From: Thermotogota bacterium
Lineage (GTDB): Bacteria; Thermotogota; Thermotogae; Thermotogales; Thermotogaceae
NCBI GenBank assembly: GCA_030550515.1
Contig: JAUQPE010000029.1
Location: 62,001 to 126,000, forward strand
Direction: 5' to 3'
Length of the DNA stretch: 64,000 nucleotides
Positions within the stretch are counted from its first letter, which is position 1. Each line of letters opens with the position of its first letter. This document shows, piece by piece, positions 1 through 64,000 of the stretch. The notes beneath the pieces are model-generated. The model worked only from the letters and a program-made list of their open reading frames with translations, searched no databases and was not told where the DNA came from. A program made the position numbers and the translations under genes.

Positions 1-1303
1 TGCGTTCTCTTTCTTCAAACTCTCTCAGCATTTCCTCCGAGTGTTCCAGGAGGTCCCTGTACTCGTCGAGCTCTTTCGAAAAACCCCTCTTTATCACTTT
101 CCCCTCGCCAGGTGCACCGATGGGTTCGTCCTCTATGGCTTCACACAAGAGTTTGAAGAGTTCCATCGGAACGTCTAACTTTTGGAAGATTCCTTCGTAC
201 CCCTCCAACACTTCGTTCAACTCGGGAAGAACTCTCAACGTTTCCCTCAAGGAAACGAGGTCTCTGGGTATGGCCCTACCGTATTCAACCCTGGAAACGA
301 TCCTTTCCACATCTCTCACCTTTGATAGCAACTCGCGCAGAAGAGAAAGTCTCAACTGATCCGATCGCAACGTTTCGATAGCGTCCAACCTCTTCTCTAT
401 CTCTTCCCGATCGATCAAGGGATGCAAGATCCACTTCTTCAAGAGCCTTGCGCCCATTGACGTCATCGTATGGTTGAGAACGTCGAACAGGTTCTTTCCC
501 CTCTCTCCAGGTACCAAGGATAGGTTTTCGACGGTGGCCACATCCAAGATCATCGATTTGTTCCTTGAGATCGTGCTCGGGGGCCTCAAATTCAAACGCT
601 CAGACATCATAGTGTACTTCACGTACTTTATGAGTGCGCCTAGGGTCTCCCTCGCCAAGTTTGAAAGTTCGAAGTGGTGGACATCCTCAACTCCGTACGC
701 ACTCTTTATCTCTTCTTCTGGTTTGGAGAAATGCCAATCCGAAAGGGTTTCCACGTAAACACCAGGTAACTTCTCTTCCACAACCTTCTTCATCCCCTCT
801 TGACACAGAACCTGCGAGACGAGGTAGGATTTTGCCAGATCGAAAATCTCCGAGAGCTCTTCGTGCTCGAAAACGGCCACCTCACCTGTGGAAACATCGC
901 AGAATATGGTACAATACCCTTCCGTACCTTCTTTCAAAACCATCATGTAATTGTTGGACTCGGTTAGAAACTCATCTTCAACGATCGCACCAGGGGTGAC
1001 TACTCTCGTTACTTCCCTTCTTATGAGTTTTTTCGCCTTGGATGGTTCCTCCATCTGTTCACATATGGCCACCTTGTAACCAGCTTCTACAAGCTTCCTG
1101 AGGTAAGCGTTGAGGGCATGATAAGGTATACCAGCCATAGGGGCATCCTGCCTTCTGGTGAGAACTATGTTCAAGACCCTGGAGACAATCTTGGCATCTT
1201 CGAAGAACGCTTCATAGAAGTCCCCCAATCTGAAGAGCAAGATGCAGTCCTTGTACCTCTTTTTTATCTCGAAGTACTGTTCCATGAGAGGCGTCACCTT
1301 CAC
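1..1303 (-). CDS. mutS: DNA mismatch repair protein MutS, N-terminal part (runs off the window)
   Basis: MutS recognises mismatches and small loops and recruits MutL in an ATP-dependent way. About 434 N-terminal residues are visible. The mismatch-contacting motif GDFYEAF (Phe-x-Glu) lies near residue 27, and the connector, lever and core motifs follow (DVSTGEV, LLKKWILHPL, RDVERIVSRVEYGR, SPGEGKVIKRG-like). The ATPase domain lies outside the window. The start is taken as GTG at 1303, giving MKVTPLMEQY. It overlaps the stop of the upstream acetyltransferase gene (GTGA), with AAGGTGGTGG as ribosome site. The 3' end is missing only because of the window edge. Identification is firm. Confidence 0.96.
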   Translation of the reverse strand, partial: MKVTPLMEQYFEIKKRYKDCILLFRLGDFYEAFFEDAKIVSRVLNIVLTRRQDAPMAGIPYHALNAYLRKLVEAGYKVAICEQMEEPSKAKKLIRREVTRVVTPGAIVEDEFLTESNNYMMVLKEGTEGYCTIFCDVSTGEVAVFEHEELSEIFDLAKSYLVSQVLCQEGMKKVVEEKLPGVYVETLSDWHFSKPEEEIKSAYGVEDVHHFELSNLARETLGALIKYVKYTMMSERLNLRPPSTISRNKSMILDVATVENLSLVPGERGKNLFDVLNHTMTSMGARLLKKWILHPLIDREEIEKRLDAIETLRSDQLRLSLLRELLSKVRDVERIVSRVEYGRAIPRDLVSLRETLRVLPELNEVLEGYEGIFQKLDVPMELFKLLCEAIEDEPIGAPGEGKVIKRGFSKELDEYRDLLEHSEEMLREFEERER

Positions 1304-1737
1304 TTACCGTCCACCACCTTTTCCATCCTCACGTGGGGTATCCCCGCCTCCACGAACACTTCCCCTACCTGTTTGTACCCGAGTCGTTCGTAGAAACCTT
1401 TAACGTGAAATTGTGCGTTCAAAACTATCTTCTCCCCGCCTTCGAAGATTATCCTTCTCTCTATCTCCTTCATCATGAAACTTCCAAACCCTTTTCCCCT
1501 CTTTTCCCTCAACACTGCCACCCTTTCGACCTTGTAGATTCCATCCCCTATCTTTCTGATCCTAGCGGCACCTATGGGTCTTCCGTCTTCCTCCAGCAGA
1601 ACGTGTTCGCACTCGGGGTCTCTACCATCGATTTCCTCTTCTTCGGGAATACCCTGCTCTTGAACGAAAACTTCCCTACGTATCTGGATCGCTTTGGAGA
1701 AAAAAGGGGAGTCTACCCTGAAGAACACCACACTCAT
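1300..1737 (-). CDS. GNAT family N-acetyltransferase
   Basis: A 145-residue single-domain GNAT protein. Family members move an acetyl group from acetyl-CoA to an amine; the substrate here is unknown. The N-terminal IRREVFVQEQGIPEEEE segment is typical of the ElaA/YjcF branch. The acetyl-CoA loop is VERVAVLREKRGKGFGSFMM (Q/R-x-x-G-x-G/A), around residues 70-90. The FYERLGY motif sits near the C terminus. The start has a GAGGTGAGAAGGG ribosome site. It is translationally coupled to mutS by a GTGA overlap, so the two are probably co-transcribed, although no mechanistic link to mismatch repair is known. Confidence 0.85.
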   Translation of the reverse strand: MSVVFFRVDSPFFSKAIQIRREVFVQEQGIPEEEEIDGRDPECEHVLLEEDGRPIGAARIRKIGDGIYKVERVAVLREKRGKGFGSFMMKEIERRIIFEGGEKIVLNAQFHVKGFYERLGYKQVGEVFVEAGIPHVRMEKVVDGK

Positions 1738-1773
1738 CCCTTCTCACCTCTTCTCAGATATTTTAATCCTGGA

Positions 1774-1782
1774 TGTTAGAAT
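1774..1782 (+). promoter_or_regulatory. Candidate extended -10 promoter for the exported-protein gene
   Basis: TGTTAGAAT (TGn plus TAGAAT) lies 24 bases before the ATG at 1806, in the 68-base divergent gap between the acetyltransferase gene and the exported-protein gene. No good -35 box is visible. An AT-rich stretch just upstream (around 1759-1766) could serve the minus-strand genes. Assigned by motif only. Confidence 0.35.
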
Positions 1783-1805
1783 TTCCCACAGGAGGGGGTG
1801 TCGAC

Positions 1806-2939
1806 ATGAGGTTGTTCCTTTCGTTCGGTGTTTTCATCTTGTCGTGTGTTGCTCTTGGAGGGACTCTCATCTTCTATTCGAATGGGGTACTGTACGTTGA
1901 GAACCGTGAGTTGGACGGAGAAATGGTTGTCGAAATTCCCCAGGGAATGAACGTGCAAAGCGTGTGGGGAGCAGATTTTTGGTATGTTCAAGACCCTCTT
2001 AATTTTACGGATCTCGAAAAAAGTCTCAGGGGAAAAAGGATAGGGCTAGTCGATGCCCCGAAGAATGGGGAAATTGTGAGCGTTGAACCTCTAGTGATAC
2101 GAGACAAAAACAGATTTTTTCTCTACAACCCTGAGTTGAACAGATGGATCACTTTCGAAATCGAGGAACCCAGAAGAAAACTAATCGTAAAGGGCAGAGG
2201 GACCGTACGTTTGGTCTTCTCCTCACCCGGGGGATGGGCGGCGCAGTACAGGTTTTTCGAAAACGGATTCCTTGAGGGGGACGTAACTTTGTCTGTTCAA
2301 GGAGTCCCCTCGGGAGATGTCTACCTGGTGAGTGCATCTGTCTGTAAAGCCCTTGAGGAAGGAATCCTCCAAAGCGAAACGGCGAGGGTTTACCGAGTTG
2401 GAGAGGTACGAGAGCTCGATAAGAATCCAACTGTGAATCTCTTTCGGAAAAACGTCGAAGAACACGGGCGGTACTACAAGTACGCTTTCGATGTTAGAGA
2501 GAAAGGATTTGATCGAGAATGGTCTGATCGCTTCATCTATTTCAGAGCGCCCGCAGATATGCCGCGTGGTGTCCTCCACTACGTTTCAAGGGTTGGAGAC
2601 GTTGACTTTCCGAGTTTCTGCGCGGAGATCTTCGACGCTCCCGCTGGAAGTTTGGTGGAGATCTACGAGTGTAAGTCCCCTGAAGTAGTGGTGAGTGGAA
2701 AGATACTGAGGATGAGGAACTATGACAGGTACGAAGAATACATTTGGAAAGTGACCGTCAAGAACGAGAAGACCGAAAAGGTTTTGGTCAAGATCGAAGT
2801 GTTGGGGTACGATTTGGAACTGATTTCTAGCGATGTGAAACCTTCTACTGAGGAAGCAAACAAAATGATTTTCGATATCCAAGTTTCAGAGAAATCTGAG
2901 AAGTCCTTCCAGTTCTACACGAGATGCAAGCGATGGTGA
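1806..2939 (+). CDS. Exported protein of unknown function
   Basis: A 377-residue protein with a clear N-terminal signal peptide or anchor (MRLFLSFGVFILSCVALGGT). The rest is soluble and rich in beta-strand-like alternation. No catalytic motif or known domain is recognisable by eye. The last ~120 residues (ESPEVVVSG-like through YEEYIWKVTVKNEKTEKV) resemble the DUF4139-type C-terminal repeats seen in some secreted proteins, but this is weak. The start is ATG 1806, because an AGGAGGGGGT ribosome site precedes it and it places the signal peptide at the very N terminus; the frame is open 11 codons further upstream without such a site. The next gene follows after 13 bases. I do not recognise the function. 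Confidence 0.75.
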   Translation: MRLFLSFGVFILSCVALGGTLIFYSNGVLYVENRELDGEMVVEIPQGMNVQSVWGADFWYVQDPLNFTDLEKSLRGKRIGLVDAPKNGEIVSVEPLVIRDKNRFFLYNPELNRWITFEIEEPRRKLIVKGRGTVRLVFSSPGGWAAQYRFFENGFLEGDVTLSVQGVPSGDVYLVSASVCKALEEGILQSETARVYRVGEVRELDKNPTVNLFRKNVEEHGRYYKYAFDVREKGFDREWSDRFIYFRAPADMPRGVLHYVSRVGDVDFPSFCAEIFDAPAGSLVEIYECKSPEVVVSGKILRMRNYDRYEEYIWKVTVKNEKTEKVLVKIEVLGYDLELISSDVKPSTEEANKMIFDIQVSEKSEKSFQFYTRCKRW

Positions 2940-2952
2940 TACGGAGATGAAA

Positions 2953-3804
2953 ATGAAGGCAACCCTCGCCCTCGTACTCATAACGTTTGTTTGGGGGCTC
3001 ACGTTCCCCGTTCAAAAGATGGTGTTCTTCAACGCTTCTCCGTTTCTCTACAACTTCGTGAGGTTTGCTATAGCCTCCGCGCTATCTCTCCCCATCTTCG
3101 GGTTGGGAAACATGAAGTACGGAGGGGCGCTCGGGCTCGTTCTAGCTGCCGCCTACAGCTTTCAAAGTTTTGGCCTTTCCATCACCTCTTCATCCAAGAG
3201 CGGCTTCATAACTTCTCTCTACGTGGTGATCGTGCCACTTTTCGCCCACTTTTTGGACGGGGAGAGGATATCGAAGAGGGAACTCCTCGCTTTCGGTTTG
3301 GGAGTGGTGGGACTGTACCTCGTTACTGGTGGAATAGGGGAAGTGAACGTAGGCGATCTGATGACTGTTCTGTGTGCGGTGAGTTTTGCGCTCCACGTCG
3401 TGTTGATCACGAAATTCTCCAGGATCATCCCAGAGAGGGAACTCATGTTCCCCCAATTTCTCATCGTTTCACTGGTGAACCTTTTTCTCAACGTTTTCTT
3501 CGACTGGAAAGTGAACTATCCTCTGCTCTTCACAGCCTTTTTCACTGCGATCTTTGCAACGGTTGTCGCCGTGTACGTGCAAGCAAGGTACCAAAAAATC
3601 CTTGGAAGCAACCGATCCGCTTTGGTCTTCATGTTTGAACCCGTTTTCGCTTTCTTCCTGTCGATGATGCTTCTGGGAGAAAGACCGGCAACTCTTCAAG
3701 TTTTTGGGGCGATCTTCATGCTCGCTTCTCTCGCGCTGGGCAGTTCGGCGGAAAAAACGGTCATATCACCAGCCCACCGTCCACCCCGATCACCTGACCC
3801 GTGA
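2953..3804 (+). CDS. DMT superfamily (EamA) membrane transporter
   Basis: About 283 residues with ten predicted membrane helices arranged as two EamA repeats. The first begins at TLALVLITFVWGLTFP. The second begins near DLMTVLCAVSFALHVVLI and includes the RSALVFMFEPVFAFFLSMM signature before the penultimate helix. The family exports or imports small metabolites; the substrate cannot be predicted. ATG 2953 is preferred over ATG 2947 because the GGAG site is then 6 bases away. The end is unusual: the last 44 bases run into the 3' end of fabG on the other strand, giving a basic Pro-rich tail (SPAHRPPRSPDP) that is probably lineage-specific. Confidence 0.88.
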   Translation: MKATLALVLITFVWGLTFPVQKMVFFNASPFLYNFVRFAIASALSLPIFGLGNMKYGGALGLVLAAAYSFQSFGLSITSSSKSGFITSLYVVIVPLFAHFLDGERISKRELLAFGLGVVGLYLVTGGIGEVNVGDLMTVLCAVSFALHVVLITKFSRIIPERELMFPQFLIVSLVNLFLNVFFDWKVNYPLLFTAFFTAIFATVVAVYVQARYQKILGSNRSALVFMFEPVFAFFLSMMLLGERPATLQVFGAIFMLASLALGSSAEKTVISPAHRPPRSPDP

Positions 3805-4501
3805 TGTAACTCGATTCATCGGAAGCGAGGAAGAGGTAAACGTAACCCACCTCCTCGGGCTTTCCGAATCTACCGAGCGGGATTCGGGAAAGGGCCTGTT
3901 CTTTCGCCTTCTCGGGCAACTTTTCGGTCATCGGTGTCTCTATGAAACCTGGCGCCACCGCGTTCACCCTTATGTTCCTGGCCGCAAGCTCCTTCGCCCA
4001 CGTCTTGGTCATACCTATGACGCCAGCCTTCGTGGCGGCATAGTTCGTCTGACCCGGGTTTCCGTACAATCCCACGACAGAGGAGGTGTTTATGATGGAA
4101 CCACTCCTTTGTCTCATCATGTGAGGTACCACCGCTTGTGTAACGTTGAAAACCCCCTTCAGGTTGACGCTGACAACAGCGTCCCAATCCTCTTCGGTCA
4201 TCCTCACAAGGAGAGCGTCCCTCGTTATACCGGCGTTGTTCACCAGAACATCTATTCGACCGTGTTTCTCTATCACCTCGTCGACCACCCTTTTCACCTG
4301 TCCCCTGTCCGTCACGTCCAGCACGTACGTTTCCACCTTGCCGGGAAGACCTTCCGCTTCTTTCGCGAGAAGCCTGAGATTTTCTTCGGATATGTCACAG
4401 GCGATAACCAGCGCTCCTTCTTGGGCGAATATCAAACTGGCGGCCTTCCCTATACCGCTACCTGCTCCCGTGATCATGCAGACCTTTCCTTCCAATCTCA
4501 T
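3761..4501 (-). CDS. fabG: 3-oxoacyl-[acyl-carrier-protein] reductase FabG
   Basis: NADPH-dependent reduction of 3-oxoacyl-ACP in type II fatty acid synthesis. It is a 246-residue short-chain dehydrogenase. The cofactor loop is TGAGSGIGKA (residues ~9-18), followed by NNAGITRDALLVRM. The catalytic Ser is in NTSSVVGLYG, and the Tyr/Lys pair is in YAATKAG. The C terminus ITGQVIGVDGGLVI is typical of FabG. The second of two nearby ATG codons (4501) is chosen: AAGGGAG then sits 9 bases upstream, and MRLEGKVCMITG is the usual N terminus. The 3' end overlaps the DMT permease gene convergently by 44 bases. Confidence 0.95.
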   Translation of the reverse strand: MRLEGKVCMITGAGSGIGKAASLIFAQEGALVIACDISEENLRLLAKEAEGLPGKVETYVLDVTDRGQVKRVVDEVIEKHGRIDVLVNNAGITRDALLVRMTEEDWDAVVSVNLKGVFNVTQAVVPHMMRQRSGSIINTSSVVGLYGNPGQTNYAATKAGVIGMTKTWAKELAARNIRVNAVAPGFIETPMTEKLPEKAKEQALSRIPLGRFGKPEEVGYVYLFLASDESSYITGQVIGVDGGLVI

Positions 4502-4582
4502 TTTCTTCATCTCCCTTCTTCGCTTGCTTTCTCCGGAATATTTTATCATTTTGGTGTAGAATGGGACTCGGGAGGTGAGGAT

Positions 4583-5695
4583 TTGATAAGGATAGAACAG
4601 GTGATGAGGGATGAACGCAACTTCATCGCCATATCTCGGGAAAGCCCATTCTATCCCGACGGCAAAGGTGGTCAACTCGGGGACAGGGGAAAGATTGGTG
4701 GATTACGCGTGTTGAAAGTGGAGGAACGACAGGGGCTTTACCTGCACTACCTCGACGGAGAGCTCGAACCCGGCGAGTACGAGTACGAAATAGACCTGGA
4801 GAGAAGGAAAGACATCGCCTGTCAGCACACCGCACAACACATACTCTCCGCCTCCTTTCTCAAAGTGGCCGACCTCGAAACGATGAGCTTCCACATGGGT
4901 GAGGAGTATTCCACAATCGATTTGAACGCACCGTTCGTCATAAACGAAGTGATAGAGGAAGCAGAAGATCTCGCCAATGAGGTCGTGAGGAAATGTTTGA
5001 AAGTTGAGATCTTAACGCTTGGGAGAGAAGGTTCAGAGAGACTGAACCTGAGGAAACCCGTCTCTGAAAAGGCGGAGGGAGAGGTGAGGATCGTCAAGAT
5101 AGGAGACTTCGATGTGACACCGTGCGGGGGGTTCCATGTCGAAAATACAGGAAACATCGGTTTGATAAAGATCTTGGATAGAGAAAAAGTGAAAGGTTCT
5201 CTGACCAGGGTGTACTTTGTGGCAGGAAAGAGGGCTTTGAGAGATTACAGGAGGAAGAATCAAATCTTGAGAAGCATTTCCTCCATTCTCACCACGTCCG
5301 TGGAGGAGACGGAGAAGAGAGTGACAAACCTCTTGGAAGACGTGAAAAAAGCCCACTCTAAACTCGAAAAGATGGCGGAAGATTTCGCCGAATTTCTCTC
5401 AAAACATTTGCCTAGGGAACAAATTTGCGACTTTTCGGTGATCTCTTTCAAAGGGTACGAAGAGGTGGGGAGATTTCTTCCAAAATTTTTGGGAGACGAC
5501 GAAAAAGTGATACTTGTGCTGTCGCTCGAGGGTAAAGTTGAGGTCATCTCCAAAGGGTTGGACTGCCCTGGCTTTTTCGAGTACGTGAAGAGGCGACACA
5601 ACACCATCAAAGGTGGAGGAAGTAGGGACCGAATAGTTCTTGTGGGGATAGATCCAAAGGAATTGATGGAGGATCTGAGGGATTTCCTGTCATGA
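4583..5695 (+). CDS. AlaX/alanyl-tRNA synthetase editing-domain-like protein
   Basis: About 370 residues. It carries the threonyl/alanyl-tRNA synthetase second additional domain. Zinc and substrate ligands are visible as HTAQH (HxxxH) in CQHTAQHILSASF (~residue 88) and as CGGFH (CxxxH) at ~185. A coiled-coil linker follows, then a DHHA1-like tail with GGGSRDRIVLVG. There is no aminoacylation domain, so it probably hydrolyses mischarged Ser- or Gly-tRNA(Ala) in trans, or acts as a phosphoesterase-like protein. TTG 4583 is chosen because GGAGGTGAG precedes it by the right distance. Upstream in-frame codons are only the mirror of fabG. It overlaps the next gene by ATGA. Confidence 0.85.
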   Translation: MIRIEQVMRDERNFIAISRESPFYPDGKGGQLGDRGKIGGLRVLKVEERQGLYLHYLDGELEPGEYEYEIDLERRKDIACQHTAQHILSASFLKVADLETMSFHMGEEYSTIDLNAPFVINEVIEEAEDLANEVVRKCLKVEILTLGREGSERLNLRKPVSEKAEGEVRIVKIGDFDVTPCGGFHVENTGNIGLIKILDREKVKGSLTRVYFVAGKRALRDYRRKNQILRSISSILTTSVEETEKRVTNLLEDVKKAHSKLEKMAEDFAEFLSKHLPREQICDFSVISFKGYEEVGRFLPKFLGDDEKVILVLSLEGKVEVISKGLDCPGFFEYVKRRHNTIKGGGSRDRIVLVGIDPKELMEDLRDFLS

Positions 5696-6489
5696 AGTTG
5701 AACTTCGTCGGAACTGGGAACTTGACCAGGTTCTTTCTCGAGTGCTTGAGAGGAAAGTACGAATTTGGTTTCATACTTTCGAGAAATTTCGACAGGGCGA
5801 AGTCGCTCGCCGAAAGGTACGAGGCCATCCCTTCTGCGTTGGATTATGGAGAGGAGCTCGAAGGGACCGTTTTCGTTCTGGTGCCTGATAGGTACATAGG
5901 AGAAGTTTCCAAGAAGCTCAGAGTTAAGCCAAACACGGTCCTTATACATTGCTCCGGCTTCCTTCCATCGACCGTGTTTTCGAGGGAGCATCGAGCCTCT
6001 TTACATCCGAACTTTTCTTTCTCAAATTTAGAAAAAGCTCTCGAGGCGAGACATGAAATCATTTTCGGAGTGGAAGGTGACGAAGAAGGTGTTAAGGTAG
6101 CCGTACAGATTGCAAAAGATATTTCAGGCAGGTTCTTCATCGTCCCAACGGATAGAAAGGTGGAATACCACCTCGCTGCGGTGATGGCTTCAAATTTCCC
6201 CGTCGCCCTCATGTACCTGGCCAAAAAGATCTATTCCCAGCTAGGTTTGCAAGATCCCGATTACCTCATTTACACACTGCTGAAGGGGGTCTTGGAGAGT
6301 GCCAAGGAGATGGGAGTGGAGAGGGCACTCACGGGCCCCGTGAAGAGAGGAGACTGGCTGGTGGTTGAGGAAGAGGGAAGAGTTTTTGAAAAGCTCTTTG
6401 GGGAAAGGACTGTATACGATGGAGTCGTCACAATCTTGAAGGAGGTGGCAGAGGGTGAACGTGGAAAAACTGAAGAAAATGAAAGGTAA
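5692..6489 (+). CDS. Rossmann-fold DUF2520 protein, candidate ketopantoate reductase
   Basis: A 265-residue protein with an N-terminal NAD(P)-binding Rossmann fold (NFVGTGNLTRFF, GxGxx) and a C-terminal helical domain of the DUF2520 type (HPNFSFSNLEKAL, followed by YHLAAVMASNFPVALMYLA around residues 165-185). The layout matches the 6-phosphogluconate/ketopantoate reductase superfamily. It starts by ATGA overlap with the AlaX-like gene and its end overlaps panB by 35 bases. That makes the missing second step of pantoate synthesis (NADPH reduction of ketopantoate) the most economical guess. Function is inference; the family call is good. Confidence 0.75.
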   Translation: MKLNFVGTGNLTRFFLECLRGKYEFGFILSRNFDRAKSLAERYEAIPSALDYGEELEGTVFVLVPDRYIGEVSKKLRVKPNTVLIHCSGFLPSTVFSREHRASLHPNFSFSNLEKALEARHEIIFGVEGDEEGVKVAVQIAKDISGRFFIVPTDRKVEYHLAAVMASNFPVALMYLAKKIYSQLGLQDPDYLIYTLLKGVLESAKEMGVERALTGPVKRGDWLVVEEEGRVFEKLFGERTVYDGVVTILKEVAEGERGKTEENER

Positions 6490-7243
6490 GGAAAAAATCG
6501 TCATGGTGACCGCTTACGATGCCCCAAGCGCCAGAATGGCCTACGATGCTGGTATAGACGTGATACTGGTGGGTGACTCCCTGGGTAACAACGTTCTCGG
6601 TTATAAGAACACGATACCCGTCACGATGGAGGAGATGATCATCCACGTGGCTGCAGTTAGGAGGGGGGCACCCGAGGCGTTCATAGTGGCGGACATGCCG
6701 TTTCTTTCCTACCAGATTTCCATCGAAAAAGCCGTCGAGAACGCTGGTACGTTCTTGAAAGTGGGGGCCAACGCTGTTAAGATCGAAGGAGGAGAGGAAT
6801 TTGGAGACTTGGTGGAGAGGCTGGTGAATTCCGGCATCCCGGTGATGGGACACATAGGTTTGACACCTCAGGCTGTGAACCGCTTCGGTGGATACAAAGT
6901 CCAAGGTAAAACAGAGGGGAGCAGAGATTACTTGGTTCGGAGCGCGAAAGAACTCGAGAAAAGGGGTGCGTTCGCCATCGTACTCGAACTCGTGGTAGAA
7001 GACGTCGCAAAGGAGATCACGGAGAGCGTGTCGATCCCCACCATAGGGATAGGTTCCGGTAAACATTGTGATGGTCAAGTTTTGGTTTGGCACGACCTTT
7101 TGGGATTGAACCCAGATTTTTCACCTCGTTTTTCGAAGAAGTACGTGGACCTCTATTCGATCGTAGTCGAGGCCTTGAAAAGATTCAAAGAAGAAGTGAA
7201 AAATGGAGTTTTCCCAGGGGAAGAACACACTTTCAAATCTTGA
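6455..7243 (+). CDS. panB: 3-methyl-2-oxobutanoate hydroxymethyltransferase PanB
   Basis: Transfers a hydroxymethyl group from 5,10-methylene-tetrahydrofolate to 2-oxoisovalerate, giving ketopantoate for pantothenate and coenzyme A. The 262 residues are full length. Visible motifs are TAYDAPSARMAYDAG, DVILVGDSLGNNVLGY (metal-ligand Asp), GANAVKIEGG, PVMGHIGLTPQ (catalytic Glu region follows) and GIGSGKHCDGQVLVWHDLLG. GTG 6455 is the start, with GGAGGTGG seven bases upstream. It lies inside the end of the DUF2520 gene, so the two are translated together. Confidence 0.96.
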   Translation: MNVEKLKKMKGKEKIVMVTAYDAPSARMAYDAGIDVILVGDSLGNNVLGYKNTIPVTMEEMIIHVAAVRRGAPEAFIVADMPFLSYQISIEKAVENAGTFLKVGANAVKIEGGEEFGDLVERLVNSGIPVMGHIGLTPQAVNRFGGYKVQGKTEGSRDYLVRSAKELEKRGAFAIVLELVVEDVAKEITESVSIPTIGIGSGKHCDGQVLVWHDLLGLNPDFSPRFSKKYVDLYSIVVEALKRFKEEVKNGVFPGEEHTFKS

Positions 7244-7282
7244 AAAGGGAGACAATACAACCATATGAGGAGGTGTGTTTTC

Positions 7283-8560
7283 ATGAAGAAACTCCTGGGC
7301 TTCTTACTCATCCTGGCCGTGGTCCTAGGTTTTTCGCAGTTCAAAGACGTGCCTGTGAATCACTGGGCCTACGAAGCGGTGGTGGAGATGTCAAAATTAG
7401 GTGTCATCAGCGGGATGCCGGACGGAACGTTCCAAGGGAATTCTCCTCTCACCAGATACCAAGCCGCTGTGGCGCTGTACAGGTTGTACACTCTACTCAG
7501 ACAGCAAGCGGTACCAGCGAACGTGACGAATTTGATAAACAGGGTGTCCACCCTCGAAGACCTCCTCAGTACCGCGATGACGAGACTTCAGAAAGTTTCA
7601 GAGGACTACAGGGGGATTTCCTCCGATCTTGAAACGCTCAAAAATGACGTATCAAACCTGAAGGCAACTCTCATCGACGTGAAGAACATCAGGATGGAGG
7701 TGGCCAGCCAACTCCAAGGCCAGGCTGATATTCTGAGGTCTCTCGATCAAAGAATTTCAGAGCTTTCTTCTAAAATCTCTTCGCTCGAAGCCAGAATAGG
7801 AGCCGTCCCAACCCCTGCTCAGCCCTCAGCTCCGCAGGTGACAACCCCACAGCAAGTCACGGTGGAGTACGCTGAGAAGAAGTACGTCGACGCGAAGGTG
7901 CAGGAAGTGCAAGCAAAGCTTTCCACTCTGGAAAACAGACTCGGCGCATTGGAGATGAACTTCATCAACCTTCAGACGGCCGTCAGAAACACGGAAACGA
8001 CTCTCAAATCCTACGTGGAAGAAACGTTGAGAGTTTACACGCAGAACTTTGAAAAGAAGTTAGAAGAGATCTACGCGAGAATAGGTGCGACAGGAAATTA
8101 CAGCGAAGTCCTCGGAGAACTGGGTAACGTGAAGGTACTCGTGACGAAGTTGCAGAACGACCTCGATGCCCAGCAAAAGGTCACGCGGGCTTTGGATGCG
8201 AGAATAGGCGTTGTGGAGGGGCAAGTAACGGCCCTCAACACCAGAGTGGAGAACCTCGAAAGGAGAGTGACACAGGTTGAGAGGAACACCGAGAGGATCG
8301 ACACGCTGGAGAGGAACTTGGGAGCCCTCACGGCTAGAGTGACGTCCGCTGAGAACAAGATGAAAGAACTCGAGGGCGCAAACGTCCAGCTCAGGCAGAA
8401 AGTAGACGAGGTGGTGGCCAACAAACCGTGGATGGAAGACGTGAACAGCGTGAGTTCTACTCTTGGAAGGAAGATCTCGGAAGTTCAGACGCTCGCAATA
8501 GCGGGCATCGCCGTTGGAATAATCGGAATGATAATAGGCTTTGCGAGTTTCGGCAAGTGA
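7283..8560 (+). CDS. Outer-membrane-attached coiled-coil protein Omp-alpha (SLH domain)
   Basis: 425 residues. A signal peptide (MKKLLGFLLILAVVLGFSQ) is followed by one S-layer-homology domain (FKDVPVNHWAYEAVVEM through SPLTRYQAAVALYRL, residues ~22-75). Then come about 320 residues of heptad-rich coiled coil broken by a Pro/Gln-rich hinge (VPTPAQPSAPQ). A C-terminal hydrophobic anchor, IAGIAVGIIGMIIGFASF, ends the chain. This is the architecture of Thermotoga Omp-alpha, a rod that links the peptidoglycan side to the outer sheath. ATG 7283 follows GAGGAGGTG and puts the signal peptide first. A terminator follows 27 bases after the stop. Confidence 0.92.
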   Translation: MKKLLGFLLILAVVLGFSQFKDVPVNHWAYEAVVEMSKLGVISGMPDGTFQGNSPLTRYQAAVALYRLYTLLRQQAVPANVTNLINRVSTLEDLLSTAMTRLQKVSEDYRGISSDLETLKNDVSNLKATLIDVKNIRMEVASQLQGQADILRSLDQRISELSSKISSLEARIGAVPTPAQPSAPQVTTPQQVTVEYAEKKYVDAKVQEVQAKLSTLENRLGALEMNFINLQTAVRNTETTLKSYVEETLRVYTQNFEKKLEEIYARIGATGNYSEVLGELGNVKVLVTKLQNDLDAQQKVTRALDARIGVVEGQVTALNTRVENLERRVTQVERNTERIDTLERNLGALTARVTSAENKMKELEGANVQLRQKVDEVVANKPWMEDVNSVSSTLGRKISEVQTLAIAGIAVGIIGMIIGFASFGK

Positions 8561-8587
8561 TCCGTCAGAGTTTCCCAGAACCGACGA

Positions 8588-8612
8588 GGGGGCTTTTGCC
8601 CCCTTTCTTCTT
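8588..8612 (+). terminator. Rho-independent terminator of the omp-alpha transcript
   Basis: GGGGGC, a TTTT loop and GCCCCC (8588-8603), followed by the T-rich TTTCTTCTTT. It lies directly behind omp-alpha and ends ~10 bases before the next -10 box. Confidence 0.85.
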
Positions 8613-8622
8613 TCCGTTGGGG

Positions 8623-8628
8623 TATAAT
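8623..8628 (+). promoter_or_regulatory. -10 box of the asnS promoter
   Basis: A perfect TATAAT 25 bases before the GTG of asnS and just behind the omp-alpha terminator. No good -35 at 16-18 bp is seen; the corresponding place falls in the terminator stem and tail. Confidence 0.6.
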
Positions 8629-8652
8629 TCCCATGGAAGGGAGGTTCCGAAC

Positions 8653-9948
8653 GTGTGGATCTACGTGAGAGATTTGAAAAATCACGTGGGAGAACACGTG
8701 GAACTCAGAGGTTGGGTTAGGAACGTGAGGAGTAGCGGAAAGATCCATTTCATAGATTTCAGGGATGGAACCGGATTCATACAAGTGGTGGTCGAGAAAA
8801 ACAACGTCGACGAAGAATCCTTCGCGAACTGCAAGAAGTTGAAGATGGAGTCCAGCGTGATAATCCACGGTGTGGTGAAGGAAGACAAAAGGTCTCCTTG
8901 GGGTGTGGAAGTTTTGGCGGAGAGGGTCACGCCGGTTCAGATCCCTCAAGAACCGTACCCCATAAACAAACCGGATCACGGTATCGAATACCTCATGGAG
9001 AGGAGACACCTTTGGCTCAGGTCGAAAAGGCAATTTCACATAATGATGGTGAGAAACGAAGTGTTGAAGGCGATCAGAAACTTCTACTGGGAAAGGGGTT
9101 TTGTCCAGATAGACACTCCCATCTTCACCGGTGCCATAGGTGAGACTGCGGGCAACCTGTTCGAGTTGGACTATTTCGATTACGGGAAGGTGTACCTCGC
9201 CCAAACCGGACAACTCTACCTCGAAGCCGCGTGTCTTGCCTACGGAAAGGTGTTCAACCTTGGTCCCACTTTTAGGGCCGAAAAGTCCAAGACAAGGAGA
9301 CACCTCATCGAATTCTGGATGAACGAAGCGGAAGTCGCCTATTACGAGCACGAAGACAACGTGAGGTTACAGGAAGAACTGGTGAGTTACATAGTGAGGT
9401 GGGTTCTCGAGAAGGCCTCGGATCATTTGATCGCGTTGGGAAGGGATTTGAAAAAACTGGAGAAGGTTGAACCGCCTTTTCCACGGATCACCTACACCGA
9501 AGCTGTGAAACTCTTGCAGAACAACGGTTTCGACATAAAGTGGGGAGACGACTTCGGTGGGGATGAAGAAACGTTCATAGCTTCGCAGTTCGAAAAACCC
9601 GTTTTCGTGACGCACTATCCGAGAAAGGCGAAAGCCTTCTACATGCAACCGGACCCGAACAACCCGGAAGTCGTGTTGTGCGACGACCTTCTGGCTCCCG
9701 AGGGTTACGGGGAGATCATCGGCGCTTCCCAAAGGATTCACGATTACGATCTACTGGTGGAGAGGTTGAAGGAGTTCAACCTACCCATCGAAGCTTACGA
9801 TTGGTACCTCGATCTGAGGAGGTGGGGAAGCGTCCCGCACAGCGGTTTCGGACTTGGTGTCGAAAGGACCATAGCCTGGATTTGCGGCTTGGAGCACATA
9901 AGAGAAGCGATTCCTTTTCCGAGGACGCTATACAGGGTGTATCCCTGA
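8653..9948 (+). CDS. asnS: Asparaginyl-tRNA synthetase
   Basis: Charges tRNA(Asn) with asparagine. The 431 residues are usual for AsnRS. The N-terminal OB fold (VELRGWVRNVRSSGKIHFI) is followed by the class II core: motif 1 region FWERGF-like YWERGFVQIDTPI, motif 2 FRAEKSKTRRHLIEFWMNE, and motif 3 GFGLGVERTIAWICG. The SGQLY-type segment TGQLYLEAACLAYG, and EIIGASQRIHDYDLL, are typical of AsnRS rather than bacterial AspRS. A separate bacterial-type aspS lies at 43229. GTG 8653 is chosen for its AAGGGAGG ribosome site. A longer open frame upstream is only the overlap with omp-alpha and the terminator. Confidence 0.93.
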   Translation: MWIYVRDLKNHVGEHVELRGWVRNVRSSGKIHFIDFRDGTGFIQVVVEKNNVDEESFANCKKLKMESSVIIHGVVKEDKRSPWGVEVLAERVTPVQIPQEPYPINKPDHGIEYLMERRHLWLRSKRQFHIMMVRNEVLKAIRNFYWERGFVQIDTPIFTGAIGETAGNLFELDYFDYGKVYLAQTGQLYLEAACLAYGKVFNLGPTFRAEKSKTRRHLIEFWMNEAEVAYYEHEDNVRLQEELVSYIVRWVLEKASDHLIALGRDLKKLEKVEPPFPRITYTEAVKLLQNNGFDIKWGDDFGGDEETFIASQFEKPVFVTHYPRKAKAFYMQPDPNNPEVVLCDDLLAPEGYGEIIGASQRIHDYDLLVERLKEFNLPIEAYDWYLDLRRWGSVPHSGFGLGVERTIAWICGLEHIREAIPFPRTLYRVYP

Positions 9949-9957
9949 GGTGGAAGC

Positions 9958-10962
9958 GTGGAGAGGTTTCTCACGTCTGAAAGAACCGTCTACGACAGCG
10001 GCGTACAATTCCTGAGGCCGAAGAAATTGGAAGAGTTCATAGGGCAGGAAAGGGTGAAGAGAAAGCTCGCCCTCGCGCTGAAGGCGTCGAAAATGCGAGG
10101 AGAGGTCCTCGATCACGTGTTGTTGGTAGGACCCCCTGGTCTTGGGAAGACCACACTCGCGCACATCATAGCGAACGAGCTTCAGGCAAACCTCCACGTG
10201 ACCAGCGGGCCTGTGCTGGAAAAACAGGGAGATATGGCCGCCATCCTCACCAGCTTGGAACGCGGAGATGTGCTCTTCATAGACGAAATACATCGTCTGA
10301 ACAAAGCGGTGGAAGAGCTCCTCTATTCAGCCATCGAAGACTACCAGATAGACATAATGATAGGGAAAGGTCCGAGCGCCAAGTCCATAAGGATAGATAT
10401 ACAACCGTTCACCCTGATAGGCGCCACCACAAGGAGTGGTCTTTTGAGTTCTCCCTTGAGGAGCAGGTTTGGTATCGTCTTGGAGCTGGACTTCTACACG
10501 GTGGAAGAGCTGGAAAAGATCATAAAGAGAGCGGCAGCACTGATGGAGGTGGAAATAGACGAAGAAGCGGCCCGTTTGATTGCGAAAAGGTCCCGTGGAA
10601 CGCCGAGAATAGCGATCAGGTTGACGAGAAGGGTGAGGGACCTGTTGACGATCGAGAACGCGAAGAAGATAGACGTTCCACTCGTTTTGAAGACCATGGA
10701 GATACTGAACGTGGACGAAGAGGGGCTCGACGAGTTCGACAGGAAGATCTTGAGGACGATCATAGAGGTGTACAAAGGAGGGCCGGTTGGGATAAACGCC
10801 CTCGCCGCTTCGCTTGGTGTGGAACCAGACACCATCAGCGAGGTTTACGAGCCTTTTCTGCTTCAAGCTGGTTTTTTGGCGCGGACACCGAAAGGCAGGA
10901 TAGCAACGGAAAAAGCGTACAGGCATCTTGGTTACGAGTTTCCCCAAGACAGACTGTTTTGA
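9958..10962 (+). CDS. ruvB: Holliday junction branch migration ATPase RuvB
   Basis: Hexameric AAA+ motor that works with RuvA on Holliday junctions. The 334 residues contain EFIGQERVKRKL, Walker A GPPGLGKTT (~residue 59), Walker B LFIDEIHRL, sensor 1 LIGATTRSGLLSSPLRSRFG with arginine finger, and the winged-helix end (GPVGINALAASLGVEPDTI). GTG 9958 follows TGAGGTGG. It lies 9 bases behind asnS and 9 bases before yggS, so one transcript is likely. Confidence 0.97.
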   Translation: MERFLTSERTVYDSGVQFLRPKKLEEFIGQERVKRKLALALKASKMRGEVLDHVLLVGPPGLGKTTLAHIIANELQANLHVTSGPVLEKQGDMAAILTSLERGDVLFIDEIHRLNKAVEELLYSAIEDYQIDIMIGKGPSAKSIRIDIQPFTLIGATTRSGLLSSPLRSRFGIVLELDFYTVEELEKIIKRAAALMEVEIDEEAARLIAKRSRGTPRIAIRLTRRVRDLLTIENAKKIDVPLVLKTMEILNVDEEGLDEFDRKILRTIIEVYKGGPVGINALAASLGVEPDTISEVYEPFLLQAGFLARTPKGRIATEKAYRHLGYEFPQDRLF

Positions 10963-10971
10963 GGTGATGGG

Positions 10972-11661
10972 ATGGGCCTCAAGGAGAACCTCGAAAGGGT
11001 GCACGAGAGGATAAGAAGGGCTGCGGAGAGAGCGGGAAGAAAACCGGAAGATGTGAAACTCGTCGTGGTCACAAAGTACGTCGACTCGAGTGTGGTGAAA
11101 GAGCTTGTGAGGTTGGGAGTGAAGGACATCGGAGAAAACAGGGCGCAGGATTTGGTGAGGAAGTACGACGAGGTCAACGATCCCAACGTCACCTGGCACT
11201 TCATAGGTAGGATACAGACGAACAAGATCAAGTACATCGTTCCCCGATGTGAGTGGATACACTCCGTGTACAGGGAAGAGGAATTGGAGGAAATCGAAAA
11301 GAGAGCTTCCGCCCTAGGTAAGGTTCAAAAAATTCTTGTAGAGGTGAACGTTTTCGGTGAGGAGACAAAGGCCGGTGTGAGACCAGAGGAGGTGGAGAAG
11401 TTTCTTGAGCTGTGCAAAAAGTACGATCACGTGTTGGTGCTGGGTCTCATGACCATGGCCCCTTACGTGGAAGACCCAGAAAACGTGAGGTGGGGTTTCA
11501 GAAGGCTTAGAGAGATGCTTGAAGAGCTGTCGAAACACAACGGTGGGAACGTCTTCTTGAGGGAACTTTCCATGGGCATGAGCAACGACTTCGAAATTGC
11601 CGTGGAAGAAGGCGCAACCATGGTGAGGATTGGAAGCGCCATATTCGAGGGAGGGAAATGA
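10972..11661 (+). CDS. YggS-family pyridoxal-phosphate protein
   Basis: 229 residues with an alanine-racemase N-terminal fold. The PLP lysine is in KLVVVTKYVDSSV (VxKY). Phosphate and ring contacts are in DIGENRAQDL, WHFIGRIQTNK and LSMGMSNDFEIAVEEGATMVRIGSAIF. The family controls PLP and amino-acid balance and has no known catalytic reaction. ATG 10972 follows GAGGTGATGG. It is followed without a gap by yggT, the common yggS-yggT pair. Confidence 0.93.
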   Translation: MGLKENLERVHERIRRAAERAGRKPEDVKLVVVTKYVDSSVVKELVRLGVKDIGENRAQDLVRKYDEVNDPNVTWHFIGRIQTNKIKYIVPRCEWIHSVYREEELEEIEKRASALGKVQKILVEVNVFGEETKAGVRPEEVEKFLELCKKYDHVLVLGLMTMAPYVEDPENVRWGFRRLREMLEELSKHNGGNVFLRELSMGMSNDFEIAVEEGATMVRIGSAIFEGGK

Positions 11662-11958
11662 ATGTTAGTGTTGGCACATCTTCTCAAGGCAATCGCCATC
11701 ACGCTCAGGGTGTTCATTTACGTGGAACTCGTTTCGGTTTTCGTCTCCGTTATCTTCAGCTGGGTGTCCCCTCACCTGTACCATCCTGCTCGTAAGTTCT
11801 TCGACGCTCTCTCGTCCATCGTGTTGGAACCGCTCAGACGGGTCATCCCACCTATAGGAATCGTGGACGTTTCCCCAGCCGTCGCTATCCTCATCCTGAC
11901 ATTCTTGGACGGTTTCTTGGTAGAACTGTTGCTCGATTTGGCGGTGAGGCTTGTGTGA
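11662..11958 (+). CDS. YggT-family integral membrane protein
   Basis: 98 residues with two hydrophobic segments (ITLRVFIYVELVSVFVSVIF and VSPAVAILILTFLDGFLVELL). The amphipathic ARKFFDALSSIVLEPLRRVIPPIG between them is the family signature. The role is not established; related proteins are linked to osmotic stress and division-plane machinery. The ATG touches the yggS stop (TGAATG), and its own end overlaps nadK. Confidence 0.88.
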   Translation: MLVLAHLLKAIAITLRVFIYVELVSVFVSVIFSWVSPHLYHPARKFFDALSSIVLEPLRRVIPPIGIVDVSPAVAILILTFLDGFLVELLLDLAVRLV

Positions 11959-12731
11959 AGGTAGCCGTCTTTTACAAAGAAGAAAAAGAGAAAGAAGCGA
12001 TTTTCGTGAAGGACAAGATTTCAAAGGAACATGAGGTGGTGTTCTTCGATAGAGTCTTTGTGACACCTCCTCAGGGAACGGAGTTGGTCGTCGTCGTGGG
12101 AGGAGACGGGACCATGCTCAGGGCAGCGAGGGTGGTACCGAACGCAACTCCCCTCGTTGGATTCAAAGCCGGCAGAATAGGTTTTTTGACGTCTTACACG
12201 GTGGACGACGTGGACCGTTTCCTTGAGGACCTGCGGGACAGGAACTTCAGAGAAGAGAAAAGGTGGTTCTTGAAGGCCAAGGTGGGCGGCGACGTGGTAC
12301 TCGCTTTGAACGACGTGGTGTTGGAGAGGGACCTCAGCGGTAAGATGGTCGAGATAGAGGTTGAAGTGGAGGGGCACTCGAGCATGTGGTTCCTCGCCGA
12401 TGGGGTCGTGGTGGCGTCTCCAACAGGATCAACAGCGTATTCTCTGTCCATCGGAGGCCCCATAATATTCCCAGAGAGCGAGGTGTTGGTTGTATCCCCC
12501 ATTGCCCCGCAGTTCTTCTTCACCAGAAGTGTGGTCGTGCCGTCGTGGCTCAGGGTGGATATTCGCTGTCAGAGGGAGATAAACCTCATCGCCGACGGGA
12601 TGATGGTTGGGAAAGTGAAAAACCTCACGGTTGAGAAAGCGGAGAGGTACGTGCGGATACTCAGACCACACGGGTACGATTACGTGAAAGTGGTGAAAGA
12701 TAAACTGGGTTACGGGAGGAAGATCGAGTGA
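11955..12731 (+). CDS. nadK: NAD kinase
   Basis: Phosphorylates NAD to NADP using ATP or polyphosphate. The 258 residues carry the GGDGT motif (VVGGDGTMLRAAR, ~residue 48), GFKAGRIGFLTSY, the NDVVLERDLSGKM segment (NE/D motif) and the glycine-rich DGVVVASPTGSTAYSLSIGGPI. The GTG start overlaps the yggT stop (GTGTGA), and the end overlaps phoU (GTGA). Confidence 0.95.
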   Translation: MKVAVFYKEEKEKEAIFVKDKISKEHEVVFFDRVFVTPPQGTELVVVVGGDGTMLRAARVVPNATPLVGFKAGRIGFLTSYTVDDVDRFLEDLRDRNFREEKRWFLKAKVGGDVVLALNDVVLERDLSGKMVEIEVEVEGHSSMWFLADGVVVASPTGSTAYSLSIGGPIIFPESEVLVVSPIAPQFFFTRSVVVPSWLRVDIRCQREINLIADGMMVGKVKNLTVEKAERYVRILRPHGYDYVKVVKDKLGYGRKIE

Positions 12732-13435
12732 ATCCCGATCTGGTTCAGAGAGTGGAAGAATTCAAGAAAGGCGTTTTAAAGGCGGGTTGGTTTGTCGAGA
12801 AGATGTTCCACAACTCCATATCCTCCCTCATCGAGAGGAACCAGTCCCTCGCCAGGGAAGTGATCGCGGATGAAGAAGTGGTGGACCAGATGGAGGTAGA
12901 GATACACGAAAAGGCCATGGAGATATTGGGGCTTTACTCTCCCATAGGTTCCCCTCTCTTGACCGTCACAACGGGCATCAGGGTCGCCGAGCTCATAGAG
13001 AACATAGGAGACAGGTGTTTCGACATCTCGAAAAACGTGTTGGAACTCTTGGAGGAGCCCCCCCTCAAACCCCTCGAGGACATCCCCCTCATGGCGAACC
13101 AGACTTCGGAGATGTTGAGGTTTGCCCTCCGCATGTTCGCCGACGTGAACACGCAGAAAGCGTTCGAGGTGTGCAGGATGGACTCGATCGTGGACGACCT
13201 GTACGAGAAGGTCCGCGAAGAGTTGCTTCTCTACATGATGGAGTCCCCGAAGTACGTTAAGAGGGCCCTCTTACTTCTCGAGATAGCGGGGCACATAGAA
13301 GCCGTGGCGGATCTTGCGACGAACATAGTGGAAGTTTCCGTCTACATGGTGGAAGGAGAAAGTTACAAATGTTACCACGACGACCTCCTCCTCTTCAGAA
13401 AATCCGGAGGTGTGCTCTTTGAGAGTTCTGATTGA
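12728..13435 (+). CDS. phoU: PhoU-domain protein
   Basis: 235 residues forming two three-helix PhoU repeats. Acidic metal-binding motifs are visible in ADEEVVDQMEVEIHEKA and CRMDSIVDDLYEKVREEL (E/DxxxD patterns), and RVAELIENIGDRCFDISKN and EIAGHIEAVADLATNIVE are the paired ExxxR/GD-type helices. PhoU proteins dampen phosphate import through PhoR/Pst. No pst or phoBR gene is nearby, so its regulatory partner is not evident. GTG start by GTGA overlap with nadK. Confidence 0.9.
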   Translation: MNPDLVQRVEEFKKGVLKAGWFVEKMFHNSISSLIERNQSLAREVIADEEVVDQMEVEIHEKAMEILGLYSPIGSPLLTVTTGIRVAELIENIGDRCFDISKNVLELLEEPPLKPLEDIPLMANQTSEMLRFALRMFADVNTQKAFEVCRMDSIVDDLYEKVREELLLYMMESPKYVKRALLLLEIAGHIEAVADLATNIVEVSVYMVEGESYKCYHDDLLLFRKSGGVLFESSD

Positions 13436-16400
13436 GTACGTGCTGAGACTTTCTGCCCTACCCTTTCTCGTCGGAATCGCCGGGTTCGTCATCTTCGTGA
13501 GTGTGGAGGTGCTCTACCAGCTCTCAGACCTGATCGTGAGGCACCGTGTTGGGATAGAGAAGCTCTTCCTTCTGCTCTACTACTACACCCCTTACTTCGT
13601 GACTATGGGGATACCGGTAGGGGTACTCCTCGCCATCTTCTGGACGATCTCCAAACTGCATGAAGGGCGAGAACTGATGGCTCTGCAGGTCCATGGGGTT
13701 TCTCAGAAGAGCCTCATAGTGCCTTTCCTCGTTCTGGGTGCCGTTCTTTCCGTAGGCGCTTACCTCTTGAGCGACAGCATCGTACCAAAGTCGAACTCGA
13801 AAGCTGAAGAGGTCTTGGCGCAGTTCGTCCTCAAAAAACCCCAGGTCTTCGTTGTGGAAAACGTTCTGACGAAGCTGGGTGAAAACCAGTACCTGTACGT
13901 CGAAAAGTACGACGAGAAAAGGGAAATCTTTCTGAACGTCGTTCTGTTCAGGTACGGCGAGGAGGAAGAGATAATAACGGCCCGAAGGGTGGAAAAGAGG
14001 GGAAACAAGTGGTACCTGTGTGACGGAAAGTTCTACTCCGTGGACAAGGAGGGTTTTTTGAAGCTCGACGTCAAATTCAACGAGATGGAGTTCGACCTCA
14101 AGGAAGATTTGGAGACGCTCGTCAGGGTTGGAAAAACTCCAAGGGAGATGACCGGTAAGGAACTCAAAAGGCGCATTCAGATGCTCAAGAGAGTCGGTAT
14201 AGATCCCGCCCCGTGGATCGTGGAACTGCAGGGACGTCACGCCAACGCGCTTGCACCCATGATCATAGTCTTGGTAGGGATCCCGATCTCGCTCCTCTTG
14301 AACTTCAGGAGCAAGTCTTGGGGGGTGATTTTCACCTTCATTTTGGTGGTGTTGTACCAAGGCAGCGGTGCTTGGTTGAGCGCGATGGGAAAGGAGCGAC
14401 TGCTTACCCCATCTCTGGCTCCTTGGATCCCCAACATTGTGTTTTCGGGAATAGGTGGGATTCTCTTTCTCATACTCGACACCTCCTCCGCTCAAAGGAT
14501 CAGGGAAAAGTTTGGAAGGTTTTTCATCGTCCTTCTGGTTCTTTTATCATCGCAGCTTTTCGGTGCAGAAATCAAGACGATTTCGGACGAGGTCTTCAAG
14601 ACCCAATCACGGCTTGTCCTGCAAGGTAACGTCATCTTGACTCAGGAAGACACCACCGTAACTGCGGACAGAGTCGTTTTGGACCTGAGCGAAGAGGGGA
14701 AAGTTCGGCTCTTGACCGCCGAAGGGAGGGTGACGTACAGGAAAGAAGACGTACTACTTTCTTGCGAGAAACTCGTACTCTCCTTTAAGGAGAAGAAGGC
14801 ACTCCTCTACAGGGTCAGAGGCACGAAAGAGTTGACAGTTTCTGACGAAAAGAAGCGCATCTTTATTTCCGGAGAAGAGATGGAAATGACAGAGGAAAAG
14901 ACTCTGGCGGAACTTGCGACTTTCACGACTTGTTCGCTGGAAAAACCTCATTACAAAGTGAAAGCGAGGAAGATTGAGATACAGGAAAACGAGTACCTCT
15001 TGGCCCAGGATGTCGTGTTCTACATCTTGGACATCCCCGTGTTCTACCAACCCGTCTTTTTCTCCTCCCTCTCCGAAAGAGAGCAACCTTTCTCCTTAGC
15101 CGCACAATTCGGAAGAGATGGTTGGATGGTGGAGAGCGTGTACAGGGTTTACTATCAAAGTGGAAAGCTAACGTTCTCGACCAAGCTTTCCCAAAGCGGA
15201 GAAACCAGGAGAATCTTCTTGTTGGAACACGAAGGAAAGGGTTTCACCGCGAGCTTAAACAGAGAAGAAGGACTGGGAGAGGGAAGTGTTTCGGTCGATG
15301 TGAAAACGGCCGATGGTTTGAGAGTTTTCTTTTCCCAAAAGGATTTGGAGAGGGTGTATCTCCTTTCGAAAACCCAGAGCGTCTCGGGTGGAAGGGTCAC
15401 GATCTCGCTCCAGAAGAAAGATCTGGGAGGGAAAGACTCGTACGAGCTTCCAAACCTTTCGCTCAAGAACGTTGCTCTACGGACTAACTTGGGGACGCTC
15501 TCGGTGCAGAACGTTCAGTACCTCGGTGAACTCAAAGAAGGGGTCTATTCAGGTAAAGGGACCGCGTCCTCTTCCTTCCTTTCGAAGCCATTCCTTTTTT
15601 TCGACAGTTTCAAATCTTCTTTGAACACATCTTTTCAGCTCCAAAGCATCGATTCGAGTGCCTCTTATCGTCTGTTGCTCGACAACGTCTTGGACGTGAA
15701 GAACGTTAAGCTGGGAAGGTATTTCTCCTTGGACGATAAGTTGTACGGAGGTCTCTTCTTCTCCGAAGAGAAGTTCGGCTACAGGCTAGGAAACCTCACG
15801 ACGAGCACCCTTTCGATCCCGCTGAAGCCGTTTTCGTTCAACCTGAGCCACAAACTGTTTCTTATGGTCGGAGAAAACGTCGACCCTTTCACGCAGAACA
15901 GGCTAGAAAACGAACTCTTGATGAGAGCGATGTACGACTCTGGAAACTTCAAAGTCTCTATCGAAAGCTCTTACGATTTTTTGAAAGACACGCTTTCTGA
16001 TCCCATCTTGAGAACCTCCCAGCACTTTTCTCTGGGAGGATGGAAACACACCGTGGAGACGGTTACGAGATTCGATCTGGATGAGCCACGTGGGAGTCAA
16101 ACTACTTGGAGTTTCACACAAAGGTGGAACGCCCTGACGAACAAGTTTTCGATAACCTTGAGTTGCGCGGAACCGTACGTTCAAACCGTCGAAGATACCC
16201 TCAGAATATACGGAAGAGACTTCTTCTTCATGAGGGATCCAAACATCACGGCCCATCTCAAGTTCAACGTGACGACCTTGGAGCTCGAGAGCTTGAAAGT
16301 GGAAGGGAGCTTCTTCAAAGATGATGCCAAGAACGTCTTGAAATTTGACGCCACACCTAAAAGTATCGAATTTTCCTACAGTTTGTCGCAGAGCGATCCG

Positions 16401-16625
16401 GAAATCGAGGTTTCAGCGAATTTTGAGAAGGAAGTTGAATGGAAACTCAACAGGATGACTTTTGCTCTCAAAAAAGATCTCCATTGTCTTGGGGCAAAGT
16501 TTTCTTTGTCCTTCGGAAAGGGCTTCACCCTTGAGGCTTTTTCGATCAGCTTTTACATCAGGGATTTTCCAGACAAGGTGTTGAATTTCGGAAGCGGGGA
16601 GACGGTGGGATTGAGCCTTTTCTGA
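13419..16625 (+). CDS. Fusion: LptF/G permease, OstA/LptA domain, LptD-like beta-barrel region
   Basis: A 1068-residue chain with three parts. Residues 1-~355 are a YjgP/YjgQ (LptF/G) permease with membrane helices at each end and a periplasmic domain between (GIPVGVLLAIFWTISKLHEGRE; then LAPMIIVLVGIPISLLLNF). Residues ~362-383 form a second signal-peptide-like segment (FGRFFIVLLVLLSSQLFGA). Residues ~385-500 are an OstA/LptA-type repeat fold (RLVLQGNVILTQEDTTVTADRVVL). The remaining ~560 residues alternate polar and hydrophobic like an outer-membrane barrel and end in Phe (GETVGLSLF), as barrel proteins do. No in-frame start codon lies at the junction, so it is one translated chain. TTG 13419 follows GGAGGTG; GTG 13410 is possible. 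Probably transports an envelope lipid or glycan across to the toga. Confidence 0.85.
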   Translation: MRVLIEYVLRLSALPFLVGIAGFVIFVSVEVLYQLSDLIVRHRVGIEKLFLLLYYYTPYFVTMGIPVGVLLAIFWTISKLHEGRELMALQVHGVSQKSLIVPFLVLGAVLSVGAYLLSDSIVPKSNSKAEEVLAQFVLKKPQVFVVENVLTKLGENQYLYVEKYDEKREIFLNVVLFRYGEEEEIITARRVEKRGNKWYLCDGKFYSVDKEGFLKLDVKFNEMEFDLKEDLETLVRVGKTPREMTGKELKRRIQMLKRVGIDPAPWIVELQGRHANALAPMIIVLVGIPISLLLNFRSKSWGVIFTFILVVLYQGSGAWLSAMGKERLLTPSLAPWIPNIVFSGIGGILFLILDTSSAQRIREKFGRFFIVLLVLLSSQLFGAEIKTISDEVFKTQSRLVLQGNVILTQEDTTVTADRVVLDLSEEGKVRLLTAEGRVTYRKEDVLLSCEKLVLSFKEKKALLYRVRGTKELTVSDEKKRIFISGEEMEMTEEKTLAELATFTTCSLEKPHYKVKARKIEIQENEYLLAQDVVFYILDIPVFYQPVFFSSLSEREQPFSLAAQFGRDGWMVESVYRVYYQSGKLTFSTKLSQSGETRRIFLLEHEGKGFTASLNREEGLGEGSVSVDVKTADGLRVFFSQKDLERVYLLSKTQSVSGGRVTISLQKKDLGGKDSYELPNLSLKNVALRTNLGTLSVQNVQYLGELKEGVYSGKGTASSSFLSKPFLFFDSFKSSLNTSFQLQSIDSSASYRLLLDNVLDVKNVKLGRYFSLDDKLYGGLFFSEEKFGYRLGNLTTSTLSIPLKPFSFNLSHKLFLMVGENVDPFTQNRLENELLMRAMYDSGNFKVSIESSYDFLKDTLSDPILRTSQHFSLGGWKHTVETVTRFDLDEPRGSQTTWSFTQRWNALTNKFSITLSCAEPYVQTVEDTLRIYGRDFFFMRDPNITAHLKFNVTTLELESLKVEGSFFKDDAKNVLKFDATPKSIEFSYSLSQSDPEIEVSANFEKEVEWKLNRMTFALKKDLHCLGAKFSLSFGKGFTLEAFSISFYIRDFPDKVLNFGSGETVGLSLF

Positions 16626-16641
16626 TCTGAGAGGTGAGAGG

Positions 16642-18006
16642 ATGAGAGTTCCTCCTCACAATTTGGAAGCGGAAGTTGCCGTTCTTGGGAGCGTATTGAT
16701 AGATCCCTCCGTGATCAACGATGTCATGGAGGTGATAAGCCACGAAGACTTCTACTTGAAGAAACACCAGTACATATTCCAGGCTATGGAGGCCCTCTAC
16801 GATGAGGGCAAGCCAATAGACGTTGTGGCCGTCTGCGACAAGTTGAAATCCATGGGGAAGCTCGAAGAGGTGGGAGGCGAGATCGAGGTCGTCAAACTTG
16901 CCGATGCTGTGCCGAGTTCCGCACACGCCGTGTACTACGCCGAGATAGTAAAAGAAAAGGCGATCCTTCGAAGGCTAATAGAAGTTTCGAGAAAGATATC
17001 GGAGAACGCGTACATGGAAGGGGATGTGGACGAACTACTGGATGAAGCAGAGAAGATGATATTTGAGATATCGGAGATGAAGACCACAAAGTCTTACGAT
17101 CACATGAGGAACATCATGCACCAAGTTTTTGAGAACCTGGAGAGTTTTCGAGAGAGGGTGAACGTGATAGAACCCGGGGTGCTCGTGACGGGTCTTCCCA
17201 CTGGTTTCAAGAGTTTGGACAAGCAGACCACGGGATTCCACAAGTCAGATTTCGTCATAATCGCCGCGAGGCCTTCGATGGGAAAGACCTCCTTTGCGCT
17301 TTCGATTGCCAGGAACATGGCCGTGAACTACGAGATACCTGTAGGGATTTTCAGCCTCGAGATGTCCAGGGAACAACTCGCCCAGCGTCTCTTGAGCATG
17401 GAGTCTGGTGTTGACCTTTACAACATCAGGACGGGCTTTTTGACGTCGGAAGAATGGGAAAGGCTCACCGTTGCGGCCTCGAGACTCTACAAAGCCCCCA
17501 TCATTGTGGACGACGAAACGTTGCTCGACCCGAGGACTCTCAGGGCAAAGGCGAGGAGGATGAAGAGGGAGTACGGCGTGGAAGTCATACTCGTTGATTA
17601 CCTGCAGCTGATGCACCTGAGGGGGCAGAAGGAGAGCAGACAACAGGAGATATCGGAGATATCGAGATCCCTGAAACTGTTGGCGAGAGAGCTAGATATA
17701 GTAGTCATCGCCCTCTCCCAACTCTCCAGGGCGGTTGAACAGCGCGAAGACAAACGTCCTAGGCTCAGCGACTTGAGGGAATCCGGTGCCATCGAACAGG
17801 ATGCCGATACGGTGATATTCATATACAGGGAGGAATACTACAAGAGCAAAAAGGAGAAGGGAGAGAGCAGGATCCACGAACCACACGAGGCGGAGATCAT
17901 AATAGGGAAACAGAGGAACGGCCCCGTCGGGACTATAATTCTGATATTCAACCCAAAGACCGTGACCTTCTACGAACCGGACTACGTGCATGATAAAATT
18001 CTCTGA
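16642..18006 (+). CDS. dnaB: Replicative DNA helicase DnaB
   Basis: 454 residues. The N-terminal primase-interacting domain (RVPPHNLEAEVAVLGSVLID, residues 2-110) is followed by a linker and the RecA-like motor. Walker A is ARPSMGKTSFALSIARN (~residue 213), Walker B is VEVILVDYLQLM, and the DnaB signatures SLEMSREQLAQRLLSM and ALSQLSRAVEQREDKRPRLSDLRESGAIEQDAD are complete. The ATG follows GAGGTGAGAGG. It sits between the Lpt fusion gene and the nucleoside phosphorylase gene. No intein is present. Confidence 0.97.
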   Translation: MRVPPHNLEAEVAVLGSVLIDPSVINDVMEVISHEDFYLKKHQYIFQAMEALYDEGKPIDVVAVCDKLKSMGKLEEVGGEIEVVKLADAVPSSAHAVYYAEIVKEKAILRRLIEVSRKISENAYMEGDVDELLDEAEKMIFEISEMKTTKSYDHMRNIMHQVFENLESFRERVNVIEPGVLVTGLPTGFKSLDKQTTGFHKSDFVIIAARPSMGKTSFALSIARNMAVNYEIPVGIFSLEMSREQLAQRLLSMESGVDLYNIRTGFLTSEEWERLTVAASRLYKAPIIVDDETLLDPRTLRAKARRMKREYGVEVILVDYLQLMHLRGQKESRQQEISEISRSLKLLARELDIVVIALSQLSRAVEQREDKRPRLSDLRESGAIEQDADTVIFIYREEYYKSKKEKGESRIHEPHEAEIIIGKQRNGPVGTIILIFNPKTVTFYEPDYVHDKIL

Positions 18007-18025
18007 ATGAAGGAGGTGTGGAGGA

Positions 18026-18862
18026 ATGGACGTGCAGACTTACAAAAAGAGGGTGGAGAGGGCTGTCGAGTACCTGAAGTCGAAGATCCAGGAAAACCCA
18101 AGGATAGCCATCATACTCGGTTCGGGACTTTCCGTGATAGCGGAAGAAGTGGAAAAATCTGGCGTTGCCGTCAAAATTCCTTACTCGGAGATCCCAGAGT
18201 TTCCCATTTCCACGGCTCCCGGTCACAGAGGGGAGTTGATCTTTGGAAAGCTCTACGGGAAGAATGTCATGTTGATGAACGGCAGGTTCCACTACTACGA
18301 GGGCTACAGCATGAAAGAAGTGACTTTCCCGATCCGGGTGATGCAACTGTTGGGTGTGGAGATACTCGTTGTGACGAACGCTGCCGGTGGTTTGAATCCA
18401 GATTTCGAAGTGGGTAGGCCCATGATAATCACCGATCACATAAACCTCATGGGAGACAACCCGTTGATAGGACCGAACGTGGACGAGTGGGGTCCGAGGT
18501 TTCCGGATATGTCGGAACCTTACGACAAGAAACTCGTAGAGCTGGCGTACAATTCAGCAAAAGAGCTCGGTATACCCGTCTACCAGGGGGTGTACGTGGC
18601 GGTCGCAGGTCCCAACTTCGAGACACCCGCAGAGTTGAGGATGCTCAGAAGGTTGGGGGCGGATGCGGTGGGCATGTCCACGGTGCCAGAAGTCATCGTC
18701 GCAAGGCATGCCCAGATGAGGGTCCTAGGGATTTCGGCCATCACGGATCGAGCTGTTCCGGAGGACCTCAAGCCTTTGACCGCCGAAGAGGTACTCGAAG
18801 TGGCTGAAAAAACTGGTAGGTTGATCGCACAGATCATCTTTGAAGTGGTGAGGAAGGTTTGA
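18026..18862 (+). CDS. Purine-nucleoside phosphorylase (trimeric, class II)
   Basis: Phosphorolysis of purine (deoxy)nucleosides to base and (deoxy)ribose 1-phosphate. The 278 residues contain ILGSGL, APGHRGELIFGKL, NGRFHYYEGYSM, VVTNAAGGLNPDF and VGMSTVPEVIVARHAQMRV, all typical of the trimeric class. The base-specificity position, Asn in the human enzyme (ITN), is Asp here (SAITDRAVPEDL), which suggests that 6-aminopurines such as adenosine may be accepted. The ATG follows GGAGGTGTGGAGG. Confidence 0.93.
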   Translation: MDVQTYKKRVERAVEYLKSKIQENPRIAIILGSGLSVIAEEVEKSGVAVKIPYSEIPEFPISTAPGHRGELIFGKLYGKNVMLMNGRFHYYEGYSMKEVTFPIRVMQLLGVEILVVTNAAGGLNPDFEVGRPMIITDHINLMGDNPLIGPNVDEWGPRFPDMSEPYDKKLVELAYNSAKELGIPVYQGVYVAVAGPNFETPAELRMLRRLGADAVGMSTVPEVIVARHAQMRVLGISAITDRAVPEDLKPLTAEEVLEVAEKTGRLIAQIIFEVVRKV

Positions 18863-18864
18863 AC

Positions 18865-19608
18865 GTGTACGATTTCTTCAGAAGGTTTTCTTACGTGCTG
18901 ATCAGCGGCATGGCGACGATGGGTGGAGCCCTGCCTTTTCTTTTTTTCGCCCATAGAAAGTTGGGAGATCGCGCAATAGACGCGCTGATGGGGTTTGCCG
19001 CTGGCATCATGCTGGCGATAAGCGCCTTCAGCCTCACCGTCCCCTCGATCGAAACGGGCGGGATCATTCGGTTCACGGTGGGATTCTTCCTTGGAGGAGT
19101 AGTGGCCAGTCTCGCCGACAGGTTTTCGCCTCACGAACACTTACTCAAAGGACACGAGGGTCCTGACGCGAAGAGGTTGAGAGGGGCTTGGCTTTTCCTC
19201 ATCACCATGGCCATCCACAACCTGCCGGAGGGCATGGCCGTGGGGGTTTCCTCCGATACCCCCCACGCCTTCTCCGTTGCCATGGCGATCGGTTTTCAGA
19301 ACATACCGGAAGGCGCCGCAACGATCGCTGCGTTGGTGGCTGCAAAATACAAGAAGGGCAAGGCGATCTTTTTGACGTTCTTGACGGGCGTGCTGGAAAT
19401 CCTGGGAGGTTTGATCGGGATAATGCTCACCTTAATCAGTCAAAAGATGCTCCCCTATCTCCTCGCACTCGCCGCTGGCGCCATGGTCTACGTGGTGAGC
19501 GATGAGGTGATCCCAGAAACTCATTCGAAGGGAAACGAGTTTCTGGCCACCTGGAGCATTTTGGCGGGCTTCCTCGCCATGGCGATCTTCGATGTGGCTT
19601 TGGGGTGA
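18865..19608 (+). CDS. ZIP-family divalent metal transporter
   Basis: About 247 residues with eight hydrophobic segments. The two metal-path helices carry MAIHNLPEGMAVGVSSD (HNxPEG) and IGFQNIPEGAATIAALV (NxPEG), the GufA/ZupT signature. A His/Glu-rich cytosolic loop (DRFSPHEHLLKGHEGPD) lies between helices 3 and 4. It probably imports Zn, Fe or Mn. GTG 18865 is preferred because AGGAAGG is 7 bases upstream; TTG 18859, overlapping the previous stop, is an alternative. Confidence 0.9.
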   Translation: MYDFFRRFSYVLISGMATMGGALPFLFFAHRKLGDRAIDALMGFAAGIMLAISAFSLTVPSIETGGIIRFTVGFFLGGVVASLADRFSPHEHLLKGHEGPDAKRLRGAWLFLITMAIHNLPEGMAVGVSSDTPHAFSVAMAIGFQNIPEGAATIAALVAAKYKKGKAIFLTFLTGVLEILGGLIGIMLTLISQKMLPYLLALAAGAMVYVVSDEVIPETHSKGNEFLATWSILAGFLAMAIFDVALG

Positions 19609-19617
19609 TGCGGTGTG

Positions 19618-20529
19618 ATGAAGATCGCCAAGATGGAACCCGTCTTGGAAGAACTCGAAGAGAGATACGAAGATCCCTCGTTTTCGCAAAGTTACGAGGT
19701 GTTCCCAGACCGTGCCTATGAGAACGCGAAAAAAGGTTTGGATTCCATCATCTTCGTCGACGGCAAGAGGAGGAGCTTCGTTCGTCTCATGACCACGAAC
19801 GGTTACGTCGGCGTTTTCTCGGAAGTATCCGCAGCGGCCGTTCTTTGGAGCAGAAAGATGGGTACCAAACCTCTCTTCTCTCCGCGAGTTCCTCCAAAAG
19901 TTGTCAAGGTAGTGGGATTCTCGAGGGATTATCCAGAAGAGGGTGAAGAAGAGAAAGTGGCCGACCTCACCTTCAAAGTGGTGAAGACGGGAAGAGATGC
20001 CATGGAATCCGTGGACAACGAACTCAAAGCTTTAGAAGCGGAGGTAGTTCGCGAACGTTTGAGAGATGGTGTGCTGGTCGTAAGGGATGGCCCCGCCATA
20101 CCAGATCATGTGTTCGAACCAGGTGTAGGTCCGATCGGTCTCATCAAAAACGTCATGCTTTTTGGTTTGCCTAGGGATCAACTCGAAGAGTTGTCCAGGT
20201 TGAGGAAAGGTGAGAGGTGGGACAAGATCTACTGCGAGCGGAAAGGAAAGCTGAAGAGAGTCGGTACCTATTTGAAACTGATAGACGAAGAGGGATTGAG
20301 GGGCATTGTAAAAGTCGAAAGCTTTGTGGACGAGGACTGGAAGATAGAAGAGTTGAGCAAGTTGTTCAACGAGCTGGCCGTCACTCTGCCGAGCCTCACA
20401 GCAGATTTGCCGATTCCAAGGCTTCCGGAAGACATCTTCCCCATACAGTTCCTCGAACAACAGCTCTCACACTTTCTGACCGACAGGAACTACATGATAA
20501 CGAAGATCCTGGCTTTTCACAGAAGGTGA
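19618..20529 (+). CDS. NurA-domain-like protein (putative nuclease)
   Basis: 303 residues. Two separated Asp-Gly motifs, IIFVDGKRRSFVRL (~residue 47) and GVLVVRDGPAI (~155), followed by GLIKNVMLFGL and by ELAVTLPSLTADLPIPRLP, fit the NurA fold, whose metal-binding Asp residues lie in such motifs. NurA enzymes are 5'-3' nucleases normally coupled to a HerA helicase in archaea and some bacteria. No herA is nearby. GTG 19615 is equally possible as a start. The family assignment is by eye and moderate. Confidence 0.55.
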   Translation: MKIAKMEPVLEELEERYEDPSFSQSYEVFPDRAYENAKKGLDSIIFVDGKRRSFVRLMTTNGYVGVFSEVSAAAVLWSRKMGTKPLFSPRVPPKVVKVVGFSRDYPEEGEEEKVADLTFKVVKTGRDAMESVDNELKALEAEVVRERLRDGVLVVRDGPAIPDHVFEPGVGPIGLIKNVMLFGLPRDQLEELSRLRKGERWDKIYCERKGKLKRVGTYLKLIDEEGLRGIVKVESFVDEDWKIEELSKLFNELAVTLPSLTADLPIPRLPEDIFPIQFLEQQLSHFLTDRNYMITKILAFHRR

Positions 20530-20533
20530 GAGC

Positions 20534-20896
20534 TTGAAGCAGAGTGATTTGGATCCAAAAGAACTTCCCGTTTCGACTCTGGCGTACATCGGAGATGCCG
20601 TGATGGAACTGTTTTTCAGGGTGGAGTTTCTGAGCAGTCGAAGGGTTTCCGCTATCCACGAGAAGGTGAAGGAAAACACCTCCAAACACGGTCAAGCCAG
20701 GTTACTGGATACGGTGTGGGAGATCCTTTCGGACGAAGAAAAGGGTATCGTGAAGCGTGGTATGAACTCGAAGACGGCTAAGAAACACGGTAACGATCTC
20801 CTCTACAGGAAGAGCACGGGGCTTGAGACGTTGATCGGTTACCTGTACCTTAAGGGTGACCTTCGGAGAATAGAAGAGTTGCTAACACCAAGATGA
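20534..20896 (+). CDS. mrnC: Mini-ribonuclease III
   Basis: 120 residues of an RNase III catalytic domain without the dsRNA-binding domain. The signature VSTLAYIGDAVMELFFR (residues ~13-29, catalytic Asp) and VKRGMNSKT, then TGLETLIGYLYLKGDLRRIEELL, match Mini-III, which matures 23S rRNA ends. TTG 20534 follows AAGGTGA. It precedes the 23S rRNA methyltransferase gene, a fitting neighbour. Confidence 0.92.
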   Translation: MKQSDLDPKELPVSTLAYIGDAVMELFFRVEFLSSRRVSAIHEKVKENTSKHGQARLLDTVWEILSDEEKGIVKRGMNSKTAKKHGNDLLYRKSTGLETLIGYLYLKGDLRRIEELLTPR

Positions 20897-20954
20897 CAGG
20901 CGTCGGAGTGAGAACTTGGCGTGCGAAGGAGACGGATCGTTGGCGGTGGATTGG

Positions 20955-21686
20955 ATGAGAGCATACGGTCGAAAAGTGCTGGAAGAAGCCTTAAGAAGTG
21001 ATGTACAAGTGAAGAAAGTGTACTTCCAAAAGATGAAGAATCCTGGTTCTCATTTCCTCTCGTTGATCGAAGAAGTGGAAAAGCGAGGCATCCCCTACGT
21101 GTTCGAATCGGAAGAACGCTTGAAGAATCTCGTCGGCACGAAGAAACACCAAGGTGTCGTTTTCGAAATAGGCGAGTACCGATACGCGACGCTGAGTGAG
21201 ATTGTTGAATGCAAGCGACCCCAGTTGATAGTGCTCTTGGACCAGATCCAAGACCCTCACAACCTTGGAGCGATCGTGAGAACCTCGGTCGGGGCAGGGG
21301 TCGACGGCATCGTGATCCCCCAGGACAAGTCTGTGAAGGTCACCGAAACGGTGATAAAGGTCTCGGCGGGTACCGTGTTTCGTGCGAAGATAGCGGTGGT
21401 CACGAACCTCGCTCGCGCCATTGAAGAACTGAAAGAGGCTGGGATATGGGTGTACGCTGCGGATGTCTCCGGGAGTCCCGTATACGACGAAGATTTCACA
21501 CTTCCAACCGCCTTCGTTTTTGGAAACGAAGGGGAAGGTATCAGAAGGCTTGTGAGGGAAAGGTGTGACAAGGTGGTTACCATCCCTATGGAGGGTGATA
21601 TCGATTCTTTGAACGTTTCGGTGAGCGTTGGAATCGTCCTGTTCGAGGCTGTGAGGCAGAGGAGGTTGAAGAATGTCTCTGGCTGA
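20955..21686 (+). CDS. rlmB: TrmH/RlmB-type RNA 2'-O-methyltransferase
   Basis: About 243 residues. An N-terminal L30e-like substrate domain (AYGRKVLEEALRS) is followed by a SPOUT knot domain. Motif 1 is LLDQIQDPHNLGAIVRTSVGAG, motif 2 is FVFGNEGEGIRRLV, and motif 3 is IPMEGDIDSLNVSVSVGIVLFEA. These are typical of 23S rRNA Gm2251 methyltransferase. Three starts are possible: TTG 20916 and TTG 20940 each have a GGAG, while ATG 20955 gives the usual family N terminus. The 3' end overlaps the HAD gene by 14 bases. Confidence 0.88.
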   Translation: MRAYGRKVLEEALRSDVQVKKVYFQKMKNPGSHFLSLIEEVEKRGIPYVFESEERLKNLVGTKKHQGVVFEIGEYRYATLSEIVECKRPQLIVLLDQIQDPHNLGAIVRTSVGAGVDGIVIPQDKSVKVTETVIKVSAGTVFRAKIAVVTNLARAIEELKEAGIWVYAADVSGSPVYDEDFTLPTAFVFGNEGEGIRRLVRERCDKVVTIPMEGDIDSLNVSVSVGIVLFEAVRQRRLKNVSG

Positions 21687-22452
21687 CGTGGAACTCTTCG
21701 TGCTTGACATGGACGGAACTTTCTACCTTGACAACACACCCCTTCCTGGTTCCCTGAAATTCCTGGAGAAGTTGAGAAGGAGAGGGAAAAGATACGTGTT
21801 CTTCACCAACAACTCTTCGCTTGGGCCCGAAGATTACGTGGAAAAGTTGAAGGGAATGGGAGTTTCCGTGAGCCTGGACGAGGTTTTCACCTCAGGCGAA
21901 GCGACCGCCCTTTACATGCTGAGGGAATTCGGTAGATGCAGGATTTACCTGCTCGGAACACCCCAACTCCAGAGGATTTTCCTCTCCATCGGGCACGTCC
22001 TGGACGAGGAGAATCCAGACTTCGTCGTGGTAGGATTCGACAAGACCCTGACTTACGAGAAGCTGAGGAAGGCTTGTCTCTTCTTGAGGAAGGGGAAGCG
22101 TTACATCGCCACGCATCCCGACATCAACTGTCCTTCCGAAGAGGGCCCCATCCCGGATGCCGGCAGCATCATGGCTGCGATCGAAGCGTCGACGGGTAGG
22201 AAACCAGACTTCGTCGTTGGAAAACCCAACCCAATGGTCATAGAGATGATCAGCGAGAAAAAAGGTGTGAGAAAGGAACGGATCGCCATGGTGGGCGACA
22301 GGTTGTACACGGACGTGAGAGTGGCGAAAAACGCCGGCATCGTCTCGATACTGGTCTTGTCGGGTGAAACAACGCCGTCCGATCTCGAAAAAAGCGATCT
22401 GAAACCAGATTACGTCTTCAAAGATTTAGGAGAGCTTTCCGAGTTCATCTAG
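21673..22452 (+). CDS. NagD-like HAD-superfamily phosphatase
   Basis: 259 residues with HAD motif I LFVLDMDGTFYLD (nucleophile Asp ~12), motif II VFFTNNSS, the type IIA cap between (GFDKTLTYEKLRKA), motif III Lys in VGKPNPMVIEMI, and motif IV MVGDRLYTDVRVAKNAG. The family dephosphorylates small phospho-metabolites such as nucleotides or sugar phosphates. It overlaps the preceding gene by 14 bases and the convergent aldo/keto reductase by 27 bases. Confidence 0.9.
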   Translation: MSLADVELFVLDMDGTFYLDNTPLPGSLKFLEKLRRRGKRYVFFTNNSSLGPEDYVEKLKGMGVSVSLDEVFTSGEATALYMLREFGRCRIYLLGTPQLQRIFLSIGHVLDEENPDFVVVGFDKTLTYEKLRKACLFLRKGKRYIATHPDINCPSEEGPIPDAGSIMAAIEASTGRKPDFVVGKPNPMVIEMISEKKGVRKERIAMVGDRLYTDVRVAKNAGIVSILVLSGETTPSDLEKSDLKPDYVFKDLGELSEFI

Positions 22453-23259
22453 CTCGGCCAATTCTTCCTCTGTAAGCTTCAAGTTCAAAGCCTCCAGATT
22501 TTCCCTCAGATGTTCCAGACTGCCAGCCTTCGGGATCGCAACGACCGCAGGTTTCGATATCAACCACGCCAGCATCACCTGATAGATCGTGGCACCGTGT
22601 TTCGAAGCTACCCTTTCAAGGACCTTCCTTGCTTCTTCTGAAAGCTTCGTCCTCTTGAGGGGGGAGTAGGCCACAAGCGTGATGCCGTTTTCCTGACAAT
22701 ACTGAAGGAGTCCTGTTCTCTCCGGTCCCCTGTCCTCTATGTTGTAGAGGACCTGGTCGCAGACGATGGGTTCCCTGGACTTGTGAACCGCTTCTTCGAG
22801 CAAATCCCTGTCAAAGTTGGAAACACCCACGTGCTTTATCAACCCCATCCTCACGCCCTCCGCCATGGCATCCAACGTTTCCTCGAGGGGGACCTCGGGG
22901 TTGGGCCAGTGTATCAGGTAGAGGTCCACGTAGTCCGTGTCGAGCCTTCGCAGAGTCGCCTCGAGCGACCTCAACAGATCGTCCCTCCTCAGGTGGTTGG
23001 GCCAGACTTTCGAGACGATGAACAAGTCTTCCCTACGGAAAAACTTTATTGCCCTTCCCACGAGTTCTTCCGTGTGCCCTGCACCGTAGTACTCCGCCGT
23101 GTCTATGTGGGTGTAACCCATCTCTATCGCCTTCTTCAAGAGTTCAACGTACTCGTCGTCTCTGCTGTAATCCGGTGTCTCGAAACCACCTATCCCCCAA
23201 GTCCCAAGACCGATAGCCGGTATCATCTTTCCCGTCTTGCCGAGCTCTTTGTAGACCAC
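22426..23259 (-). CDS. Aldo/keto reductase
   Basis: 277 residues, a TIM barrel using NADPH. The catalytic tetrad is visible: Asp and Tyr in HIDTAEYYGAGHTEELVG (~52-57), Lys in IVSKVWPNH, and His in LYLIHWPNP. The cofactor end VAIPKAGSLEHLRENL is also present. The substrate is unknown. GTG 23259 overlaps the end of the upstream inositol-phosphatase-family gene. It converges on the HAD phosphatase gene with a 27-base overlap. Confidence 0.92.
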   Translation of the reverse strand: MVYKELGKTGKMIPAIGLGTWGIGGFETPDYSRDDEYVELLKKAIEMGYTHIDTAEYYGAGHTEELVGRAIKFFRREDLFIVSKVWPNHLRRDDLLRSLEATLRRLDTDYVDLYLIHWPNPEVPLEETLDAMAEGVRMGLIKHVGVSNFDRDLLEEAVHKSREPIVCDQVLYNIEDRGPERTGLLQYCQENGITLVAYSPLKRTKLSEEARKVLERVASKHGATIYQVMLAWLISKPAVVAIPKAGSLEHLRENLEALNLKLTEEELAELDELGKLS

Positions 23260-23260
23260 C

Positions 23261-24028
23261 TCACCCCACCTCCCGCTCCAAAACTTCTCTTACTACCCTC
23301 AACACTTCGTCGTGGATCTTTCCGTTCGAAAAGACGAGGTCCCCTCCAAAGGTTTTGACCTTCCTTCCTTGAAAGTCCGTGATCGTTCCACCGGCTTCCT
23401 CGACTATCAAAAACGCCGCCGCCACGTCCCATGGATTGGCGCGCTTTGCCACGAAGAAGTCCACCCTCCCTGCGGCGACGTAGCAAGCGTTCAAAGCGGC
23501 GCTTCCTAGAACTCTTATCCTTCTGGTCACCTTTTCCATCTTCTCTATGAACTTCCCGGTGAAGTCCACGTAGCTTCCTATGGACCCTACGCACCTCTCC
23601 AACCTATCGTTCTCGGAGACCCTTATTCTTTCCCCGTTCAAAAAGGCCCCTCTTCCTCTTTCAGCAAAGAAAGTCTCGTTCAGCGCGGGAGCGTGCACCA
23701 CACCTAACCTCGCTTCCCCGTTCTCGAGGTAGGCGAGCGAAATAGAAAAGCTTGGAAGCCCGTGCACGAAGTTGATGGTACCGTCTATCGGGTCGACCAC
23801 CCACAATTTATCCCCATCCTCCGTTATTCCCTCTTCGGAGAGGATCTTTTCCCCAGGGAAGTGCTTCCTGATCTCCTCGACGATCATGTCCTGCGCCCTC
23901 TTGTCCACGTCCGTCACAATGTCCTTGAAATCCGTCTTCAAGTCGACTTGATTCACCTTTCCCCAATGCTGCATGAGGAAGTATCCCACCCTCTTCAGCA
24001 GTTTGATCGAAAAGTCCAACCTGTCCAA
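23261..24028 (-). CDS. suhB: Inositol-monophosphatase-family phosphatase
   Basis: 255 residues of the Mg-dependent, lithium-sensitive phosphatase fold. Metal ligands appear in ILSEEGI (Glu), LWVVDPIDGTINFVHGLP (Asp-Pro-Ile-Asp-Gly) and KRANPWDVAAAFLIVEEAGG. The substrate may be inositol 1-phosphate (for di-myo-inositol phosphate, a solute of hyperthermophiles) or fructose 1,6-bisphosphate. TTG 24028 follows GAGGAGGG at 8 bases. The frame stays open upstream through a terminator and into the tRNA gene, which is not coding. Confidence 0.9.
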   Translation of the reverse strand: MDRLDFSIKLLKRVGYFLMQHWGKVNQVDLKTDFKDIVTDVDKRAQDMIVEEIRKHFPGEKILSEEGITEDGDKLWVVDPIDGTINFVHGLPSFSISLAYLENGEARLGVVHAPALNETFFAERGRGAFLNGERIRVSENDRLERCVGSIGSYVDFTGKFIEKMEKVTRRIRVLGSAALNACYVAAGRVDFFVAKRANPWDVAAAFLIVEEAGGTITDFQGRKVKTFGGDLVFSNGKIHDEVLRVVREVLEREVG

Positions 24029-24044
24029 CTCCGCATCCCTCCTC

Positions 24045-24076
24045 AAAAAATTAGAGGCTCCCTTCTCCAGGGAGCC
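24045..24076 (-). terminator. Terminator between tRNA-Val and suhB
   Basis: On the minus strand GGCTCCC, loop TGGAGAA, GGGAGCC, then TCTAATTTTTT. It ends the tRNA transcript directly ahead of the suhB ribosome site, so suhB depends on read-through or on a promoter not seen. Confidence 0.85.
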
Positions 24077-24081
24077 CTCGC

Positions 24082-24156
24082 TGGTGGGTGCGGCAGGATT
24101 TGAACCTGCGACCTCTTCCTCGTGAGGGAAGCGCTCTCCCCCTGAGCTACGCACCC
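24082..24156 (-). tRNA. tRNA-Val, anticodon CAC
   Basis: A 75-base cloverleaf on the minus strand. The acceptor arm is GGGTGCG/CGCACCC, the D arm contains AGCTCAGGGGGAGAGC, and the anticodon stem CTTCC/GGAAG encloses loop CTCACGA with anticodon CAC. The T arm is GCAGGTTCAAATCCTGC. The 3' CCA is encoded. It reads the GUG codon. Confidence 0.96.
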
Positions 24157-24169
24157 AACCGCCTTATCT

Positions 24170-24198
24170 ATTTTACAACGGTTCTCGGATCATGTCAA
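24170..24198 (-). promoter_or_regulatory. Promoter of tRNA-Val
   Basis: On the minus strand TTGACA (24198-24193), a 17-base spacer and TAAAAT (24175-24170), about 14 bases before the tRNA 5' end. The -35 box overlaps the last codons of the SufB-like gene. Confidence 0.8.
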
Positions 24199-25146
24199 AA
24201 TACCCTTTATTATCAATTCCGTCGCTTCCTCTTCCGTTAAACCCTTCGCCATGAGCGTCTGCAGTTGCTTCACGTTCACCCTCCCTATCGAAGCCTCGTG
24301 GGTGAGCTCTGAAAGGTCGTTTTTCACAATGAGGATCGGAAGGGCGCTCACCTCGACACCGTCACCTTTAGCGATCTCAACACACTCCACGTGCCCTCTC
24401 GTGTTCGGGGAGTTACCGTACATCTCGTTCACCACCGACACCTTCGCCCTGTCCAAGGCTACCGCGTTTGTCTTTGCCAATCCCCTCGCACCTTCCCCAT
24501 CAAGCTTGATAGTTTCGCGCACCTCGACGTCGTCATCCTTCGTGGCTTTCACCTTCGTGAAGAGTTCGGCAATTGCCTTCTCCTTCAAAGAGGCCTCCAT
24601 GAAGACCTTCAACTTGCCAACCCTCGTCTTCACGAGGGTGAAGGTGTTCCTGAAGAACGCCCCCATCCCGACATCGGCGATCGACCGCGTGATGAGGTTT
24701 ATCGATCCCGTCTCGCTGTGCATGTGTTCGTCGTGGTACTCCATCCACGCACCTTCCTCCAATCTCACGTTCATCAGGGCATCGTGTGTGAACTCTTCCG
24801 CCCACGGAAAGACACAGTGGGCTGTGAAGATCGCCTTTGCGTTCCTCCTCAAGGTAATGTTGAAGATGACCCTTTGGTACCCCTTCTTCTCCAGAAAACC
24901 CGTGCACACGTGTACGGGGTGCTCCAAGACGACACCCGCTCCGATCTCCATGTCCACTTGCACACCGCTCTCTATCTTCGACGGTTTCAAAACGACCCCT
25001 TCCACGCCGTTCAGACCTATGACCCTGTCACCACTTATGATCACAGAGGCTATCCTCTTGTCGAGGAATTTCGAGACGTCTCCCCCCGCCCTCTCGTAAG
25101 CCCTGGCGAGGGCTTCGAATTCTCTCTCGAAGTCTTTGACGATCAC
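24190..25146 (-). CDS. SufB/SufD-family scaffold protein (short, minimal-SUF type)
   Basis: 318 residues, shorter than typical SufB (~470), with the right-handed beta-helix core (VDMEIGAGVVLEHPVHVCTG, GYQRVIFNITLRRNAKAIF, AHCVFPWAEEFTHDALMNV, DLSELTHEASIGRVN). Cys in HVCTG and AHCVF are candidate cluster ligands. With the ATPase encoded just upstream it would assemble Fe-S clusters. No sufS, sufU or second SufB/D gene is adjacent, as in the two-gene archaeal-like SUF/SMS systems. GTG 25146 overlaps the sufC stop (GTGA). Confidence 0.85.
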   Translation of the reverse strand: MIVKDFEREFEALARAYERAGGDVSKFLDKRIASVIISGDRVIGLNGVEGVVLKPSKIESGVQVDMEIGAGVVLEHPVHVCTGFLEKKGYQRVIFNITLRRNAKAIFTAHCVFPWAEEFTHDALMNVRLEEGAWMEYHDEHMHSETGSINLITRSIADVGMGAFFRNTFTLVKTRVGKLKVFMEASLKEKAIAELFTKVKATKDDDVEVRETIKLDGEGARGLAKTNAVALDRAKVSVVNEMYGNSPNTRGHVECVEIAKGDGVEVSALPILIVKNDLSELTHEASIGRVNVKQLQTLMAKGLTEEEATELIIKGILT

Positions 25147-25886
25147 GCTCTCAACTCCTCACCGACTCTTTCGGTGGGTTCGTTCGGATGGTCACACTTG
25201 TCGCAGCTCGCTTTGTAGAAGCTCACTATCTCCCCGGGATGGCCTTCCTTCAGCACGATACCTCTGCACAGCAGGTAGGAATGATCGGCCTTCAAAGCGA
25301 TCTCTTCCCTGTGGGTTATGAGTACCACGCAACTTCCCTTCTCGGCCAGTTCTTCCACCACGTGATCGATCATGTCCACACTCATGATATCTATACCGGA
25401 ATCCGGCTCGTCTAGCACGACGTACTTTGGCTTCAACAGGATCACGCTCGCGAGTTCCACTCTCTTCCTTTCCCCTCCGCTGAGCTTTTCGTCCACGAGT
25501 CTTTCCAGGTACAGATGCGGGTTGAGTCCCACCATCTCCAAGGCTCTTTTGATCTCCTCGTCCGAAACCTTGTTTTTTCCCCCAAGCGTCAGGTAATCTT
25601 TCAGCTTGAGTCCCGTGAACCTAGCCGGTTCTTGCCACATGAGGGTGATACCCCTCTTCGCCCTTTCCGTGACGGGAAAGTCTGTGATGTCCTCTCCATC
25701 CAACAGGATCCTTCCCCTCGTCGGCCTGTAACCTTCTAGCCCCATGATCACGTAGGCGAGCGTGCTCTTTCCCGCCCCGTTCGTGCCCAAGATCGCGTAA
25801 ACCTTGCCGGGCTCGAAGGTCATGTTGATGTTCTTCAGTATCGCCTTGCCGTCCGATTCGTACCACACGTCCACAAGCGCCAGCAT
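25143..25886 (-). CDS. sufC: SufC-like ABC ATPase for Fe-S cluster assembly
   Basis: 247 residues. Walker A is ILGTNGAGKSTLAYVIMG, the Q-loop is MWQEPARFTGL, the signature is EKLSGGERKRVELAS, Walker B is YVVLDEPDSGIDI, and the H-loop is LITHREEI. It works with the SufB-like protein at Fe-S scaffolds rather than in transport. The C terminus is unusual for SufC: an added tail with CDKCDHP (CxxC) that might bind metal. The start follows AGAGGTG. Translation is coupled to the SufB-like gene. Confidence 0.9.
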   Translation of the reverse strand: MLALVDVWYESDGKAILKNINMTFEPGKVYAILGTNGAGKSTLAYVIMGLEGYRPTRGRILLDGEDITDFPVTERAKRGITLMWQEPARFTGLKLKDYLTLGGKNKVSDEEIKRALEMVGLNPHLYLERLVDEKLSGGERKRVELASVILLKPKYVVLDEPDSGIDIMSVDMIDHVVEELAEKGSCVVLITHREEIALKADHSYLLCRGIVLKEGHPGEIVSFYKASCDKCDHPNEPTERVGEELRA

Positions 25887-25904
25887 CTTTTCACCTCTTG
25901 GGAG

Positions 25905-25913
25905 ATTTTAACA
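25905..25913 (-). promoter_or_regulatory. Candidate extended -10 promoter for sufC
   Basis: On the minus strand TGTTAAAAT (TGn plus TAAAAT), 18 bases before the sufC start. It shares the 177-base divergent gap with the hydrogenase operon. No strong -35 is seen. Confidence 0.4.
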
Positions 25914-25958
25914 CAGACAGTTCACTTTACGGCGAAAAGAACTTTTCTTTCAGTTTTC

Positions 25959-25976
25959 TTGTGAAAAATGTAACGA
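25959..25976 (+). promoter_or_regulatory. Candidate Rex operator 1
   Basis: TTGTGAAAAATGTAACGA. The TTGTGAA half is a perfect match to the half-site of the Rex consensus as I remember it (TTGTGAA-N4-TTCACAA); the other half is degenerate. A near-identical copy lies exactly 50 bases downstream. A rex gene ends the operon. Confidence 0.6.
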
Positions 25977-25990
25977 TACGTGGAAGGTTC

Positions 25991-26024
25991 TTGACAAGGA
26001 CCGCAGTATTGTGAAAAATATAAC
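25991..26024 (+). promoter_or_regulatory. Candidate promoter of the hydrogenase operon
   Basis: A perfect TTGACA at 25991-25996. The -10 is unclear: AAAAAT lies 17 bases on and TATAAC at 26019-26024 is 22 bases on. The second Rex-like site covers this -10 zone. Confidence 0.5.
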
Positions 26025-26026
26025 GT
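26009..26026 (+). promoter_or_regulatory. Candidate Rex operator 2
   Basis: TTGTGAAAAATATAACGT, differing from operator 1 at two positions, with the same perfect TTGTGAA half. It overlaps the presumed -10 region, a position suited to repression. Immediately downstream, CGTGA-N6-TCACG (26024-26039) is a further perfect inverted repeat. Confidence 0.6.
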
Positions 26027-26063
26027 GAAAGAAGTCACGATATTTTTTTCACGAGGTGAGAGG

Positions 26064-26288
26064 TTGATCGTCCGAGTGTGCATGGGGAGTTCCTGTCATT
26101 TGAAGGGATCAGCGAAAGTGGTGGATAAGTTAAGGGAATTACAGAAAGAGTTACCTTTCAAGCTCTACGGTGCTCTCTGCTTTGGAAGGTGTACGGAGGG
26201 GATATGCGTTGAAGTGAACGGGAAGGTTTACACCGGTGTGAACTCTGAGAACGTGGTCGAGATAGTGAGGAAGGAGTGTGGGGAGTGA
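26064..26288 (+). CDS. Small thioredoxin-fold [2Fe-2S] ferredoxin-like protein
   Basis: A 74-residue NuoE-type [2Fe-2S] protein. Cluster cysteines form CMGSSC and CFGRC, and GICVEVNGKVYTGVNSENVVEIV follows, the usual end of this fold. It probably shuttles electrons or senses redox state with the HydS-like protein encoded next. TTG 26064 is chosen because GAGGTGAG precedes it; the frame is open upstream to GTG 26025, inside the operator region. It overlaps the next gene by GTGA. Confidence 0.85.
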   Translation: MIVRVCMGSSCHLKGSAKVVDKLRELQKELPFKLYGALCFGRCTEGICVEVNGKVYTGVNSENVVEIVRKECGE

Positions 26289-27854
26289 GCGAGCTCATCT
26301 TTTCGAAAGAGACCGATTGCAGGTATTGCTACAAGTGCCTGAGGAAATGTCCCGTGAAGGCGATCTCTTTCCAGCACGGCAAATCCAAGGTTTTGGACGA
26401 AGAGTGTATCCACTGTGGCACCTGTCTGAAGACTTGCCCGCAAAACGCGCGAAGTTACAGGAAAGATGTGGGGAAGTTTCTGAATCTTGGAAAACCCTTT
26501 CTCGTGTCCATCGCCCCTTCCTTCTTCGCGTACTTCGAAGAGCCTTTAAAGGTTGTGGGAGCGCTTAAGAGGATGGGGGCGTTGGTCGTGCAGGAGACAG
26601 CCGTTGGGGCCGAAATAGTCTCGAGGAAGTACAAGAAATTGTTTGAAACGGCAGAAAGGCCCTTCATCACGACAGCTTGTCCTGTCGTTGTGAACCTCGT
26701 TGAAAAGCACTTTCCAACGCTGAGAGATCGCCTGTTCCCGTTCGATTCACCGATGGTGACACATGCGAAGTTCATGAAAAAACGCTATGGAGATTTTCCC
26801 GTGGTTTTCGTGGGACCATGTATCGCGAAGAAAGAGGAAGGAAAAGCTCACGTCGACGTGGTGTTGACGTTCGAGGAACTCGAGGAGATCTTACCGGATC
26901 TGAACACAGCTCAAGAAACGCTTCCAGACGGCCCATACCCGAACAGGGCACGTTCTTACCCGTCCACCGGCGGGGTTGGGATCACGTCGGAAGTTTCGTG
27001 GGAAGAAAGCGTCGTCATCGAAGGTGTGGAGAACTTGATGAGGTTCTTCGAACAAATGGAAAAGATAGAAGGAAGATTGTTTGTGGAGGCTTCCGCTTGC
27101 GTTGGCGGGTGCTTGGGCAGTCCCATCATGTCGAACCGCGTACCCGGGAAGGAGAGGTTGAAGTCTTGGATGAAGAAGTTGCCGACCCAACCGTGTTTGA
27201 GGGAACACGATCTGGAGATCACCAGGACGTTCTCGGACAGGTCCAAAAAGGTCCAGATAGCCGAAGAAGAGGTGCAAGAGATCCTTACTTCGATAGGAAA
27301 AGATGATCCTTCCAAAGAGTTGAACTGCGAAGCGTGTGGTTACGAAACCTGTAGGGAGAAGGCCAAGGCGGTCGTCTTGGGAAAGGCAGAAAGGGAGATG
27401 TGCTTCACCTACCTGTTGGACCTCGTGCGGTCTTCCAGTTACAGGGTAGTCGAAGAATCCCCGAACGCTGTGTTCGTGAAGAAAGAGGGAAAGACGATCT
27501 ACAAGAACAAAGTTGCAACGGAACTCCTGGAAAAGTACGGAGAAGGTATCTTCCAAAAAGTCGAAGAGAACCTCGGCCAGACCCTCACGTTGGACGATGG
27601 CGAGAGAAGGTACTTCATCGTGAAGAAGTTTCACCTTCCGGATGGAGAGGAAGTGTTGATGTTGATCGACATCACCAGAGAGAAAATGCGGGAAGAAGAG
27701 TTGAACAGGTTGAAGTTGGAAACGCTGAAAAAGTTTGAAGAGATGCTCAGAAAGCAGATGAGGATCGCTCAAGAGATTGCGGGGATCCTCGGTGAATCCA
27801 TAGCGGAGACGAAGAGCAGTTTCTTCGAGTTGAAGAGGTCATTGGAGGGAGAGA

Positions 27855-27868
<14 letters not shown>
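26285..27868 (+). CDS. Sensory-type [FeFe]-hydrogenase (HydS-like) with PAS domain
   Basis: 527 residues. Two [4Fe-4S] motifs come first (CRYCYKCLRKCP, CIHCGTCLKTCP). The H-domain then has altered motifs: L1 is TTACPVV instead of TSCCPAW, so the proton-relay Cys is Ala; L2 is VGPCIAKKEE; L3 is EASACVGGCLGSP. A further CEACGYETC...C cluster motif follows near residue 345, then a PAS-like domain (~385-480) and a coiled-coil tail. This is the group C (HydS) layout, thought to sense H2 or redox state rather than turn over H2 rapidly. GTG 26285 follows AAGGAG. It overlaps the phosphatase gene. Confidence 0.9.
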
Positions 27869-33933
<6,065 letters not shown>

Positions 33934-33936
<3 letters not shown>

Positions 33937-33942
33937 TATAAT
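33934..33942 (+). promoter_or_regulatory. Extended -10 promoter of glpK
   Basis: TGATATAAT (TGn plus perfect TATAAT), overlapping the rex stop codon, 73 bases before the glpK ATG. The same TGn-TATAAT form precedes the GlpA-like gene. Confidence 0.7.
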
Positions 33943-33960
33943 CTCTTCCAGAGAAGGAGA

Positions 33961-33997
33961 GACCCCAGGGGGCGTTCCTCTGGGGTCATTTTCTTTT
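33961..33997 (+). terminator. Leader terminator before glpK (probable GlpP target)
   Basis: GACCCCAG, an 11-base loop and CTGGGGTC (33961-33987), then TTTTCTTTT. It lies between the glpK promoter and gene, so glpK expression needs read-through. A small upstream hairpin TCTCT-TCC-AGAGA (33942-33954) and a GGAGAGA element precede it. A glpP antiterminator gene lies at 38614. Confidence 0.8.
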
Positions 33998-34014
33998 CGA
34001 GGAGGGAAGGGGTG

Positions 34015-35502
34015 ATGAAGGGATACATCCTCGCTCTCGATCAAGGGACCACAAGCTCCAGGGCGGCTCTGTTCGACGAAGAGGGACGCATGGTGTGCAT
34101 GGTGAACGAGGAGTTCAAGCAGATCTATCCAAGACCTGGCTGGGTGGAACAGGACCCCGAAGACATTTGGAGCTCTCAAATCCAAGTCGCAAGAAAGGTC
34201 TTGGAGAAGGCCGGGGTGACCGCCGATCGGATCGTGGCCTTGGGTATCACCAACCAGAGGGAGACCACCATCGTCTGGGACAGAAGAACGGGAAAACCTG
34301 TTTACAACGCGATAGTTTGGCAGTGTAGGAGAACCTCTCAGATGTGCGAAGAGTTGAGGAGAGATCACGAAGAACTCATCAGGGAGAAGACAGGGTTGGT
34401 GGTGGACGCTTACTTCTCCGCGACAAAGCTGAAGTGGATCCTGGACAACGTCGAAGGTGCCAGAGAGGAAGCCAAAAAGGGCGATCTACTCTTCGGTACC
34501 GTGGACACTTGGTTGCTCTGGAGACTCACGGGTGGAAAGGTACACGCCACCGACTGTTCCAACGCGTCTCGAACGATGCTCTTCAACATACACAAGTTGA
34601 ACTGGGACGATGAGCTGCTGGAACTCTTCGATGTACCCAAACGGATGTTACCTGAGGTTCTTCCCACCAGCGCAACCTTCGGTTTCACGGAAAAGGGTTT
34701 TTTTGGACGGGAGATACCCATCGCCAGCGTGGTTGGAGACCAGCAGGCAGCCCTCTTCGGGCAAGCGTGTTTCCAACCTGGGATGGTGAAGAACACCTAC
34801 GGCACAGGTTGCTTCATACTCATGAATACCGGTAAAAAGGTCTTCCCAACGAAGACGGGCCTTTTGACGACCGTGGCCTGGAAGATAGGGGACGACGTCT
34901 TCTACGCCTTGGAAGGCAGCGTCTTCATAGCTGGTGCGGCGGTGAAGTGGCTTAGGGATGGCTTGGGGTTGATAAAGGATGCGAGGGAGACGGAAGAGTT
35001 AGCCAAGAGTGTGCCGGACAACGGTGGCGTCTACTTCGTTCCAGCCTTCGTGGGTTTGGGAGCTCCCTATTGGGACATGCGCGCGAGGGGATTGATCATC
35101 GGTCTCACCCAAGGTGTCACGAAAGAACACATTGTTAGAGCCGTCTTGGAAGCCATCGCTTACCAGAACAGGGACGTCTTGGACGTGATGGCGTTGGAAA
35201 CGAACATACCGATCGTCACGCTTAGGGTGGATGGAGGTGCAAGCGTCAACAACTTTCTCATGCAGTTTCAAGCGGATGTGCTCGGTATACCTGTTGAAAG
35301 ACCTCTCGTGAGCGAGACCACCGCGCTTGGGGCTGCCTTTCTCGCGGGGCTTGCGGTGGGTTACTGGGGGAGCCTTGAAGAACTCCAAGGTCTTTGGAAG
35401 TTGGACAAGAGATTCGAACCAAGTATGGAAGAATCGGAAAGGGAAAGACTCTACTCTACGTGGAAAGAAGCGGTGCGGAGAAGTCTGAGATGGGTCGGAT
35501 GA
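34015..35502 (+). CDS. glpK: Glycerol kinase
   Basis: ATP-dependent phosphorylation of glycerol to glycerol 3-phosphate. The 495 residues are full length. Visible: phosphate-1 loop [16 protein letters not shown], glycerol contacts in [14 protein letters not shown] and [47 protein letters not shown], and the adenine-site region [22 protein letters not shown] 34015 is preferred with GGAGGGAAGG 9 bases upstream; GTG 34012 is adjacent. No glpF is next to it. Confidence 0.97.
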
Positions 35503-35505
35503 TTC

Positions 35506-35514
35506 TGTTATAAT
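35506..35514 (+). promoter_or_regulatory. Extended -10 promoter of the GlpA-like gene
   Basis: TGTTATAAT immediately behind the glpK stop, 79 bases before the GTG at 35593. It has the same TGn-TATAAT form as the glpK promoter; no -35 is visible. Confidence 0.7.
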
Positions 35515-35535
35515 AAAAGTTGTGGAGAGAGCGAG

Positions 35536-35577
35536 AGAGCCATATCCCGATGAGCGGGGTATGGCTCTTTTTTGTTT
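35536..35577 (+). terminator. Leader terminator before the GlpA-like gene (probable GlpP target)
   Basis: AGAGCCATA (35536-35544) pairs with TATGGCTCT (35560-35568). The inner CCC/GGG extends the stem and TTTTTGTTTT follows. It can end the glpK transcript and also the new transcript from TATAAT 35509. GGAGAGAGCGAGAGAG stands just upstream, similar to the GGAGAGA in the glpK leader. Confidence 0.8.
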
Positions 35578-35592
35578 TGGGGGTGTGTTCGC

Positions 35593-37032
35593 GTGAGGAT
35601 CGCGGTGATTGGAGCAGGTGTCTTTGGTTCTCTCATAGCGCGGGAACTCTCGAAGTACGACGTGGACGTGACGCTCATTGAAAAAAATCTGGACGTGGGT
35701 ATGGGTGTCACGAAGGCCAACTCCGCCATAGTCCACGCAGGGTACGATGATCCTCCCGGAACCGTCAGGGCAAAGTTCTGCGTCCTGGGGAATTCGATGT
35801 ACGAAGACCTCTCCAAGGAGCTGGACTTCGAGTACAAGAAAATCGGATCTCTTGTGGTCGCCTTCGACGATCGCGAGGTGAAGGTTTTGATGAAACTGTT
35901 GAGACAAGGAGAAGAGAACAAAGTTGAGGGTCTGAGGATACTGGAACGAGAGGAAACCTTAGCCATGGAACCGAACTTGAATCCGGCCGTCAAGATGTCG
36001 CTCTTTGCCCCTAGCGCTGGCATCACAGAGCCTTGGATGGTGGCGATAGCCGCTGTGGAAAACGCCATGGAGAACGGGGCGAAGTTGATCCTTGGAGAGG
36101 GCGTGGTTGGATTCGAGAAAAGAAACGGAAGGATCGTCAAAGTCGTGACCACGAGGAACCGTTACGAAGTGGATCTGGTGATAAACTGCGCGGGACTCCA
36201 CGCCGACGAGATTGCGAAGATGGCGGGTGCCGAGCACGTGGACTTATACCCCAGAAAGGGCGAGTACATCCTTCTGGACAAGAAACTGGGAGGTCACGTG
36301 AGGCACGTGGTCTTCCCTGTACCAACCGAGACATCGAAGGGCATCTTGGTGCTACCAACAGTCGATGGGGGTATCCTTCTGGGACCAACCGCGGAAGACT
36401 TACCCAGTGTGATGAAGGACAGACCCTTGACGACGAGGGAAGGTCTTTCGAAGGTCAAAGAGAACGCAAAGAGACTCTTTCCAAGGCTGGATCTCTCGTA
36501 CGTGGTGAAGACTTTCTCGGGACTCAGGCCCGAGAGTCCTCGGAGGGACTTCTACATCGGAAGGTCCAAACTGGTGGGGAACTTCATAAACGTGATGGCA
36601 ACCCGCTCTCCTGGGCTCACGGCAGCGCCGGCGGTGGCCAAGTACGTGGTGGAGGAGATCATCCAGGGAGAGATCGGAGTTTCTTTGACAAGAAGGAAGG
36701 ATTTCAACCCGTTCAGGAAGGGAATCGTCCACTACGCATCTTTGTCCTTGGAGAGGTGGCAAGAGGAGATAAGAAGAGATCCGAGGGCGGGGAAGATCGT
36801 TTGCTTCTGCAACGAGGTGACGGAAAAAGAGGTGATCGAGGCCATAAAGAGGGGCGCAAGGACGCTAGATGGAGTGAAGTTCAGGACTAGGGCCATGTTT
36901 GGAAGGTGTCAGGGGAACTTCTGCATGCCACGCATCATGAAGATACTGGAGAGAGAGCTCGGAACGGACATGTCTTCCCTGACGTTGAAGTCGGAGAACA
37001 GCTGGATCGTGGATGGGAAGGTGAGAGAATGA
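35593..37032 (+). CDS. FAD-dependent glycerol-3-phosphate dehydrogenase, GlpA-like, with [2Fe-2S] BFD domain
   Basis: 479 residues. The N-terminal FAD-binding fold is IAVIGAGVFGSLIARELSK, with KANSAIVHAGYDDPPG typical of the GlpA/LhgO group. LVINCAGLHADEIAKMAG and TFSGLRPESPRRDFYIG follow. The C-terminal ~80 residues form a bacterioferredoxin-ferredoxin-type [2Fe-2S] domain with CFCNEVTEKEV and GRCQGNFC. It probably oxidises glycerol 3-phosphate to dihydroxyacetone phosphate, passing electrons to the partner proteins encoded next. GTG 35593 follows GGGGGTG. It overlaps the next gene by ATGA. Confidence 0.88.
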   Translation: MRIAVIGAGVFGSLIARELSKYDVDVTLIEKNLDVGMGVTKANSAIVHAGYDDPPGTVRAKFCVLGNSMYEDLSKELDFEYKKIGSLVVAFDDREVKVLMKLLRQGEENKVEGLRILEREETLAMEPNLNPAVKMSLFAPSAGITEPWMVAIAAVENAMENGAKLILGEGVVGFEKRNGRIVKVVTTRNRYEVDLVINCAGLHADEIAKMAGAEHVDLYPRKGEYILLDKKLGGHVRHVVFPVPTETSKGILVLPTVDGGILLGPTAEDLPSVMKDRPLTTREGLSKVKENAKRLFPRLDLSYVVKTFSGLRPESPRRDFYIGRSKLVGNFINVMATRSPGLTAAPAVAKYVVEEIIQGEIGVSLTRRKDFNPFRKGIVHYASLSLERWQEEIRRDPRAGKIVCFCNEVTEKEVIEAIKRGARTLDGVKFRTRAMFGRCQGNFCMPRIMKILERELGTDMSSLTLKSENSWIVDGKVRE

Positions 37033-38243
37033 AAGTGGACGTGGTGGTGATCGGGGGCGGAGCCGCGGGTATGGCTGCCGCTCTGAAGGTGTCCGAACAG
37101 GGTGCGAGGGTCGTTCTCGTGGAGCGAGACGAAAGGGTGGGAGGTATCTTGAACCAGTGCATACACAACGGTTTTGGCCTCCATTACTTTCGCGAAGAGC
37201 TGACGGGGCCAGAGTACGCGGAAAGGTTCAAAAAAGCCTTGGAAGAGAAGGACATAGAAGTTTTGACCAACACCTTCGTGAAGGCGTTGGACGTGAGGGA
37301 AAAAAAGTTGGTGGTGGTTTCGGAAGACGGGATAAGGATCTTGGAAACGAAAGCGTTGGTCTACGCCGCGGGAGCCAGGGAGAGGGCGTTCGGCAGTTTG
37401 ATGGTACCCGGTGACAGACCGTCAGGCATCTTCACCGCGGGTGTGGCCCAGAGGTTCATGAACGTGGAGAACAGGCTTCCAGGAAAGAGGGCTCTGATCT
37501 TGGGATCCGGTGACATCGGACTCATCATGGCGAGACGCCTGACCCTCGAAGGCGTCGAAGTCGTGGGAGTAGTCGAACGCTTGCCCTATCCAGGAGGGCT
37601 CCTCAGGAACGTGATCCAATGTTTGGAAGATTTCGGTATCCCTCTCTTCCTCTCGAGTACGGTGGTCGAGGTGAGGGGAAGGGAAAGGTTGGAAGAAGTC
37701 GTGGTGGCGAAGGTGGACGAGAACTTTCAACCCATCCCTGGGACGGAGAAAGTGTTTGAAGTCGACACGCTGATCCTCTCGGTTGGCTTGATACCGCAGA
37801 TCGAGCTCTTGGAGGATTTGGTCGAGGTGAATCCAACCTCGAAAGGTATCGCAACTTCGAACCTGGGTCAGACTTCTATAGAGTGGATCTTCGCCGCTGG
37901 AAACTGCACCGCGATCTACGATCTCGTGGATTACGTGACGTACGAGGGAGAAATGGCCGGAAAGTACGCCGCTCTCTACGCCAAAGGTGAAAGGTTCGGC
38001 CCCAAAGTCGCCGTGAAGGCTGGCGAGAACGTTATGGTGGTCCAACCCAACTGGTACGACCCTTCGGAAGAACTGACTCTCTACGTGCGAACCAGAAAGG
38101 TCATCGAAAAGGGCAGGCTCGTGGTCGGATCCTTCGAAAAGACGTTTGAAGAACTCGTGCCAAGCGAGATGTTGAGGGTGAAGATTCCAAGGAGGCACTT
38201 AAACGGTTTGAGCGAGATAGTTGTGGAGGTGAAGGAAGAATGA
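37029..38243 (+). CDS. FAD/NAD-linked oxidoreductase, partner of the GlpA-like protein
   Basis: 404 residues of the pyridine-nucleotide-disulfide oxidoreductase fold: FAD motif VVVIGGGAAGMAAALKV, the substrate-side GGILNQCIHNGFGLHYF, second nucleotide motif ALILGSGDIGLIMARRL, and WIFAAGNCTAIYD. It lacks the redox-active CxxxxC. Its place between a GlpA-like and a DUF1667 protein suggests the GlpB-like role: moving electrons from the dehydrogenase flavin to NAD or another carrier. The ATG overlaps the previous stop, and its end overlaps the DUF1667 gene. Confidence 0.85.
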   Translation: MKVDVVVIGGGAAGMAAALKVSEQGARVVLVERDERVGGILNQCIHNGFGLHYFREELTGPEYAERFKKALEEKDIEVLTNTFVKALDVREKKLVVVSEDGIRILETKALVYAAGARERAFGSLMVPGDRPSGIFTAGVAQRFMNVENRLPGKRALILGSGDIGLIMARRLTLEGVEVVGVVERLPYPGGLLRNVIQCLEDFGIPLFLSSTVVEVRGRERLEEVVVAKVDENFQPIPGTEKVFEVDTLILSVGLIPQIELLEDLVEVNPTSKGIATSNLGQTSIEWIFAAGNCTAIYDLVDYVTYEGEMAGKYAALYAKGERFGPKVAVKAGENVMVVQPNWYDPSEELTLYVRTRKVIEKGRLVVGSFEKTFEELVPSEMLRVKIPRRHLNGLSEIVVEVKEE

Positions 38244-38617
38244 GCGCGTTGAAACGCTTGGTCTGCGTTCAATGTCCCTTGGGGTGCAAGATCAGTGTGG
38301 AACTGTCGGACACGAACCGGATCCTCTCGATCGTTGGGAACAGGTGTCCAAGGGGTGAGGAGTACGCAAGGGACGAGCTCGAAAATCCCAAAAGGGTCCT
38401 CACCACGAGCGTGCGCGTGTTGAACGGAGAGTACCCTTTGGTATCGGTGAAGACCAACAAACCGGTTCCAAAAAGCCTCATACCGGAGCTGATGAAGACG
38501 ATAAGAAACCTAAAGGTGGAAGCCCCCATCGAGTGTGGTTCCGTGCTGGTTGAGGACGTCCTCGGAACGGGGGCCGATCTGGTCGCCACCAGAACGGTGA
38601 GACGTGCAAAAGGCTAA
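38240..38617 (+). CDS. DUF1667 small iron-sulfur-like protein
   Basis: 125 residues. The N terminus carries CVQCPLGCKISVEL and GNRCPRGEEYARDEL, four Cys spaced as in molybdopterin-oxidoreductase Fe4S4 domains. ECGSVLVEDVLGTGADLVATR follows. DUF1667 proteins usually accompany the two FAD proteins upstream and would be the third, electron-carrying, subunit (compare GlpC in GlpABC). Start by ATGA overlap. The stop TAA overlaps the stop of glpP on the other strand (CTAA). Confidence 0.87.
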   Translation: MSALKRLVCVQCPLGCKISVELSDTNRILSIVGNRCPRGEEYARDELENPKRVLTTSVRVLNGEYPLVSVKTNKPVPKSLIPELMKTIRNLKVEAPIECGSVLVEDVLGTGADLVATRTVRRAKG

Positions 38618-39141
38618 AGCTTCATCTTCCAAAGACTTCTGGAACTTGTGGAGATGGCGTCCACGTACCTCAGGATTTCTCTCGCCTCCTCCTCCGTCTC
38701 TATCAGACCCGCGGCGATCACCGTTCTGGCGGGTTTCAGTTTCTTCGCCACCTTCGGAGCGACGAGACCCGGTAATATTTCCACCACTTCTGCCCCAAGG
38801 GTTTGGATCTGCTCGAGACCCTTCTCGACAGCCCTGGAATCCAGCGCGAAGATCCTCAAAACGGATGGTATGTTCAACTTCTTCGCAGCCGAGTAGTTTT
38901 TCGGCTTGACGGTTATTATCCCATCGGCCCCGGCTCTCTTGACGAACGAGACGGCCTCTTCCCCTTCCCCCAATCCTTCAACGAAGTCCACGTCGACGAA
39001 GACCTGTTTGTTTCTGTCTTTCAAAATCTTGAGGTGGAACTTCAGGTTCAGGATGTCTGACTTCAACAAAAACACCGTCTCCACAGGAATCTCACCTATG
39101 CTCTCCGGATCCCACACAGCCGCGATTATTCCCTTGAACAA
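38614..39141 (-). CDS. glpP: Glycerol-3-phosphate-responsive antiterminator GlpP
   Basis: 175 residues of the GlpP family, a TIM-barrel-like RNA-binding regulator: [86 protein letters not shown] and [17 protein letters not shown]. With glycerol 3-phosphate it should prevent termination in leaders of glycerol genes; two such leaders lie at 33961 and 35536. TTG 39141 follows AAGGTGAG; a GTG six codons upstream lacks a site. It is the last gene of the DUF4912-GH57-rsmA run and overlaps rsmA. Confidence 0.9.
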
Positions 39142-39908
39142 CCTCTCACCTTCCTCCACCTCTCGAAGAGTTCCGCTATCTCCTCGAGTGTGAGTTGCTC
39201 TGCCCTCCTCGAAAGATCCACACCATCGAACGCGTGTAGAAAAGGTTTCAAATTGTTCTTCAACGTCTTCCTCTTCTTGCCAAAGATGATCGATAAAAAC
39301 TCCTTTAATTCGTTTGGATCCACACTCACGTCCTTTCTCAAAAGTTCTATCACCACCGAGTCCACTTCTGGATTGGGCACAAAATGCGATTTGGAGACGT
39401 GAAGGAGTTTTCTCACCCTGTAAAAGGTCTGAACGAAAGCGGAGAGGAACCCAAATGTCTTCTTTCCGCTTTCGGAGAGAATCCTATCTCCCACTTCTTT
39501 CTGGACCATGATGACCGCCTTCGGGAAGCCAAGCCTTACAATCTTCTCCAACAATGGACCCGTGATACTGTACGGAAGGTTGGAAACGCAGACAGCACCG
39601 GGAGGGACACTCTCGACCTTCAAAAAATCTTCGAATCGAAGTTCCACGTTGGAGTAGGAGGCCAACCTTTCCCTGAGCAATTCCTCCAAGTCTCTGTCGA
39701 TCTCGTACGCAATAACCTTGGCGCCCGTTTTTGCGAGTTCTTCTGTGAGCGTGCCGGCCCCTGCTCCGATCTCCACGACTGTGTCCGTTGGTGATATGTT
39801 CGAGAGCTCCACTATCTTCCTCGCAATCCTGTCATCTGACAAGAAGACCTGTCCCAGGTGCTTCTTCAGTTTCACGTTGTACTTCTTCAAGTAATCCGAT
39901 GTCTTCAA
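39126..39908 (-). CDS. rsmA: 16S rRNA dimethyladenosine transferase RsmA (KsgA)
   Basis: Dimethylates two adjacent adenosines in helix 45 of 16S rRNA late in 30S assembly. The 260 residues contain [18 protein letters not shown], motif [18 protein letters not shown], motif [12 protein letters not shown], motif [19 protein letters not shown], and the C-terminal helical domain ([29 protein letters not shown]). TTG start overlapping the end of the GH57 gene. It overlaps glpP by 16 bases. Confidence 0.96.
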
Positions 39909-41494
39909 GGTTGCCCATCACCCACCAAGATCCTGAAGTTCAGCTCTGGGAATATCGCGTCGACCCACTCGTAGTATTCCAGGACTTTTTCGTTTATCCT
40001 TCCTTTGATCAGCTGTTCGTGCAAATCCAGGAACCTCTTTATGTGTGTTTTCACTCTGTTGGTCGCATATTCCACGCTCGTGCCAGTCGTCATGATGAAG
40101 GCCCAGTCGCTGGATTGCGCCAAGAGGAGCTCTCTGAGCATTTGGTTCAGAACTCTCTCCGTCAACGGATCACAACTGTCCTTGTATTTTTCTGCAAGCT
40201 CCAAAATTTTTTCTCCCATCTCATGGACGTGAAAGTAAATCCAGTCGTTCTTGCCGCTGAGCCAAACGTCGTAATAGCCCCCAGCTCCCCAACTCGAAGA
40301 AGCGGGCATCACCACCTGAACTTCATCCAGAGTATCCAAGACCTCCGACGGTGTGGCTAGCTTCAGGACCTTCGACTCGAAGGTGAGCTCCATGAACCTC
40401 TTCAAGAAGAACACACCTTCAAACCACCAGTGTCCGAACAGTTCTGCGTCGAACGGGGCCACGATCACCGGCTCGACACCCATGACTTCGATCAAGCGCT
40501 CTACCTGTTTCTCCTTCTTCCTGAGGAAATCCCTCGCGTGTTCTTCGACGGCTTCCATGGCCTCGTCTATGTCGTAGTAGTCCTTTTGAGAGAGATCCAA
40601 GCTTTTCGAAGTTATCTTGTGGTACTTTATACCGGTGTTCACCCTAACGCCGGAAGGATCGATGTAGTCCCTTATGTAATCGTACTCCCTATCGAACCCA
40701 ACGTCCCTGTAGAACTCCCTGTACCTGGGATCACCTGGATATCCAACCGTGGAACTCCAGATCTGCTCGCTGGATTCCGGATCGCGGGCGAAGGCGAACA
40801 CACCTGAAGGTGTCATCACGGGACGGTAAACGCCGTAACGCGGTTGCTCGTCGGCGAACCAAAATGCGTGGGAATCGACGAAGAAATACTCCAAACCGTG
40901 CTTCGAAAGGAAGGCCTCCAACCCCTCAAAGTAACCACACTCGGCCAACCATATCCCCCTGGGTTTCTTCCCGAAGTGTTTCTCGTAGTTTCGAACGGCA
41001 ACACTCAATTGTGTGTCCACGATACGAGGATACATCTGGTAGAGAGGAAGGAACGCGTGGGTAGCGTTACATGTTATGATCTCGAGCCTTCCCTCCCGTT
41101 GGTACTTTTTGAAACCCTCGACGATGTCCCCTCCGAAACTTTCGAAGACACCCAGAACCCTCTGGAAGTGTTCGAGGTAGTATCTGGCCATTTTGTGTTT
41201 TCTGGAATCCTCGTTTCTGGTGACTTCTACCTCTTTCTTCGAAAGCTCTATGAGTTTTTCCATGTGCCTTCTGTACTTCTCCTGAAGGTCCTTGGTTTTC
41301 AGCATTTCGAGAAGGGGAGGCGTGAAAGACATGGTGAGGCGAAAGTTCTTCATTTCCTCGAAGATCATGAGCAAAGGTATGTACGTCTCCGTGATGGCTT
41401 CAAAAAGCCATCTCTCTTCGAGGAAAGAACCGTACTCCGGATGATGAACGTAAGGAAGGTGGGCGTGGAGCACCAGAAGTATCTTCCCTCTCAT
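39905..41494 (-). CDS. Glycoside hydrolase family 57 protein, 1,4-alpha-glucan branching enzyme type
   Basis: 529 residues. GH57 motifs are clear: [12 protein letters not shown] at the N terminus, [17 protein letters not shown] (nucleophile Glu in WLAECGY), [19 protein letters not shown] (acid/base Asp in [10 protein letters not shown]) and a C-terminal DUF1957-type helical domain ([25 protein letters not shown]). The arrangement fits the GH57 branching enzymes that make alpha-1,6 links in glycogen; an alpha-amylase name is also used in Thermotoga. The ATG follows GATCGT-type weak context, 4 bases after the DUF4912 gene. Confidence 0.92.
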
Positions 41495-41498
41495 ACGA

Positions 41499-42227
41499 TC
41501 ACCTTCTGTCTAGAGTGCTTTTTCCAATCCCAGATCCTGAGACTATCTCCTGGAAAGAACTCAAAACGCTCAATTTCTCTACAGGCTTTACGAGGCTACC
41601 CCTGGACACGGAAACCCAACGCCTCCTGCTCCTCAAGTCCACCCATCTCTCCCTCGAAGAGAGAGAAGGCGAGTCCGAAGGCACTTTCGCCGCGTTGGAC
41701 CTGAGGACCGGTACAAACTCTTCCCCTTCCAGATAGCCCATTTCCGAAAGGTAAACGGCCCTCGAAGAAGGTACGTGGAAGTAAAAGTTCTTCGCATTAA
41801 GGGTGTTTTCGTCCAACCTGTGTTCGAACGTACGATGGGCATTCTTCCCGTTGAACATCACAAAACTTACGTCGTAAAGCCTGAGGATAGCTTTACCTTC
41901 CTTCGCCTTCTGTAACAACGTGTTTCTCACGTTTTCACTGAGATCCCAGTAAACGAAAGCGAGATGGGGGTTCACAGGCATGAGAACGAGTTTGTCTCTG
42001 TTGTAAGTCTTGGGAAGTTCGACGTGGGTACTCGAAGACAGGGTGGTGAATGGAACAGAAGTGCTCGAAACGTGTTCGCATTCTTCCAACCTTTCTCTTA
42101 TGATCCTTATGACGTCTCTTTTCTTCATGGCCTTTCTGACCCGAAGTCCCATGCTTTTTGCGAACTTTTTCAGCTCTTGAATGGATGGAGAACTTTCGAG
42201 CCACTTCAGCAGATCCTCTTTTTGCAT
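41499..42227 (-). CDS. DUF4912-domain protein
   Basis: 242 residues. The N-terminal ~50 residues resemble a SAP/Rho-N-like helical domain (QELKKFAKSMGLRVRKAMKKRDVI). The DUF4912 part follows (LVLMPVNPHLAFVYWDLSE, ILRLYDVSFVMFNG, FYFHVPSSRAVYLSEMGYL), which looks like a carbohydrate-binding or Ig-like fold. The basic, Ser-rich C terminus is low-complexity. It is the first gene of an operon with the GH57 branching enzyme, so a role in glycogen or starch handling is likely but unproven. Confidence 0.82.
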   Translation of the reverse strand: MQKEDLLKWLESSPSIQELKKFAKSMGLRVRKAMKKRDVIRIIRERLEECEHVSSTSVPFTTLSSSTHVELPKTYNRDKLVLMPVNPHLAFVYWDLSENVRNTLLQKAKEGKAILRLYDVSFVMFNGKNAHRTFEHRLDENTLNAKNFYFHVPSSRAVYLSEMGYLEGEEFVPVLRSNAAKVPSDSPSLSSRERWVDLRSRRRWVSVSRGSLVKPVEKLSVLSSFQEIVSGSGIGKSTLDRR

Positions 42228-42262
42228 GTTCTCACTCCCTGTCTTAAATCTACTTTTAAAAA

Positions 42263-42291
42263 ATTATAACGCCCAATCTTTGAGTTGTAAA
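42263..42291 (-). promoter_or_regulatory. Promoter of the DUF4912-GH57-rsmA-glpP operon
   Basis: On the minus strand TTTACA (42291-42286), a 17-base spacer and TATAAT (42268-42263), about 35 bases before the DUF4912 start. Confidence 0.7.
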
Positions 42292-42524
42292 CACGAAATA
42301 AAAAGCGAAAAGTGCGTAAATTTGTCTTTGGACTGGTATAATTGACACAAACATCAAAAAAAGTCCCATTACAACTGATTCGCAAGTTCGACCTTCCCCC
42401 CACGATGTTGTTCAGGGAAGGATGAGGTAGAATATTGTGTGAACGCAAGTTATGGACGATACGTTGCTTTTCTGCAGGATCACAAAAATTTGTAAGGTTG
42501 AGAGTGGGGAGCCGGAGCGGGAAG
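42292..42524 (+). other. AT-rich divergent intergenic region
   Basis: The largest non-coding gap (297 bases from 42228, counting the minus-strand promoter). TGGTATAAT at 42334-42342 is an extended -10 directed toward the IF-2B-like gene, and TAGAAT near 42430 is a weaker alternative. TTGACA at 42342-42347 has no matching -10. No hairpin with a T-tract, no repeat and no RNA gene could be made out. The leader from 42349 to the ATG at 42525 would be long, about 175 bases, and unexplained. Confidence 0.45.
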
Positions 42525-43235
42525 ATGGGAAGATGCCTGGAGGTACTCGAAGGGTTGGCGGCTCAGGGTTCCATTGAGGTGTTAAAGTTTTTTTGTTCTT
42601 TCTTGGTTGAGAACTTCGAAAAGATGAAGAAAGCTGAAGTGATAGACGATCTGGAACGTTTCTTGGCGAAAAAACCGATGGCATCTCTTGAAAGACTCAA
42701 GGAGAAGCTGGAAAGGGAATGGACTGAGGAAGCGATTCTAATTTTTTTAAAGAGCACAGAGAAATCTCTCGAAAGGACCACAGATTATGCCGCGAAGCTA
42801 CTTCGAGGCAAAGTTGTCCTAACGTTGAGCAACAGCGTCACGTTGAGGGATACTTTCCTGAAGGCAAAAGAAATCTCCGTGTTCGTTCAGGAATCGTTAC
42901 CCGGTGGCGAAGGGAAGGTGTTGTTCGAATCTTTACGAGAAAATGGGATTGAAGCCTTCTTGATCCCAGATGCTTTGTGTTTCAGGTATCTGAGAGAGGT
43001 CGATGCATGCGTGATCGGTGCGGATTACGTTTACCCTTCTGGTGACGTCTTGAATAAAGTGGGGTCTGCCACGTTGGCTGTTTTGTGCGAACATTTCAGA
43101 AAACCGTTCCTTGTTGTGGCGGATCCGAGTAAGTTTGGAAAGAGATTTCCCAAAGAGACGGAACTGTTCGAGAGAGTACCTTCGAAGCTCATAACGGCCA
43201 TTTTGACTGACCCTGAAGGAGGGACGGTATGCTGA
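42525..43235 (+). CDS. IF-2B (eIF2B-alpha/sugar-phosphate isomerase) family protein
   Basis: 236 residues. The C-terminal half has the IF-2B fold signature: [45 protein letters not shown] and [15 protein letters not shown]. The N-terminal half is helical. The family includes methylthioribose-1-phosphate and ribose-1,5-bisphosphate isomerases. The usual isomerase Gly-rich loop with catalytic Cys is not visible here ([17 protein letters not shown] instead), so activity is uncertain. ATG 42525 follows GGAG at 7 bases; GTG 42504 and an earlier GTG at 42435 are alternatives. It overlaps aspS by 7 bases. Confidence 0.72.
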
Positions 43236-44971
43236 GGACTCACACTTGTGGAGAGCTGAGGGTGAAGGACGTCGGCAAGAGGGTGAGGCTTTGTGGATGG
43301 GTCGACAGGGTGAGGGATCTGGGAGGCATCAGGTTCATAGTCCTGAGGGATAGGTACGGCTACACGCAGGTCGTCTGCGATCCTTCGAGTGAGGCCTACA
43401 GAAAAGCTGAGGACTTGACCAGGGAATCGGTGATACTCGTCGAGGGGACGGTCGAGAGAAGGCCAGCCGGTACCGAGAACCCCAACATCCCAACCGGTGA
43501 GATAGAAGTGAGAGCGGAAAGGTTGGAGGTGCTCTCGAAGGCGGACCCCCTTCCTTTCTACCCAGACGAACGGCCCAGCGAAGAGATTCGGTTGAAGTAC
43601 AGGTACATAGATCTGCGTTCGGAGAAGATGAAGAACAACATAATCACGAGGTACAGAGTGATGAAAGCGATCAGAGATTATTTCGACAAGCTTGGTTTCG
43701 TCGAAGTGGAGACACCCTTTCTCACCAAGAGCACTCCCGAAGGAGCGAGAGATTTTCTCGTTCCATCTAGGCTACGCCCAGGCAAGTTCTACGCGCTCCC
43801 ACAGTCTCCTCAACTTTTCAAACAACTCCTCATGATCGCGGGATTCGACAGGTACTTCCAGATTGTTCGTTGTTTCAGAGACGAAGACCTCAGGGCGGAT
43901 AGGCAACCCGAGTTCACCCAAGTGGACGTCGAGATGTCCTTCGTCGATGTGGACGACATCTTGAGCGTCAGCGAGGGAATGATCGCCTACGTCTTCAAGG
44001 AAGTTCTCGGAATCGAATTGAAGGTACCTTTCGAAAGGCTCTCCCACGAAGAGGTTATGGAAAAGTATGGGAGCGACAAGCCTGACAGAAGGTTCGGTAT
44101 GGAACTCGTCGATCTAGGGGCGTTCTTCGAGAACAGCGGTTTCAGAGTGATCGACAGCATCCTGGAGGAAGGGGGGCACGTCAAAGGTTTCGTGATCCCT
44201 GGCTTTGCCCAGGAGATGTCCAGGAAGAAGGGTGACGAAATCTCTGAAAGAGCGAAGATCTTGGGACTTGGCGGTATCTTGTGGTTCAAGGTGGAGAACG
44301 GTATCGTCTCCCCACAGAAAAAGGTTCTGGAACGTGTCTTTGAGAGGGTATCCAAATCGCTAGGGATGAAAGAAGGAGACGTGTGCGTGATCGCCGCCTC
44401 AAAGAACAGAGACTCGTTGAACGAGGCGTTGGGCATTCTCAGGTTGGAGATAGGGAGAAACCACTTCCAGCACCTGGCGAAAGGGTTCGACGTGCTCTGG
44501 GTGGTGGACTTTCCGTTCTTCGAATGGAGCGAGGAAGAGGGAAGATATGTGGCAAGACACCATCCCTTCACGATGCCAATCTTGGAGGACTTGGAAACCA
44601 AGGAGATCTCGAAGGTGAGGGCAAAGGCTTACGATTTGGTGTTGAACGGATACGAGGTAGGGGGCGGAAGTATTAGGATCCACAGAAGGGATGTCCAGGA
44701 AAAGGTATTCAGGTTGCTTGGCTTGGACGAAAATGCCATCCAGGAAAAGTTCGGATTCTTCTTGGAAGCCATGAAGTATGGGGTCCCACCGCACGGAGGT
44801 ATCGCCTTTGGTTTGGACAGACTTGTGAGCATAATGGTGGGTGAAAGCTCTATCAGGGAAGTGATCGCCTTCCCGAAGACGGGAAACGGTGTCTGCCTCT
44901 TGACTGGGGCCCCATCCGAAGTCGAAAGAAAGCAGCTTGAAGAGCTCAGGATCAGCGTTCGGGAGGGATAA
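43229..44971 (+). CDS. aspS: Aspartyl-tRNA synthetase (bacterial type)
   Basis: 580 residues, the long bacterial form with the GAD insertion domain (residues ~290-410). The N-terminal OB fold ([24 protein letters not shown]) and class II motifs follow: [11 protein letters not shown], motif 2 [23 protein letters not shown], and motif 3 [31 protein letters not shown] marks AspRS. Since asnS is present at 8653, discriminating charging is expected. The ATG follows AAGGAGGG inside the end of the IF-2B-like gene. Confidence 0.97.
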
Positions 44972-44974
44972 AAG

Positions 44975-45307
44975 ATGGAAGATCTGAGGCTCGATCTCAT
45001 GGATTTACAGGACAAATTGGTGGTGACGGTGAGGGGAGACGTGGACGCTTACAATTCGGCCAAGTTGAAGGAAGAGCTGAAGAAACTTATCAGTTCGACG
45101 GACAAAAAAAAGATCGTGCTCGACATGTCCTCCGTTTCCTACCTCGACAGTGCAGGGCTCGGAACTCTGGTCGTGATACTGAAGGACGCAAAGATGAACG
45201 GAAAAGAATTCATCCTCAGTTCACTCAGAGAGAGCATCATGAAGATCTTCAAAATCACCCATCTCGACAAGATATTCAAGATCGTGGACACCTTGGAGGA
45301 GGCGTGA
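44975..45307 (+). CDS. STAS-domain anti-sigma factor antagonist
   Basis: 110 residues, a single STAS domain like SpoIIAA/RsbV. The phosphorylatable Ser lies in [20 protein letters not shown] (LDSxGLG, ~residue 60). Such proteins switch by Ser phosphorylation and are reset by PP2C/SpoIIE phosphatases. No anti-sigma kinase is nearby. The start is 3 bases after the aspS stop with GGGAGGGA. cmk follows after 1 base. Confidence 0.92.
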
Positions 45308-45308
45308 G

Positions 45309-45974
45309 ATGGGATTTCAAGTGGCGATAGATGGACCGGCCGCATCTGGAAAATCAACTGTGGCAAGGTTGCTGGCGGAAAGACTCGGTTTCGAGCACGT
45401 GAACAGCGGTGCCATATACCGCGCGGTTGCGGTCTTCCTCCACGACTCAGGTTTGACGCCAAACAGTCCAACCGACGTTTTGGGAGAAGTCCTCTCGAGT
45501 TTGAAAATCGATTATTCCAACGGAAGAGTCTTCGTGAACGGGGAAGATTACTCTGAGAGGATACAAACACCGCAGGCAGGTCTCTTAGCCTCGGACTTCG
45601 CGAAACTGAAAGTCGTCCGCGAACATCTCGTGAGAGTGCAAAGGGAGATCTGTGACGAAAAAAATGTGGTCGTCGACGGAAGGGACATAGGAACTGTCGT
45701 CCTACCGAACGCTCACCTCAAGATATTCCTCACGGCTTCTCTCGAGGAAAGGGTGGAAAGAAAACTGAGAGACTACTTGAGAAAGGGAATCAACGTGGAC
45801 AGAGAAACGGTGAGGAGAGAGCTAGTGGAGAGAGACGAGCAAGACAGCGCTCGATCCGTGGCGCCTTTGAGGCCGGCGGAGGATGCCGTGATAATAGACA
45901 CCACTAACCTTCGAATAGAAGAGGTTCTTGAGAAGGTTTTGAGACTGGTTCAAGAGAGGATGAGAAAGGTTTGA
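45309..45974 (+). CDS. cmk: Cytidylate kinase
   Basis: Phosphorylates CMP and dCMP with ATP. The 221 residues contain the P-loop VAIDGPAASGKSTVARLLAE, the CMP-binding GAIYRAVA and VVDGRDIGTVVLPNAHLKIFLTAS, and the lid RKLRDYLRKG with RDEQDSARSVAPLRPAEDAVIIDTT. ATG after GGAGGCGTGAG. It is followed by ispH and rpsA, the common cmk-ispH-rpsA order. Confidence 0.97.
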   Translation: MGFQVAIDGPAASGKSTVARLLAERLGFEHVNSGAIYRAVAVFLHDSGLTPNSPTDVLGEVLSSLKIDYSNGRVFVNGEDYSERIQTPQAGLLASDFAKLKVVREHLVRVQREICDEKNVVVDGRDIGTVVLPNAHLKIFLTASLEERVERKLRDYLRKGINVDRETVRRELVERDEQDSARSVAPLRPAEDAVIIDTTNLRIEEVLEKVLRLVQERMRKV

Positions 45975-46813
45975 GATTGTTCGTGGCGAAACACATCGGT
46001 TTCTGTTCTGGCGTCGAGAGGGCATACCTCACGATCAAGAGACTTTTGGTGGAAGGCAGAAGGGTCGTCACCGATGGGGACGTGGTTCACAACCCGCAAG
46101 TCATGGAGGAACTCAAAAGTCTGGGCCTTTTGGTGAGCAAAGATGCGGTCTTCGAGGATGCCGTTTTCGCGGTGAGAGCACACGGAATTCCTCAAAGCGA
46201 ATACGAGAGGGTAAAAAGGAACTTTCGCGAAGTGGTCGACCTCACCTGCCCTATCGTTCTCAAACTCTTCGAGATCGCAAAAGAACTCTCCAAAGAAGGC
46301 AAAGTCGTCGTTTTCGGAAAGGAGAACCATCCTGAGATGGTCGCCTTGAAGAGCCACGTCCCAGGCGCGTTGATCACCCTCTCCCCCCAGAGGGTAGATG
46401 CCCCAGAGGTAGTCTTCCTCTCTCAGACCACTTCCTCCATCGACGAATACAAGGCTTTTGTTGCGGAAACGATTAGAATAAACGATTTCAAGAAGGCCTT
46501 GATGCTGAACACGATCTGTCCTGCCACGATCTTGCGGGAAAGAGAAGTGGAAGAGTTGTCGAAGAACTGTGATGTTTCGATCGTGGTAGGAGGCAGGAAC
46601 AGTGCGAACACGGAAAAGTTGGTTAGGATCGCTTCGAAGAACGGCGTGGTTGTTTGGATAGAGAGGGAGGATGAGCTACCCGAAGACATAGTAGAATATG
46701 AAACGGTGTGTGTGTTCAGTGGGACTTCCACGCCAAACACCACTGTCCTCAGAGTGGTTGAAAAACTGAAAGAGATGGAGGGAAGGAGCCATGGAATCGA
46801 GAGAATTCAATGA
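45971..46813 (+). CDS. ispH: 4-hydroxy-3-methylbut-2-enyl diphosphate reductase IspH
   Basis: Last step of the MEP pathway: makes IPP and DMAPP using a [4Fe-4S] centre. The 280 residues carry three cluster Cys, in GFCSGVERAYLTI, DLTCPIVLKL and LNTICPATILREREVEEL, plus VRAHGIPQSEYE (His ligand), GKENHPEM and VGGRNSANTEKLV. TTG start overlapping the cmk stop. The end overlaps rpsA by 23 bases. Confidence 0.96.
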   Translation: MRLFVAKHIGFCSGVERAYLTIKRLLVEGRRVVTDGDVVHNPQVMEELKSLGLLVSKDAVFEDAVFAVRAHGIPQSEYERVKRNFREVVDLTCPIVLKLFEIAKELSKEGKVVVFGKENHPEMVALKSHVPGALITLSPQRVDAPEVVFLSQTTSSIDEYKAFVAETIRINDFKKALMLNTICPATILREREVEELSKNCDVSIVVGGRNSANTEKLVRIASKNGVVVWIEREDELPEDIVEYETVCVFSGTSTPNTTVLRVVEKLKEMEGRSHGIERIQ

Positions 46814-48422
46814 ACACGCCCTCAACAGTTTCGAGGTTCCGGAGTTCAGGAGAGGAGAGGTTGTCACGGGAAGAGTGATCGGGAAGGAAGAAGAGGGATT
46901 GGTTGTGGACTTCGGCGGAAAGAGCGAGGGGTTCGTTCCCCAAGAAGAACTCTTGAAACCCCTCGAAAGTTACAGAGTGGGAGACGTGCTAACACTTCAG
47001 ATAATACAGCTCAGAGATGAAGATCGAACGATCCTTTCCGAGAGAAGACCCGCTTACAGGGAGACCTTGGAAAGAGTGAAAAAAGCATACGAAGAGGAAA
47101 CACCCGTTAAAGCCAGAGTCGTGTCCGAAGTGAAAGGGGGTTACAAGGTCGTACTCGAGGGTGTGATTCCCGCGTTCTTACCAGGTTCCCTTTCTGCATT
47201 CAAGAGAAACCAACCCATTCCAAAGGAAGAGTTCGATGTCTTAATCGTAGACTTCACCGAGGAAAAGCGAGGGCAAAACGTGGTGGTCTCCAGAAAAGCG
47301 TTGATCGAGAAAGAGATCCTGGCTTTCTTCGCGAGCAAGAAAGTAGGGGACGTGGTGGAAGGTAGGGTGAAGAGGATCCAGGATGCTGGAGTCGTTCTGG
47401 AGATCGCCGAATCGATAGAAGGTTTCATTCCGAGGAGTGAGCTGAGCTATGACCCTTCCACGAGACCTGCCGATTTGGTGAAAGTGGGAGATTCGATCTC
47501 AGCAAAGATCATCAGGCTTGAACCGGAGAACAACAAGGTTGTCTTGAGCCTGAAACAGCTCCTACCGGACCCCTGGCAGAGGATCGTCGAAAAATACCCC
47601 GTCGGAAAAGTGGTGACAGGAGTGGTGAAAACCATCCACCCGTTTGGTTTCTTTGTCACCCTGGAACCTGGCGTTGAAGGATTGGTCCCGTACTCGGAGG
47701 TGTTCTGGGGGAACGTTCGTAGGAAGTTGGAAGAAGTGGTCCGACCCGGAGACGTGGTCAAGGTTGAAGTCATAGGAGTGGATCCCGAAAACAAAAAGAT
47801 CACCTTGAGCTATAGGCGAGCGAAAGGAAATCCGTGGGAAGGAGTGGAAGAGAGGTATCCCGTTGGGAACGTGGTCACGGGAAAGGTGACGAAGATCATA
47901 AAGCAGGGGATCTTCGTGGAACTCGAAGAAGGCTTGGAAGGGTTCGTTCCAATCTCGGAGATCTCGTGGAACTACGTTGAGTCACCTGAAGAGTTGTTCA
48001 AAGTGGGCGACAAAGTCAGAGCGAAGATAGTGAATTTGGACAAGGAGAACAGAAGACTCACCCTCAGCGTGAAACAAGCATCTGAAAACCCATGGATACG
48101 GGTTTTCAACGAGCTGAAAAAAGGTTCGATTGTCACCGGTGTTGTTAGAAAAGTGCTGAACTCTGGTATCGTTGTTAGGGTCGAAGATTACGACGTGGAC
48201 GGCTTTGTTCCCGTCAGCCACGTCCTGGGTTCCCACAACATCGGGGACAAGGTCCACCTCGTCGTCCTCAGGTTAGACGAGAACGAGAGAACCGGCGGAA
48301 GGCTTATTCTCAGTGAAAGAGAGTACGAAGAGAAGAAGAACTTGGAGGAGTACAGGGAGAGCGTTCAAAACGAAAAAACGCAGAGGAGCTTCGAAGACAT
48401 CTTGAAAAAAGGTGAAAAATGA
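46791..48422 (+). CDS. rpsA: Ribosomal protein S1 homologue (six S1 domains)
   Basis: 543 residues with six consecutive S1 RNA-binding domains starting near residues 20, 104, 188, 273, 359 and 443 (each GxVVxGxV...FVPxSE...VGDxVxAKI). The first two are degenerate, as in E. coli S1 where they dock to the ribosome; the others keep FGFFV/GIFVEL-type RNA-binding faces. It probably helps mRNA binding at the 30S subunit. The ATG lies inside ispH. The gene overlaps der by 4 bases. Confidence 0.93.
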   Translation: MESREFNEHALNSFEVPEFRRGEVVTGRVIGKEEEGLVVDFGGKSEGFVPQEELLKPLESYRVGDVLTLQIIQLRDEDRTILSERRPAYRETLERVKKAYEEETPVKARVVSEVKGGYKVVLEGVIPAFLPGSLSAFKRNQPIPKEEFDVLIVDFTEEKRGQNVVVSRKALIEKEILAFFASKKVGDVVEGRVKRIQDAGVVLEIAESIEGFIPRSELSYDPSTRPADLVKVGDSISAKIIRLEPENNKVVLSLKQLLPDPWQRIVEKYPVGKVVTGVVKTIHPFGFFVTLEPGVEGLVPYSEVFWGNVRRKLEEVVRPGDVVKVEVIGVDPENKKITLSYRRAKGNPWEGVEERYPVGNVVTGKVTKIIKQGIFVELEEGLEGFVPISEISWNYVESPEELFKVGDKVRAKIVNLDKENRRLTLSVKQASENPWIRVFNELKKGSIVTGVVRKVLNSGIVVRVEDYDVDGFVPVSHVLGSHNIGDKVHLVVLRLDENERTGGRLILSEREYEEKKNLEEYRESVQNEKTQRSFEDILKKGEK

Positions 48423-49744
48423 GTATGGCTCTCGTGTTGATCGTCGGTAAGCCGAACGTTGGAAAATCGACGCTTTTCAACAAGCTTATCAAGAAACGCA
48501 AATCCATCGTCGACGATGAAGAAGGGGTCACCAGGGACCCCGTTCAGGACGTTGTAGAGTGGTACGGAAAAAAGTTCAAACTCGTCGATACTTGCGGCGT
48601 TTTCGACAAACCAGAAGACGTCATCTCCCAGAAGATGAAAGAAGTCACCCTTAACATGGTCAAGGAAGCTGATCTTGTGCTGTTCGTTGTCGACGGCCGT
48701 GAGGGTATCACGGCCGAAGACTTGAACCTCGCGGATTTTCTCAGAAAATCACAGGTTGATGTGCTCCTTGTGGCAAACAAGGCTGAAAACATGAAGAAGT
48801 TTGAAAGAGAGATCAAATCAGAGCTCTACTCGCTCGGTTTTGGGGAGCCGATACCCGTTTCCGCTGAACACAACATCAACTTGGACGTCCTCTTGGAAAA
48901 CATCGTGAAACGCCTGGAAGGGAAGGGATTGCAGCTAGACGAAAGAACAGAGTTCAAAGATGCGGTGAAAGTGGCCATCGTCGGAAGGCCGAACGTTGGG
49001 AAATCTTCTCTTTTCAACGCGATCTTGAACAAGGAACGGGCGCTCGTGACGCCCATACCTGGGACCACCCGCGATCCCGTGGACGAGGAGGTGATGATAG
49101 ACGAAAAGAGGTACCTCTTCGTGGATACGGCGGGGTTGAGGAAGAGATCGAGGGTGGAACCGGGAACAGTGGAACGCTACAGCACCTATCGGACGGTCGA
49201 AAGTATAGAGAGAGCCGACGTGGTAGTCCTGGTTTTGGACGCCACCGAGGGGATCACCCGCCAAGACCAAAAGATAGCCGGGCTCATCGAGAGAAGGGGA
49301 AAAGGCATCGTTGTGGTGTTCAACAAGTGGGACTTGGTGGAACATCGGGAAAAAAGGATCGACGAGTACACCACCCTCTTCAGGGAAAGATTGTACTTCG
49401 TGGACTTCAGCCCCCTCGTCTTCACCTCCGCCAGCAAGGGGTGGGGTATCGGACAAGTCTTGGAGGCGATAGATCGGGCGTACGCGTCGCTCACAACAAA
49501 GGTACCTTCAAGCGCTCTCAATTCCGCCCTCCAAAAGGTTTTAGCGTTCACAAACCTTCCCAAGGGATTGAAGATCTACTTCGGGTTTCAAGTGGACGTG
49601 AAACCGCCCGTCTTTTTGTTCTTTGTGAACAAGATCGAGAAGGTGAAAGAACCTCAGAAGGTTTTCCTGAGAAGGCTCATTCGAGAGTACGTCCACCCGT
49701 TTGAGGGGAGCCCTATCTTTTTGAAATTCAAAGAGAGTAGGTGA
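48419..49744 (+). CDS. der: Ribosome assembly GTPase Der (EngA)
   Basis: 441 residues with two tandem GTPase domains and a KH-like C-terminal domain. Domain 1 has GKPNVGKSTLFN, DTCGVFD and a G4 motif NKAE (Asp replaced by Glu). Domain 2 has GRPNVGKSSLFN, DTAGLRKRSRV and NKWD. The KH-like end is YFGFQVDVKPPVFLFFVN. It acts in 50S assembly. ATGA overlap with rpsA. The NKAE variant may weaken guanine specificity in domain 1. Confidence 0.96.
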   Translation: MSMALVLIVGKPNVGKSTLFNKLIKKRKSIVDDEEGVTRDPVQDVVEWYGKKFKLVDTCGVFDKPEDVISQKMKEVTLNMVKEADLVLFVVDGREGITAEDLNLADFLRKSQVDVLLVANKAENMKKFEREIKSELYSLGFGEPIPVSAEHNINLDVLLENIVKRLEGKGLQLDERTEFKDAVKVAIVGRPNVGKSSLFNAILNKERALVTPIPGTTRDPVDEEVMIDEKRYLFVDTAGLRKRSRVEPGTVERYSTYRTVESIERADVVVLVLDATEGITRQDQKIAGLIERRGKGIVVVFNKWDLVEHREKRIDEYTTLFRERLYFVDFSPLVFTSASKGWGIGQVLEAIDRAYASLTTKVPSSALNSALQKVLAFTNLPKGLKIYFGFQVDVKPPVFLFFVNKIEKVKEPQKVFLRRLIREYVHPFEGSPIFLKFKESR

Positions 49745-49748
49745 TGGT

Positions 49749-50348
49749 ATGGAGTGGGTACTCGTTTCCATCCTCTCCTACCTGTTTGGATCGGTCCCAT
49801 TCAGTTACATCATCCCAAAATGGTGGAAAAGTGTCGACGTGAGAAAGATGGGAAGTGGAAACGTTGGCGCCACGAACGTGATCAGGAACGTCGGAACGGG
49901 TGTGGGGGCTCTGTGTTTGTTCTTGGATGCTATGAAGGGTTTCCTGCCCGTCTTCATCACCAGGTCCCTCTTCAGCGAGCCGAAACTCGTCGCTTTGGCG
50001 GCGATAACCGCTGTGCTCGGTCACGATTTTCCCGTTTTCCTCAGGTTCAAAGGTGGAAAAGGGGTCTCGTCGAGTTTCGGGGTCGTGATCGCACTCTCTT
50101 GGCTTTTGGGACTCATCTTCGCTGCCGTTTGGACCGTGTTGGTGTTCGTGACGAAGTACGCCTCCGTTGGTTCGCTCACAGCGCTGTACTTGAGTGCTGT
50201 TTTGGGTTTTCTCATCCTCGGATACGACGCCGGCATGCTCGTACTGATCCTGGCGGTTCTCTCCACGCTAAGGCATTCCGAGAACATCCAAAGGTTGGCT
50301 CGCGGTGAGGAGAAGAAGGTGGAACTCTTCAAGAGGTGGAGGAAGTGA
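49749..50348 (+). CDS. plsY: Glycerol-3-phosphate acyltransferase PlsY
   Basis: Membrane acyltransferase that uses acyl-phosphate to make lysophosphatidate, the first phospholipid step. The 199 residues have five or so membrane helices and the three PlsY motifs: FGSVPFSYIIPKWW, GSGNVGATNVIRNVG and GHDFPVFLRFKGGKGVSSSFG. The ATG lies 4 bases after the der stop. It overlaps the next gene by GTGA. Confidence 0.95.
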   Translation: MEWVLVSILSYLFGSVPFSYIIPKWWKSVDVRKMGSGNVGATNVIRNVGTGVGALCLFLDAMKGFLPVFITRSLFSEPKLVALAAITAVLGHDFPVFLRFKGGKGVSSSFGVVIALSWLLGLIFAAVWTVLVFVTKYASVGSLTALYLSAVLGFLILGYDAGMLVLILAVLSTLRHSENIQRLARGEEKKVELFKRWRK

Positions 50349-51943
50349 GGCGCAAACTTTTTGCTTTCTTCCTCCTACTTCCGGCAATGATTTTCACGCA
50401 AAGCGTACGGGAAGAATTCTCCGAAGTCCTAACGCTTTGGACGAGAGGAAACATTCCGAAAGCCTTGGAGAAAATCGAGCAGATCTTCTACAAACCAATT
50501 CCCGCCGAGAATTTGCCGGAATTCTGGTACATGAGGGCAAAGCTCTTGATAGAAGCCGGTAAAGTCCGCGAGGCCCACGAATCTTTGAAGAACATCTTAC
50601 TCGTGTTTCCCAACCAACCTGAAATCACCAGCTTACTCGAGAACGTTCGGTTCATCCTGGAGGAAGGAAGTGCCAAATCTTCCTCCTTCTCTTTCGAGCG
50701 GATTTACACCATATCTGGTTTTCAAAACGGAATCGAATACTTCTTCTCTCCCACGAGTGCCAGCGTGTTGGGGAAGCACATCTACGTGGTCGATTCGAAG
50801 AACAGAAGGATTGTGAGAACCGATGGTAGGACTTTTCAGGTAGAGGTGCTTCAGTATCAGCCCAAACAGGTCTTCGTGTTGAGGGAAGGGGAAAGGTACG
50901 TGGTAACCAACGATGGATGGGTTCTCAAAAACGACGAAAAATTGGAGAAGTTTCGCAACCCTATCGGATGTGGTTTTGACGAGAAAGGTAACTTCGTCCT
51001 CTTCGACCTTGACAGGGTCGTCGTTCTCGGTCCAGAAAGACGGGAATACGCGGTGGCGGGACATCCGTTGGTAGTCGATGGAGAGATCTTCAGGGAAAAT
51101 GTCTTTCTACTTGACTTGTGGGGTAACTCTCTGATCTCCGTTGATCTTCGAACCGGTAAAACTTCGAGGATCCCACTACCCCTCCCTACCAGGTCCTTCG
51201 AAATCTTCTACGACGGAAGGTTTATCCTTTTGACGCACTTGGGAGAGCTGTGCGTGTTTGATGGAAAGATGTTGACGACTTTGGCAAAAGTACCCCATTA
51301 CTACGACGTGGAGTACGATTACCCGTACCTCATCGGTTTCGATTGGTTAACAAACACCATCGAGATCAATTTTCTGAAGTCCGAAGAACCCATCTTCGTT
51401 CACATAGACCAGTTCAAGATCTCGAGGGACAGGATCTACCTGTATGCGAGAGTTGAGAACGCCTTTGGGAAGGATGTGAACCTCGTTCATCTGTTCTCGG
51501 AAGTTCTGGAGGCGAGGGGAAAAATCCCGTTCGACGTGGATCTCGAAACCAGGGAGTACACCTTCTACATAAGCGACGAGAAGTTCTTGACCAAGAAACT
51601 GTTCGAGGTGAACGACAGAAAAGGATACCACGTGATGGTGCCACCGGAAACCCCTCACTCCCTGGAAGCTCTCCTGATGCTGAGGTTCAAGAACGTGAAG
51701 CTGTGGACGACACTCGAAGCATCAGAGAAACTCAAAGATATCTGTTACAGATCCGGTGGTGGCGTGGGGGAGCCTTACCCCCTCGAGCACAACGTGTGGA
51801 TCTTTTCTTTCCCCCACTTGAAGCCCGTCGGAGACGAGATCATACCGGTTTCAGTGGTGTACAAGCTTTCCAAACAAACTTTCTCCGACACAGTCTATAT
51901 AACGAAGAAGGTGATAGAACTTGGACTCTCGGGAGGTTTTTGA
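50345..51943 (+). CDS. Exported protein with TPR-like start and beta-propeller-like body
   Basis: About 532 residues. It has a signal peptide (RRKLFAFFLLLPAMIFTQS), then ~100 residues of helical repeat (LTLWTRGNIPKALEKIEQI, WYMRAKLLIEAGKVREAHESL) like TPR units. A long beta-rich region follows (KHIYVVDSKNRRIVRTDG, NVFLLDLWGNSLISVDLRTG, YDGRFILLTHLGELCVFDG) resembling propeller blades. No enzyme motif is seen. GTG 50345 gives the signal peptide directly; GTG 50336 is also open. The TPR gene overlaps its end, so the two may work together at the cell envelope. I do not recognise the function. Confidence 0.72.
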   Translation: MRRKLFAFFLLLPAMIFTQSVREEFSEVLTLWTRGNIPKALEKIEQIFYKPIPAENLPEFWYMRAKLLIEAGKVREAHESLKNILLVFPNQPEITSLLENVRFILEEGSAKSSSFSFERIYTISGFQNGIEYFFSPTSASVLGKHIYVVDSKNRRIVRTDGRTFQVEVLQYQPKQVFVLREGERYVVTNDGWVLKNDEKLEKFRNPIGCGFDEKGNFVLFDLDRVVVLGPERREYAVAGHPLVVDGEIFRENVFLLDLWGNSLISVDLRTGKTSRIPLPLPTRSFEIFYDGRFILLTHLGELCVFDGKMLTTLAKVPHYYDVEYDYPYLIGFDWLTNTIEINFLKSEEPIFVHIDQFKISRDRIYLYARVENAFGKDVNLVHLFSEVLEARGKIPFDVDLETREYTFYISDEKFLTKKLFEVNDRKGYHVMVPPETPHSLEALLMLRFKNVKLWTTLEASEKLKDICYRSGGGVGEPYPLEHNVWIFSFPHLKPVGDEIIPVSVVYKLSKQTFSDTVYITKKVIELGLSGGF

Positions 51944-52346
51944 AGAGGCTTACAGGGAAATGACGAGTGGAAACCTGGATAGAGCGCTCGACCTCTTCTC
52001 CAAGCTCCTGAGAGAGGAGCCATCTCCCGAGGCATGGGTGAACGTTGGGAACATATTCCGCAGGATGGGGTTCATGGGAAAGGCAGTGGAGAGTTACAAA
52101 GAAGCCTTGAAGCTGAGACCCGATATGCCCGAGGCGTTCTTCAACCTAGGATGCGCCTTGTATCAGATGGGAAAGTATTTTGAAGCCTTGATGATGATAG
52201 AAAAAGCGGAAAAGTTTGGACTGATGGACGAGAAAGTGAAGATCTTGAGAGCTCTGTGTAGGTTGAAGTTACACGAACCGGATGCCCTGGACGACCTCAA
52301 CGAGGACCAGAAGAGATTGGTGAAAGAACTGATGAGAGATGGTTGA
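51921..52346 (+). CDS. Tetratricopeptide-repeat protein
   Basis: 141 residues with three TPR-like units (REMTSGNLDRALDLFSKLL, VNVGNIFRRMGFMGKAVESY, FFNLGCALYQMGKYFEALMM). No signal peptide, so probably cytosolic adaptor. TTG 51921 follows AAGGTGA inside the end of the exported-protein gene; ATG 51960 is an alternative start. The stop overlaps the mfd start. Confidence 0.78.
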   Translation: MDSREVFEEAYREMTSGNLDRALDLFSKLLREEPSPEAWVNVGNIFRRMGFMGKAVESYKEALKLRPDMPEAFFNLGCALYQMGKYFEALMMIEKAEKFGLMDEKVKILRALCRLKLHEPDALDDLNEDQKRLVKELMRDG

Positions 52347-55074
52347 AATTCTCTTGGTACCGAGTGAAAGAGAAGCGGAGGAATACCAGTCTCTCGGTTA
52401 CGTGCACTACCCCCCGAGGGACGTCCTGCCCCTCGAGGAGATACCCGTTTCCCCTCCCGTCAAGAAGAAAAGGGTGGAAATTTTGTGGAGAGTCCTCAAC
52501 GGAGAAAACGTGAAGATCGTTACAACCCTGAAAGCACTCTTGGAAAGAATCATGGATCCTCAAAAGTTCAAAGATCTCGCCCTTCACCTGAAACCGGGAG
52601 ACGTTCTCAAAGAACCGGAGGCGCTCCTGTCTTCCCTTGGTTATGAAAGGACTTACATGATCCAGCTGGTGGGAGAGTTCTCCGTGAGAGGTTCTATCGT
52701 GGATGTGTTCACTCCAGGTTATCCGAAACCCGCCAGGTTGGAACTCTTCGACGACAAGGTTGAAGAGATCAGGCTCTTCGACGTGTCGACGCAGAGGTCC
52801 GTGGAACAACTGAACGAGCTCTTCGTCCTCCCGTTCGAGGACATCTCGGGAGACGCAACCTTGTGGGATTACTCCAACAACTCTCTCCTCTTCGTGGTGA
52901 AAAAGGATGCGGTGATTGAAGAGTACCTGAGATATCGTAGGGAAATGAAGAATCTCGTCGGAGAGAGATACAAACAAGCTTTCAAGGAAGAACTATTGGA
53001 GGAGATTCTGAAAGAAGCCAAGGAACTGAAAATGGACACCGGTAAAGGTCGTTTTGTACGCGTGGAAAGGGAAGAAGAGACACTCCCTCTGTCATTGTAC
53101 GATTTGGACGAGATCAAAGAAGGGGATTTGGTTGTACACAAAGATCACGGAATAGCGGTTTTCGAGGGTGTGGTTAGGTTGAAGAACGTTCTAGGGGAGA
53201 AAGATTACCTCAAACTCAAGTACGAAGATGCCGTGTTGTACGTTCCGGTGGAGAGGATCGAAAAAGTCCACAAGTACGTGGGAGATCCCTCGCAGGTGAA
53301 CGTGGACAGGCTGAACAGCACCAGGTGGAAGCAAACGGTTCAGAGGGTGCGGGAAGATGTCGAAAAACGCGTTAGAGAGATCGTGGAGCTCTACATGAAG
53401 AGGCAAACGATACGTGGGTTGTCCTTAACCGGTGACCCAGAACTGGAAGAAAAGTTCGCCCAAACTTTTCCTTACATAGAGACATCCGATCAGCTCAAAA
53501 GCATAGAGGAGGTCCTGGAAGATCTGGCTTCAGAAAAACCTATGGATCGTCTGCTGTGTGGCGACTCCGGCTTTGGAAAGACTGAGGTGGCTTTACGCGC
53601 CATTTTCAGAACGGTGGTGTCTGGGAAACAGGTGGCCGTGCTCGTTCCCACCACCGTCTTGGCCAGGCAACATTACGAGAATTTCAAGGAGAGACTCGAA
53701 CCTTTTGGGGTGAAAGTTGAACTTTTGGATGGCTCCCGAACAACTGCCGAAAAGCAAATAGTTCTCGAAAAGCTGAAAAACGGGGAAGTGGACGTGGTGG
53801 TGGGCACACACGCTCTTCTGAGCGATAGGGTGTCTTTCTTCGACTTGGGACTTATCGTCATCGACGAAGAGCAAAAATTCGGTGTGGAACAGAAAGAGAA
53901 GTTGAAAAAGTTGAGACTGTCTGTGAACGTCCTCTCGATGAGCGCAACGCCTATTCCGAGAACGCTCTACATGGCGTTGTCTGGGATGAGGGACATGTCC
54001 GTCATAAACGTTCCTCCACCCGGAAGAAAACCTGTCTTGGTCTACGTCATGGAGTACAACGAAGATGTTTTGAAGGCTGCTGTGCTGCGCGAAGTGAACA
54101 GAGGAGGTCAAGTGATCTACGTACACAACAGGGTGGAAGAGTTCCCGGAAGTCTACGAGCGCCTGAAAAAGCTCTTTCCAGGTCTCACCGTCTCATACGC
54201 CCACGGCAAGATGCCAAAAAGACAGCTCGAGAAGGTCATGAGAGATTTCTACGAAGGTAGACTCGATTTGTTGCTGTGCACCACAATCGTGGAGAACGGA
54301 ATAGACGTTCCCAACGCGAACACGTTGATCGTCGATGACGCACACAGGTACGGCCTTGGACAACTCTACCAGCTCAGAGGACGAGTGGGAAGAAGCGACA
54401 GAAGGGCTTTCGCGTACTTCTTCTATCCTAAAGGGACGCCAAAGAGCGCCCTGGAGAGGTTGAAGGTCATACGAGCGCACACGGAACCTGGAAGCGGTTT
54501 GCGGATAGCCTTGAAAGACATGGAATTGAGGGGTATTGGAGACATCCTGGGGATAGAACAACACGGTAACGTTGTATCGATAGGTTTGAAGCTCTACAAC
54601 GAAATCTTAAGGGAAACCTTGCACAAATTGAGGGGGACAAGGTTGAAAGAAGAAACGACTGCGGACGTGGAAATGGAAAACGCACCGGGAAGGTTCTTCA
54701 TACCGGAAGAGTACGTCCAAAACCCCGTCGAGAGGTTACATCTCTACAGGAGGATGGCATCCGCCGAGAACGAAGAAGCGCTCGAAGAACTCGAAGAAGA
54801 GTTGAAAGATAGGTTCGGTCCCATCCCAGAGGAAGTCGCACTGCTTTTGAAGTACTTCAGGATCCGAATCAGGGCGAACTCCCTTGGAATCAAAAAGATC
54901 AGGTTCGATCACCATTTGGTGGAACTCTACGTCGACGAAAGATCTCCTTTCGTGAACCATCCACGCTATAACTCTCGCAGCGGATCCATCGTGCTCCATC
55001 CAAAGGGCGATCTCGTGGAATTTTTGATGAACTTTTTGAAAGAGAAGGGCCGAGGGAGGTCTCCCTCAGCCTAA
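52339..55074 (+). CDS. mfd: Transcription-repair coupling factor Mfd (short form)
   Basis: 911 residues, well under the ~1150 of E. coli Mfd. The N-terminal UvrB-like part is reduced: it begins almost directly with [22 protein letters not shown] and [15 protein letters not shown]. Present after it are the RNA-polymerase-binding domain ([20 protein letters not shown], residues ~250-330), helicase motifs [46 protein letters not shown] and [16 protein letters not shown], and the C-terminal regulatory domain. It removes stalled polymerase and recruits UvrA. ATG inside the TPR gene end; the 3' end overlaps rpoD convergently by 9 bases. Confidence 0.95.
55048..55071. terminator. Bidirectional hairpin at the mfd/rpoD convergent ends
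   Basis: GGCCGAGGGA, loop GGTC, TCCCTCAGCC with one mismatch. It covers the last codons of mfd and the rpoD stop. The T-tracts are weak on both sides (CTTCTCTTTC on the minus strand), so its strength is uncertain. Confidence 0.5.
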
Positions 55075-56310
55075 ATGTTCGTCTTCGTCCATGAGGGAGA
55101 GGAGGGATTTCAGGTACTTGCTCCTCGACGGGTGTCTCAGCTTTCTCAAGGCCTTAACCTCGATCTGCCTGATCCGCTCGCGAGTCACGTTGAAGTACTG
55201 CCCCACCTCTTCGAGCGTCTTGGGTTTCCCATCCAACAATCCGTACCTCATGCGGAGCACCATGGCTTCCCTGGGACTGAGGGTCTTCAGAACTTTTTCC
55301 AGTTCTTCTCTCATCAGCATTCTCATGGCTTCCTTCTTTGGGGAAGGTATGCTTTCGTCGGCGACGAAATCTTCTATGGAGGAGTCTTCGTCTTCACCTA
55401 TTGGAGACTCGAGGGATATCGTTTCTTTGGAAGCCTCTAGGATCTCCTTCACCTTTTCTGGTGGTTTGCCGAGCATCTTGGCGAGTTCTTCGATAGAAGG
55501 TTCCTCTCCATACTTTTGGTAGTATTCCCTTCTCAACTTGTTCACCTTGTTGATGGTCTCCACCATGTGGACCGGTATCCTGATGGTTCTAGCCTGATCG
55601 GCGATGGCCCTCGTGATGGCTTGTCTTATCCACCAAGTCGCGTAGGTGCTGAACTTGTAACCTTTCCTCCAATCGAATTTCTCAACGGCTTTGAGAAGTC
55701 CGATGTTCCCTTCCTGTATGAGATCCAGGAAAGAAAGGCCACGTCCCATGTACCTCTTGGCTATGCTAACCACCAGTCTCAAGTTCGATACGATGAGTTT
55801 TTCACGTGCTTTCTTGTCCCCCATCTGAGCTCTCCTGGCGAGTTCTCTCTCTTGTCTTGGCGTGAGAAGGGGTATTTTCCCGATCTCCCTCAAGTACATC
55901 TTTATCGGATCTCTCACATTGCTCGCATCGTGGACTTCTGGTGATTCCCTTTCCAACAACTCTTTCACTTCGTCTTCGAGGTTCACGCCCTCTTCTTCTT
56001 CCTCTCCCACCTCCTCTTCTAGGATCTTTATCCCGTTCTTTTCGAGCTCCTCGTAGATCTTCTCTATGAGGTTCGTGTCGAAGTCTTCATAATCTGGGGG
56101 GAACGCTTTGTCTATATCTTCGTAAGTGATGTATCCTTTCTTCTTTCCAAGTTGTATGAGCTTTTTTATGCGCTTCTCTATCTGAGAGGAAACACTCTCC
56201 ATCTTCTTCTCTCCCTCGATCTCCTTCTCAACCTCTTGCTGTTGTTCATGAACGCTCAGTTCCTGGACCTTTTTTTCCTCTTCTTTTGTGTTTTTCGCTT
56301 TTCTTGGCAT
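55066..56310 (-). CDS. rpoD: Primary sigma factor RpoD (sigma-A)
   Basis: 414 residues. Region 1.1 ([20 protein letters not shown]) and an acidic linker lead into region 1.2 ([27 protein letters not shown]). Region 2 is [32 protein letters not shown], with 2.3-2.4 in [18 protein letters not shown] and [12 protein letters not shown]. Region 3 and region 4.2 ([20 protein letters not shown]) follow. It recognises -35/-10 promoters such as those listed here. ATG 56310 follows GGGAGGTG at 6 bases; GTG 56319 lies in that site. It overlaps the end of dnaG. Confidence 0.97.
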
Positions 56311-56315
56311 GTGAT

Positions 56316-58004
56316 TCACCTCCCTCTGACCTTTCTCAGGAGATCCATCCGTACTTGCATGAGGACCTTCTTTTCCTCCTCAGTGGCACTTTCCATCATC
56401 TTCTCTATCTCCTTTATACGTTTTTCGGTACGTAACATGTCCAACCGATGTAGCACGTCGTTAAAAAACTTTTCCACGTCTTTTGGGGGAGGGATCCGCT
56501 CAAGGACGGAAAAGATCCAATCTCTCAGATTTTTGGGCGCCTCCACCATCACCTCATCGACGGTCTTGTCTTTCGAGACGAAATCGAAGAAGTTCCTCGC
56601 TTCTCCATCTAGAACGCTCAGGTCTAGCGATAGGATTCTCTCCCTGAAGTGTTCGTAGTTGATGAAGAGAAACGCGAGAGCTTCCCCCACATCGAAGATT
56701 TTCTTGGCTTCCCTTTTGACGAGCACTTCTTTTGACTTTTCGGACGAGAAGAAGTTCAAGACATCCGATTCGGTTGTGCTCAAGATTCTTGAGGCTTCCC
56801 TCACCATGTTCTCGAAATTCTTGAGGTATCCCTTCTCCCTCATCTTCTGAGCCCACTTCTTTAGGAAGAGCAGGTAATTTCTCACCCCAGATGAAACTTT
56901 GAGATCGAAGAGATCCCTGGCTCGATCGACCAAGAAGATTTCGAAAGGTCTGGAGTCTTTGAGTCTACTTTTGAGGGCTTCCCTTCCCTCTTTCTGCAAG
57001 AGTTCATCGGGATCTTTGTAAGGGGCCACACTGGCAACCAACACGTTGAACTCGTGCTCGAGGAGATCTTCGAGGGTCTTCAGCGTGGCCCTCACACCGG
57101 CGGCGTCGTTGTCGAAGCAGAGGATGACGTTTTTGGAGTAAGCGGACAGCTTCAAAATGGCCTCCCTCGATAGGTTTGTACCAAGAACGGCCACAGACGT
57201 GGGGACCCCAGCCCTTCTGAAAGCGATGGCGTCGAAATAACCTTCCGTCAGCACGAAGAACCCAACTTCCTTTGCCCATTTTTTTGCGTCGTAGAACAAG
57301 AACATCACTTTCCGTTTTGAAAAGTACTTCGTGTCAGGGGAGTTTAGGTATTTCGGTTCACCTTCGCCCAAGAGTCTCCCACCAAAGGCAACAACGTGGC
57401 CGGAATCGTTTTTCACAGGTATGATCAGGCGCCCCTCGAACCTGTCCACGAACTCGTTTCCCTTCTTGACCAAAAGTCCAAATTCCGTCAACTCTTCCTC
57501 CGAAAGTCCTATCTTCTCCGCCACTTCCAAAGCTGTTTTCGAACCAAGTGGTGCGTAACCAAAACCGAACTCCTTGATCTCCTCTTCCGTGAAACCACGA
57601 TCGACTAAGTACCTCTTAGCCTCTTGAAAACGCTCAACGTTTTTCACGTATTCCTTCCAAACCAAGTTGTGGTATTCAACGTACCTTCCGTACTCGGACG
57701 GTTTCGAGGACTTGTGGACGGAGAGGTCCACTCCCGCCCTTTTAGCGAGTTTCTCCAAAGCTTCTTGAAAGCTTAGACCTTCCATCTCTTGAACGAACTT
57801 TATCACGTCTCCACTTGCCCCGCATCCGAAGCAGTGGTAAATCTTCAAGCCAGGATGAACGTAGAAAGAAGGTGTGGTCTCGGCGTGAAAAGGGCAGAGG
57901 GCTCTGTAGTAGGACCCCACCTTCGCTAGGTTCACGTATTCCGAAACCACTTCCACTATATCCACACGGTTCTTTATTTCGTCGATCACTTCGCGGGGAA
58001 TCAT
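56316..58004 (-). CDS. dnaG: DNA primase DnaG
   Basis: 562 residues. The N-terminal CHC2 zinc domain has CPFHAE and CFGCG ([17 protein letters not shown]). The TOPRIM core contains [17 protein letters not shown] (Glu), [17 protein letters not shown] (Asp-x-Asp) and PDELLQKEG. The C-terminal helicase-binding domain is helical and somewhat divergent. It makes RNA primers with the DnaB helicase encoded at 16642. It lies downstream of rpsI and a terminator, and overlaps rpoD. Confidence 0.96.
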
Positions 58005-58024
58005 CTGGCAAAACCACCCGGACA

Positions 58025-58053
58025 GGAAAAAATGGTCCGGCAGAACCGGACCA
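58025..58053 (-). terminator. Terminator of the rplU-rpsI operon, ahead of dnaG
   Basis: On the minus strand GGTCCGG, loop TTCTG, CCGGACC, then ATTTTTT. It separates rpsI from dnaG-rpoD; no separate dnaG promoter was seen, so partial read-through may feed dnaG. Confidence 0.88.
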
Positions 58054-58074
58054 CGCTCTCTCTGGGGGTAACTT

Positions 58075-58479
58075 TCATCTCTTGGAGTACTGAGGAGCTC
58101 TTCTTGCTTTTCTCAAACCGTACTTCTTCCTCTCGACCATTCTGGGGTCCCTGGTGAGCATCTTGTGTTTTTTCAAGACCGACCTGAGAGTTCCGTCGAA
58201 GTGCACCAGAGCCCGCGCGATGCCTAGCCTTACGGCTCCCGCCTGTCCCGATAGTCCCCCTCCGTTCACCCTGATGAGCAAATCGAATTTCCCCAGCGTG
58301 TTCGTGACGACGAGGGGTTCTATTGCGTGTTTGGCCCACGCAACGTTCTTGAAGTATTCGTTGATGTCTTTGTACTCCTTGCCGTTTATCTTGACCTTCC
58401 CCGTGCCGGGCCTCAAATAAACCCTGGCGACTGCCGTTTTTCGACGACCGGTCCCGTGGTACCCTATGATCTCCGCCAT
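58075..58479 (-). CDS. rpsI: 30S ribosomal protein S9
   Basis: 134 residues. The family pattern is complete: [63 protein letters not shown] and the basic C terminus APQYSKR, whose last Arg reaches the P-site tRNA. ATG 58479 is chosen since GGAGGTAAGGAGG precedes it. GTG 58500, overlapping the rplM stop, would add seven residues and is less likely. Confidence 0.96.
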
Positions 58480-58496
58480 CCTCCTTACCTCCTCGC

Positions 58497-58946
58497 TCAC
58501 AGACTGATCGGCTCAGGTTTCTGAGCTTCGTGAGGATGCGTCGGCGAAGCGTAAACTTTGAGCCTCTTCAACATCTTTCTTCCCAAGGCGGTCTTCGGGA
58601 GCATCCTTCTCACGGCGAGCCACACCAACCTTTCCGGGTGCTTCTGGAGCATCTGCTCGGCCGTCATGGATTTGAGACCACCTGGATAACCGCTGTGCCA
58701 GTAGTAAACTTTCTGTTTCCACTTTTTACCCGTTAAAACCACCTTGTCTGCGTTCACAACGACCACGTAATCCCCCATGTCTACGTGCGGGGTGTAATTG
58801 GGTTTATGCTTGCCCATGAGGATCTTCGCTATCTGGGAAGCGAGCCTTCCAAGCACCTTTCCCGAAGCGTCAACGACGTACCACTTTCTCTGAACAGCTT
58901 CTTTCTTCACCATCGTGGTCTTCTGGATAGGGAAATATCTAGCCAT
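58497..58946 (-). CDS. rplM: 50S ribosomal protein L13
   Basis: 149 residues with [57 protein letters not shown] and [19 protein letters not shown]. It is an early assembly protein of the large subunit and directly precedes rpsI, the usual pair. The start overlaps the end of the ribU gene by 8 bases. Confidence 0.97.
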
Positions 58947-59490
58947 TTCTTTGCCTCCTTTCCACCACTTCGAGTTTCAAAAGGAACGAGACTCTCTTGT
59001 ACACCAAAAAAGTAACAAAAGAATCCACCCCGAACTTTATCAAGTTGAAAGCCACAATGAACGCAAAGAGATTCAAGAACAGTTCAAAAGGTGCTTTGAA
59101 GTACAAGGGCACGATGAACGCGTTCAAACCGAGCGCGAAAGCGGTGGTGAAAAGGGTCGCCAAGATCATTCCCTTGACGGCGCTAACCTTCGTTCTCTTC
59201 TGGGAGTACACGAGCCCAGCTATTCCCACGAACATCATACCAACAGCGGCGTTCACCGCAATCCCAACAGGATCACCAGATTTCAGGAGGAAAAAGAGTA
59301 TGTCCTTGACCAGAACCACCAACATGCCCGTCCCTGGTCCGAAAAGAAAGCTCAAAATCAAGGCAGGGATCTCGCTTGGATCGTACTTTAGAAAACTCGC
59401 TTGCGGAAATATGGGAAACTCAAGGAACATCAAAATCGTTGCAAGCGCTGAAAATATCCCGATGAAAGCGACCTTCTTCGTTCTGGTCAA
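58939..59490 (-). CDS. ribU: ECF transporter substrate-binding subunit, RibU-like (riboflavin)
   Basis: 183 residues with six hydrophobic segments. The N-terminal [41 protein letters not shown] and the central [23 protein letters not shown] match RibU, the riboflavin S component that uses a shared EcfAAT energy module (not in the window). TTG start overlapping the rpmA stop (TTGA). It is embedded in a ribosomal-protein operon, and no FMN riboswitch precedes it. Confidence 0.85.
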
Positions 59491-59750
59491 GAAGCATCAC
59501 CCACCTCGTACACGCTCACGTACTTTTTGTTGTTTCTCACCTCGAATTTCACCTTCCCGTCCTTGAGCGCGAAGAGCGTGAAATCTCTACCCATGCCGAC
59601 GTTCTTTCCAGGGTAAAACTGTGTTCCCCTCTGCCTCACCAAAATGTTACCCGCCCTAACCAGTTCTCCATCTCCCACCTTCACACCGAGATACTTCGGC
59701 AGACTGTCCCTTCCGTTTCTCGCAACGCCTCCACTCTTTTTATGGGCCAT
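59487..59750 (-). CDS. rpmA: 50S ribosomal protein L27
   Basis: 87 residues with [15 protein letters not shown] at the N terminus (reaches the peptidyl transferase centre), [24 protein letters not shown] and [18 protein letters not shown]. It starts MAHKKSGG, with no N-terminal extension of the kind that Prp cleaves in Firmicutes. The ATG has GGAGGTGA at 8 bases and sits inside the end of prp, so no longer form is likely. Confidence 0.97.
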
Positions 59751-60033
59751 CGCACTTCACCTCCACCTTCAGGGAATCAGGAAAGAGTCTTTCCAGTTCT
59801 TTCAAAGATCTAACCAAGGCGGAGATTACTTTCGCCGAACACTCATCTCTCTTCTGCGGAAACCAAACCCTCAGATATCCTTTCTCTTTCTCGACGCTCA
59901 CGCCGTACTCTGCTTTCAAGAAATTTGTGACATGTTGCGTAAGCACGCTTACTGCCACGCAAATGTGATCTTTCTTCTTTGGAGAGTGCCCTCTCACCTC
60001 GAAGTACTCTCCAGTCAGCAAGAACTCGATCAT
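59740..60033 (-). CDS. prp: Ribosomal-processing cysteine protease Prp family protein
   Basis: 97 residues. The catalytic pair is visible: His in [11 protein letters not shown] and Cys in [12 protein letters not shown] (about 12 residues on). Prp cleaves N-terminal extensions of L27 where these exist. It lies between rplU and rpmA as in Firmicutes. ATG 60033 overlaps the rplU stop (ATGA); there is no good ribosome site, so translation probably depends on rplU. Its natural substrate here is unclear because L27 lacks the extension. Confidence 0.9.
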
Positions 60034-60347
60034 AGCTCGATCTTTTCGATCATGATGGCGGTGTACCACTGCCTGTGGTTCTTCTCCACTTTACTGCTAC
60101 CCTTTCTCGGCCTGTACTTGACCGTCTTCACTTTTCTTGCTTTCGCATGCTCGATCACCTTTCCGATAACCCTTGCACCCTCCACATAAGGCCTGCCAAC
60201 CAACACACTTTCGTCTTTCCTGATCAACACGACTTTGTCGAAGACGATCGTCTCTCCCGGCTGGCTTTCCTTTTGCTTTTCCGTGTAGAGGACCTTTCCC
60301 TCTTCCACTTTGTACTGCCTACCCGCAGTTTCCACGATGGCGTACAT
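60030..60347 (-). CDS. rplU: 50S ribosomal protein L21
   Basis: 105 residues: YAIVETAGRQYKVEEGKVLY, ETIVFDKVVLIRKDE, GARVIGKVIEHAKARKVKTVKYRPRKGSSK and [15 protein letters not shown]. It is the first gene of the rplU-prp-rpmA-ribU-rplM-rpsI operon. The ATG has AAGGAGGG 8 bases upstream. A structured leader precedes it. Confidence 0.97.
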   Translation of the reverse strand: MYAIVETAGRQYKVEEGKVLYTEKQKESQPGETIVFDKVVLIRKDESVLVGRPYVEGARVIGKVIEHAKARKVKTVKYRPRKGSSKVEKNHRQWYTAIMIEKIEL

Positions 60348-60447
60348 GCTTCAACCCTCCTTGGAACAAGATGTACACAGTCGCTGGGGTACGTACCCCA
60401 AATGGGGTTTTCGGAACGCACCCCACGCAATAGGAACATTTTACTAC
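60348..60447 (-). promoter_or_regulatory. rplU leader with alternating hairpins
   Basis: On the minus strand three pairings compete: GGGGT...ACCCC around a GCGTTCCGAAA loop (60424-60404), ACCCC-ATTT-GGGGT (60408-60395) and GGGGTACGTACCCC (60399-60386). Neighbours share arms, so they exclude each other. No T-tract follows, so control would act on translation or on a protein-bound structure. An AT-rich TAAAAT near 60440 may be the -10. Confidence 0.5.
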
Positions 60448-60477
60448 TCCATCATTTCACTTTCTTTAAGTTACTGT

Positions 60478-60822
60478 TTATTCTCCTCCCTCTTTGGGTA
60501 TTAAACAAAGGAACTCGACCTCTTCTTCTACGTCGTTTCGGAAGCCGTGTACTTCATTCGGTTGGACGAACAGGAAATCTCCCTCTTCCAAAACGACCTC
60601 ACCGCTTTCCCCGATAACCGTCAATTTCCCTTTCAAAACGAAGATCTCGTGCTCCCAAGGGTGTGTGTGCTTTTCTATGATGCCGTTGGGTTTTATCGTG
60701 AATAACCTCATGACGAAATTTGGTGCCACGTTGAGACCTATGAGTACCCTTTTCAGAACCCCTTTCACTTTATCTGTCTCCACGATCCTGGGATTCACCT
60801 CGTAGGCTTTCCCTGAGATCAT
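60478..60822 (-). CDS. Cupin-domain protein (metal-binding)
   Basis: 114 residues, a single cupin barrel. The metal ligands are in EKHTHPWEHEIFVLKGKL (two His of HTHPWEH plus Glu) and VQPNEVHGFRN (His). The N terminus NFVMRLFTIKPNG and end FLCLIPKEGGE are very like a manganese cupin of T. maritima that I recall. Possibly an oxygenase or isomerase; substrate unknown. The start has GGGGAG 8 bases upstream and lies inside the jag gene, overlapping by 53 bases. Confidence 0.85.
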   Translation of the reverse strand: MISGKAYEVNPRIVETDKVKGVLKRVLIGLNVAPNFVMRLFTIKPNGIIEKHTHPWEHEIFVLKGKLTVIGESGEVVLEEGDFLFVQPNEVHGFRNDVEEEVEFLCLIPKEGGE

Positions 60823-61465
60823 CTCTCCTTCTCCCCTCTCGCTTGGAGTTCACGTACTCGATCACCACTCTTCGGTAAGGTTCCACACCAACGGAGTAGC
60901 TGATGACACCTTTGTACCTTTTGACCATTTCGTGCACCAGTCTCCTCTCGAAAGCGAACATGGGATCCAGGACCACCTTGGTCTTTTCCTTCAACGCTTT
61001 CGCAACGGCCTCTTGAACGATCTTCTCTATGAACTTCCTTCTCCTCTTCCTGTACTCACCCATGTCCAATACCACGTTCAGCTTCGTGTCGCTCAAGCGG
61101 TTCACGAAAATCATGGCTATGTGTTGAATCGCCCCTAAGGTTTTCCCATGCTTTCCTATGAGCCTTCCCACGCGATCACTGTCGATATCCACGAAGAAAG
61201 CCTTTCCAGACGACTTCACAGTCACTCGCACATCCGCATCCACGATTTTAAGGATATCCTCCAGGAATTCCCTCAATCTCCTCTCGAAATAGGTCTTCTT
61301 CAACGTGATTTCTACAACAGCATCTTTCGCTAGAAAACCGAATATACCAGGAAAACCTCTTTCGATAACGTTGTACTCGAACTCCTCTTCCCTCAAGTCG
61401 TATTTCTCCTTCACTCTCTCCAGGATATCCTCCACGGAACTACCTTTTTCGATCAGTTTTTTCAT
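60770..61465 (-). CDS. jag: Jag (KhpB/EloR-type) RNA-binding protein
   Basis: 231 residues. The N-terminal Jag domain (VEDILERVKEKYDLREEEFEYNV, FGFLAKDAVVEI) is followed by a KH domain (FFVDIDSDRVGRLIGKHGKTLGAIQHI, with IGKHG loop) and an R3H domain (DPMFAFERRLVHEMVKRY, then VGVEPYRRVVIEY). It binds RNA and helps coordinate cell elongation and membrane insertion. It stands behind yidC as usual. The basic C-terminal tail (SKREGRRRDDLRESLRGES) is encoded where the gene overlaps the cupin. Confidence 0.93.
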   Translation of the reverse strand: MKKLIEKGSSVEDILERVKEKYDLREEEFEYNVIERGFPGIFGFLAKDAVVEITLKKTYFERRLREFLEDILKIVDADVRVTVKSSGKAFFVDIDSDRVGRLIGKHGKTLGAIQHIAMIFVNRLSDTKLNVVLDMGEYRKRRRKFIEKIVQEAVAKALKEKTKVVLDPMFAFERRLVHEMVKRYKGVISYSVGVEPYRRVVIEYVNSKREGRRRDDLRESLRGESQDRGDR

Positions 61466-61483
61466 CGGTTCACCTCCCGTTCC

Positions 61484-62815
61484 TCAGTCTCTTCGAGGCA
61501 GCCCCAAAAGTTCCCTGGTTGTGATACCCTTGATCTTGTACCTCTTGTAAACGTAATAAGTTACCAAGAGTTGTATCAAGGTGTTGACGGTGTAGTAGAG
61601 GAACAGACCGCTCGGAAGACTCACGAACAAGAGTGGGAAGATCACGGACATGACGATACCTTGCCAGGCGGTTCTCGTGTCTTGACTCGTCAAAAGTGTG
61701 GTGTAGTAACTTGCCAGTATCGTGATCAAGATGAACAACCAGTTGTGTCTAAACCCTCCAGCCGACAGGTCACGCCAGATCAGAAAGCTCCCCCCATAGG
61801 CGAACTCTTCCACAAAGTACCTGATGACCGACCACAGAAGGAAAAAGATGGGGATTTGGATGAGGATCATCAGACAACCACTCGCAGGATTTATACCAGA
61901 TTCCTTGTAGAGCTTCAAAAGGGCTTCCTGTTGTTTGGTGGGATCCTTGTACTTTTTCTTTATCGCCTCTATCTCCGGCTGTATCTTTCTCATCTTGATC
62001 ATCGACTTTGTCTGCGCGTGGTACATGGGATAGAGAACCAACCTGACGATCACGGTGAACAGGATGATCGCCCATCCGAAACTTCCCGTGATCCCTTTCA
62101 GCCACCAGAAGAACCACACCAAGGGGTAAAAGACAGGATCGTACCACCTGTTAAACCCTGGGATGCTCCCAAGTGTCTTGACGAGCGAGTCGTAATCTTG
62201 AGGGAAAGCCTTCTTCAGGAGGACCTTCTTGGCTGGACCAAGGTAAACGTTCACCCTCCAATTCCCCAGAACGTCGACGACGTCGTCCACTACCAAACCT
62301 TTCCCGTGCTGAACGACCACCAACCCTCGCGTTTTTGGGTTGAACGAGACAAAGTAATTTTCGACAAACCTATCGGTCGTAACGTCAAAAGATATGCGTG
62401 GCAACGTGATCTTTAAGGGAACAGAAGTCTCCACGGATACCGTGAAAGTGTAGTTCTCATCGTTTTTGATGATGAAGGTCTTCTTGGCGATCCCGTAGTT
62501 GTAGATCAGCCAAACCTCTTCCAAGAAACCATCCTTCGTCCTCCCTGCCCCACTTACCAGCGGTTCCTCCACGACTTCCAAAGTACCTTTGTCCCAGAGC
62601 AGATCGAAACCATCCCCCGCATGAGTGAAAACGTGCTTTCTACCGTCGACAAGCGAGTAGAAGTCCTTCAAAACGCCGTGTTTCAAATCGAAATGATACT
62701 CCTCGAAGCGCGTCAGTACGACGATCCCATCGCTCGTTTTTGTGACCCTTATGGGTTCCACGCAGAAGGCAAAGATGGTCATCGTTATCGCAAGGACGAA
62801 AGCTATCCTTTTCAA
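61484..62815 (-). CDS. yidC: Membrane protein insertase YidC
   Basis: 443 residues of the Gram-negative type. An N-terminal signal-anchor (KRIAFVLAITMTIFAFC) is followed by a periplasmic beta domain (~25-205), then the conserved five-helix insertase core (WFFWWLKGITGSFGWAIILFTVIVRLVLYP; KYKDPTKQQEALLKLYKESG; NPASGCLMILIQIPIFFLL; SVIFPLLFVSLPSGLFLYYTVN). The large periplasmic domain agrees with a double-membrane cell. TTG 62815 has GAGGAGG at 8 bases; GTG 62821, overlapping yidD, is too close to it. Confidence 0.95.
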   Translation of the reverse strand: MKRIAFVLAITMTIFAFCVEPIRVTKTSDGIVVLTRFEEYHFDLKHGVLKDFYSLVDGRKHVFTHAGDGFDLLWDKGTLEVVEEPLVSGAGRTKDGFLEEVWLIYNYGIAKKTFIIKNDENYTFTVSVETSVPLKITLPRISFDVTTDRFVENYFVSFNPKTRGLVVVQHGKGLVVDDVVDVLGNWRVNVYLGPAKKVLLKKAFPQDYDSLVKTLGSIPGFNRWYDPVFYPLVWFFWWLKGITGSFGWAIILFTVIVRLVLYPMYHAQTKSMIKMRKIQPEIEAIKKKYKDPTKQQEALLKLYKESGINPASGCLMILIQIPIFFLLWSVIRYFVEEFAYGGSFLIWRDLSAGGFRHNWLFILITILASYYTTLLTSQDTRTAWQGIVMSVIFPLLFVSLPSGLFLYYTVNTLIQLLVTYYVYKRYKIKGITTRELLGLPRRD

Positions 62816-62817
62816 AA

Positions 62818-63063
62818 TCACCGCCTCCTCAACTTAAAGGTGAAGGAAAATTCCTCGGGAACCGGGTCGTAACCTCCTCGCGAAAGCGGGTGACACCTGA
62901 GAAGGCGCCTGAGGCCCAAAAGCGTTCCTTTCATCAGGCCATGCTTCTCCAGGGCTTCTATGAAATAACTTGAACACGTAGGAATAAACCTACACGTGGG
63001 AGGTTTAAGGGGAGAGATGTACTTTTGATAAAACCTCACGAGAGAAATTATCAACCCTTTCAT
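62818..63063 (-). CDS. yidD: YidD membrane protein insertion efficiency factor
   Basis: 81 residues: [61 protein letters not shown]. The conserved Cys are at TCRF, PTCS and RCHP. It sits at the membrane with YidC. The ATG overlaps the rnpA stop (ATGA). Confidence 0.95.
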
Positions 63064-63413
63064 GCCTCGACCCTTTCCAACAACTCCTCGATGAGCCTTT
63101 TCACGAACCAGTAATCCATCCGATCGAAACTTTCAGATAGCCTCTTTCTCGGAAGAATCACGTAATCGTAGCCTTCTTTAAACTTCGCTTTGTTCCTCCT
63201 GAAAATCTCTCTTACCCATCTCTTCAGCTTGTTCCTTGTCCACGCTTTTCCGAACTTCCTTTTCACCACAATCCCCAACCTAGGGTAACCAAGACCGTTC
63301 TCCGTGTAAAATAACACAAAAAAATCGTTTTGAACCACTTTACCATTTTCGAAGACATTCTCGAAGTCTCTTTTGAGCCTCAGGCGCTCTCTCTTGGGAA
63401 ACCTCTCGCTCAT
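63060..63413 (-). CDS. rnpA: Ribonuclease P protein component
   Basis: 117 residues when started at ATG 63413, which overlaps the rpmH stop (TGATG). [51 protein letters not shown] (RNR-type RNase P signature) and [10 protein letters not shown] are visible. It binds the RNase P RNA and pre-tRNA leaders. The frame is open upstream to GTG 63554, spanning all of rpmH in another frame and adding 47 acidic residues, as in the known Thermus arrangement; the short form matches T. maritima as I recall it. Confidence 0.93.
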
Positions 63414-63547
63414 CACACCGTCAGTCTCCAGCGACCTTTCTTCCTCCTGTTCCTGAGGACCCTTCTGCCTCCGGGTGTACTCTTTCTGGCCAAAAAGCCG
63501 TGGGTCTTCTTTCTCTTCCTCCTCGAAGGTTGGTAGGTCCTCTTCAT
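63413..63547 (-). CDS. rpmH: 50S ribosomal protein L34
   Basis: 44 residues, fully recognisable: [39 protein letters not shown] and the end WRLTV. The ATG has GGGAGG 8 bases upstream. The stop TGA shares its A with the ATG of rnpA. It is the first gene of rpmH-rnpA-yidD-yidC-jag, the usual order near a bacterial replication origin; no DnaA-box cluster is visible here. Confidence 0.97.
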
Positions 63548-63565
63548 CAGCCACTCCTCCCTTTC

Positions 63566-64000
63566 TCAGTTTTTCTCGACAGAGAATATTGTACCACAGT
63601 TCCTCGCCATACCAACCGATATCTCACCGGCGAGCAGGAGGTTCTCTTTCAAAAGCGCCACGTTCGCTGCGAGCGTCTTCCCCCTCGATCTTTCAGAGAG
63701 TTCCTTCAAAAGGTAGGGTGTCAACTCCTTTCCCCTGACCCCTTCGATCTTCACTTCCGAAAGGTATCTTTCCACTTCTTCCAGAGGTACTTCGAACTCT
63801 GCGGGCACAGGATTCAAAACCAGAAGTGTCTTTTCGAGCTCAAGTTCTTTCATCGTCGCCGCGATCCTCAACACTTCCTCAACCGAGTTCACCCTGGGAA
63901 CCCTTATCCCACTTCTCCTGGAGTAAAACACCGGGAATTCGTCGGTTCCGTATCCTACCACCGGAACCTGCAAGGTCTCGAGGAGTTCGTTTGTGGCCTC
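63566..64000 (-). CDS. psuG: Pseudouridine-5'-phosphate glycosidase, C-terminal part (runs off the window)
   Basis: The last ~144 residues are seen. Motifs are VPVVGYGTDEFPVFYSRRSG, LVLNPVPAEFEVPLEEVERYL, GVRGKELTPYLLKELSERS and AANVALLKENLLLAGEIS, all typical of PsuG (IndA-like), which splits pseudouridine 5'-phosphate to uracil and ribose 5-phosphate. The start lies beyond the window. The stop is 18 bases before rpmH. Confidence 0.93.
   Translation of the reverse strand, partial: EATNELLETLQVPVVGYGTDEFPVFYSRRSGIRVPRVNSVEEVLRIAATMKELELEKTLLVLNPVPAEFEVPLEEVERYLSEVKIEGVRGKELTPYLLKELSERSRGKTLAANVALLKENLLLAGEISVGMARNCGTIFSVEKN
63588..63615 (-). promoter_or_regulatory. Candidate promoter of rpmH-rnpA-yidD-yidC-jag
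   Basis: On the minus strand TTGGTA (63615-63610), a 16-base spacer and TACAAT (63593-63588) preceded by TGG (extended -10). It lies within the last codons of psuG, about 40 bases before the rpmH ATG. Confidence 0.5.

Follow-up and report, generated by a model that had tools for sequence, protein, structure and literature searches.

Transport of LPS in Proteobacteria relies on the Lpt machinery (LptB2FG, LptA and LptDE), in which the LptB ATPase works with a permease made of LptF and LptG, LptA is a jellyroll protein, and LptD combines a jellyroll with a barrel and carries an inter-domain disulfide. A reduced Lpt cluster has been described in diderm Firmicutes (Negativicutes and Halanaerobiales), which make LPS and have a single LptF/G, LptB and OstA-domain proteins but in which no LptD was found (PMC5007114). 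An Lpt system is also present in Borrelia burgdorferi, a diderm without LPS, where a glycolipid is the proposed cargo (PMC10353723); the same study cites Lpt orthologues in T. maritima and, when its text was searched for the gene fusion described below, did not mention it. As for the outer membrane of this group, a survey from 2022 reported bamA as almost the only outer-membrane gene that Thermotogae have kept (PMC8871954). Finally, FbcH of Bradyrhizobium, the precursor polyprotein of cytochromes b and c1, is a bacterial case in which an internal signal peptide, cut by signal peptidase, comes after an integral membrane protein.

The window, i.e. the whole 64,000-nucleotide stretch of Thermotogota DNA that was analyzed (G000:C6:62001-126000, from a genome of 1.6 Mb), contains at positions 13419-16625 of the forward strand a single open frame of 1068 codons plus the stop codon (16623-16625). 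The frame starts with TTG (a GTG at 13410 is an alternative start) and encodes a 1068-residue product whose C terminus, GLSLF, ends in Phe. It overlaps at its start the upstream phoU gene (12728-13435, forward strand; PF01895), is followed by dnaB (16642-18006, forward strand; PF03796), and is the only copy of the fusion in its own genome. A first-pass annotation made from sequence alone had read it as one chain joining a permease to a barrel-like C terminus ending in Phe, and this reading held on the basis of the open frame, the Pfam matches and the AlphaFold2 and Foldseek results, together with the 76 orthologues, the occurrence in a second phylum and the natural split forms described below. 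Along the chain an LptF/G permease (residues 1-353) is followed by a signal-peptide-like segment (356-382) and by LptD (385-1068, jellyroll plus barrel); the fusion and the identity of the modules are shown by the data presented below, and their localization is inferred. No description of this fusion, or of TM1735, which we take to be its locus in T. maritima, was found in the literature searched, an earlier mention not being excluded.

The permease module (positions 13419-14477, forward strand) matches PF03739 (LptF_LptG) at residues 7-351 (E 1.3e-78) with a score of 265 bits, well above the curated cut-off of 27.9. Its AlphaFold2 model shows six transmembrane helices and, inserted between TM3 and TM4, a beta domain on the periplasmic side, and Foldseek relates it to LptG/LptF (E 4.5e-15), these hits ranking after LptD when the full chain is used as query. 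The permease misses the NCBIfam equivalog cut-offs of TIGR04407 and TIGR04408 (125 and 130 bits versus 230 and 240, respectively) and is about equally distant from both. The presence of two genes for an LptF-LptG heterodimer is likewise not met, as nearly all Thermotogota have one permease gene per genome, the only genome with two being G005 (see below). We infer that the permease works as a homodimer.

The second half of the chain was identified as LptD. Its N-terminal beta-jellyroll (residues 385-550; positions 14571-15068, forward strand) matches PF03968 (LptD_N/OstA) at residues 389-442 (E 1.8e-7) and appears as a 12-strand region in the AlphaFold2 model of the C-module. A profile built from 46 C-modules retrieved from the PDB the LptD chains 7omm and 8h1r (E 2.4e-6 and 9e-6), the alignment covering the jellyroll and the beginning of the barrel and pairing the TC cysteine. 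The rest of the module, residues 558-1068 ending in Phe (positions 15090-16622, forward strand), is assigned as an LptD-like beta-barrel from the AlphaFold2 model and Foldseek. The full-chain model has a mean pLDDT of 85.5 and a pTM of 0.47, and the C-module modeled alone is all-beta with values of 90.3 and 0.64; owing to the low pTM, the relative placing of the modules should be regarded as unpredicted. Foldseek ranked LptD first for the full chain (6e-22), ahead of LptG/LptF, and for the C-module alone the top 15 hits were all LptD, with E values down to 1e-19. The TM-scores of the C-module against full-length LptD were only 0.33-0.48, and the cut-off of the LptD equivalog NF002997 was missed (40.6 bits versus 683). 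The model predicts that the C-terminal half ends in a large LptD-type beta-barrel whose closure remains unchecked, and structure prediction, which the first-pass annotation had named as a check, did not refute the barrel reading.

Two cysteines further relate this half to LptD. Cys505, within the TTC..PHY motif of the jellyroll (positions 14931-14933, forward strand), is present in all 76 members of the orthologue set, which comprises the window gene and 75 others, and a C-terminal cysteine, residue 1023 of the window protein in the LHC(W) motif of the barrel (positions 16485-16487, forward strand), is found in 64 of them; many orthologues have no more than two cysteines in the C-module. The pair would join the N-terminal domain to the barrel in a way that fits the inter-domain disulfide of LptD, the disulfide itself being inferred. 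The possibility of an LptA fused between the permease and the barrel, as initially proposed, was rejected because lptA is a gene of its own elsewhere in the genome and the OstA portion of the chain matches LptD; that proposal needs correction on this point, the OstA fold being the N-terminal jellyroll of LptD rather than LptA.

The orthologue search that had also been proposed was run, and it showed the fusion to be phylum-wide in Thermotogota and present in Bipolaricaulota, together with some natural split forms. PF03739 is present in 100 of the 103 Thermotogota genomes, nearly always as one gene, and in 89 of those 100 the best match lies in a frame of at least 900 aa. The shorter frames that were examined correspond to several contig ends, to broken copies (G093 and G041) and to true splits (G005 and G054). 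T. maritima, one of the control genomes, matches PF03739, PF03968 and TIGR04406. The same fusion was found in Bipolaricaulota/Acetothermia by scanning named genomes, the permease being present in 90 of 100 Bipolaricaulota genomes and the frame reaching at least 900 aa in 76 of the 90. The fusion is the normal, single-copy form of these genes in both phyla; it was seen in these two only, with narrow search patterns that do not exclude others. An artefact of sequencing or annotation merging two neighboring genes could be suspected from the nearly gapless adjacent genes of a few relatives and from the frameshifts in some assemblies (G093 and G041), but it is refuted by the 75 further full-length fused orthologues, which stem from numerous independent assemblies, several of these consisting of just one or two contigs. 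For the same reason there is no support for a missed stop and start at the junction, which the first-pass annotation had offered as a refutation.

Because LptF/G-type permeases end in the cytoplasm, a seventh segment with N-in/C-out orientation is required for the second half to reach the periplasm. The segment following TM6 (residues 356-382; positions 14484-14564, forward strand) has a basic n-region, a short hydrophobic core and a c-region ending in SSQLFG, and it was predicted from the matrix score and the LptA motif to contain a signal peptidase I site (residues 380-384; positions 14556-14570, forward strand) with the cut after residue 382 or 383. An internal signal-peptide-like segment with an LFGA-E junction had been noticed previously, and the observation held with the best site, LFG-AE after residue 382, lying one residue earlier; this was the top site in the window gene (6.7 bits with an E. 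coli-trained matrix). In the AlphaFold2 model, a helix spans residues 356-377, and its end falls within a segment (residues 373-382) where the pLDDT drops below 50. The character of the segment is kept throughout the 76 orthologues: the n-region is net-positive in all of them, and the core is 90% hydrophobic with a pairwise identity of only 22%, versus 51-80% at TM1, TM5 and TM6. The median core length is 14 residues, as compared with 16 in LptA signal peptides, 29 in TM1 and 19 in TM3, and length alone is not decisive given that the TM5 control fragment has a core of 10.

The matrix, built from E. coli signal peptides, gave the junctions a median of 2.4 bits versus about 12 for its training set, and it gave genuine Thermotogota LptA signal peptides only 1.0. 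It was rejected as a discriminator, since it separates poorly because Thermotogota signal peptides, even those of LptA, differ from those of E. coli, and it was replaced by a motif derived from LptA signal peptides with permease helices as controls. This motif was found in 51 of the 76 junctions versus 10 for TM1, 19 for TM3 (a control that partly overlaps with the junction in this test) and none for TM5. LptA aligns to the fusion junction over its residues 4-106, a range that takes in its signal peptide. The cut sites of Thermotogota are not always canonical, with Phe common at position -2 and a few junctions lacking a good site, and the Bipolaricaulota junctions show canonical AxA-type sites (AWA-QE, GWA-QE and GFA-QD). 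At the sequence level, the junction has the conserved n-, h- and c-regions and the predicted cut site of a signal peptide; its cleavage is inferred.

In at least three genomes (G005, G054 and G155) the gene is naturally split at the junction, and LptD has its own signal peptide. In G005, two permease genes stand in tandem, each stopping shortly past TM6, and LptD is encoded elsewhere as an 849-aa protein that begins with a signal sequence and has the same TTC..PHY and LHCW motifs. In G054 the permease ends in KRLLG and, 4 bases after its stop codon, an ATG opens an LptD whose signal peptide ends in SGTKVFS-AT; in G155, from Bipolaricaulota, the two genes are arranged likewise, LptD starting there with GTG. 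The layout of G154 is split-like, its LptD being unconfirmed by profile. A remnant of an unfused ancestor was considered for G005 and rejected, as both permeases and the LptD of this genome group in trees with fused relatives (f7); a later fission is the more probable origin, with the reservation that the branches are long.

Whether the chain is cut or spans both membranes had been left open in the first-pass annotation, and the evidence now favors cutting without proving it. If the chain remained uncut, the junction would be a TM7 and the jellyroll an LptC-like tethered domain, so that a covalent exporter would cross both membranes with the permease locked to its pore. In support of this alternative, LptC also consists of one N-in transmembrane helix plus a jellyroll, no separate LptC was found, and a clear cut site is missing in a few junctions. 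Against it, the core is short, signal-peptide-like and loosely constrained in sequence, the Bipolaricaulota sites are canonical, and G005, G054 and G155 use two genes parted at the junction; the fact that two separate chains suffice in these natural splits favors cleavage in the fused forms. Moreover, helix and jellyroll are separated by hardly any linker, yet a separate LptA is retained, which implies a gap to bridge. We consider an uncut chain unlikely. Even less credible is the separate synthesis of LptD, whether initiated inside the frame or re-initiated after termination, in a frame that is merely fused. An in-frame ATG, GTG or TTG does exist near the n-region in 57 of the 76 orthologues, and the split relatives show that separate starts are viable. 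However, none occurs in the window gene from the last residue of TM6 (D354) up to the hydrophobic core, as had been noted previously for this gene, nor in 18 other orthologues, and the frame is unbroken by a stop in the great majority of genomes.

The partners that such a polyprotein would need are encoded as well. LptB was found in 98 of the 103 Thermotogota genomes (TIGR04406 above cut-off), LptA in most of them and Omp85 in 88. In the genome of the window, lptB (G000:C9:6328-7026) lies directly after an OmpH/Skp gene, lptA (205 aa; G000:C25:83869-84483) follows the gene of a long coiled-coil envelope protein, and signal peptidase I is encoded. Thus, in the proposed search for lptB and lptC, the former was found and a separate lptC could not be established: PF06835 matched either LptA or an NfeD-like protein of 160 aa. 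LpxC, the committed enzyme of lipid A synthesis, was absent from all 103 Thermotogota genomes and from the 8 Bipolaricaulota genomes searched, and a published Acetothermia genome likewise lacks LPS genes (PMC6092417). This fits the earlier suggestion that the cargo is not classical LPS. We infer a non-LPS lipid, the likeliest candidates being glucosyl and diglucosyl lipids, which are known glycolipids of T. maritima (PMC8788747, PMC10353723). The absence of LpxC from the phylum and the unidentified cargo could also mean that lipid transport to the outer membrane was lost and that the components have been retained for a different function, e.g. protein or polysaccharide export. This is very doubtful, because the full LptB-LptF/G-LptA-LptD path is retained phylum-wide alongside Omp85, lptB and lptA adjoin the envelope genes mentioned above, and T. 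maritima does have glycolipids.

The reading that we favor, with a probability of about 0.78, is that signal peptidase I processes this polyprotein into an inner-membrane permease and an outer-membrane LptD that export a non-LPS (glyco)lipid. What the data show is that the fusion is real and conserved, that its modules are those named above, that LptB, LptA, Omp85/BamA and signal peptidase I are encoded as partners, and that LpxC is absent; cleavage, localization, the homodimer, the disulfide and the cargo are inferred, and there are no proteomic data on the two halves or on the new N terminus. The first half would become an LptF/G permease of the inner membrane, its two ends lying in the cytoplasm, and would associate with LptB2 in two copies. 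Past TM6, the segment would serve as an N-in/C-out internal signal peptide that routes the second half through Sec, and a cut by signal peptidase I at about residue 382 would free LptD, which may then fold, form its N-to-C-terminal disulfide in most species and be inserted by BamA in the outer membrane. The separate LptA would bridge permease and LptD, and the exported cargo would be a lipid other than LPS, most likely a glycolipid found in the outer membrane of the toga. The equal amounts of permease and outer-membrane partner previously proposed would hold only at synthesis.

The inner- and outer-membrane ends of the Lpt machine thus reside in one gene in two phyla apparently without lipid A synthesis, which makes it possible to test what Lpt carries where no LPS exists, whether halves of a single polypeptide are sent to different membranes in a bacterium, and whether an Lpt system that includes LptD is an old diderm feature. 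Compared with the proteobacterial system, the permease fold, the LptB ATPase, the LptA jellyroll, the jellyroll-plus-barrel of LptD and its N-to-C-terminal cysteine pair are common to both; in contrast, permease and LptD are on one chain, one permease gene replaces lptF and lptG, LpxC is missing in Thermotogota and LptC was not identified. The single LptF/G, LptB and OstA-domain proteins recall the reduced cluster of the diderm Firmicutes, whereas the present system has an LptD, encoded within the permease gene, and no LpxC. As in B. burgdorferi, Lpt occurs in a diderm without LPS. In contrast to the 2022 survey, LptB, LptF/G, LptA and LptD were found phylum-wide, LptD within the permease gene. 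Lastly, both products of FbcH stay in one inner-membrane complex, whereas those of the lptFG-lptD fusion gene would belong in two different membranes.

The fusion gene, in which an LptF/G permease is joined to LptD, was found to be interrupted by frameshifts or stops in two assemblies, L036 (genome G093) and L067 (genome G041, Marinitoga lauensis), and these interruptions might reflect either sequencing error or decay, with neither being favoured. In the orthologues L052 and L053 of family f7, a Pro/Thr-rich stretch (44 amino acids long in L052) separates the predicted signal peptidase cut site from the LptD jellyroll.

At the lptB locus of the window's own genome, G000 (L125:5813-7026, contig C9), a gene for an OmpH/Skp-like periplasmic chaperone lies immediately 5' of lptB, and an apparently identical arrangement was observed in genome G092 (L232). 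At the lptA locus of G000 (L231:2631-4484, contig C25), the gene immediately preceding lptA encodes a long coiled-coil protein, whose N-terminal start resembles a signal peptide and which could possibly be an Omp-alpha-like anchor. Genome G005, where the fusion is split, encodes a 603-amino acid protein with three consecutive OstA-type matches (L123:4297-6105), which appears to be a long LptA.

The LptD halves of family f9 (L060, L059, L061 and L062) are about 350 amino acids longer than that of the window, and this extra length is spread as many small insertions across the barrel region, which suggests that these proteins possess a larger barrel or long loops. The AlphaFold model of the window's own barrel region (15090-16622) shows about 33 strands, a count that remains unsure because closure of the barrel is unverified, whereas LptD is known with 26 strands, i.e. 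fewer than in this model.
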